Shown: positions 1-34,861, counted from the stretch's first letter. The stretch is DNA of 34,861 nucleotides from Endomicrobiia bacterium (GCA_025060535.1 JANXCA010000010.1:1-34861), one strand, 5' to 3'. Notes: generated by a model from the sequence alone, not told the origin. Numbers and translations: made by a program.

Positions 1-127
1 TACTCTTACCATCCTTTGCCAATACATGCGTAATAGCAGATGTCAACATAGTCTTGCCATGATCTATATGCCCAATTGTACCTACATTTACATGTGGCTT
101 GGTACGCTCAAACTTTGGTTTACTCAT
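1..127 (-). CDS. tuf: Elongation factor Tu, N-terminal fragment (runs off the left edge)
   Basis: Reverse complement translates [42 protein letters not shown], the EF-Tu N-terminus with P-loop GHIDHGKT. Start CAT at 125-127 is preceded by AAGGAGG. Confidence 0.97.
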
Positions 128-180
128 ATATAAAACCTCCTTATGTTAAAATTCTTTTATATACGGTTTTAATTTGTTGT

Positions 181-624
181 TTATTTTTCTATTTTAATTT
201 CTTCTTTCTTTAAATTTATTCCGAGTTGTTTAGCTAATGCATACAAGATTTGTTCAGGTTTACAGTATCCAAATTTGATTAATATTTCTCCAAGTTTCTC
301 TTTATACTTATTTTGAATTTCAATTACCTCTTCAAGCTGTTCTTTTGTAATAATGTTTTCTTCGACTAAAATCTCACCTAAAAGTTTCTGTTGAGCAAAT
401 TTTGAAATAAATTTTGTATTGAAAACATTTCTCTGCGAAGAAAATTCAACAAAATTTAACCTAGTTTTATAAATACTCCCTGTTTCATCCACACCTGAAA
501 TTTCTATAGAAGTTGGAGTGGGTTTTTTTTTCTCTTTGAATATAATGTTTAACATTTGTTCAAAAGAATTACATTCTTTTATTGTACTATCTAAAAAATG
601 AATTTTGCACTCTAAAAGTTTCAT
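181..624 (-). CDS. Standalone MshEN / GspE N-terminal-like domain protein
   Basis: C-terminal half carries two tandem motifs, [24 protein letters not shown] and [27 protein letters not shown], as in MshEN/T2SSE_N. No ATPase domain. Start overlaps the hppA stop (ATGA). Confidence 0.75.
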
Positions 625-2690
625 TTTAAAAATGGAAATAAACTAACTAAAAATTCATTTATTCTTATAAACAACCCTCCAAAAACCAAAGCAACCACAG
701 ACATAAGCTTTAAAAGAATATTTAAAGATGGTCCTGAAGTATCTTTAAAAGGATCACCTACTGTGTCTCCTACTACAGATGCTTTATGAGGATCTGAACC
801 TTTACCACCAAGATTTCCCTCTTCTATGTATTTTTTAGCATTATCCCAAGCACCACCTGAATTTGCTAAATATATTGCTAAAGGAACTCCACTTAACAAA
901 GCACCTGCTAAAAAACCACCTAATGATTCTTTACCTAAAATTATTCCGACTAAACTCGGAACAATTACGGCAGATAAACCTGGAAGTATCATTTTTTTTA
1001 GTGCTGCTTGTGTAGTAATATCTACACATTTAGCCGAGTCAGGTAAAGCTTTGCCTTCTAAAAGGCCCGGGATCTCTCTAAATTGTCTTCTTACTTCTTC
1101 TACAATTGAATAAGCAGCTCTTCCTACTGCCTGAAGTGTTTTTGAAATTAAGAAAAATGGCATCACAGATCCAATAAACATACCAGCTATGACCTTTGCA
1201 TCTAAAATATTAAGTCCACCCTCACCTAACCCAACAGTTTCTGCATAAGCAGAAAATAAAGCAAGTGCTGTTAAAGCTGCTGAACCTATTGCAAAACCTT
1301 TTCCTACAGCAGCAGTAGTGTTACCAACAGCATCAAGTCGTTCTGCTCGTCTTCTTACTTCTTCTCCCATATGTGCCATCTCTGCTATTCCTGCTGCATT
1401 ATCTGCAATAGGACCATAAGCATCTATAGCAACAGTAGTACCTGTTAGTGCAAGCATACCTATAGCAGCTAATGCTATTCCAAATACACCTTGAAGTTTA
1501 TATGAAATAATTGTAGCAATTGCTATTGTAATAAGCGGGACTACAGTAGATAACATACCAACAGCTGTCCCTTCTATTATGACAGTTGCGGGGCCTGTTT
1601 TTGCTTGGTTAGCTAACGAAGACACAACCTTACCAGAGGTATAATATTGAGCTACAAATCCAACTACCATACCAGCAATAAGCCCACATAATACACTCCA
1701 AAATGCTTTTATGTCTTTATACCATAAAATAATCAATAACAAACTTGCCGTAATGAAAAAAACAACAGAGGCTATCAAACCTTTATTCAGCACAACTTGT
1801 GGATCTTCTTCTTTTTTAGTTCTAACAAAAAACACACCAATTATAGAAGAAATTATTCCAATAGCTACTAAATACAAACACAACATTCCAGCAGAAATTT
1901 CTTTTAAATTAAATATTGCAATTACCAAACCAGACACAATTGCTCCTATATAAGATTCATAAAGATCTGCTCCCATTCCTGCACAATCGCCTACCATATC
2001 TCCTACATTATCTGCAATTACTGCAGGATTTCTTGGATCATCTTCAGGAATTCCTTTTTCTACTTTTCCAACTAGATCTGCTCCTACATCAGCTGCTTTG
2101 GTATAAATTCCTCCACCTACCCTTGCAAAGAGTGCTATGGAACTGGCTCCCATTGAAAAACCTACTATCATAGAAGTAGCTTCATAAATTGCTGATTCCA
2201 AAGTTGAACCTGTATTTAATAAGTATAATATAAATACCAAATATACTAAACCTAATCCTAAAATTCCTAAACTTACTACCGAAAGCCCCATCACAGCACC
2301 ACCTGGAAAAGCTATACCCAATGCTTCATTAAATGAAACTTCACACTTTTTAGCTGTCCGTGAAGAAGACAAAGTAGATATGTTCATTCCTATTACTCCA
2401 GCTAACATTGAACATATAGCACCAACTAAAAATGCTATGGCTGTTTTTTTAGCTACACCAATAAAAATTATAACAAACAATACAGCAAGAAAATAGAAAA
2501 TAGTTTTATACTCTCTTGTTAAAAAAGCAATCGCCCCTTTTCTAACAAGTGTAGATATGGTCTGCATCTTTTCATTTCCTGGATCTGATTTTAATACTTT
2601 TATTGATAGATACCATACAAAAATAACTCCTATGATACCTGAAATTATAGAAATCAAAATTGCTGGCATATGTTGGATGATTTGGTTCAT
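621..2690 (-). CDS. hppA: Membrane-bound ion-translocating pyrophosphatase, K+-dependent type
   Basis: Motifs [54 protein letters not shown] and [24 protein letters not shown]; many TM segments. Confidence 0.97.
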
Positions 2691-2717
2691 ATTTTTGACT
2701 CCTTTCTATTTTTATTT

Positions 2718-3047
2718 CTATTTTACAATACATATAACTTTTTCTGATTTTTTTAAAGTTCTATTTTTTATGGGATCTACTAATCTTGCTACTAGAGTGT
2801 GAGTTCCTGAAGGAATATTACACCAATCATACCACCAATAACCTACTGAGTGTCTACACCTTTGAAACTCTGAATTATCTATCGATATTTCTACAACTCC
2901 GTCGTTATTAGGTGTTCCTATACGAATAGCATAATGATCTTTATATGTTATTACTTCTTCATTTTTTGGATAATCTATTGTAATTTCGTATTTTTTATGT
3001 GTATTTTTTATCCTTTTTGTTATTTTATTAGTTGTCTTTTTTTCCAT
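2718..3047 (-). CDS. Small Ig-like/beta-sandwich hypothetical protein with GYWWYDW motif
   Basis: 109 aa; Ig-like strand pattern (ITIDYPKNEEVITYKDHYAIRIGTP...VEISIDNSEFQRCRHSVGYWWYDWCNIPSGTHTLVARLVDP). Overlaps the upstream gene by 20 nt. Confidence 0.55.
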   Translation of the reverse strand: MEKKTTNKITKRIKNTHKKYEITIDYPKNEEVITYKDHYAIRIGTPNNDGVVEISIDNSEFQRCRHSVGYWWYDWCNIPSGTHTLVARLVDPIKNRTLKKSEKVICIVK

Positions 3048-3609
3048 AATTTATTAACTTCTCTAAGTTAGAGGAATAAAGATTTAAACTTGCTAAATTT
3101 ACATCTCGCTTTTTTTCTACTTTTCTGATATAAAGGTTTAACTTTTTGTCAAATTTGAAGTTAAAAATATCAAAAAAATATTTGATTGTCAAGTTTATTC
3201 CACAAAATAATTTTTTCCCCTTCGTAGCACCAACAGCTATAAGAAACCCTTGCTTTGATTTTAGATTTGATTTCTTTAATATATATTTTTTAACCCAATA
3301 AGGTTGCGATCTATCTATCATTATCTTTGCAAGACCGGGTATATGGTAAAAATATACAGGTGTTACTATTATAATGAAATCTTCTTTTACTAGACGAGGA
3401 AAAAAACTATTTAAATCATCTTTAATTTTACACTTAGCATATCTAAAACAGTACTCAGCACAGCTTCCGCAAGGTTTTATTTTAAGATCATTAACGTTTA
3501 TTTTTCCTACATCAGTAGTTTTTTTTAGTTTCTGATAAATATATTTAGCAATAAACTCACTTGTCCCATTTTTATTTGGACTAAAGTTTATTATTAAGCC
3601 TTTTTTCAT
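3028..3609 (-). CDS. Flavodoxin-fold / NADPH-dependent FMN reductase-like (iron-sulfur flavoprotein-like) protein
   Basis: MKKGLIINFSPNKNGTSEFIAKYIYQKL...KPCGSCAEYC...CKIKDDLNSFFPRLVKEDFIIIVTPVYFYHIPGLAKIMIDRSQPYW, typical of the FMN_red family. Confidence 0.8.
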   Translation of the reverse strand: MKKGLIINFSPNKNGTSEFIAKYIYQKLKKTTDVGKINVNDLKIKPCGSCAEYCFRYAKCKIKDDLNSFFPRLVKEDFIIIVTPVYFYHIPGLAKIMIDRSQPYWVKKYILKKSNLKSKQGFLIAVGATKGKKLFCGINLTIKYFFDIFNFKFDKKLNLYIRKVEKKRDVNLASLNLYSSNLEKLINYGKKDN

Positions 3610-3616
3610 TCACAAC

Positions 3617-4843
3617 TTAAGCACCATATTTATCAAATTTTCCAGCATATGCCATAGCTAATGGTAAAATTTTTGTCATATATATAGTGCCTAATATTCC
3701 CTTACTAAATTCTTCCTCGGTAAACCTTTTTACATTATTTTTAGGTGTAGGTACTTTCTTAGACCAAATAGCTACGGGAACTGGATGCCAAGAATGACCT
3801 TTTGTGACAGAAGGAGTTGAATGATCTGCTGTTATTACTAATACATCAGGTGAAAGAGATAAAATTTCAGGAATAAGTTTGTCTATTTCTTCTATCTTTT
3901 TTACTTTGCCTTCAAAATTACCATCTTCTCCAAGTTTGTCTGTATCTTTTATATGAACATAATAAAAGTCATAATCTTTTTCATAGAGTTGTTTTAATTT
4001 TTCTATTTCATCCTTTATTGTTTCGCATCCATCTATTATTTCCATACCAACTATTTGAGCAAGTCCTTTATACATAGGATAAACTGCAATCGCTACCGGA
4101 GTAAGTTTATAGATTTGCTGCATAGTAGGAATGTTTGGATACTTAGAAAAACCGCGCAGAAGTATATAGTTAGCTTTTGGTTCGTCTTTAAGCAACTCTG
4201 CTGTTTTTTCTATAAAAGTTTCGACAACTTCTGCTGTAAAAGAAGCTTTTTTAGAGTCAGTAATAGGTTGTATTTTATGGGGTCTATTACCTTCTTTATG
4301 TGGATCGTTTTCAGTGATCTCTTCAGATAAATCAGGATGTCTAAACACTCCAGCGAATCGGTGTTCTTTACCTGGTTTAAGTATTATTTCTACATTATTT
4401 ATCTGTTTTATATTATTTTGTATTTTTTCAATTAATCTTTTGGTCTCTTCAGAAGATATTCTTCCTGCTCGTCTATCTACAACAATTCCATCTTTTGTTA
4501 TTGTAGCAAAATTTCCACGGAAAGATAAATCATTAGGTGTAATTTTCATACCTAATCCTAATACTTCTAATATACCTCTTCCAATTAAATACTTAACTGG
4601 ATCATAACCAAATAAAGCAAGATGACCGGGTCCACTACCAGGAGTTACTCCATAATCCACAGGAACTGCTAAACCACACAAAGCTTCTTTAGCTATTTGG
4701 TCTAAATTGGGGTGTTGTGATGCCTCTAATTCCGTCTTATACTCATATTGACCATGAGGAGCACCTCCTAATCCATCTATTACAAGAAAAACAATCTTAC
4801 TTTCATTTTTTATAGAAAGTGTTTTAAAAAGTTCTAATGACAT
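3617..4843 (-). CDS. apgM: 2,3-bisphosphoglycerate-independent phosphoglycerate mutase, archaeal type
   Basis: FLVIDGLGGAPHGQYEYKTELEASQHPNLDQIA, GVTPGSGPGHLALFGYDP, RGNFATI...RRAGRI and TADHSTPSVTKGHSWHPVPVAIW motifs of the ApgM family. Confidence 0.93.
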   Translation of the reverse strand: MSLELFKTLSIKNESKIVFLVIDGLGGAPHGQYEYKTELEASQHPNLDQIAKEALCGLAVPVDYGVTPGSGPGHLALFGYDPVKYLIGRGILEVLGLGMKITPNDLSFRGNFATITKDGIVVDRRAGRISSEETKRLIEKIQNNIKQINNVEIILKPGKEHRFAGVFRHPDLSEEITENDPHKEGNRPHKIQPITDSKKASFTAEVVETFIEKTAELLKDEPKANYILLRGFSKYPNIPTMQQIYKLTPVAIAVYPMYKGLAQIVGMEIIDGCETIKDEIEKLKQLYEKDYDFYYVHIKDTDKLGEDGNFEGKVKKIEEIDKLIPEILSLSPDVLVITADHSTPSVTKGHSWHPVPVAIWSKKVPTPKNNVKRFTEEEFSKGILGTIYMTKILPLAMAYAGKFDKYGA

Positions 4844-4864
4844 ATTATTACTCCTTTCTAATAA

Positions 4865-5806
4865 TTAGTTTTTAACAGCAGCATAACAAAAAAAACATTT
4901 AGAGTTATTATTCATTTTCAAATGATTTATTTTCTCATCTAAAAAAATGAAATTATTTTGATTTTTTAAAAAATTTCCAATCTCTTCATCAAATCTTCTA
5001 CAGGGATAAACTGTCCCATCACACAACACTGCAAAACCATCTTTACCAAAAATACAATTTGCACCGTATACTAACAACTTATGTGGATTAAAAGTACCTT
5101 TAAAAGGATTAACAATTTTAACTGCAGGATATTTTTTGAGTTCTTCAAAATCTACATTTAGTAATTCTGAAACTACAGAGTAAAATTCAAAAATTTCTTC
5201 TTGAGATAACATTTCGTTTTTTAAATATTTTGCTTTTCCCACTGGTATGAAACGTTCAAAAATGATCTCTTTTATTCCTAACTTAAAAAATTCTTTTATA
5301 AAAAAATAAAAACTCTCTTTAATATGAAAAAAATTGGTTCTCATCAATGTAGTCATTATGCCTATATTTTTATAATTTTCAACAAAATAATTTATATTTG
5401 AAAAAACTTTCTTAAAATTTCCTTCACCACGAATTTTATCATTAATAGAAGAAGAAATACCTTCAATAGAAATATAGATAGTATTCAACTTTTTAATTCT
5501 TTTTAAATTATCAGAAGGCAAAATTATTCCATTTGTAATAAAATTTATTTTTCTGATGAGTTCAATTTTGTCTATATATTCTAAAAGTTCATAAAGATTT
5601 GGTTTTAAAAAAGGTTCGCCTCCTGTAATAGTTAATATTAAAGTTAAATTTCTTTCTTTTAAAAATTCTATTATGTTATCTATTATATTTTTCAACTGAA
5701 ATAAAGACAATTCCTCTCTATGAGGTTCTTTATAACAATGAAAACAATCTAAATTACATATTTCTGTTATATGCCACTGTATATGAAAATCTTTCATTAT
5801 ATACAA
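4865..5806 (-). CDS. Radical SAM protein with partial SPASM-like C-terminus
   Basis: CNLDCFHCYKEP (CxxxCxxC), TGGEPFL, C-terminal CIFGKDGFAVLCDGTVYPC...CFFC; ends 7 residues after the CxxC. Confidence 0.88.
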   Translation of the reverse strand: MYIMKDFHIQWHITEICNLDCFHCYKEPHREELSLFQLKNIIDNIIEFLKERNLTLILTITGGEPFLKPNLYELLEYIDKIELIRKINFITNGIILPSDNLKRIKKLNTIYISIEGISSSINDKIRGEGNFKKVFSNINYFVENYKNIGIMTTLMRTNFFHIKESFYFFIKEFFKLGIKEIIFERFIPVGKAKYLKNEMLSQEEIFEFYSVVSELLNVDFEELKKYPAVKIVNPFKGTFNPHKLLVYGANCIFGKDGFAVLCDGTVYPCRRFDEEIGNFLKNQNNFIFLDEKINHLKMNNNSKCFFCYAAVKN

Positions 5807-5807
5807 G

Positions 5808-6329
5808 TTAGTGTTTCAGTTTATTTTCCTCTTCTAGCTCTGATAATTCTAAAATTTGTCTTAAAATTTTATCTCTTTGTTCTTTGATGAATTCTTCTTT
5901 TTTTACAGATGCTAAATTCATTACTTCTTCATTTACATATATAGGACATTCACATCTTATTGCTAAAGCGATTGCATCTGATGGGCGACTATCAACTCTT
6001 ACTTCTTTATTGTTAACATCAATACATATTTCAGCATAAAAAGTATTATCTTTTATACTTGTAATAATGATGTATTTCACTTTACCAAAGAGCATTTCTA
6101 TACAATTTTTTAAAAGGTCATGAGTGAGTGGACGAGGGAAAAACATATTTTGCAACTTAAACATAATAGATTGTGCTTCAAACATTCCTATCCATATTGG
6201 CAAAACTTTTATATCTGAAGACTTATGCTCTTCAGATTGTTGACTCTCTTGGATATCTTCTTCTAATAAAACTATACCCATCTGCGAAATTTCATCAAAT
6301 AAAAGATCTCCTACTTTTACTTTTATCAT
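5808..6329 (-). CDS. Bifunctional nuclease family protein (DUF151)
   Basis: VLPIWIGMFEAQSIMFKLQNMFFPRPLTHDLLKNCIE...VDSRPSDAIALAIRCECPIYVNEEVM is the DUF151 signature. Confidence 0.92.
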   Translation of the reverse strand: MIKVKVGDLLFDEISQMGIVLLEEDIQESQQSEEHKSSDIKVLPIWIGMFEAQSIMFKLQNMFFPRPLTHDLLKNCIEMLFGKVKYIIITSIKDNTFYAEICIDVNNKEVRVDSRPSDAIALAIRCECPIYVNEEVMNLASVKKEEFIKEQRDKILRQILELSELEEENKLKH

Positions 6330-6414
6330 ACTTTTAACTCCTTGTTCTAAGAATTTTTGTTAATTTTTAGAATAATACCTACTTTTGCTCTTGGGTAGCC
6401 GAAGGAACATATAT

Positions 6415-6540
6415 TTATAAATAACAAACCACACCTGCATCCTCCTCATAGAAAAAGGGCATATTTTTTGTGCCCTTACTATAGGAGGAAATACATTTTT
6501 GAACTCTTTTAAGTTTTTCAAATAATTTTAATCTATCCAT
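6415..6540 (-). CDS. Candidate small ORF (41 aa) absent from the ORF track
   Basis: Reverse complement ATG(6540-6538)...TAA(6417-6415) encodes MDRLKLFEKLKRVQKCISSYSKGTKNMPFFYEEDAGVVCYL. Preceded by GTGAGGAGTTTAACATG (SD GAGGAG, ~6 nt spacing). Confidence 0.4.
   Translation of the reverse strand: MDRLKLFEKLKRVQKCISSYSKGTKNMPFFYEEDAGVVCYL
6440..6489 (-). promoter_or_regulatory. Long imperfect stem-loop pairing an anti-SD-like UCCUCCU with AGGAGGA; possible attenuator or translational switch
   Basis: Minus-strand 5'-TCCTCCTATAGTAAGGGCACAAAAAATATGCCCTTTTTCTATGAGGAGGA-3'. Helices TCCTCCT/AGGAGGA (7 bp), ATAG/CTAT (4 bp), AAGGGCA/TGCCCTT (7 bp), 9-nt loop, one bulge and one internal loop. Confidence 0.55.
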
Positions 6541-6603
6541 GTTAAACTCCTCACTCAGCACCCATCCATGCATCTACACATTAACAATGAACGGTGAACA
6601 ATG

Positions 6604-6639
6604 AACACATCTCATACACACTATTTTTGAGATTGTGTT
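6604..6639 (-). terminator. Stem-loop immediately downstream of the pseudopilin stop (possible terminator or 3'-end hairpin)
   Basis: Minus-strand AACACAATCTCA-(13 nt)-TGAGATGTGTT, 11 bp with a single bulged T, starting just after the TGA of the pilin gene. No clear U-tract. Confidence 0.4.
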
Positions 6640-6640
6640 T

Positions 6641-7048
6641 TCACCATTTATATAATTCAACACCCTCTAAATCTTTATGTGTACAAGCTATTTTTACTAT
6701 TCCATTTTTATAATCATAATACCAAATTCCTAAATCAGTTTTTTCATCATAAGGTTGATCACTTACTATTACATTTTTTGTTGGTGGATGATATTTCACC
6801 TTTAGAGTAGGAATTTCTTTTATATATCCTTTCTTTACGAGGGTTATCAGAGAATCAGGATAGTTTCCTTCTAAAGAATAATATATCCAAATTTGTCTTT
6901 GCAATGTTGCTAAGTGATTTTTTGCTGCTGAAAATTCTATTTTATCAATTATAATTTGATACATATTTATTATTAATAGAGTAACTAAACTGATTATTAT
7001 AGTGATAATACATACTTCTAAAACTGTAAAACCTTTGGACTTCGACAT
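6641..7048 (-). CDS. Prepilin-type (GspG-like pseudopilin) protein
   Basis: N-terminal SKGFTVLEVCIITIIISLVTLLII prepilin methylation motif; GspG-like LQRQIWIYYSLEGNYPDSLITLVKKGYI. Confidence 0.88.
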   Translation of the reverse strand: MSKSKGFTVLEVCIITIIISLVTLLIINMYQIIIDKIEFSAAKNHLATLQRQIWIYYSLEGNYPDSLITLVKKGYIKEIPTLKVKYHPPTKNVIVSDQPYDEKTDLGIWYYDYKNGIVKIACTHKDLEGVELYKW

Positions 7049-7061
7049 ATTTTAATGTAAT

Positions 7062-7289
7062 TTAAAATAAAATTTTTGTAATTCTATAATATTGAATAAT
7101 AAAATTTATTACAATTAATAATAAAAGTATAAGTAACACTACCATTATACCGTGTGTAATCATTCTTGATTTATTCTTTGTTAATCCTAATTTTCTTGCT
7201 CTATATATTCCATAAAATTCATAAAGTACCAAAAACAGCGTAGATAAAATCAAAAGAATTATTAAAAAAGTTTGCATATAATCCTCCAA
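7062..7289 (-). CDS. Small membrane protein, two predicted TM segments
   Basis: 75 aa, MQTFLIILLILSTLFLVLYEFYGIY and MITHGIMVVLLILLLLIVINFIIQYY; tightly packed with neighbours. Confidence 0.6.
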   Translation of the reverse strand: MEDYMQTFLIILLILSTLFLVLYEFYGIYRARKLGLTKNKSRMITHGIMVVLLILLLLIVINFIIQYYRITKILF

Positions 7290-7300
7290 TCTAAAAATTA

Positions 7301-8563
7301 TTAAAATAATTCTAACTGTTTATTTAAAGACATTTGTTCATTTTCTAAATTATTATCTTTGGACCATCTTATGTTTATTTTTCCATATTCTCCATCATAT
7401 CCAGGGAAAATATCAACTTCTCCTTTCCTCACTTTAATAATTCCCTCTGCTATTTTAGGATTAATTTTATTTTTAAGTTCCTCTTCTGGCAATTTAAGTA
7501 AAACTTCAAATTCATTAGCGACTTGTGTTGTAATATAGTAGTACTCATTTAAAGTTTTCTGAGTATTTTTACCAGAATTTAAAGCATCTGCAATTATTTC
7601 CATAAGTGGAATTAAATTTTTATAAGGAATAAATTTTTCTGAATAATAATTTTCATCTCTATCGGCTAATTGTTCTACACGATTTAATACTCCGATAGTA
7701 ATTTTTTTGTTACATACAGGACATACTCCATTATATTTTTTTGTCTCTTTAGGTGACCAACATATTTTACAATTTCTATGTCCATCGTAATGGTATTTCC
7801 CTTCCTCTGGATAAAATTCTATGGTATAAAGAAATTTATTTTTGTCTTTATTTTTAATTATTTCAACAATTTCCTTATATAAGTCATTCTTTGGGTTTAT
7901 GTCAAAAACATTAGCTTCTCTACCTAAATTCTGAGGAGAATGTGCATCTGAATTTGATATCAATGTAATATCATCTAATTTTGATAATCTCCAATTCATT
8001 TTTGGATCTGAAGATAATCCTGTTTCAATACTTCTTATATATTTTGAGTATTTACCAAAACATTCTTCAATAGAATCAAAACCACTTAAAGAGCCAAAAA
8101 TAGAAAAATGAGGCGTCCAAGCATGAGCTGGTACTATTAAAGCCTCTTCTGTGATAGAATATACAATTTCTGTAAGAGAAATGCAATCTAATAATAAAAT
8201 TGGTCTACCATCTAAAGCTAATTCACCATAATTTTGCAAAATCCTGTTTAGTTTTTCTACTGATTCAAAGTTAGGCATAAATAATATATTATGAATTCGA
8301 TAATTTTTACCATTTTTATAAAATATATTGCTCACTTCTCCAGTAAGTATAAATTTAACTCCGTCATACTGAAACGTATTTTCAGAAACCTGTTGTAAGT
8401 TTTTTTTAAGTTCGCTTAACCATCCAGGATGGGTAAAATCTCCACTACCCAAAACAGAAATCCCTTTAAGTTTTGCCCACCTAGAAAGTTCTTTAATGTC
8501 CATATCTTTAGATGTAGCACGAGAGTATTTTGAGTGGATATGTAAATCAGCTATTATTTCCAT
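7301..8563 (-). CDS. Endonuclease Q (EndoQ)-like PHP-family nuclease
   Basis: PHP motif ADLHIHSKYSRATSKDM, GSGDFTHPGWL, VPAHAWTPHFSIFGS, SNSDAHSPQNLGREANVF, and zinc-finger CKICWSPKETKKYNGVCPVCNK as in the EndoQ family. Confidence 0.85.
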   Translation of the reverse strand: MEIIADLHIHSKYSRATSKDMDIKELSRWAKLKGISVLGSGDFTHPGWLSELKKNLQQVSENTFQYDGVKFILTGEVSNIFYKNGKNYRIHNILFMPNFESVEKLNRILQNYGELALDGRPILLLDCISLTEIVYSITEEALIVPAHAWTPHFSIFGSLSGFDSIEECFGKYSKYIRSIETGLSSDPKMNWRLSKLDDITLISNSDAHSPQNLGREANVFDINPKNDLYKEIVEIIKNKDKNKFLYTIEFYPEEGKYHYDGHRNCKICWSPKETKKYNGVCPVCNKKITIGVLNRVEQLADRDENYYSEKFIPYKNLIPLMEIIADALNSGKNTQKTLNEYYYITTQVANEFEVLLKLPEEELKNKINPKIAEGIIKVRKGEVDIFPGYDGEYGKINIRWSKDNNLENEQMSLNKQLELF

Positions 8564-8572
8564 AAAAAGTTT

Positions 8573-8929
8573 TTACCCCAATATCATTCTAAATGCTATA
8601 ATGAATAAATAAATTCCAAAAATTTTTTTTAACAAAACATCAGGAATTTTATGAGCGACCACAGCACCTAAGTAACCACCTATAAAAAATCCAATAGATA
8701 TTAATAATCCTATCTTGAAATTTATATTACCCTCTTTATAGTATTTAATTACAGCCAATAATGCTGTGGGTAAAGTTGTAACAACTAAGGAGATCCCTTG
8801 AGCTTGGTGTTGTGAAAATGATGAAATATATGTCAAATAAGGAATTATAATAGTCCCTCCACCTATTCCTAAAATTCCTCCAAAAATTCCAGCTACTAAT
8901 CCTAATAATAAAAACTGAAAGTTTGTCAT
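8573..8929 (-). CDS. Half-size TauE/SafE (TSUP) membrane protein
   Basis: 118 aa with one TSUP repeat: GLVAGIFGGILGIGGGTIIIPYL...QAQGISLVVTTLPTALLAVIKYYKEGNI. Confidence 0.85.
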   Translation of the reverse strand: MTNFQFLLLGLVAGIFGGILGIGGGTIIIPYLTYISSFSQHQAQGISLVVTTLPTALLAVIKYYKEGNINFKIGLLISIGFFIGGYLGAVVAHKIPDVLLKKIFGIYLFIIAFRMILG

Positions 8930-8937
8930 CTGAGTAT

Positions 8938-9543
8938 CTACCTCTTATTTTTTAATTTAATTAATTCCTGAATAAAATGTCCAACTTGGATTGTATATCT
9001 ATCAACACGATAATTAAAATAATGATAAAAAGCAATTGTAGGAATTGCCACAATAAGTCCCGCTGCTGTTGTAATTAATGCTTCTGCAATACCTTTAGCA
9101 ACTACTTGAGGAGATGCATACCCTGCTTGTGCAATTGATTCAAATGCTTTAATCATTCCAACTACAGTTCCGGTAAATCCTAAGAGCGTAGAAATTGATG
9201 CAATTGCAGCTAATAAAGGAAGAAATCTTTCAAGTTTTGATATTTGTTGTTCTGCTAAATCTTCAACTGTATCTTCAAAATTAGGAGAGTTAATCTCTTC
9301 GATACTTTTTGTAAAAATAGTTTTTATGATTTCGTTAGTGTTTTGTAATATTTTTTTTGCTTTTTCAAATTCTTTATTTAAAATAAGTTCCAAAACTTTA
9401 TGAATCAATGTTGTATTTATCTTATTTGTTGAGAAGAATATTAATCTTTCAATAATAATAGTAAATGAAATTATCGAACATATCAAAATAGGATACATCA
9501 AAACACCGCCTTTATAAAAATATTCCCACATTTTTCCCTCCAT
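8938..9543 (-). CDS. MotA/TolQ/ExbB proton channel family protein
   Basis: GGVLMYPILICSIISFTIIIERLIFF ... LLAAIASISTLLGFTGTVVGMIKAFESIA...VAKGIAEALITTAAGLIVAIPTIAFYHYF. Confidence 0.93.
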   Translation of the reverse strand: MEGKMWEYFYKGGVLMYPILICSIISFTIIIERLIFFSTNKINTTLIHKVLELILNKEFEKAKKILQNTNEIIKTIFTKSIEEINSPNFEDTVEDLAEQQISKLERFLPLLAAIASISTLLGFTGTVVGMIKAFESIAQAGYASPQVVAKGIAEALITTAAGLIVAIPTIAFYHYFNYRVDRYTIQVGHFIQELIKLKNKR

Positions 9544-9546
9544 TCA

Positions 9547-11019
9547 TTAAAATTTTAAATCTATTCCAGCTAAAAAATATGAAGAATAATAAATATCAGG
9601 TATAATATAATTTTTATTTTTTACGGGTATATTTACCTTTACATTAAAAGATAAAAATTCTTTTATAAAATAATATAATTCTGTAGTAGAGATGACTCTA
9701 TCTTCTAAATAATTATAAAAATTAGTCAAGGTTCTGCTATTATAAGAAAATTTCTGTTTTAATAAAACATTTTTAAATATATTTCCCTCTAAACTAACTT
9801 CACTAATAATTGGAGTTGTAAAGAGAACCTCTTTAGGAAAAATCAAGTAATTTAAGTTATAGTTAAATATTAGATTTCTAATTAGGACTGAAAATTTGAT
9901 GATTAAATAAGTTAAATGTTGATCTTCAATAAAACATAATTCTGTCGTGTTGTTTGAAAAACTATAAGTTGGATAATAATTATAAAAAGTGCTATCAAAT
10001 AAAAAATTTATTTTATAGTTTTTATATTTATATTCTAAACTTGTCTCAAAAGCTTTAATTTCTGGGAAATATATTATTTCCTTATATAATACTTGTGGAA
10101 ATTTAATAAAATAGTCTCTTATAAACTCAAAATAAAGTTTTTTTTCGTAGTTAATAGAAAAATTGAAATTATAAAATTCTTTATAAGATTTAATTTGATA
10201 GTAGAGGTTTTTTGTTGTTTTATCAGTAGATAAAACAAAGTTTAAATAAGAGTTATCAATAATATAATTTTTAAAAGTTATCCCTGTAGTAAATAAAATA
10301 GAATTATTTGAAAAAAATTCTATATTAAAACCTGTCATCATTTTGTTATTAATTATAGATTCTAATTTAGCATTACCTTTGATAAATAAATTATCAAAAG
10401 TATTATTTTTATACTCTATAAAGTTTTGCTGAAAAGAAGTAAGTAATGAAAGTATTATATTTGGAGAGAAAATCTTGTTTATTTCTATATCATAATTAAT
10501 TTGACGGGATGAATTATTTAAAAACTGATTATTATAAGATAAACTATTTGTAAAGACAAAATTATTAAAAATTTTAGAGTAATTTAAATAATAACCAAGA
10601 TTTATATAGTAGTCATTAATATTGTTTTTTACAACAGAGAATTTTTCAGATTTTATACTAAAATTAAGATTTCCATTTTCTTGTAAATTCTTAACGTCAG
10701 CTGAAATTAAATAATTATCTTTTTCTCCAAGTAATACTTTAGCATCTTTTTTCAACTTATAAGGTATTAAAAATTTATAATTTGGTCTTATTTTCATAAT
10801 ATCTGAAGAAATATACTGATTATATGATATTTCAATATCTTCATATTCTACATTAGGTGTTTCTATTTCCTTAGGTATATATTCAAAACGAAACTGCAAG
10901 GGTTTTGTCTCCTCTGATATAACATCCTCCATAGTAACTGTAGTATCTATTTGTTGAGATAGAAGTGGTACAGATAGTATAGGAAACAGAATTAAAAACG
11001 AATATAAAATAACACTCAC
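9547..11019 (-). CDS. Putative outer-membrane beta-barrel protein
   Basis: N-terminal signal-like segment; alternating hydrophobic/aromatic strand pattern; ends in ...SSYFLAGIDLKF (terminal Phe). Confidence 0.65.
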   Translation of the reverse strand: MSVILYSFLILFPILSVPLLSQQIDTTVTMEDVISEETKPLQFRFEYIPKEIETPNVEYEDIEISYNQYISSDIMKIRPNYKFLIPYKLKKDAKVLLGEKDNYLISADVKNLQENGNLNFSIKSEKFSVVKNNINDYYINLGYYLNYSKIFNNFVFTNSLSYNNQFLNNSSRQINYDIEINKIFSPNIILSLLTSFQQNFIEYKNNTFDNLFIKGNAKLESIINNKMMTGFNIEFFSNNSILFTTGITFKNYIIDNSYLNFVLSTDKTTKNLYYQIKSYKEFYNFNFSINYEKKLYFEFIRDYFIKFPQVLYKEIIYFPEIKAFETSLEYKYKNYKINFLFDSTFYNYYPTYSFSNNTTELCFIEDQHLTYLIIKFSVLIRNLIFNYNLNYLIFPKEVLFTTPIISEVSLEGNIFKNVLLKQKFSYNSRTLTNFYNYLEDRVISTTELYYFIKEFLSFNVKVNIPVKNKNYIIPDIYYSSYFLAGIDLKF

Positions 11020-11040
11020 CTTTTAATACTCCAATCATAA

Positions 11041-13836
11041 TTATTTTAATTTTTTCAATCTAAACTCTGCTTCTTGGGCCCATAGGGTATTAGGATATTT
11101 TTCTTTAGAGTTAATATATGCTTTCTTAGCTTCGCTGTAAAGGTTTAATTTTTCTGCACATACTCCTACCATATATTGAGCTTCTGATGAAAGCTCTATA
11201 TTATCTGGATAAAGATATATAACTCTTAAATACTCTACAGAAGCTTTTTTATATTCTTTTAAGTTAAAATAGCAATCTGCTATAAGTTTCTGTGAAATAG
11301 CTCCGTAAGTTTTAGAATTAGTAAGCTTTCTTAAGATTTCTATAGCATTATAGTAATCATTATTACTTATCAAACATTGAGCTTTTTCATATAAATATTC
11401 ATAAGTTTCCTCTGCAGTAGGGTATTTTCCCAGTAACAACTCTTCATAGAATTTCATTTTTTCATTATCATTAATATTTTTATAATATCTTATAAGTGAA
11501 AGATAAATTTTAGGAATGTAGGGTGAATTAGGATATTTTTCTATAATCTCTTTGTACATATTTTCAGCCCAGTTATTCTTTTGAGTAATTTCGTATATTT
11601 TTGCAATTATAAATTCAGAATACGAAGAAGTAAAAGGATCATATGATATTCTTTTTACTAAAGAAGCTAACTTTAACACTTTGTTGTATTCTTTTTTTGC
11701 AATTAAGTTTTCTATAACATTTTTTACTATATCTAATTTTTGTTTAGTTTCAAAATTTAAATTTGGTATAACATTTTCACAGATCTGTACTGCAATATCA
11801 GAAGAATTTTCTATGCATATATTTAACAAATTTAACAATTCTTCATAATTAAAATATTTATATCCTTCTATAGAATAACTGCTAAACTTATATAGAGTTG
11901 AAAAAAATTCTTTTTTATTATCTGTTAACAAATAATATTTTGTTAAATAATAATCTGTTATACCTAAGACAGGAATACTTTTGTTTTCTTTTTGAATTTT
12001 TAAAATTTTATTATAAAGTTTATTAAAATCGTTTACCAAACTTAAAATTCTTAAAATTTTTAAATCAATTAAAAATTTTTCTTCTGACTGATTAACTACT
12101 GATGAAAGTTTTTCTAACATATCTATAAATTTATTATAATTATTATTTTTTGCATAAATTTTGGAAAGCAAATTAACTACATATCTGATTTCTTCAATAG
12201 AAAGTTTATTAGAGTATGAGTAAATTAATTCTGTGGCAATTTTTTCTGCGTGAGTTATATCCGCTAGATTATATTTTGTAGACAAATATAATAATTTTAT
12301 TTTTAAATTTAAACTTTCAGGAATTTTTTCATTAGAAGATAATAATTCAGATAATACTTTTTCAGATTCTTTATAATCATTTAAATGATTATAAATCTCA
12401 GCAATAGAAATTTTTGTTGATAGTAAAAGATAAGTATCATCTATATTTTTTTCTAAAATTTTTTTATAATACTGTAAAGCTATTTGAAATTCATAAGATA
12501 ATTTATAATTTTCAGCTAATTCATAAAATATCATACACAAAGAATTGTCATTTAATTGATTATCTTTTAAGTCCAACAAAGAAGTAAGTATCAACTTCGC
12601 TAAATCATATTCTTTAAGTTCCTTGTAACTTTTAGCAATATATAAGCAAGCAGATAAATAATACACTGAACTTTTTTTATTTTTCAACAAAGAAAAAGTT
12701 TGTATAGATTTTGTATATTGTTTATTTTTATAATAACTCACCCCTAACCAATATATAACATCATCATACCATTTTACATTAGGAGAATATAATTTTAAAA
12801 ACTTGGAAAATATTTGTATAGCTTCATTATAATTTTTATTATTAAAATAAGATAATCCTAATAAATAGTATTTGTTTATATTTATTTCCTCATCTGAGTA
12901 ATCAATTTTAGATAAAATTTCTATTGTCTTTTGATAGTTTTTAAGCTGATAAAAACAATATGAAAGCATAAGTTCGACAAATGATTTAAGCTTTTTATCT
13001 ATTATATCCGATAAAATTTCTTGATAGATTTTAATAGATTGATTAAATTTTTTCTGCTTAGATAAAATTCGTGCTATATTATACTTTATTATCCATTTTT
13101 GTTCTTTGGGAACTTTTTCTTCTAATAATTTTAAGACAATTTCAGCATCTTTGTAATTTTTTTGTGCTTCGTAAATCAAAAATAACTTAAAATTAGCGTT
13201 TAAATACAAACATGAATTTTTATATTTTGTAGCAAAATTTTTAAAAATTTCAACAGCTTTTTTATAGTTACCTTTATTATACCAACACTCACCCAATATA
13301 TAGTCTAGTTGTTCTTCTAATTCTTTATCTAATTTTAAATTTTTTTGTTTAGATATATAAGTTTTAAACAAAGAAATAGTAATTAAAGCATCGTTGTATC
13401 TTTTAAGATTATAAAGACAATAAATTTTTCCATAAAAAATATAAGGAACTAACCCATAATCTATATAATTTATGTCTGTCTTTAAAATACTATCATATAC
13501 GCTAAGTGCTTCTTCATAATCTTTTAACAACACACAACACTCTGCATACATTAAAGATGCATAAATTTTTAACTTTTTATCTTCGGAAATTTCATTATAC
13601 AATTTTTTATAGATCTCTTTAGCATCATTTATTTTGTTGTTTAAATATAAAGAATAAGCTAAATAAAAATCATTAGAAATGTCTTTTTCCTTCTTATAGA
13701 AATTGTTCCTTTTAAACATTACTTCAGACAGTTCATATTTCTCATCTAAAAAATAAGATATTCCTAAATCAAAACTAGAATGACAAAAACTGACAACAAA
13801 TGAAATTAATAAAATTAGTAATTTTAAATTTTTCAT
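11041..13836 (-). CDS. Large TPR-repeat protein, exported
   Basis: Signal peptide MKNLKLLILLISFVVSFCHS followed by many TPR-like units (e.g. GECWYNKGNYKKAVEIFKNFATKYKNS, YLLGLSYFNNKNYNEAIQIFSKFLKLY). Confidence 0.88.
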   Translation of the reverse strand: MKNLKLLILLISFVVSFCHSSFDLGISYFLDEKYELSEVMFKRNNFYKKEKDISNDFYLAYSLYLNNKINDAKEIYKKLYNEISEDKKLKIYASLMYAECCVLLKDYEEALSVYDSILKTDINYIDYGLVPYIFYGKIYCLYNLKRYNDALITISLFKTYISKQKNLKLDKELEEQLDYILGECWYNKGNYKKAVEIFKNFATKYKNSCLYLNANFKLFLIYEAQKNYKDAEIVLKLLEEKVPKEQKWIIKYNIARILSKQKKFNQSIKIYQEILSDIIDKKLKSFVELMLSYCFYQLKNYQKTIEILSKIDYSDEEININKYYLLGLSYFNNKNYNEAIQIFSKFLKLYSPNVKWYDDVIYWLGVSYYKNKQYTKSIQTFSLLKNKKSSVYYLSACLYIAKSYKELKEYDLAKLILTSLLDLKDNQLNDNSLCMIFYELAENYKLSYEFQIALQYYKKILEKNIDDTYLLLSTKISIAEIYNHLNDYKESEKVLSELLSSNEKIPESLNLKIKLLYLSTKYNLADITHAEKIATELIYSYSNKLSIEEIRYVVNLLSKIYAKNNNYNKFIDMLEKLSSVVNQSEEKFLIDLKILRILSLVNDFNKLYNKILKIQKENKSIPVLGITDYYLTKYYLLTDNKKEFFSTLYKFSSYSIEGYKYFNYEELLNLLNICIENSSDIAVQICENVIPNLNFETKQKLDIVKNVIENLIAKKEYNKVLKLASLVKRISYDPFTSSYSEFIIAKIYEITQKNNWAENMYKEIIEKYPNSPYIPKIYLSLIRYYKNINDNEKMKFYEELLLGKYPTAEETYEYLYEKAQCLISNNDYYNAIEILRKLTNSKTYGAISQKLIADCYFNLKEYKKASVEYLRVIYLYPDNIELSSEAQYMVGVCAEKLNLYSEAKKAYINSKEKYPNTLWAQEAEFRLKKLK

Positions 13837-15095
13837 ATAAGATAATTTTTCAAATCTTCAATTTTCAAAATTTCTTGTTTATTTTTTTCAAAATCTTTAA
13901 TTATTATTTTATTTTCTTTTATTTCATCTCCTATTATTATTACATATCTACAATTTTCATTATTAAATAATCTCAATTGTGATTTCAAACTCCTATTTCC
14001 AAAAGGCCCTATTACTACGACATCCTCAAAATTTTTTGAAATAATATCTAACATCTCAAAACTTTTACCTATATACTTATCTTCAACTATTCCTATACCA
14101 ACTTTAATTTTTGTTTCATTATTTCTAAACTCCTCCGAAATAACATCCAGAATTCTATCAATTCCCAAAGCCGCTCCACAAGCAAAGTTTGTCTGTCTGT
14201 CAAACTGACTTATCAAAAAATCATATCTTCCACCCGCACAAATAGTATTTTGTGCACCTTCTAATTTATAACATTTATATTCAAAAACAAATCCGTTATA
14301 GTAATCTAATCCCCTAACTATTTTAGGTTCTATCTTATAAGATATACTTAAAATCTCAAATAAATTTATAACAACTTCAAATTCTTTCTTGCATCTTTTA
14401 CATATATGGTTCTGAATATTTATCTTTTCTAAAATATCTTTGTCTATTTTAACTATGTCAGTTTTACAATCAAGAATTCTTAAGGGATTTTTTTCTAATT
14501 TTATTTTGCAAGAATCACATAAAATATCTTTTACTTTATTTAACTCATTTTTTACAACATCTAAAATTTTTCCTCTACACTCTGGGCATCCAATTGTATT
14601 TACTTCGAGTATAAAATCTATAGAAAGTTCTTTAAGTATTTTGTTTATTAAGCTAACTAATACTACGTCTCCACTTCCAGGAGGTTCTTCAAAAATTTCC
14701 AAACCAAATTGATAAAATTCTCTATATCTACCCTTTTGAGGTCTCTCATATCTAAACATGGGACCAAAATAAAAAAATCGTTTTAAATAATATCTATTCT
14801 TAAAATTATTCTCAACAAAAGCACGAACCATACCAGCAGTTCCTTCTGGTCTTAAAACAAAAGTTTCTTTTTCTTCTTGTGATTTATTTTGAATTATAAA
14901 CATTTGTTTTTCTACAATATCAGAAGTGAACCCTAAACTATGTTGATAAAGTTGAAAGTTTTCTATGATTGGTAAAATTATTTTTTTAAAACCAAACTTT
15001 TCTGATAATGATTGACAAGTGTATTCTATATATTGTATTTTCTTTGCAACTTCTGGTAATATATCTTTAACACCGCGTACTCTTTTTGTCTGCAT
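13833..15095 (-). CDS. hisS: Histidyl-tRNA synthetase
   Basis: RGVKDILPEVAKKIQYIE, TFVLRPEGTAGMVRAFVENNF, FRYERPQKGRYREFYQFGLEIF, IVRGLDYYNGFVFEYKC, CAGGRYDFLISQF. Confidence 0.97.
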   Translation of the reverse strand: MQTKRVRGVKDILPEVAKKIQYIEYTCQSLSEKFGFKKIILPIIENFQLYQHSLGFTSDIVEKQMFIIQNKSQEEKETFVLRPEGTAGMVRAFVENNFKNRYYLKRFFYFGPMFRYERPQKGRYREFYQFGLEIFEEPPGSGDVVLVSLINKILKELSIDFILEVNTIGCPECRGKILDVVKNELNKVKDILCDSCKIKLEKNPLRILDCKTDIVKIDKDILEKINIQNHICKRCKKEFEVVINLFEILSISYKIEPKIVRGLDYYNGFVFEYKCYKLEGAQNTICAGGRYDFLISQFDRQTNFACGAALGIDRILDVISEEFRNNETKIKVGIGIVEDKYIGKSFEMLDIISKNFEDVVVIGPFGNRSLKSQLRLFNNENCRYVIIIGDEIKENKIIIKDFEKNKQEILKIEDLKNYLI

Positions 15096-15154
15096 AAATA
15101 AATTTTAAGTTATATAAAAATTTTTTATTTTTTTCAACTAATTTTAGAATAATA

Positions 15155-15183
15155 TTGATTTAGTTATCAATTTTATGTATACT
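15155..15183 (+). promoter_or_regulatory. Sigma70-like promoter upstream of tRNA-Ser
   Basis: TTGATT (15155-15160), 17-nt spacer, TATACT (15178-15183), 19 nt before the tRNA. Confidence 0.55.
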
Positions 15184-15202
15184 TAATTCAGCCCAAATAT
15201 CT

Positions 15203-15291
15203 GGAGGGATGCCCGAGTGGTTTATGGGGCTGGTCTTGAAAACCAGTGTACCGCCTAAGCGGTACCGGGGGTTCGAATCCCTCTCCCTCCG
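15203..15291 (+). tRNA. tRNA-Ser(UGA)
   Basis: Acceptor GGAGGGA/TCCCTCC, anticodon arm CTGGT-CTTGAAA-ACCAG (anticodon TGA), long variable arm GTACCGCCTAAGCGGTAC, T arm GGGGGTTCGAATCCCTC; no encoded CCA. Confidence 0.95.
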
Positions 15292-15299
15292 TGTCAAAA

Positions 15300-15974
15300 T
15301 TACCTATTAGATAGTTTACTCCAATCTTCCAAAAACTTCTCGATCCCTTTCTGTGTTAATGGGTGATTTATAAGTTCATCTATAAGCTTATAAGGTACAG
15401 TAACCGCATCTGCTCCATATATCGCAGAATTTATTATATGTTCTATATTTCTTACAGATGCTACAATTATTTTGGTTTTAAAATTATATACCTTGTATAC
15501 TTTTACAATATTATATATAAGTTCAATTCCTTTCTCACCTATATCATCTAATCTACCAACAAAAGGACAAATATATTCTACGCCGGATATTGCTGCTATT
15601 AGAGCTTGCTTTAAAGAAAATATAAGAGTTAGTGCTGTCTTTATATTTCTTTCTTTAAGTATCTTTACTGCTTTTAATCCTTCCTGAGTTAAAGGAATTT
15701 TAGCTACTATTTGAGATGAAATTTCTGATAATTCAATACTTTCTTCCACTATATTCTCACATTCTTGGCTAATTGGTTCTGCTAAGACAGGTACTTCTGA
15801 AATACTACATATTTCTTTTAAAATTTTTTTCGTTTCCTTAAATAAGTCTTCTGATTTTGTATTAGTTAACTGTTTTGCTATTATTGTAGGATTAGTTGTA
15901 ACTCCATTTAACAGACCCATTTCATTAACTTTTTTTATCTCTTCTATATTTGCTGTATCTAAAAATAATTTCAT
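15300..15974 (-). CDS. Transaldolase / fructose-6-phosphate aldolase family protein
   Basis: MKLFLDTANIEEIKKVNEMGLLNGVTTNPTIIAKQ, VAKIPLTQEGLKAVKILKERNIKTALTLIFSLKQALIAAISGVEYICPFVGRLDD. Confidence 0.93.
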   Translation of the reverse strand: MKLFLDTANIEEIKKVNEMGLLNGVTTNPTIIAKQLTNTKSEDLFKETKKILKEICSISEVPVLAEPISQECENIVEESIELSEISSQIVAKIPLTQEGLKAVKILKERNIKTALTLIFSLKQALIAAISGVEYICPFVGRLDDIGEKGIELIYNIVKVYKVYNFKTKIIVASVRNIEHIINSAIYGADAVTVPYKLIDELINHPLTQKGIEKFLEDWSKLSNR

Positions 15975-16003
15975 CTTACACCTCCTTTCTTTAAAGAAAT
16001 TAA

Positions 16004-19000
16004 CTAAAACCTTATAACCACTTGAGCATTAATACCAAAATTGTAATTTGTTTCTGTTTTTACTACTCTATTTATGTTTATATCAGAACCTAACCCTAAT
16101 GTGACGTTTATATAATCAGATATATTATAATCTCCTCTTATAGAAATACCTAAATTATCCGTATTATTTCTTGCAATATCTATAGGACTTTTTTTATGAA
16201 CATAATTAAATGTAGAATTTATTCTTAATCTATTTTTCAACGGTAACCTTTTACCAAATAACACAATACCATCCTGTTGTGGTACCAAGTCAGCATAATA
16301 AGAAACACCAAAACTATTAGTGGTTATATCTTTAGTAGGCAAACCCCTTGCATCTTTAGAATACTCTTTTCTATATTCATATCTTGGTGTTAATCTCTGT
16401 CCAAAAAATGGTAAACCTACTTGTAAAGTGACGATATCTGTAAAAGAATCTAATACTTTTAGTTTTAACAAAAAATTATAATTAGTAGTAGAGATATTTT
16501 CATAACTTGACAAAATATTATAGTTTTCCATAAAAATAAAACTTATCATTTCCTTATGTCTTATATTCCGTTCTAAGCTTACTTTCTTAATTTCAGTAGT
16601 TCTATGTGTGTATACTAAATCTAACTTAGTATCTTTTAGTACTTTCTTCTTTTTCAAGAAAACTTCCAATAAAGTTTCAAAGCCGTAAAATGTCCAACTT
16701 AAATCTGGCCATACTTTCGTATATGTTAAAGTTTTTGTTTGAGTTTCTTCTCTCTCCTCTAAAGCATCTGAATAAGATAAATTCATATCTGTTTTAGTTA
16801 AAAATGAAAAAGGTCCTTTAAAATTAAAACCTTCAAACAATTTCCAAGTAGTATTTACCCTTTGTTCTTTTCTTTCTAACATCCTGGTTCTTGAAAGTGA
16901 ATATGTTGAGATTTCAAATTTATACCATAATAGATTTAAATTATTGAAACTATATATGTTAAGTGTAGATATATCCTTTGAAAGCTTCTCATATTTATCC
17001 GATGCGATGACAGAGAAATTATAATTTAATCTTAAGGTATTAAAATGTCTCAATTTTATTAAATCCTTAGGTGAAAATCCTACATTAAAATTACTGTTTG
17101 CATTTCTCGTAATGTCTTTTTTGTTTGAAATTGGGAAATTATAATCTTCAATTACATCTATTTTATAACTAAAAAATGGTTTAAAAAAAGGGACTATATC
17201 AATATTAGAATCAAAAGAAAAATTATTTTCATTCCTTTTTTCATAGGAACTAATAATTATAGAATAAGGGGTATAATACATCTGATATGTGTTTTGTAAA
17301 TTATACAAAGTAAAAAAAGTAAGATTACCGTAATACTCAACTGGATTAACATTATTTTGAAGTATAGGCAATTTAATATCCTTATTAACATCATAATTAA
17401 ATCTTCTTAACTCGGAAAAAGTATTTTTATTACTTAAATTTAAATTAAATCTTAATTTGTCCCAAAAATTAAACGGTAAACCTAAATTAGAAAATTTTGT
17501 ATTATCTAAAATTGGAATGGATGTAGAATAATTTAACTCCCAAGGATACAACAGAAATTTTTCTTCTCCATAAGTAAAAGATATATTTTCAATAGGTAAA
17601 TATTTGCTAAAAGGATTTCTATAATTAAAAGTTGCTCTTAAGCTGTCTTTTATATCAGTTCTAGATAAAGCTGTAGTAGATGTGACAGACTTTGAATAAT
17701 TAATATTTAAAGATGGTAGTTTAGATAATATAACTCCTATATTAAAGTTACCTTCTGTAGAAGTACGTTTTCCTTCTTCATATTTTGAAATTAACTCACC
17801 CGCTTTTAAAGCAGAAGGAGTAACAGTTTGGTTTTGTCTTGCTTGAAAATTTATAGGTAAAAATTTCAACTTTGTAAAGTTAAAAAAACTTGAAATAGAA
17901 GTGTTGTCTTGATTAGTAATTGCTGAAGTAAATGTTTCAAATCTCCTGTCAATTGTTCTATATGTAGCACCAAAGTTTATCCAATTCGGAACACTAAAAT
18001 TAAAATCCAATTTTTTAGCTATTCCTTTTTTTGACCAACTTTTTGAAAGGTATATATCATTTATATAAATTATCCCACTCTGTGGTGTGTTCAGTGGATT
18101 TTCTAAAATTATTTCCAACCTTGTTATTGCTTGGAGATTTGGAGTCCCTATTTTTTTACAGATACCTCCAGTAGGATTATTTTCAGAAACACTCCATTCA
18201 TCAGGTATGTTATCTCTATTAATATCAACCTGTTCAATAGTAAATCTAATCCAGTCAGACAAAGAAGATATTGTGGTAGTTGAGTATTCTAAGTAGTTAT
18301 TTATATCAGTATACAATCTAATTTTTAAGATAATATTGTTTGAAGTTTTATTAAATATAAAAAAATTAAAATTGCGATGGAATGTGTAATCTTGTCTCTG
18401 TGAATACAATAAACTTACTACAGATGAGGAACCTAAAGTGTCAAATTTATATTCTATAGCTAAAGATTGTTCTATTTTTGTTTGTTGATATAAACTACCA
18501 TATATAGAAGAGTATTCCTCAAGTTCAGTAAGTTTTTTATATGAACGATCATTTTCATTATTTACTGCAAATATCTTAGTATTTTGTGGAGTTAAAATTT
18601 CAAATTTATTACCAACTATTGAGATTTTTGCAATCTTTAAAACTCCTGATTTATTATATCCTCTTATTCTTAACCTTAAGTTTTTAACATCACTCCATAA
18701 AGTTTTGTTTGTTATTTCTACAGGAACTATAGTTGATGTCCAGCCTGTAAAATTTAAATCTGATATTTTAAAGCTACCTGCAATTTTGTCTGTGGTATTT
18801 AAAACTCCATCAGTATCAAAGTCTTCTGTATCTAATCTTCCATTTTTGGCACCAATAAAAAATTTTTCATTATTTTTTTCATACTCAAAACCAATATCCT
18901 CATCAATATCTAATCTTCCATTTAAATTTTTATCTTCTGTATCTAACTTACCATCATTATCAATGTCTTCAGATGTATGTCCCAAATCTAAGTAAAACTC

Positions 19001-21205
19001 TCCACCTCCAGCGTTGCTGTAGTATTCAATCTCTATATACATTTTTTTTGAAAAATCCAAACCTGTTTTTGAAAAATTATATATTAAAGCCACTTCTGAA
19101 GAACTATATAGCTGATAATTTATCTTTAAAACCTGTTGTTTTTCTAAAGTTGTTTCTCTATTGGGATTTATTTCTTTGACTGGTACCTCCTCATTTTCCC
19201 AAGAAAGTTCACCTCCTATAATTTTATCTAATTTTTCATCATATATGCCAGGAATATATACATAGCTACAGCTTCCATAATTCCACATATGTCTATATGT
19301 TGATACACTATCTTCTAAGGTTATACCTTCCATATTTTCAACTACTGCTTTATCCCATATATTTGGATTTTTTTCATTTTCAGCGTATTCACCAGATATA
19401 GAATTGATAACAAAAGGAATCAACGGTAGTTTCACATCAACAAATCTTGCATCTACCTCCCATACTTGTAATGAACTTGGAGTGTTTCTTAAATCAGGAA
19501 CACTTGTACCTTTAGAAGGCAAGTTCCCAATCCAACTGCTCCCTACAAAAATTTTTTTATGAAGTGGTATTTCTATTCTACCACCAGCAAGTGTTTCTCC
19601 TCCTTGAAGTCCTAACATGCTATATTCATAACTTGCTTCTATGACACTGTTTTCTGTAATCATTTCCTCTTTTAGAAATGTTATAAATCCAGAATCATAA
19701 TCAATCCAATAATCAATGTTCCTTTGAAGAATCTTTCCATCAATTACTATTCTTTCAGAGTATGGTACAATAAATGGTTTTAAAAAATATGTTTTAATTC
19801 TATATCTATATTCTATAAGTATATCATATCTACTTATAGGATTTTTTTCATAACAGTCATCTGCAAACGGCTTATCAGAAACAAAATAAAACTCCCCATT
19901 TTCAAAATCAACAATTATATCTCCTATATTACCAGTTTTATATACTGGAATCGGTTTATCTCCTGGTTGGATTCTATCCACTGAGGGGTCTAATATTCTT
20001 GAGCTTTTGTCCGTAATTTTTAATAAAAAATTTCCTGTACCATCATCTCTTACTATATTAGTTCTTCCTATTGAATATCTGTTTAGTAGCTCCGTAGTAA
20101 AAATTTCATCTTTATCCTTGATTAAGATATAATTTGTGGTTCCTAAAAGTTCTCTTAAAGAAAGATTTGTATTTTCGTCTATGTAATCCACAGCAATTAT
20201 CCAATTTTGCTGAATTGTTCTATTAGGTAAAGTAAAAGTTACAATACCCTTTGCATAATCAACAACAAAATCCCTCCCTAATGCTAACTGCTCAAATTTA
20301 CCTGTATAAGTATAAGTCGAAACGCCAAAAGCTACAGCGGTAAGTTCCACTAAAGTAGCAGGATCTCTTTGAGGGTCTAAAGTATCTAAAAATATTTTTA
20401 CAGAATCTTTTTTTATTTTATGATTATTAAAGGATATTCTATAAAATTTCCTTCTTATATATGAAGTATCGAATAAAATTCTTCTTTCAAACTCTAATTT
20501 GCCAGTAAACCTTTTTGTTTCAAAATTTCCCTTTGATTGTGATGCAATTAAATATAATTTTGCATTTTTATACTGACCTGTAGCTTTTATTCCAAAAACC
20601 TGTCTTGAATATCCTACAAATTCCGTATTTGGAATACTTAACTGAATATCACCAAAAGCAACTTCTTGAATAAAAGCTCCTGGTTTTGCCTTGTATCCAA
20701 CAGCACCAGGTCCTACATCAACTCCTTCACCCCTATAAATTATAGAAATGTCTCTTTTATCAGGTTGTGTGTCATCAATGTCAATATTAACGTCAACATT
20801 TTTTCCAACTTTACCTTTTACACTTACTTGTAACTCTTGCTTCATATTTATATCTGTTCTGTTATATTCAGGTCTATAAGGATAATAAAGATTTTTTATC
20901 TCCATACCAATAAGTTTACGACCTGCAATAGAAAGTTGAGTTCCTTCCATAAATTCTATTGTAGTAGGAGCAACAACCGGTGGCCTTGCCGGAAGTGTTG
21001 ATTTTTCTTCTTCATAAAGAGGCACACCGCTCTCTATACTTTCCCTAACATTATTCCATTTTTTTTGGTCAAATTTGAAAATAGAGTTATAGGTAGTTGT
21101 CGAAGTGCTTATGTTTGTATTTATGTTTATATTTTCAGATTGTGCAAATACTAAACAAGTAGTAAACAATAGAAATAAATATAACGAAATTATTTTGTTT
21201 GTCAT
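16004..21205 (-). CDS. SprA-like giant outer-membrane/cell-surface protein (T9SS translocon-related family)
   Basis: 1733 aa with signal peptide; SprA-type segments GTQLSIAGRKLIGMEIKNLYYPYRPEYNRTDINMKQELQVSVKGKVGKNVDVNIDIDDTQPDKRDISIIYRGEGVDVGPGAVGYKAKPGAFIQEVAFGDIQLSIPNTEFVGYSRQVFGIKATGQY; strand-rich C-terminus ending in F. Confidence 0.75.
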   Translation of the reverse strand: MTNKIISLYLFLLFTTCLVFAQSENININTNISTSTTTYNSIFKFDQKKWNNVRESIESGVPLYEEEKSTLPARPPVVAPTTIEFMEGTQLSIAGRKLIGMEIKNLYYPYRPEYNRTDINMKQELQVSVKGKVGKNVDVNIDIDDTQPDKRDISIIYRGEGVDVGPGAVGYKAKPGAFIQEVAFGDIQLSIPNTEFVGYSRQVFGIKATGQYKNAKLYLIASQSKGNFETKRFTGKLEFERRILFDTSYIRRKFYRISFNNHKIKKDSVKIFLDTLDPQRDPATLVELTAVAFGVSTYTYTGKFEQLALGRDFVVDYAKGIVTFTLPNRTIQQNWIIAVDYIDENTNLSLRELLGTTNYILIKDKDEIFTTELLNRYSIGRTNIVRDDGTGNFLLKITDKSSRILDPSVDRIQPGDKPIPVYKTGNIGDIIVDFENGEFYFVSDKPFADDCYEKNPISRYDILIEYRYRIKTYFLKPFIVPYSERIVIDGKILQRNIDYWIDYDSGFITFLKEEMITENSVIEASYEYSMLGLQGGETLAGGRIEIPLHKKIFVGSSWIGNLPSKGTSVPDLRNTPSSLQVWEVDARFVDVKLPLIPFVINSISGEYAENEKNPNIWDKAVVENMEGITLEDSVSTYRHMWNYGSCSYVYIPGIYDEKLDKIIGGELSWENEEVPVKEINPNRETTLEKQQVLKINYQLYSSSEVALIYNFSKTGLDFSKKMYIEIEYYSNAGGGEFYLDLGHTSEDIDNDGKLDTEDKNLNGRLDIDEDIGFEYEKNNEKFFIGAKNGRLDTEDFDTDGVLNTTDKIAGSFKISDLNFTGWTSTIVPVEITNKTLWSDVKNLRLRIRGYNKSGVLKIAKISIVGNKFEILTPQNTKIFAVNNENDRSYKKLTELEEYSSIYGSLYQQTKIEQSLAIEYKFDTLGSSSVVSLLYSQRQDYTFHRNFNFFIFNKTSNNIILKIRLYTDINNYLEYSTTTISSLSDWIRFTIEQVDINRDNIPDEWSVSENNPTGGICKKIGTPNLQAITRLEIILENPLNTPQSGIIYINDIYLSKSWSKKGIAKKLDFNFSVPNWINFGATYRTIDRRFETFTSAITNQDNTSISSFFNFTKLKFLPINFQARQNQTVTPSALKAGELISKYEEGKRTSTEGNFNIGVILSKLPSLNINYSKSVTSTTALSRTDIKDSLRATFNYRNPFSKYLPIENISFTYGEEKFLLYPWELNYSTSIPILDNTKFSNLGLPFNFWDKLRFNLNLSNKNTFSELRRFNYDVNKDIKLPILQNNVNPVEYYGNLTFFTLYNLQNTYQMYYTPYSIIISSYEKRNENNFSFDSNIDIVPFFKPFFSYKIDVIEDYNFPISNKKDITRNANSNFNVGFSPKDLIKLRHFNTLRLNYNFSVIASDKYEKLSKDISTLNIYSFNNLNLLWYKFEISTYSLSRTRMLERKEQRVNTTWKLFEGFNFKGPFSFLTKTDMNLSYSDALEEREETQTKTLTYTKVWPDLSWTFYGFETLLEVFLKKKKVLKDTKLDLVYTHRTTEIKKVSLERNIRHKEMISFIFMENYNILSSYENISTTNYNFLLKLKVLDSFTDIVTLQVGLPFFGQRLTPRYEYRKEYSKDARGLPTKDITTNSFGVSYYADLVPQQDGIVLFGKRLPLKNRLRINSTFNYVHKKSPIDIARNNTDNLGISIRGDYNISDYINVTLGLGSDININRVVKTETNYNFGINAQVVIRF

Positions 21206-21221
21206 AATATAGAATAAAAAT

Positions 21222-21250
21222 TTGAATAATTATACAATTTTTTATATAAT
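21222..21250 (+). promoter_or_regulatory. Possible sigma70-like promoter for the lptF-type gene
   Basis: TTGAAT (21222-21227), 17 nt, TATAAT (21245-21250), in the divergent intergenic region. The region is nearly pure A/T, so chance matches are likely. Confidence 0.35.
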
Positions 21251-21286
21251 TTTTGTATATTTTTAAATAATTTTATTATGTAAAAA

Positions 21287-22426
21287 ATGAAAATAGTAAA
21301 TAAATATATAGTTTCAAATTTCGTTTCTACTTTTTATACTTACTTATTTATAACTGCTTTTTTAATTTTTATAAATTATATCTATCAAATTCTTAATTCT
21401 TTACTGCTTCATAGACCAAACTCTCACATAATACTCAACTTACTTCTTCATTTACTTCCTTCAGTATTATCCTTAACAATTCCTATAACATTTTTGTTGT
21501 CTGTAATTATGTGTTTGTCTATTCTAAATGAAAATAAAGAAATTTTAACACTACATACTATGGGTTTAAGCAAGATCTATTATACCAAATATCTATTATT
21601 AATTTCATCAATTATAGCAGTATTACTTGTATACTTTAACGGCTATATAGTTCCTAGAAGTTATAAAAATTTTAAATTTATATATTTTAAACAGATAGTT
21701 TCTAAACCATTTATTAGTTTCCAAAATAATGGTGTTATAAACTTGCAGAATAAAAAGATTTATACTCAAAAAGTAGAAAAAGATAGTATTTTTGGAGTTT
21801 ATATTCATAATTTTATAGATGATACCTCAATCCAAACAATATATGCGAAGAAAGCAAATATTTATGCAGATATAAACGGCAACTTAATACTTTACTTATT
21901 TGACGGAAAAATAACTATGTTTAATCCTCAACTTCCAAACGAAATTTTAAATTTAGTTTTCAAACAGTATAAATTTTTTGTTTATAAATCAGAAATAAAT
22001 AAATTTATTCCTTATAATAAAACATTTAGAGAAATGGACAATAGAGAACTTCTTGAAGAATTTAACAATTCCCAATTACCAAAATATAAAAAATTAGTTT
22101 TGTCAGAATATTTTCTAAGATATACTTTGTCCTTTAGTGTATTGTTTTTTTCAATTATTGGAATATATTTAGGCACTAAAATTAAAAAAAGTGCAAGGTC
22201 TGTTAGTTTTGTTGTTTCAATACTAGTTATTTTAATATATTACTTCCTATTATCCACAAGTATAACCATAATAGAAAGAATAGAAGAACTTCCTCTCTCA
22301 TTTATATCAGTTGGAACAGTTATGCAAATCCCTAATTTTACAATGATACTATTATGTGTTTTTATTTCTATAAGTCAGAAAATATATGAAAATATTAAGA
22401 AAATATATACTGGTAGAATTTTTTAA
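21287..22426 (+). CDS. LptF/LptG-family (YjgP/YjgQ) permease
   Basis: N-terminal KYIVSNFVSTFYTYLFI, LTIPITFLLSVIMCLSILNENKEILTLHTMGLS, central soluble domain, C-terminal TM segments. Confidence 0.88.
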   Translation: MKIVNKYIVSNFVSTFYTYLFITAFLIFINYIYQILNSLLLHRPNSHIILNLLLHLLPSVLSLTIPITFLLSVIMCLSILNENKEILTLHTMGLSKIYYTKYLLLISSIIAVLLVYFNGYIVPRSYKNFKFIYFKQIVSKPFISFQNNGVINLQNKKIYTQKVEKDSIFGVYIHNFIDDTSIQTIYAKKANIYADINGNLILYLFDGKITMFNPQLPNEILNLVFKQYKFFVYKSEINKFIPYNKTFREMDNRELLEEFNNSQLPKYKKLVLSEYFLRYTLSFSVLFFSIIGIYLGTKIKKSARSVSFVVSILVILIYYFLLSTSITIIERIEELPLSFISVGTVMQIPNFTMILLCVFISISQKIYENIKKIYTGRIF

Positions 22427-23465
22427 ATTACTTATACCTGTAAGCCTTTTTTTAATTTTAATCTTTGCTTTATCTGAATTTTTTTGGAGATTGCCTGATT
22501 TTATTTCACATAAAACACCTTATTATTATATTATTTATTACCTATCACTTCATGTACCACTGTGGTTTGTTCAAACCTTACCTATAGCAGTTATGTTAAC
22601 AACTTTACTTCTTATTACACACTTACAATATACAAGAGAACTTATTTCAATCAAAACCTTAGGAATAAACACAAGAAGTTTTTTTTCTATATTACTTATA
22701 TTAGGTATCATATTCAGTGCAATTTCTTTTTATGTATATGACAATTTAGCAACAAAGCTATTTAATAAAGCTCAACTGTTTTTTAATATAAAGATAAAGG
22801 AAATACCACAATTTTCCTCTTTATTAAAAAACTTATTTTATTATGACAATAAAAATAATGCTTTTATTTATATAGGAGAATACGATCCACATAATAAAAA
22901 AATAAAAAACTGGTTTGTAGAAAAATTTAATGATGGATTTTTGGAATTAAATATAATTTCTCCTTATGGGATTAAAAAAGATAACATAGTAGAACTAAAA
23001 GATTGTATAATTTATAAATATAAAAAAAATAAATTTTTATCACAGACAAAAATTTCCACTTATGAGTATGCTTTACCAATAGATATTGAAAATTTTCAAT
23101 ACGATTATCATACTATGCAATTAGATCAAAAAAACATACAAGAAATTAAAAAAATAATTGAGTTTATGAAGTATAAAGGTGATACCCCTGCGAGATTTCT
23201 TACAGAAATTTATTTCAGGTATGCTATAACTTTCTTAAATTTTATTGTAATACTTTTTGCTATTCCTTTAGCACAGATAAAAGCTACAAAATATGGAAGT
23301 CTTGTCAGTTTCATATATACCATAACAACTTTAATAGTTTATTGGATAGTTCTATCAATTTTTAGAGTTGTGTGTGAAATTGGAATTTTATCTCATTTTT
23401 ATATTTGGGTACCTAATTTTTTATTTATTATTATAGGAACTTTATTATACTTAAAAGTTAAGTAA
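22386..23465 (+). CDS. LptF/LptG-family (YjgP/YjgQ) permease, second member
   Basis: MKILRKYILVEFFKLLIPVSLFLILIF, QTLPIAVMLTTLLLITHLQYTRELISIKTLGI; same architecture as the preceding gene; overlaps it by 41 nt. Confidence 0.88.
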   Translation: MKILRKYILVEFFKLLIPVSLFLILIFALSEFFWRLPDFISHKTPYYYIIYYLSLHVPLWFVQTLPIAVMLTTLLLITHLQYTRELISIKTLGINTRSFFSILLILGIIFSAISFYVYDNLATKLFNKAQLFFNIKIKEIPQFSSLLKNLFYYDNKNNAFIYIGEYDPHNKKIKNWFVEKFNDGFLELNIISPYGIKKDNIVELKDCIIYKYKKNKFLSQTKISTYEYALPIDIENFQYDYHTMQLDQKNIQEIKKIIEFMKYKGDTPARFLTEIYFRYAITFLNFIVILFAIPLAQIKATKYGSLVSFIYTITTLIVYWIVLSIFRVVCEIGILSHFYIWVPNFLFIIIGTLLYLKVK

Positions 23466-23476
23466 CTTAAATACTT

Positions 23477-24364
23477 TTAATATAACAAGCCAATTTGAAT
23501 AGCATGAGTTGACTGTAGATATTTATGATTACTAAAGGAATAAGATATCAAAAAATTATAAAATTCTAATTCTACTCCACTACCTATACTATAATTATTA
23601 TGAATGTCAAACACATATCCTAAATTTAAATTTAATTTCTTCCTAAAATCTTTTGAAGTATAAATGTTTATAATGTATGACAGTTTATACTTAGAATTTC
23701 TTTTAATAAACATATCCTCATAACCAAAAATTAACATACTTTCTGAGATTTTAAAACCTAAACCAAAATTATAAACAAAATCTTTACTTGTACTTATACT
23801 CTTTATTATACTACCTATTTTTATTGCTTTAAAAATTTTATTTTTAAATTTCAAGTCATAAATCAAACCGTTACTAAATCCGAAATAAATAACTTCTATA
23901 TTTATTTTTTCTAAAAATATATAACCACTAAATCCTAACTGCAAAGTATTACCTTCATCATCTAACAACTTAGCCGCAACTCCTAAGGAGGTTATGCCAT
24001 ATAAATACTCAAAAGTCTCATTTGTTAAAACTCCATCTATGTCTCTAAAGTTTATTTCACCAGATGTAAACCTTCCAAATACCAAGCCTATACCAATTTT
24101 GTTATCCACAATAGTAGAAATACTTAAAAGATCATAAGTAGTCATTCCGTAATAAAATATCTTGGTATATTCTGAATTATATTGTGATTTTAAGTTAACT
24201 AACAAAGAAGGATTAGTTATTACGCTAAATCCATTATTTTCTACAATAGATAATTCACTTGCTATCGTTTTACAAGTAGGAATACTTATTATTGCAACGT
24301 TATTAGAAAAAATTTGAAAAAATAATATGAATAAACTAATAATAACAAAAAACAATTTATCCAT
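23477..24364 (-). CDS. PorV/PorQ-like outer-membrane beta-barrel protein
   Basis: Signal peptide; ENNGFSVITNPSLLVNL resembles the (A)NPAGLA region of PorV-type barrels; strand pattern throughout; sits next to a CTD-bearing protease. Confidence 0.55.
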   Translation of the reverse strand: MDKLFFVIISLFILFFQIFSNNVAIISIPTCKTIASELSIVENNGFSVITNPSLLVNLKSQYNSEYTKIFYYGMTTYDLLSISTIVDNKIGIGLVFGRFTSGEINFRDIDGVLTNETFEYLYGITSLGVAAKLLDDEGNTLQLGFSGYIFLEKINIEVIYFGFSNGLIYDLKFKNKIFKAIKIGSIIKSISTSKDFVYNFGLGFKISESMLIFGYEDMFIKRNSKYKLSYIINIYTSKDFRKKLNLNLGYVFDIHNNYSIGSGVELEFYNFLISYSFSNHKYLQSTHAIQIGLLY

Positions 24365-24367
24365 TGT

Positions 24368-26188
24368 CTATTTTTTAATTACAAACTTATCTATAACAGT
24401 ATTGTATTTTGATTTAAAACATACAAAATAAAGCCCAGCAGACAATTGACCATTTTCTTCTTTTAAATCCCACAACTCTTCATAATATCCTGCTACAGAA
24501 TGATATCTTTCTATCATTTTTACTAAATTGCCAACTAAATCAAAAACCAATATTTTAATATCTGTGGGCTCATCAATGTGATATCTAAAAGAAATTTTTG
24601 GTAGCTTGTTATAATCTAAATAATTGTTACCAATTATAAATTCATTCTTTTTTACAACTAAAGCAGGATTATATCTTAACACAATATCTTTTATTGTTAA
24701 TTTATCCTCTTCAACTATAAAGGTATCTTTATAATCTAAGTAATTAACTAATTCACATCTTAAATTCCAACTTCCAGTTGAAAGTTCTATCATACAGTGA
24801 CCTTTTATAGAAAAACTATATGTAGATTGAGAATTATTATATACATATACCTTTACATTATCTAAATATCTCCCATCTAATGTCATAATTTTTGCTAATA
24901 TACCTGATATTGACACAATATTAAAATTTACAAAATTATTCAATAAAGTTATTTCTGTAATATTAGTATTTATCGGTTGACCATTATAGGCAGTAACATT
25001 ATATTGTTGAGGAACAAAGTTAACAACATTTTTAGTACCTGGAAAAGGGTCTCCGGCGTCATTCTTATCTTTACCAAGCAAACTCTTATCAGCTGCAATT
25101 AAATCAACAGCCAAATGTGGAACCCCAGAGTTTATGTCATTGTTTTTTAATCTAATTGGAGAAGTCGCTATTTCATCATCTATTTTCCATATCAAAAGCC
25201 CACTACCAGGTAAACCTTCATCAAATCCTATTTGTGTTCTATATTCTAACAAAAAATATTCACTTTCTGGATTATCAGATGTTAAAATCTTTATTTTAAC
25301 AGCAGACGATGAACTCTCAACATTTTCTAAGAATATGTTCCTTACCGTGGAGCTTATTACTATTGGTTCTAACCAACCCAAAAAGTACTTACACCATGCT
25401 GATAAGTGAGAAGGTTTTGAACCTTGAGGAGAGCCTAGCCATACACCATTATCCATTAAACACCAACATCCCACTATACTTTCTTGCTCATAGTATAAAT
25501 CAGGAAGTCCTAACTGATGTGCAAACTCATGACAGACTACTCCTAAGGGTGAAGCTCCATATTCTTTTTCAGGTACTATTGTACCATCTGTAAAACCATT
25601 TACTGGAACTTCCCAATCAATATATACAGACCATATATCTTGTGGATTATTAGTAGATTCATTTCCATATCCTGCATGAAACACCATTACATAATCATAA
25701 AGGGTTGCGTTTACTGCAGTCCCTGTAATTGAAATAGCATCTTTAACTAATTGAGCTAATCTTGACTCTGTATCTTCTCCATAATATCCCATATTTCTGG
25801 ACAAAGTATATGGGAGCTCTTCACCTGTTAAAGTATTAGATGTTCCACCGTCATAAAAAAAAGTATAATCAAGTTTCAATTTACCATAAGATACTTCTTC
25901 ATAATAGTTCACAAATTGAGAAAAAATTTGTTGTGCTTGTTCATGCCAACCAAATGAAAATTTTTTATCTGGAAAATCTACAATTATCACTGCAATTTTT
26001 TTAATACCAGTAGTGTTTAACAAATCTGCTCTTTTAACTTTAGGAGCAAATTTCAAATCGGATGAATAATTAATCTTTACTTTACTTTTAGGAAAATTTC
26101 TTATTTTTTTATCATATAAATGAATAACTGTAGAATTTAATCTAACAGTAAATAAAAAAAATAAAAAAAATAAAATTAATTTTCTCAT
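24368..26188 (-). CDS. M6-family (immune inhibitor A-like) metalloprotease with C-terminal FlgD-like/T9SS type A-like domain
   Basis: Signal peptide; HEFAHQLGLPDLYYE (HExxHxxGxxD); C-terminal IKILVFDLVGNLVKMIERYHSVAGYYEELWDLKEENGQLSAGLYFVCFKSKYNTVIDKFVIKK. Confidence 0.88.
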   Translation of the reverse strand: MRKLILFFLFFLFTVRLNSTVIHLYDKKIRNFPKSKVKINYSSDLKFAPKVKRADLLNTTGIKKIAVIIVDFPDKKFSFGWHEQAQQIFSQFVNYYEEVSYGKLKLDYTFFYDGGTSNTLTGEELPYTLSRNMGYYGEDTESRLAQLVKDAISITGTAVNATLYDYVMVFHAGYGNESTNNPQDIWSVYIDWEVPVNGFTDGTIVPEKEYGASPLGVVCHEFAHQLGLPDLYYEQESIVGCWCLMDNGVWLGSPQGSKPSHLSAWCKYFLGWLEPIVISSTVRNIFLENVESSSSAVKIKILTSDNPESEYFLLEYRTQIGFDEGLPGSGLLIWKIDDEIATSPIRLKNNDINSGVPHLAVDLIAADKSLLGKDKNDAGDPFPGTKNVVNFVPQQYNVTAYNGQPINTNITEITLLNNFVNFNIVSISGILAKIMTLDGRYLDNVKVYVYNNSQSTYSFSIKGHCMIELSTGSWNLRCELVNYLDYKDTFIVEEDKLTIKDIVLRYNPALVVKKNEFIIGNNYLDYNKLPKISFRYHIDEPTDIKILVFDLVGNLVKMIERYHSVAGYYEELWDLKEENGQLSAGLYFVCFKSKYNTVIDKFVIKK

Positions 26189-27808
26189 TTAGTATTGAAT
26201 AAAATATTTCTGTTGGGTTTTTGGGACAAACCATTTTATAAAATTCCAGCCAATTCCTGCTTTAGTAACTTCAACATTTTTTATTCTTTTGTGTATAACA
26301 GGCATAGATTCTGGATAATACAAAAAGATATAAGGCACATCGTTATGAATTATTTTGTGAATTTGTTGGTATATTTTTTTTCTCTTTTCAAAGTTAAATT
26401 CCACTCTTCCTAACTCCAAAAGTTTGTCTACTTCATAATTGCTATAAGAGACAAAGTTATATTGCCCAGGGTTTCTTTGACTTGAGTGCCATATAGAGAA
26501 CTGATCGGGATCTCTGGATAACGACCATCCTAATATAACTGCTTCAAACTTTCTTGGTAGTATGTAGTTATTAATAAATATTGACCATTCAAGTATCAAA
26601 ATTTCTACTTCTATTCCAATATCTTTTAGTTGTTTTTGAATTATCTCTGCTATAAGTTGACGAGATTTATTTCCTTGATTTGTTATTAAAGTAAATTTAA
26701 ACTCTATTGTTTCTTGTTTATCTTTATTTTTTATTATTTTTTTTAAAATCTTCTTATTTTCATCAAAAAACCACCCGGCTTCAACAAGTAGCTGTTTACT
26801 TTTTTGTGGATTATATTCAAAATCAACTACATCTTCATTATAAGCCCATGACTGAGGCGGAAAAGGACCAGTAGCAGGTCTACCTTTGCCAAGTAAGACA
26901 CCTGAGATAATTTCTTGTTTATTTATTGCATGTGCAATAGCCTGTCTTACTTTTTTTTCTGAAAAGAGAGGATGTTTAAGGTTGAAACCTAAATAAGTAT
27001 AAGAAAAAGATGGATAGCTAAACTTATTATAAGATTTAAAAAATTCTTTATATCCATAAAACTGATCTGGAGTTAAACCCATAGAGTCAATACTTTCATT
27101 AAGTAGTTCTAAAAATTGAACACTTTGGTCTGGTATAATTCTGTAAACATATTTTGATATAAAAGGTTTTCCTTCAAAATAATTTTCATTAGCAATCAAT
27201 TCTATCTTTTCATCAGTTATCCATTTATAAAATTTATAAGGTCCTGTACCAATAGGAGCTCTGTTTGCTGGATTTTTATGAAAATCGTATCTTTTATCAG
27301 AAAAAATATGTTTAGGTATAATACCTATTCCCCAAGATTCTAATGCTGGGACAAATGGTTTTTTATAGATAAATTTTATAGTATATTTATCTATTACTTC
27401 GCATTTTTCTATCAAATTAAAATCTGAAGAATATGGAGTCTTTATAGTTGGGTCTACAAGTTTCTCATAAGTAAACTTGACATCTTCCGCAGTAAATTCT
27501 TTACCATCATGCCAAAAAACATTTTTTCTTAAAAAAAATATGAGTTCTTTCCCATTATTTCTTATTTCCCACTTTTCTGCAAGATCACCAACCAAATTTA
27601 AATCCTTATCATATTTTACTAACCCATTATAAACTAACGAGTTAATAGCAGCTGAAGCAGAATCAGTAGCTAGTAAAGGATTAAGATAAGAAGCATCCCC
27701 TAAAGAAGCATCAATATAAATATCGCCATAGTCTTGAGTAGCGGTTTTATAAGTAAAAGAAAAAAATACCAATAAAATAATCAAAGAATAAAATAATATT
27801 TTCCTCAT
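26189..27808 (-). CDS. Family 5 (OppA/DppA-like) peptide ABC transporter substrate-binding protein
   Basis: LNPLLATDSASAAINSLVYNGLVKYDKDLNLVGDLAEKWEI...FFLRKNVFWHDGKEFTAEDVKFTYEKL...KKVRQAIAHAINKQEII. Confidence 0.94.
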   Translation of the reverse strand: MRKILFYSLIILLVFFSFTYKTATQDYGDIYIDASLGDASYLNPLLATDSASAAINSLVYNGLVKYDKDLNLVGDLAEKWEIRNNGKELIFFLRKNVFWHDGKEFTAEDVKFTYEKLVDPTIKTPYSSDFNLIEKCEVIDKYTIKFIYKKPFVPALESWGIGIIPKHIFSDKRYDFHKNPANRAPIGTGPYKFYKWITDEKIELIANENYFEGKPFISKYVYRIIPDQSVQFLELLNESIDSMGLTPDQFYGYKEFFKSYNKFSYPSFSYTYLGFNLKHPLFSEKKVRQAIAHAINKQEIISGVLLGKGRPATGPFPPQSWAYNEDVVDFEYNPQKSKQLLVEAGWFFDENKKILKKIIKNKDKQETIEFKFTLITNQGNKSRQLIAEIIQKQLKDIGIEVEILILEWSIFINNYILPRKFEAVILGWSLSRDPDQFSIWHSSQRNPGQYNFVSYSNYEVDKLLELGRVEFNFEKRKKIYQQIHKIIHNDVPYIFLYYPESMPVIHKRIKNVEVTKAGIGWNFIKWFVPKTQQKYFIQY

Positions 27809-29118
27809 TTAGGTATTAATTCTAAAATATATGGTTTAACTTCTGTAATTTCGTGTATTACATTTTTTATATCATCTAAACTGACATTTTCTAATTCCTC
27901 TATGTATTTTTTATCATATATATAATCTAACCCTAAAACTTCCCAAAATCCTAAATACCACGCTTGTCTTAAATTTGTTTGATGGTCAAGTAAATATCTA
28001 CCTTTTAATTTATTTTTACACTCTGACAATTCTTGTTGAGTAATTCCATTATATTTCAAATAATTTAGTATCTTTTCAATCTCTTGTTTTGCTATATTTA
28101 TTTTTTTTGCATCTAATCCTAAATATATAACAAAATGAGAATCTAAAAATTTTGTCGGATAAAAACAATTAGTTTCGTAACATAATGATTTTTCCTCTCT
28201 TAGAATTTCAAAAAGTTTTCCACTCATTCCACCACCTAAATATAAGTTTAATAATTTTAAACTTAAATATTTTTTAAAGTTTTCAATTTTTATTGAAGGA
28301 GCAAAATAACCATACATAAGATAAGCTTGTTTAAAATGTGTTTTTTTTCTAATAATCTTTGGTTTATTTTTAAAGTAATATTCCTTTAAAGAGGGTATTT
28401 TTATCGGTTTAATATTAGAAAAATTTTTTTCTATTATTTGTTTTGCTTTTTGAAATTCTATATCTCCACTTACCACAATTATTATATTTTTATTATCATA
28501 ATCAATCCCGTAAAAATTTTCCCACCAAGATAAAATCTCTTTCCTGCTTAACTTTCTAATGTGTTTAATAATTTCATAAGGATGCTTCCCATAAGGGTGT
28601 TTTTTGCCATACATATTACACAATAACTCATCTATAGCAACTTCAAAAATATTATCTTTTCTTGCCAAAATCCCTGCAATTATATTGTTTTTTTCTTTCT
28701 CAATTTCTTCTTCAGGAAATGTAGGATTAAAAAATATATCAGAAAGAATTTCAACAGAATGTTCGAAATATTGTGTTCTTACAGATATAGATAAAGTGGA
28801 AAAATCATCTCCGCTATCTGCTGATATAGTACCTCCAAGAGATTCTATCTCTTGTGCTATTTGTTGAGCAGTCCGGTTTTTCGTCCCCTTAGTAATAGTA
28901 GCTTGAAGAAGTTCAGAAATTCCAGAAAGTTTGTGAGGTTCATAAATTTCACCCATTTTAAGAAATATTATAGTGGAAACTATAGGTAGTCTATCACTAT
29001 AATTATGAATGAATATAATTTTATTTGTCAAAATTTCTTTAGTTATAGAAAAGTTTATTGGATAGACAAAATTTGTCAACATATAAATACTCCATATAAT
29101 GTAATAAAGATATTTCAT
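27805..29118 (-). CDS. M16-family protein, apparently catalytically inactive partner
   Basis: M16 fold (SGISELLQATITKGTKNRTAQQIAQEIESLGGTISADSGDDFSTLSISV), but the HxxEH motif position reads ELLQA. Confidence 0.9.
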   Translation of the reverse strand: MKYLYYIIWSIYMLTNFVYPINFSITKEILTNKIIFIHNYSDRLPIVSTIIFLKMGEIYEPHKLSGISELLQATITKGTKNRTAQQIAQEIESLGGTISADSGDDFSTLSISVRTQYFEHSVEILSDIFFNPTFPEEEIEKEKNNIIAGILARKDNIFEVAIDELLCNMYGKKHPYGKHPYEIIKHIRKLSRKEILSWWENFYGIDYDNKNIIIVVSGDIEFQKAKQIIEKNFSNIKPIKIPSLKEYYFKNKPKIIRKKTHFKQAYLMYGYFAPSIKIENFKKYLSLKLLNLYLGGGMSGKLFEILREEKSLCYETNCFYPTKFLDSHFVIYLGLDAKKINIAKQEIEKILNYLKYNGITQQELSECKNKLKGRYLLDHQTNLRQAWYLGFWEVLGLDYIYDKKYIEELENVSLDDIKNVIHEITEVKPYILELIPK

Positions 29119-29123
29119 TAAAT

Positions 29124-30440
29124 TTAATTAGGTTCTAAAGCTGATATAGTTAAATAATTAGCATATTTTCTTATAAAATTTTTAACATCTTCTTTAGAAA
29201 CTTTATTTATTTTATCAATATAAGAATTAAGTTCTTCTAACGAAGCAAACATATCCCACCACGCTAAGGTAGATGCTATAGAGTGAACCGTTTCATTATG
29301 AGTAAACCACTTTGTCAATATAATATTTTTTGCTTTTGTTAATTCCTCTTCAGAAGGTCCATTGTCTTTTAATTCAAAAAGAATACTTTTAATCAGCTCT
29401 ATTGATTTATTGAAATTCTTAGGTTCACATATACCTAATATGTAAAAAACAGAAGGTCCAAATTGTGTATAAAAGCCACTACTTATCTCATAAACCAATT
29501 TTTTTTCTTCTTTTAAAATCTTATAAAGCCGTGAAGAAATTCCTTCTCCTAAAATAATTGATGTAACATCTCCTACATATATATCAAAATCACCAAAATT
29601 GGGCCCTAAGAAACCACAAATAAAATACAAATGTTGTACTTTATGTTTTTTCACTTCTAATATTTCTGATTGGGTGCTTTCTTCCTTTAGATTTAACTCT
29701 GGTTCTTTAAACTCACCTTTAAGCTGAATATTTCCAAATTTTTCTTCAATCAATTTCTCAACCTCATTATAATCTATATCTCCACATATACTTAAGAGCA
29801 TATTACTTGGTGTATAAAATTTTTGGTAGTATTCTATAATTTGTTCTCTTGAAAGAGATTTAATATTTTCCTTATTTCCTATAATTCTTAATCTATAAGG
29901 AGTTTTAACAAATAACAGTTTATTAAAGTTTTCATATAATATGTTAATAGGTTGATCTTCTAATCGTTTTATTTCTTCTATTATTACATCCCTTTCCTTT
30001 TCTACTTCTATTTCTGGGAAAGTAGCAAAGAAAACTAATTGAGAAAGTACATCTAATGCATCATTTAGACCTTCCTTTGGAATATCTATATAATATACTG
30101 TATATTCTTTAGATGTACCTGCATTTAAAATACCTCCATAATACTCTATTTTTTTACTTAGTTCTTTCATGTTATACTTATAAGTACCTTTAAACACCAA
30201 ATGTTCTAAAAAATGAGATATACCATTTATATGTTCTGTTTCATATATTGAACCAACTTTCACCCAAATTTGTACTGAAACTAACGGTAAATAGTCTACT
30301 TTTTTTAACAAAACAGTCAATCCGTTAGATAACTTTAGCTTTTTATCTTTTTCGTTGTTAAAAATTAAATTATTTTTCATATTTTGTGAGTAAATAAAAT
30401 TTAATAAAATTGCTACTAATATAAAATAATAAAATTTCAT
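29124..30440 (-). CDS. M16-family zinc peptidase, active subunit
   Basis: NGISHFLEHLVFKGTYKYNMKELSKKIEYYGGILNAGTSKEYTVYYIDI with intact HxxEH (HFLEH); signal peptide. Confidence 0.93.
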   Translation of the reverse strand: MKFYYFILVAILLNFIYSQNMKNNLIFNNEKDKKLKLSNGLTVLLKKVDYLPLVSVQIWVKVGSIYETEHINGISHFLEHLVFKGTYKYNMKELSKKIEYYGGILNAGTSKEYTVYYIDIPKEGLNDALDVLSQLVFFATFPEIEVEKERDVIIEEIKRLEDQPINILYENFNKLLFVKTPYRLRIIGNKENIKSLSREQIIEYYQKFYTPSNMLLSICGDIDYNEVEKLIEEKFGNIQLKGEFKEPELNLKEESTQSEILEVKKHKVQHLYFICGFLGPNFGDFDIYVGDVTSIILGEGISSRLYKILKEEKKLVYEISSGFYTQFGPSVFYILGICEPKNFNKSIELIKSILFELKDNGPSEEELTKAKNIILTKWFTHNETVHSIASTLAWWDMFASLEELNSYIDKINKVSKEDVKNFIRKYANYLTISALEPN

Positions 30441-30493
30441 AAAGAAGATTAGAATTTTATATAAATATTATTTATCTTATTCAAGAGATAAAA

Positions 30494-32941
30494 CTATATT
30501 TTTAAAATTGGTTTGTATAGCCACAACCAAATTTTTGAAAATAAATTTTTTTTGTGGTTAGTTTTATTATTATCTTCCTTATGATTTATTTCAATAATTT
30601 TTGTATTTTCATATTTTATATTATTGTTTTTTATTTCATTTGCTAAAACAAGTGTTTCTAAACGTGTTTTTAATTTAGCTATTTCCTCATCCTTTTTGTT
30701 AAGTGTTTCTTCTAAAATTTTATATTCGTTTAAAAGTTTATTATAAATATCTTTCCATGTAGTGTCTATCTTATCTATTGTTTCTTCATGCCGCTTTACT
30801 ATCTCTGACACTTTCGCAGAAAATTCGTGCTCTATTTGTACTTTATATCTTTTGTATTCTTCTATTTCAGAATTTAGTTTTGATATAATCTCATTTTTTT
30901 CCTTATCTTGTTGTATTAACTCTTCTATTTGCTGTTTAAGTTGATTTTTTTCTTTTTCATATTCTTCTTTTTGCACACTTACAAAATCCTTCAATTGTTT
31001 TTCTAACTCTTTTATTTGTTTTTCTAAAGATTCTTTTTCTTTTTTATTAGAATCTAACAAAGTATGTAATTTTTCTATTTCTTTTTGTTTTTTAAATAAT
31101 TCATTTTTAAATTCTTCTATTGCTATAGTGGAGTCTTCTTTTAATTTTTTATTTTCTTCTTCCATGAGTTTTATTTTTTCTGTTGTTTGGCTATATTTTT
31201 CTATTATTTGATTATACTCATTTTTAAGTTTTTCATATGAATTATTTAACTCTTGTAAAATCCTTAACTTATCATTTAATTCCGATTTAAGTTTTTCATT
31301 TTCTCTTATTAATGTTTCATTATTTATAGATAATTGAGATATTTTATTTTCATAATTTTGTTTTAAGTCATCAATTCTTCTCATTTCATTTTCATGTTTA
31401 TTAATTAATTCATCGTATTTATGCTTTGTTTCCTGGTATTTAGCAATATATTCATTTATAATCTTCTCTTTTTCTTGAATCTCTGCAAATAAATACTTGT
31501 TTGTATCTTCTATTTGAGAGATATATTTTTTATACTCTTCTACCTTAGAATTTACATTTTTTTCAACTTCTTCTTGAAAGTTTTGTTTATATTTTGCAAA
31601 TTCTAAACTTAAATCCTGATACATATTTATATACTTATTTAACTCATTCGTTAATTTTTCTATTTCAGCATTTTTTAATGAAGATAGTTCATTCAGATGA
31701 GCAGTAATAGTATTATATTCTTGAGTTAAAGTTTTCAATTGTTGCTCTAATGAATTATTTTTATATAAAACATCCCTAATTTCATTATTTTTTTGATTTA
31801 TTTCTTCTTGGAGTTTTTTAACTTCTTGTTCTAATTCACTCTTATTTTGCAATTCTTTTTGTAACTTTTCAAGATGGTTTTTGAGTTCTTTGATTTCATT
31901 ATCTTTTTGTTGAAGTATTTTGTCAATTTCTATTTTATGACGAGCTTGAAGTATTCCTATCTGTGTTTTTAACAAAAAGAAATCTTTCTCTTTTTGTTCT
32001 CTTTCCTGTCTGATAACTCGTAGCTCCGCCTTTAGATTTTCAATTATATGTTGTAACTTACTAATCTGTTCATCTCTTTTTTTAATCTCAAAATTAAGTT
32101 TATCTTTTGAAACACTGGATTCTGATTGTAATGTTGCAATATTAGATTTTAAAGTTATTATTTCTCTTTCTTTTTCTTCAATTTTATCTCTTAAATGTTT
32201 TATTTCATTTTCAAAATTTTTATATTGGAATTTGTAATCTGAAATTTGTCTCTCAAAATCAGCTTTAAGTTTTTCTTCTAAAATTTTATATTCATTTTTT
32301 ACTTTGTTTATTTCTTCTTCTTTATTTCTAAGAATTAACTGAAATTTTGTTTTTTCTTCTTGCCAGCGGGATTCTAAATCTCGTATACGAGTAAGAAATT
32401 GCTGTTCTATTTGTTGCTCTTGTAAATCTCTCTGAGACATTTGGGTTTTTAATGTTTCAATCCAAGTTTCTCTTTCTTTAGCAAGTCGTTCTTCTAATTC
32501 CTTAATTTGTTTTATTAATTTTTCTTTTTCTTCTTTAAGTTCTTGTTCTCTTTTTTCTCTTCTCAATCTTTCTTGTATATCTCTTATACTTTCCTCCACC
32601 TTCATTGCAAGCGCTTCTTCTTCTTTTGTTTTTATTGTTTGCATCATAAGCTTCTCACGTTCTTCAAGTAACATTCTCTGTAATTCCTGAAGCTGAATTT
32701 CCATCTGCCTTTTTGCTTGTTCAGCTTCCCACAACCTCTGTTCTATTGGTGAAGAAAACTGTGGGGTAGGAATTGTTTTGTCAGAAACATTTTTCGTAAC
32801 ATTAGGAAAATTAGAAATAGATATTTGTGGTGTATTTTTATTAGATGGTAAATTAGGTACTTTACCTACTCCAGGAGACGTTGGTGTCTTAGTAGATGGT
32901 ATAGGTGGTTTTGGAATTTGTGGTTTATTTTTGTCTTCCAT
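30494..32941 (-). CDS. Long coiled-coil protein with Pro-rich N-terminus and basic/aromatic C-terminal tail
   Basis: 815 aa; N-term KPQIPKPPIPSTKTPTSPGVGKVPNLP; about 650 aa of Glu/Lys/Leu heptad-like sequence; C-term KKNLFSKIWLWLYKPILKI. Confidence 0.85.
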   Translation of the reverse strand: MEDKNKPQIPKPPIPSTKTPTSPGVGKVPNLPSNKNTPQISISNFPNVTKNVSDKTIPTPQFSSPIEQRLWEAEQAKRQMEIQLQELQRMLLEEREKLMMQTIKTKEEEALAMKVEESIRDIQERLRREKREQELKEEKEKLIKQIKELEERLAKERETWIETLKTQMSQRDLQEQQIEQQFLTRIRDLESRWQEEKTKFQLILRNKEEEINKVKNEYKILEEKLKADFERQISDYKFQYKNFENEIKHLRDKIEEKEREIITLKSNIATLQSESSVSKDKLNFEIKKRDEQISKLQHIIENLKAELRVIRQEREQKEKDFFLLKTQIGILQARHKIEIDKILQQKDNEIKELKNHLEKLQKELQNKSELEQEVKKLQEEINQKNNEIRDVLYKNNSLEQQLKTLTQEYNTITAHLNELSSLKNAEIEKLTNELNKYINMYQDLSLEFAKYKQNFQEEVEKNVNSKVEEYKKYISQIEDTNKYLFAEIQEKEKIINEYIAKYQETKHKYDELINKHENEMRRIDDLKQNYENKISQLSINNETLIRENEKLKSELNDKLRILQELNNSYEKLKNEYNQIIEKYSQTTEKIKLMEEENKKLKEDSTIAIEEFKNELFKKQKEIEKLHTLLDSNKKEKESLEKQIKELEKQLKDFVSVQKEEYEKEKNQLKQQIEELIQQDKEKNEIISKLNSEIEEYKRYKVQIEHEFSAKVSEIVKRHEETIDKIDTTWKDIYNKLLNEYKILEETLNKKDEEIAKLKTRLETLVLANEIKNNNIKYENTKIIEINHKEDNNKTNHKKNLFSKIWLWLYKPILKI

Positions 32942-32957
32942 ATTCTAAATACCCCCT

Positions 32958-34861
32958 TTATATTTCTGTTTCAATTTCTTTAAGCCAATTTTTAATAATA
33001 TTGTTTTCAGGATTAATCTCTAATACTTTCAAGGCATATTTTTTAGCATTTTGATAATCATTTAAGTTAAAATAACATAAACTAATATACTGATTTATTA
33101 CCTCATTATTTTCATCATAAATTTTTAAAAATTCTCTTAATGCGATTTCATATTGTCGATTATTATACAAATCTATTGCATATGAAATCTGGGATTTATA
33201 ATTATCATAAAAAGTATTTCTATGAGAATTAAGTTTAGAAATCTTTTCCATTACATACTGAGTAATATCTTTTTCTTTTATAACTTCTGCATCTTTTAAT
33301 GCAAAAATTTCACTTTCTAATTTTAATTTTGAATCAATTTTAGCAAGAAGTTCATTTATAATATACTTATATTCATTCAACTTTTGTTTTAACATATTTA
33401 TTTCTTCATTTAATAGTTTTTTTGTGTTCTCTTTTTGAGATAATATCTTATTTCTTTCATTCTCCCATTGTTGGATTAACATATCAAATTCATTCTTCAA
33501 AAGCTCTATATTTTGTTTTCGATTTTGAATATTAATCTTATAATACTCATCTTTATTCTTATAATTCTCTTCAAGTTGTTTTAATTCTTCGAGCAGTTTA
33601 TTAATCTCTTTATCCATAAATTCTTTTCTTTTCTTTCTTTCTTCTACATTTGCTTGCTCTCTTAATGAACATCTTATTTCTAAAGTCTTTAGCTCATTCT
33701 CTTTGTTTTTTATTCTTTCTAAAATTTCCTCGTTTTCTTTATTAAATTCTCTCATTATTTTCTCTTTTTTTTGCTCATATTCCATTGCTAATTTTTTAAG
33801 TTCAAAAGATAATTTATCTTTAGAGGACTTTATTTCTATTTCTTTCAAAGTTATTTTTGTTTTTATGTTGTCTATTTCCTTTTGTAATTCTTTTATCATA
33901 TTTTCATTTTCTATCTCCATATCTTTTATTTTCTTACTCAACTGCTCTATTTCTTTCTGAAGAGTTTCCTTTTTTAATTCATATTCGTTTTCATCTTGAA
34001 TAATTTGTCTTTGTATTTCTTTTTCAAGTTCATTATATTTTTGAGTAATTTTTTGTTCTTCAAAAAATAAATTATTTAACTTTTCTATATATTCTTCTCT
34101 TTGTTTTTCAATTTTAGACCTTAAGTATTCTATTTCATTTTCTAATCTTTCTTTTTGTTGATTTAATTCTTTATTTCTTTTTTCTTCTTCTATTTTAATA
34201 GATAATTCTAATTCAGATAACTTTGACATCAAATTCTTAAGTTCTTCTTCTTTTTTATTTTTTAGTAAATTAAATTCATATTGTTTTGAAGATAATTCTC
34301 CTTCTAAAAAATTAATTTGAGATAATAATTTATTTATTTTTAAATTGTATTCTTCTTTTTTAGTATTATATTCTTCTGTAAGCTGTTGTAATTTTTTATC
34401 ATATTCTTGTTTTAAATTAGATATAGCTTGACTTTTTTCTGCCAATTTTAATTTATATTCGTCTGCCTCAGAATTAATCTTAGACTTCAAATTAGAAATT
34501 TCAAAATTAAGAGATGCTCTCAACTCCTCAAATTCCTGTCGCTTTATATGCCATTCTTGTTCAAATAACTCCTTCTTAGATGAAATTTCTGATTTTATTT
34601 TTAATATTTCATTTTGAAGATTTTCTATATTTTCTTTTAATTCTTTTTCTGTTAGAGAAATTTTCTCTAAAAGTTGCGATTTTTGTATTTCTAATTCTTC
34701 TATTTCTTTTGTTTTCTTTTCTGTTAATTGATTCAATTCATCTATCATTATTTTCTCTTTATTTTTATATTCTAAAAGAATTGTTTCAAATTCTTGCTGT
34801 TTTTGTGAAATTAAATTTTCATAATCTTTTTTTAAAGAATTTAATATATTATTATAATTTT
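32958..34861 (-). CDS. Long coiled-coil protein with C-terminal TPR; 5' end beyond the window
   Basis: The track starts it at 34748, but the frame is open to the right edge and still coiled-coil (...NSLKKDYENLISQKQQEFETILLEYKNKEKI-MIDELNQL...). C-terminus LYNNRQYEIALREFLKIYDENNEVINQYISLCYFNLNDYQNAKKYALKVLEINPEN is TPR. Confidence 0.85.
   Translation of the reverse strand, partial: NYNNILNSLKKDYENLISQKQQEFETILLEYKNKEKIMIDELNQLTEKKTKEIEELEIQKSQLLEKISLTEKELKENIENLQNEILKIKSEISSKKELFEQEWHIKRQEFEELRASLNFEISNLKSKINSEADEYKLKLAEKSQAISNLKQEYDKKLQQLTEEYNTKKEEYNLKINKLLSQINFLEGELSSKQYEFNLLKNKKEEELKNLMSKLSELELSIKIEEEKRNKELNQQKERLENEIEYLRSKIEKQREEYIEKLNNLFFEEQKITQKYNELEKEIQRQIIQDENEYELKKETLQKEIEQLSKKIKDMEIENENMIKELQKEIDNIKTKITLKEIEIKSSKDKLSFELKKLAMEYEQKKEKIMREFNKENEEILERIKNKENELKTLEIRCSLREQANVEERKKRKEFMDKEINKLLEELKQLEENYKNKDEYYKINIQNRKQNIELLKNEFDMLIQQWENERNKILSQKENTKKLLNEEINMLKQKLNEYKYIINELLAKIDSKLKLESEIFALKDAEVIKEKDITQYVMEKISKLNSHRNTFYDNYKSQISYAIDLYNNRQYEIALREFLKIYDENNEVINQYISLCYFNLNDYQNAKKYALKVLEINPENNIIKNWLKEIETEI

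What the first reader, a model, noticed from the sequence alone, without database searches (positions are those of the whole stretch)
16004..26188. Candidate T9SS-like secretion set: SprA-like translocon, PorV-like shuttle and CTD-tagged M6 protease within 10 kb
A SprA-like giant barrel, a PorV/PorQ-like barrel and a signal-peptide metalloprotease with a FlgD/T9SS type A-like C-terminal domain lie close together. In Bacteroidota, SprA (Sov) is the T9SS outer-membrane channel, PorV binds it and shuttles CTD cargo. The SprA-like protein here is 1733 aa, shorter than canonical ~2400-aa SprA. If the organism is outside Bacteroidota, as the AT-rich compact genome and archaeal-type genes may suggest, this could be a divergent or minimal T9SS. 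No PorK/L/M/N or PorU homologue is visible in the window.
Basis: partly seen in the sequence, partly recalled or inferred. Interest (0 to 1): 0.72.

Follow-up and report, generated by a model that had tools for sequence, protein, structure and literature searches.

The report
Type IX-like secretion outside its phyla
A hot-spring relative of gut-symbiont bacteria (Elusimicrobiota) carries the giant pore, shuttle proteins and tail-tagged cargo of the type IX protein-secretion system, which papers describe as confined to Bacteroidota and close kin; the pore gene is nearly universal in this phylum, but the usual sortase and motor genes were not found.

Summary
The 1733-aa protein is a SprA/Sov homologue: a 26-member profile finds Flavobacterium SprA (6h3i) at E=4e-29 in four collinear stretches. 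The 295-aa protein belongs to a PorV/PorQ family (profile vs 6h3i PorV, E=1e-18). The 606-aa protein is an M6 metalloprotease ending in a T9SS type A-like CTD. The host is an Endomicrobia-class Elusimicrobiota, outside the FCB phyla to which papers confine T9SS. SprA is in 169/200 genomes of the phylum, usually single-copy, often in a locus M6-CTD/PorV/LptG-LptF/SprA/ComF. The window's genome holds about 30 C-terminal CTD proteins (including GH5/8/9/16 glycan hydrolases) and 18 PorV-family genes. In the class, PorV genes often lie directly downstream of a CTD cargo (29/50 vs 2/50 on the other side). Genomes lacking SprA mostly lack CTDs. C25 PorU was found in 1/200 genomes. GldM (61 genomes) and GldL (200) gave no credible match, but those profiles may be too insensitive. 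Best reading: a SprA/PorV/CTD (T9SS-type) export system, a new variant, with cargo-dedicated PorV carriers and an M6 protease where PorU would be expected. No experiment exists; structure models failed.

The parts
16004..21205 (-). SprA/Sov-like outer-membrane translocon, 1733 aa, N-terminal signal peptide by eye
   Evidence: TIGR04189 E=7e-21; family profile vs SprA 6h3i E=4e-29, 4 collinear stretches; in 169/200 phylum genomes
19442..19771 (-). best SprA-model stretch of the protein (aa 479-588, TIGR04189 604-713)
20507..20941 (-). N-terminal SprA-model stretch (TIGR04189 97-232), contains the conserved MKQELQV..KGKVG..V.V..D region
21287..22426 (+). LptF/LptG family LPS-export permease, divergent from SprA; conserved neighbour
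   Evidence: PF03739 152 bits; conserved next to SprA
22386..23465 (+). second LptF/LptG family permease
   Evidence: PF03739 189 bits
23477..24364 (-). PorV/PorQ-family outer-membrane barrel, probable carrier, 3 nt downstream of the M6 gene
   Evidence: PorV_fam E=2e-4; family profile vs PorV 6h3i_F E=1e-18; locus orthologues match PorQ 1e-24 and PorV 1e-18
24368..26188 (-). M6-family metalloprotease with C-terminal T9SS type A-like sorting domain, 606 aa
   Evidence: TIGR03296 150 bits, TIGR04183 E=6e-4; conserved at the SprA locus
25499..25531 (-). zinc-protease motif HEFAHQLGLPD (aa 220-230)
   Evidence: translation; both His and the Asp invariant in 14 locus orthologues
24371..24598 (-). 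CTD (aa 531-606) ending ..SAGLYFVCFKSKYNTVIDKFVIKK
15300..15974 (-). transaldolase-like gene downstream of SprA; most relatives have a ComF-family gene here; probably not part of the system
   Evidence: sequence

Best explanation
The window carries the core of a type IX-like (SprA-dependent) secretion system of Elusimicrobiota. Cargo proteins reach the periplasm by Sec (signal peptides) and enter the SprA pore. They bind through their C-terminal domain to a PorV-family barrel docked at the pore, and leave sideways as a carrier-cargo complex (mechanism inferred from the F. johnsoniae structures). Unlike Bacteroidota, which use one PorV for all type A cargo, these genomes carry many PorV paralogues, often one directly downstream of its own large adhesin-like CTD cargo, so a carrier probably stays with its cargo as its surface anchor. 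Cellulases and similar enzymes carry CTDs without a neighbouring PorV and presumably use a shared carrier. In the window the M6 metalloprotease-CTD and its PorV sit beside SprA as a conserved ancestral pair; with no C25 PorU, the M6 protease is the best candidate to process CTDs. Shown: homology, gene order, genome-wide CTD/PorV sets, apparent absence of C25. Inferred: transport function, carrier specificity, M6 role. Unknown: energy source.
For: SprA homology. PorV homology. About 30 CTD proteins in the genome, the 18 strongest all ending within 15 aa of the CTD; several over curated cut-offs of Por_Secre_tail or CHU_C. Unpaired cargo includes GH9, GH8, GH16 and GH5 enzymes; paired cargo has beta-helix/Big_1, propeller, PKD and fn3 domains. 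CTD-PorV gene order 29/50 upstream vs 2/50 downstream, Fisher 3e-9. SprA in 169/200 phylum genomes; in the class CTDs occur in 40/48 genomes with SprA vs 1/13 without. M6 within about 10 kb of SprA in 21 genomes of 12 families (searches compared by eye). Mechanism of the homologous machine: PMC10994853; one PorV for type A and cognate PorP/SprF downstream of type B cargo: PMC12618676.
Against: P0001, P0002 and the P0003 CTD each score below their curated cut-offs on their own. About 54 of the 169 genomes with SprA have no CTD at E<=1e-4, mostly Elusimicrobiaceae. Four genomes have CTDs but no SprA found (G037, G145, G154, G178; all fragmented and/or incomplete). M6 is missing from the SprA locus in families f3, f13, f16 and f21, so it cannot be essential everywhere. 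The C-terminal third of SprA did not align significantly. The co-occurrence test ignores shared ancestry. No usable structure model.
Confidence: 0.86

Rival explanations
1. A conventional T9SS: motor (PorL/M), ring (PorK/N) and a sortase are all present but too diverged for the profiles, so nothing is missing and only sequence divergence is new.
For: P0001 itself scores only 73 bits over a 2319-position model; at that divergence a 250-520 aa motor protein could fall below detection. PorK, PorN and SprE/PorW were not searched.
Against: C25 is compact, its profile did ring in one Elusimicrobiota genome (G064), yet it is unseen in the other 199; GldM gave nothing credible in 61 genomes and GldL only chance-level matches in 200.
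Confidence: 0.4
2. The M6 protease at the SprA locus is simply one more secreted cargo with its PorV carrier, with no role in processing other CTD proteins.
For: It has the same cargo-then-PorV gene order as many adhesin cargos and is absent from the locus in several families that keep SprA.
Against: It is the CTD gene that recurs beside SprA across 12 families, with the zinc-protease motif conserved; M6 at the SprA locus fills the gap left by PorU next to a PorV/PorQ.
Confidence: 0.5
3. SprA here has another main substrate (for example envelope lipids or polysaccharide, given its LptF/LptG neighbours), and CTD proteins use something else.
For: LptF/LptG adjacency is among the most conserved in the locus; many Elusimicrobiaceae keep SprA with no detectable CTD.
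Against: CTD and PorV families co-occur with SprA, and SprA's only known function is CTD-protein export.
Confidence: 0.08
4. The CTD-like domains are ordinary FlgD-type Ig domains and the PorV-like barrels ordinary FadL-family channels, with no secretion system.
For: FlgD_ig and Toluene_X models also match weakly.
Against: The domains are strictly C-terminal, reach T9SS curated cut-offs in several proteins, are genetically paired with PorV, and the PorV profile prefers PorV (5e-37) over TodX (2e-6).
Confidence: 0.04

Closest known systems
T9SS translocon SprA/Sov-PorV of Flavobacterium johnsoniae (PDB 6h3i, 8gl6-8gln)
   Same: Homologous pore and carrier by profile; CTD cargo with type A and CHU_C signatures.
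   Different: Pore about 600 aa shorter; many PorV paralogues; outside the FCB phyla; Plug, PPI, SprE/PorW not examined.
Type B CTD / PorP-SprF cognate shuttle pairs (F. johnsoniae, PMC12618676)
   Same: Cargo gene followed directly by the gene for its own shuttle barrel; paired cargo adhesin-like.
   Different: Here the shuttle is PorV-family and the paired cargo looks type A; the CHU_C-like cargo is the unpaired set.
PorU/PorV/PorQ/PorZ attachment complex of P. gingivalis (PMC5562754)
   Same: A CTD-bearing protease with a PorV/PorQ barrel.
   Different: M6 zinc metalloprotease instead of C25 cysteine sortase; no evidence of processing activity.
NCBIfam T9SSA_dep_M6i (NF052323) and PorV2 (NF052325)
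   Same: P0003 matches the M6i model (91 bits) and P0002 the PorV2 model (19 bits), both far below cut-off.
   Different: M6i is catalytically inactivated by its name; the Elusimicrobiota M6 keeps HExxH.

Membership tests
Type IX secretion system (T9SS) | SprA/Sov translocon | tested here: met
   Profile E=4e-29 to 6h3i, collinear; below the TIGR04189 equivalog cut-off
Type IX secretion system (T9SS) | PorV carrier | tested here: met
Type IX secretion system (T9SS) | Multiple secreted proteins with C-terminal sorting domains | tested here: met
Type IX secretion system (T9SS) | C25-family PorU sortase | tested here: not met
   0/61 class genomes, 1/200 phylum genomes
Type IX secretion system (T9SS) | PorL/PorM (GldL/GldM) proton motor | tested here: inconclusive
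   GldM none credible in 61, GldL only chance-level in 200; no T9SS-positive control genome was available
Type IX secretion system (T9SS) | PorK/PorN ring, SprE/PorW, Plug, PPI | not tested
Type IX secretion system (T9SS) | CTD-dependent export across the outer membrane | not testable with these tools
   Needs experiment
SprA equivalog (TIGR04189) | Whole-protein score above 200 bits | tested here: not met
   P0001 73 bits
PorV/PorQ family (NF033709) | Score above 90 bits | tested here: not met
   P0002 21 bits; class paralogues reach 90-213 bits
M6 metalloprotease domain (TIGR03296) | Score above 110.8 bits and zinc motif HExxHxxGxxD | tested here: met
   149.7 bits; HEFAHQLGLPD
T9SS type A CTD (TIGR04183) | C-terminal domain above 23 bits | tested here: inconclusive
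   P0003 19.8 bits; about 17 other proteins of the genome exceed 23

The most novel reading that the evidence does not exclude
An ancestral, motorless type IX-like system: without PorL/M, each cargo leaves SprA with its own single-use PorV carrier, which becomes its permanent surface anchor (some carriers bear extra C-terminal TPR, CsgG-like or CarboxypepD_reg domains), and an M6 zinc metalloprotease has taken the place of the PorU sortase.
Probability: 0.25. Interest if true: 0.88.

Novelty: new variant of a known kind. Interest (0 to 1): 0.74.

Why it matters
Papers state that T9SS genes are absent outside the FCB phyla (PMC11285876), that SprA is FCB-specific (PMC12611786), and that T9SS is restricted to Bacteroidetes (PMC4793230). 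A nearly phylum-wide SprA in Elusimicrobiota widens the range of the system and raises the question whether it predates the FCB group. It also offers a natural test of what the motor and the sortase are for, since carriers and cargo persist where neither is recognisable, and it suggests how deep-branching environmental Elusimicrobiota place cellulases and adhesins on or outside the cell.

Tried and rejected
AlphaFold2 of P0002 (pLDDT 43) and of SprA aa 81-1230 (pLDDT 26) failed: only two sequences were allowed in the alignment. Foldseek with the poor PorV model gave only generic barrels at E>=0.02. phmmer of P0001 and P0002 alone against the PDB found nothing; profiles were needed. The GldL matches (best E=2e-5) scored far below the cut-off and scattered without pattern over 7 genomes; I read them as chance. 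The strict pattern test for a motif in unpaired CTDs was not significant (p=0.2). Ten paper searches found no account of T9SS in Elusimicrobiota; subscription papers and preprints are not covered.

Full report
What is there. Between SprA and PorV lie two LptF/LptG genes on the other strand, not mentioned in the finding. The contig belongs to a 1.9-Mb draft genome, 88% complete.

Is the giant protein SprA? Alone it scores 73 bits against TIGR04189, E=7e-21, below the curated cut-off of 200. Homologues exist in 48 of 61 relatives. A profile of 26 of them finds SprA of F. johnsoniae at E=4e-29 in four stretches in the same order: profile 143-254, 506-586, 809-1002, 1039-1130 against SprA 151-264, 697-778, 1158-1401, 1474-1566. 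All 26 match TIGR04189 and one matches Pfam SprA_N. The missing ~600 residues are lost from the intervals between stretches and from the C-terminal third, not from one domain. Across the phylum the profile matches 169 of 200 genomes, 136 of 143 good ones, usually one copy of about 1700-1950 aa. Most listed absences are in small or incomplete genomes of Endomicrobiaceae. G082, a single contig of 1,643,562 bp, is probably Elusimicrobium minutum (its length, from memory) and has SprA.

Is the 295-aa protein PorV? Alone it is weak (E=2e-4). With orthologues from other SprA loci its profile finds solved PorV at 1e-18, and a profile of class paralogues at 5e-37, far better than FadL-type TodX. Members also match PorQ.

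Cargo. TIGR04183 finds about 30 candidates in the genome at E<=1; the 18 strongest all end within 15 residues of the protein's C-terminus. Some reach curated cut-offs of Por_Secre_tail or CHU_C. A background caution: at E<=1 the same model also rings in 13 of 14 control genomes, at 1e-4 only in Bacteroides, so weak single hits mean little.

Carrier-cargo pairing. NF033709 finds 18 PorV-family genes in this genome and about 30 in several relatives. In 50 PorV loci sampled from the strongest hits in the class, a CTD gene lies upstream on the same strand in 29 and downstream in 2 (Fisher 3e-9). In the window's genome 9 of the 18 strongest CTD genes have a PorV directly downstream, as does the window's M6 gene. 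Paired cargo proteins tend to be large and adhesin-like; unpaired ones include GH9, GH8, GH16/GH114 and GH5 enzymes and a CBM3 protein. In F. johnsoniae type A cargo shares one PorV and type B cargo has cognate PorP/SprF shuttles encoded downstream (PMC12618676); here the one-to-one logic is run with PorV-family barrels. Some PorVs carry extra C-terminal TPR, CsgG-like or CarboxypepD_reg domains.

The SprA locus. The order M6-CTD, PorV, LptG/LptF (opposite strand), SprA, ComF recurs across the phylum. Comparing coordinates by eye, M6 lies within about 10 kb of SprA in 21 genomes of 12 families. The zinc ligands are invariant in 14 aligned orthologues (the 'None' for L090 is only a Gly-to-Ala change in the search pattern). 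C25, the PorU family, is absent from 61 class genomes and found in one of 200 phylum genomes, which also shows that the search can find it. M6 as PorU substitute is therefore an attractive but untested idea, weakened by families that keep SprA without M6.

Co-occurrence. In the class, 40 of 48 genomes with SprA have a CTD at E<=1e-4, against 1 of 13 without (Fisher 8e-7; relatedness not corrected). In the phylum, 119 of 200 genomes have CTDs; four of these lack a detected SprA (drafts). About 54 SprA genomes, mostly Elusimicrobiaceae, lack detectable CTDs, which I cannot explain: diverged signals or another substrate.

Mechanism. In F. johnsoniae the CTD binds PorV loops inside the SprA pore and motor energy is needed to pull the PorV-cargo complex out (PMC10994853). 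No GldM in 61 genomes and no credible GldL in 200 were found, but given how weakly SprA itself scores, these negatives are not conclusive. A motorless system with single-use carriers is the most novel reading left open.

Known or new. Papers place T9SS in Bacteroidota or the FCB group and state it is absent elsewhere (PMC4793230, PMC11205867, PMC11285876, PMC12611786). Ten searches found none reporting it in Elusimicrobiota. I file it as a new variant of a known kind: the core is homologous, but C25 PorU was tested and not met, and the motor is unresolved.

Noticed in passing
L036, L038, L040, L041, L043, L046, L049 (own genome): Unpaired CTD proteins share by eye an SLNNDxxNExIxF-like start resembling type B/CHU_C signals, and several are cellulases or glucanases; a strict pattern test was not significant.
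   Followed up: partly
L072, L073, L130, L132, L138, L143, L148: In Endomicrobiaceae one conserved PorV-family gene has no CTD neighbour and is followed by a ~190-aa gene resembling dephospho-CoA kinase (coaE); candidate shared carrier.
   Followed up: no
L077:16495-17856: SprA-locus PorV of G003 is fused to a C-terminal CsgG-like domain.
   Followed up: partly
L169:4260-5879, L173:4457-6061, L071:481-2436: PorV-family barrels with C-terminal TPR repeats.
   Followed up: partly
L121, L122 (G064): The only C25 peptidase matches in 200 Elusimicrobiota genomes, two fragments on different contigs; possible PorU or a gingipain-like protease.
   Followed up: no
L085:1607-3127, L120:957-2513, L103:18306-19478: A distinct OmpP1/TraF_2-like barrel gene sits upstream of the M6 gene at several SprA loci.
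   Followed up: no
L084 and L102: A second very long ORF (1771 and 1721 aa) lies directly beside SprA; not identified.
   Followed up: no
window 30494-34748: Two long coiled-coil proteins (815 and 596 aa or more) in tandem at the contig end.
   Followed up: no
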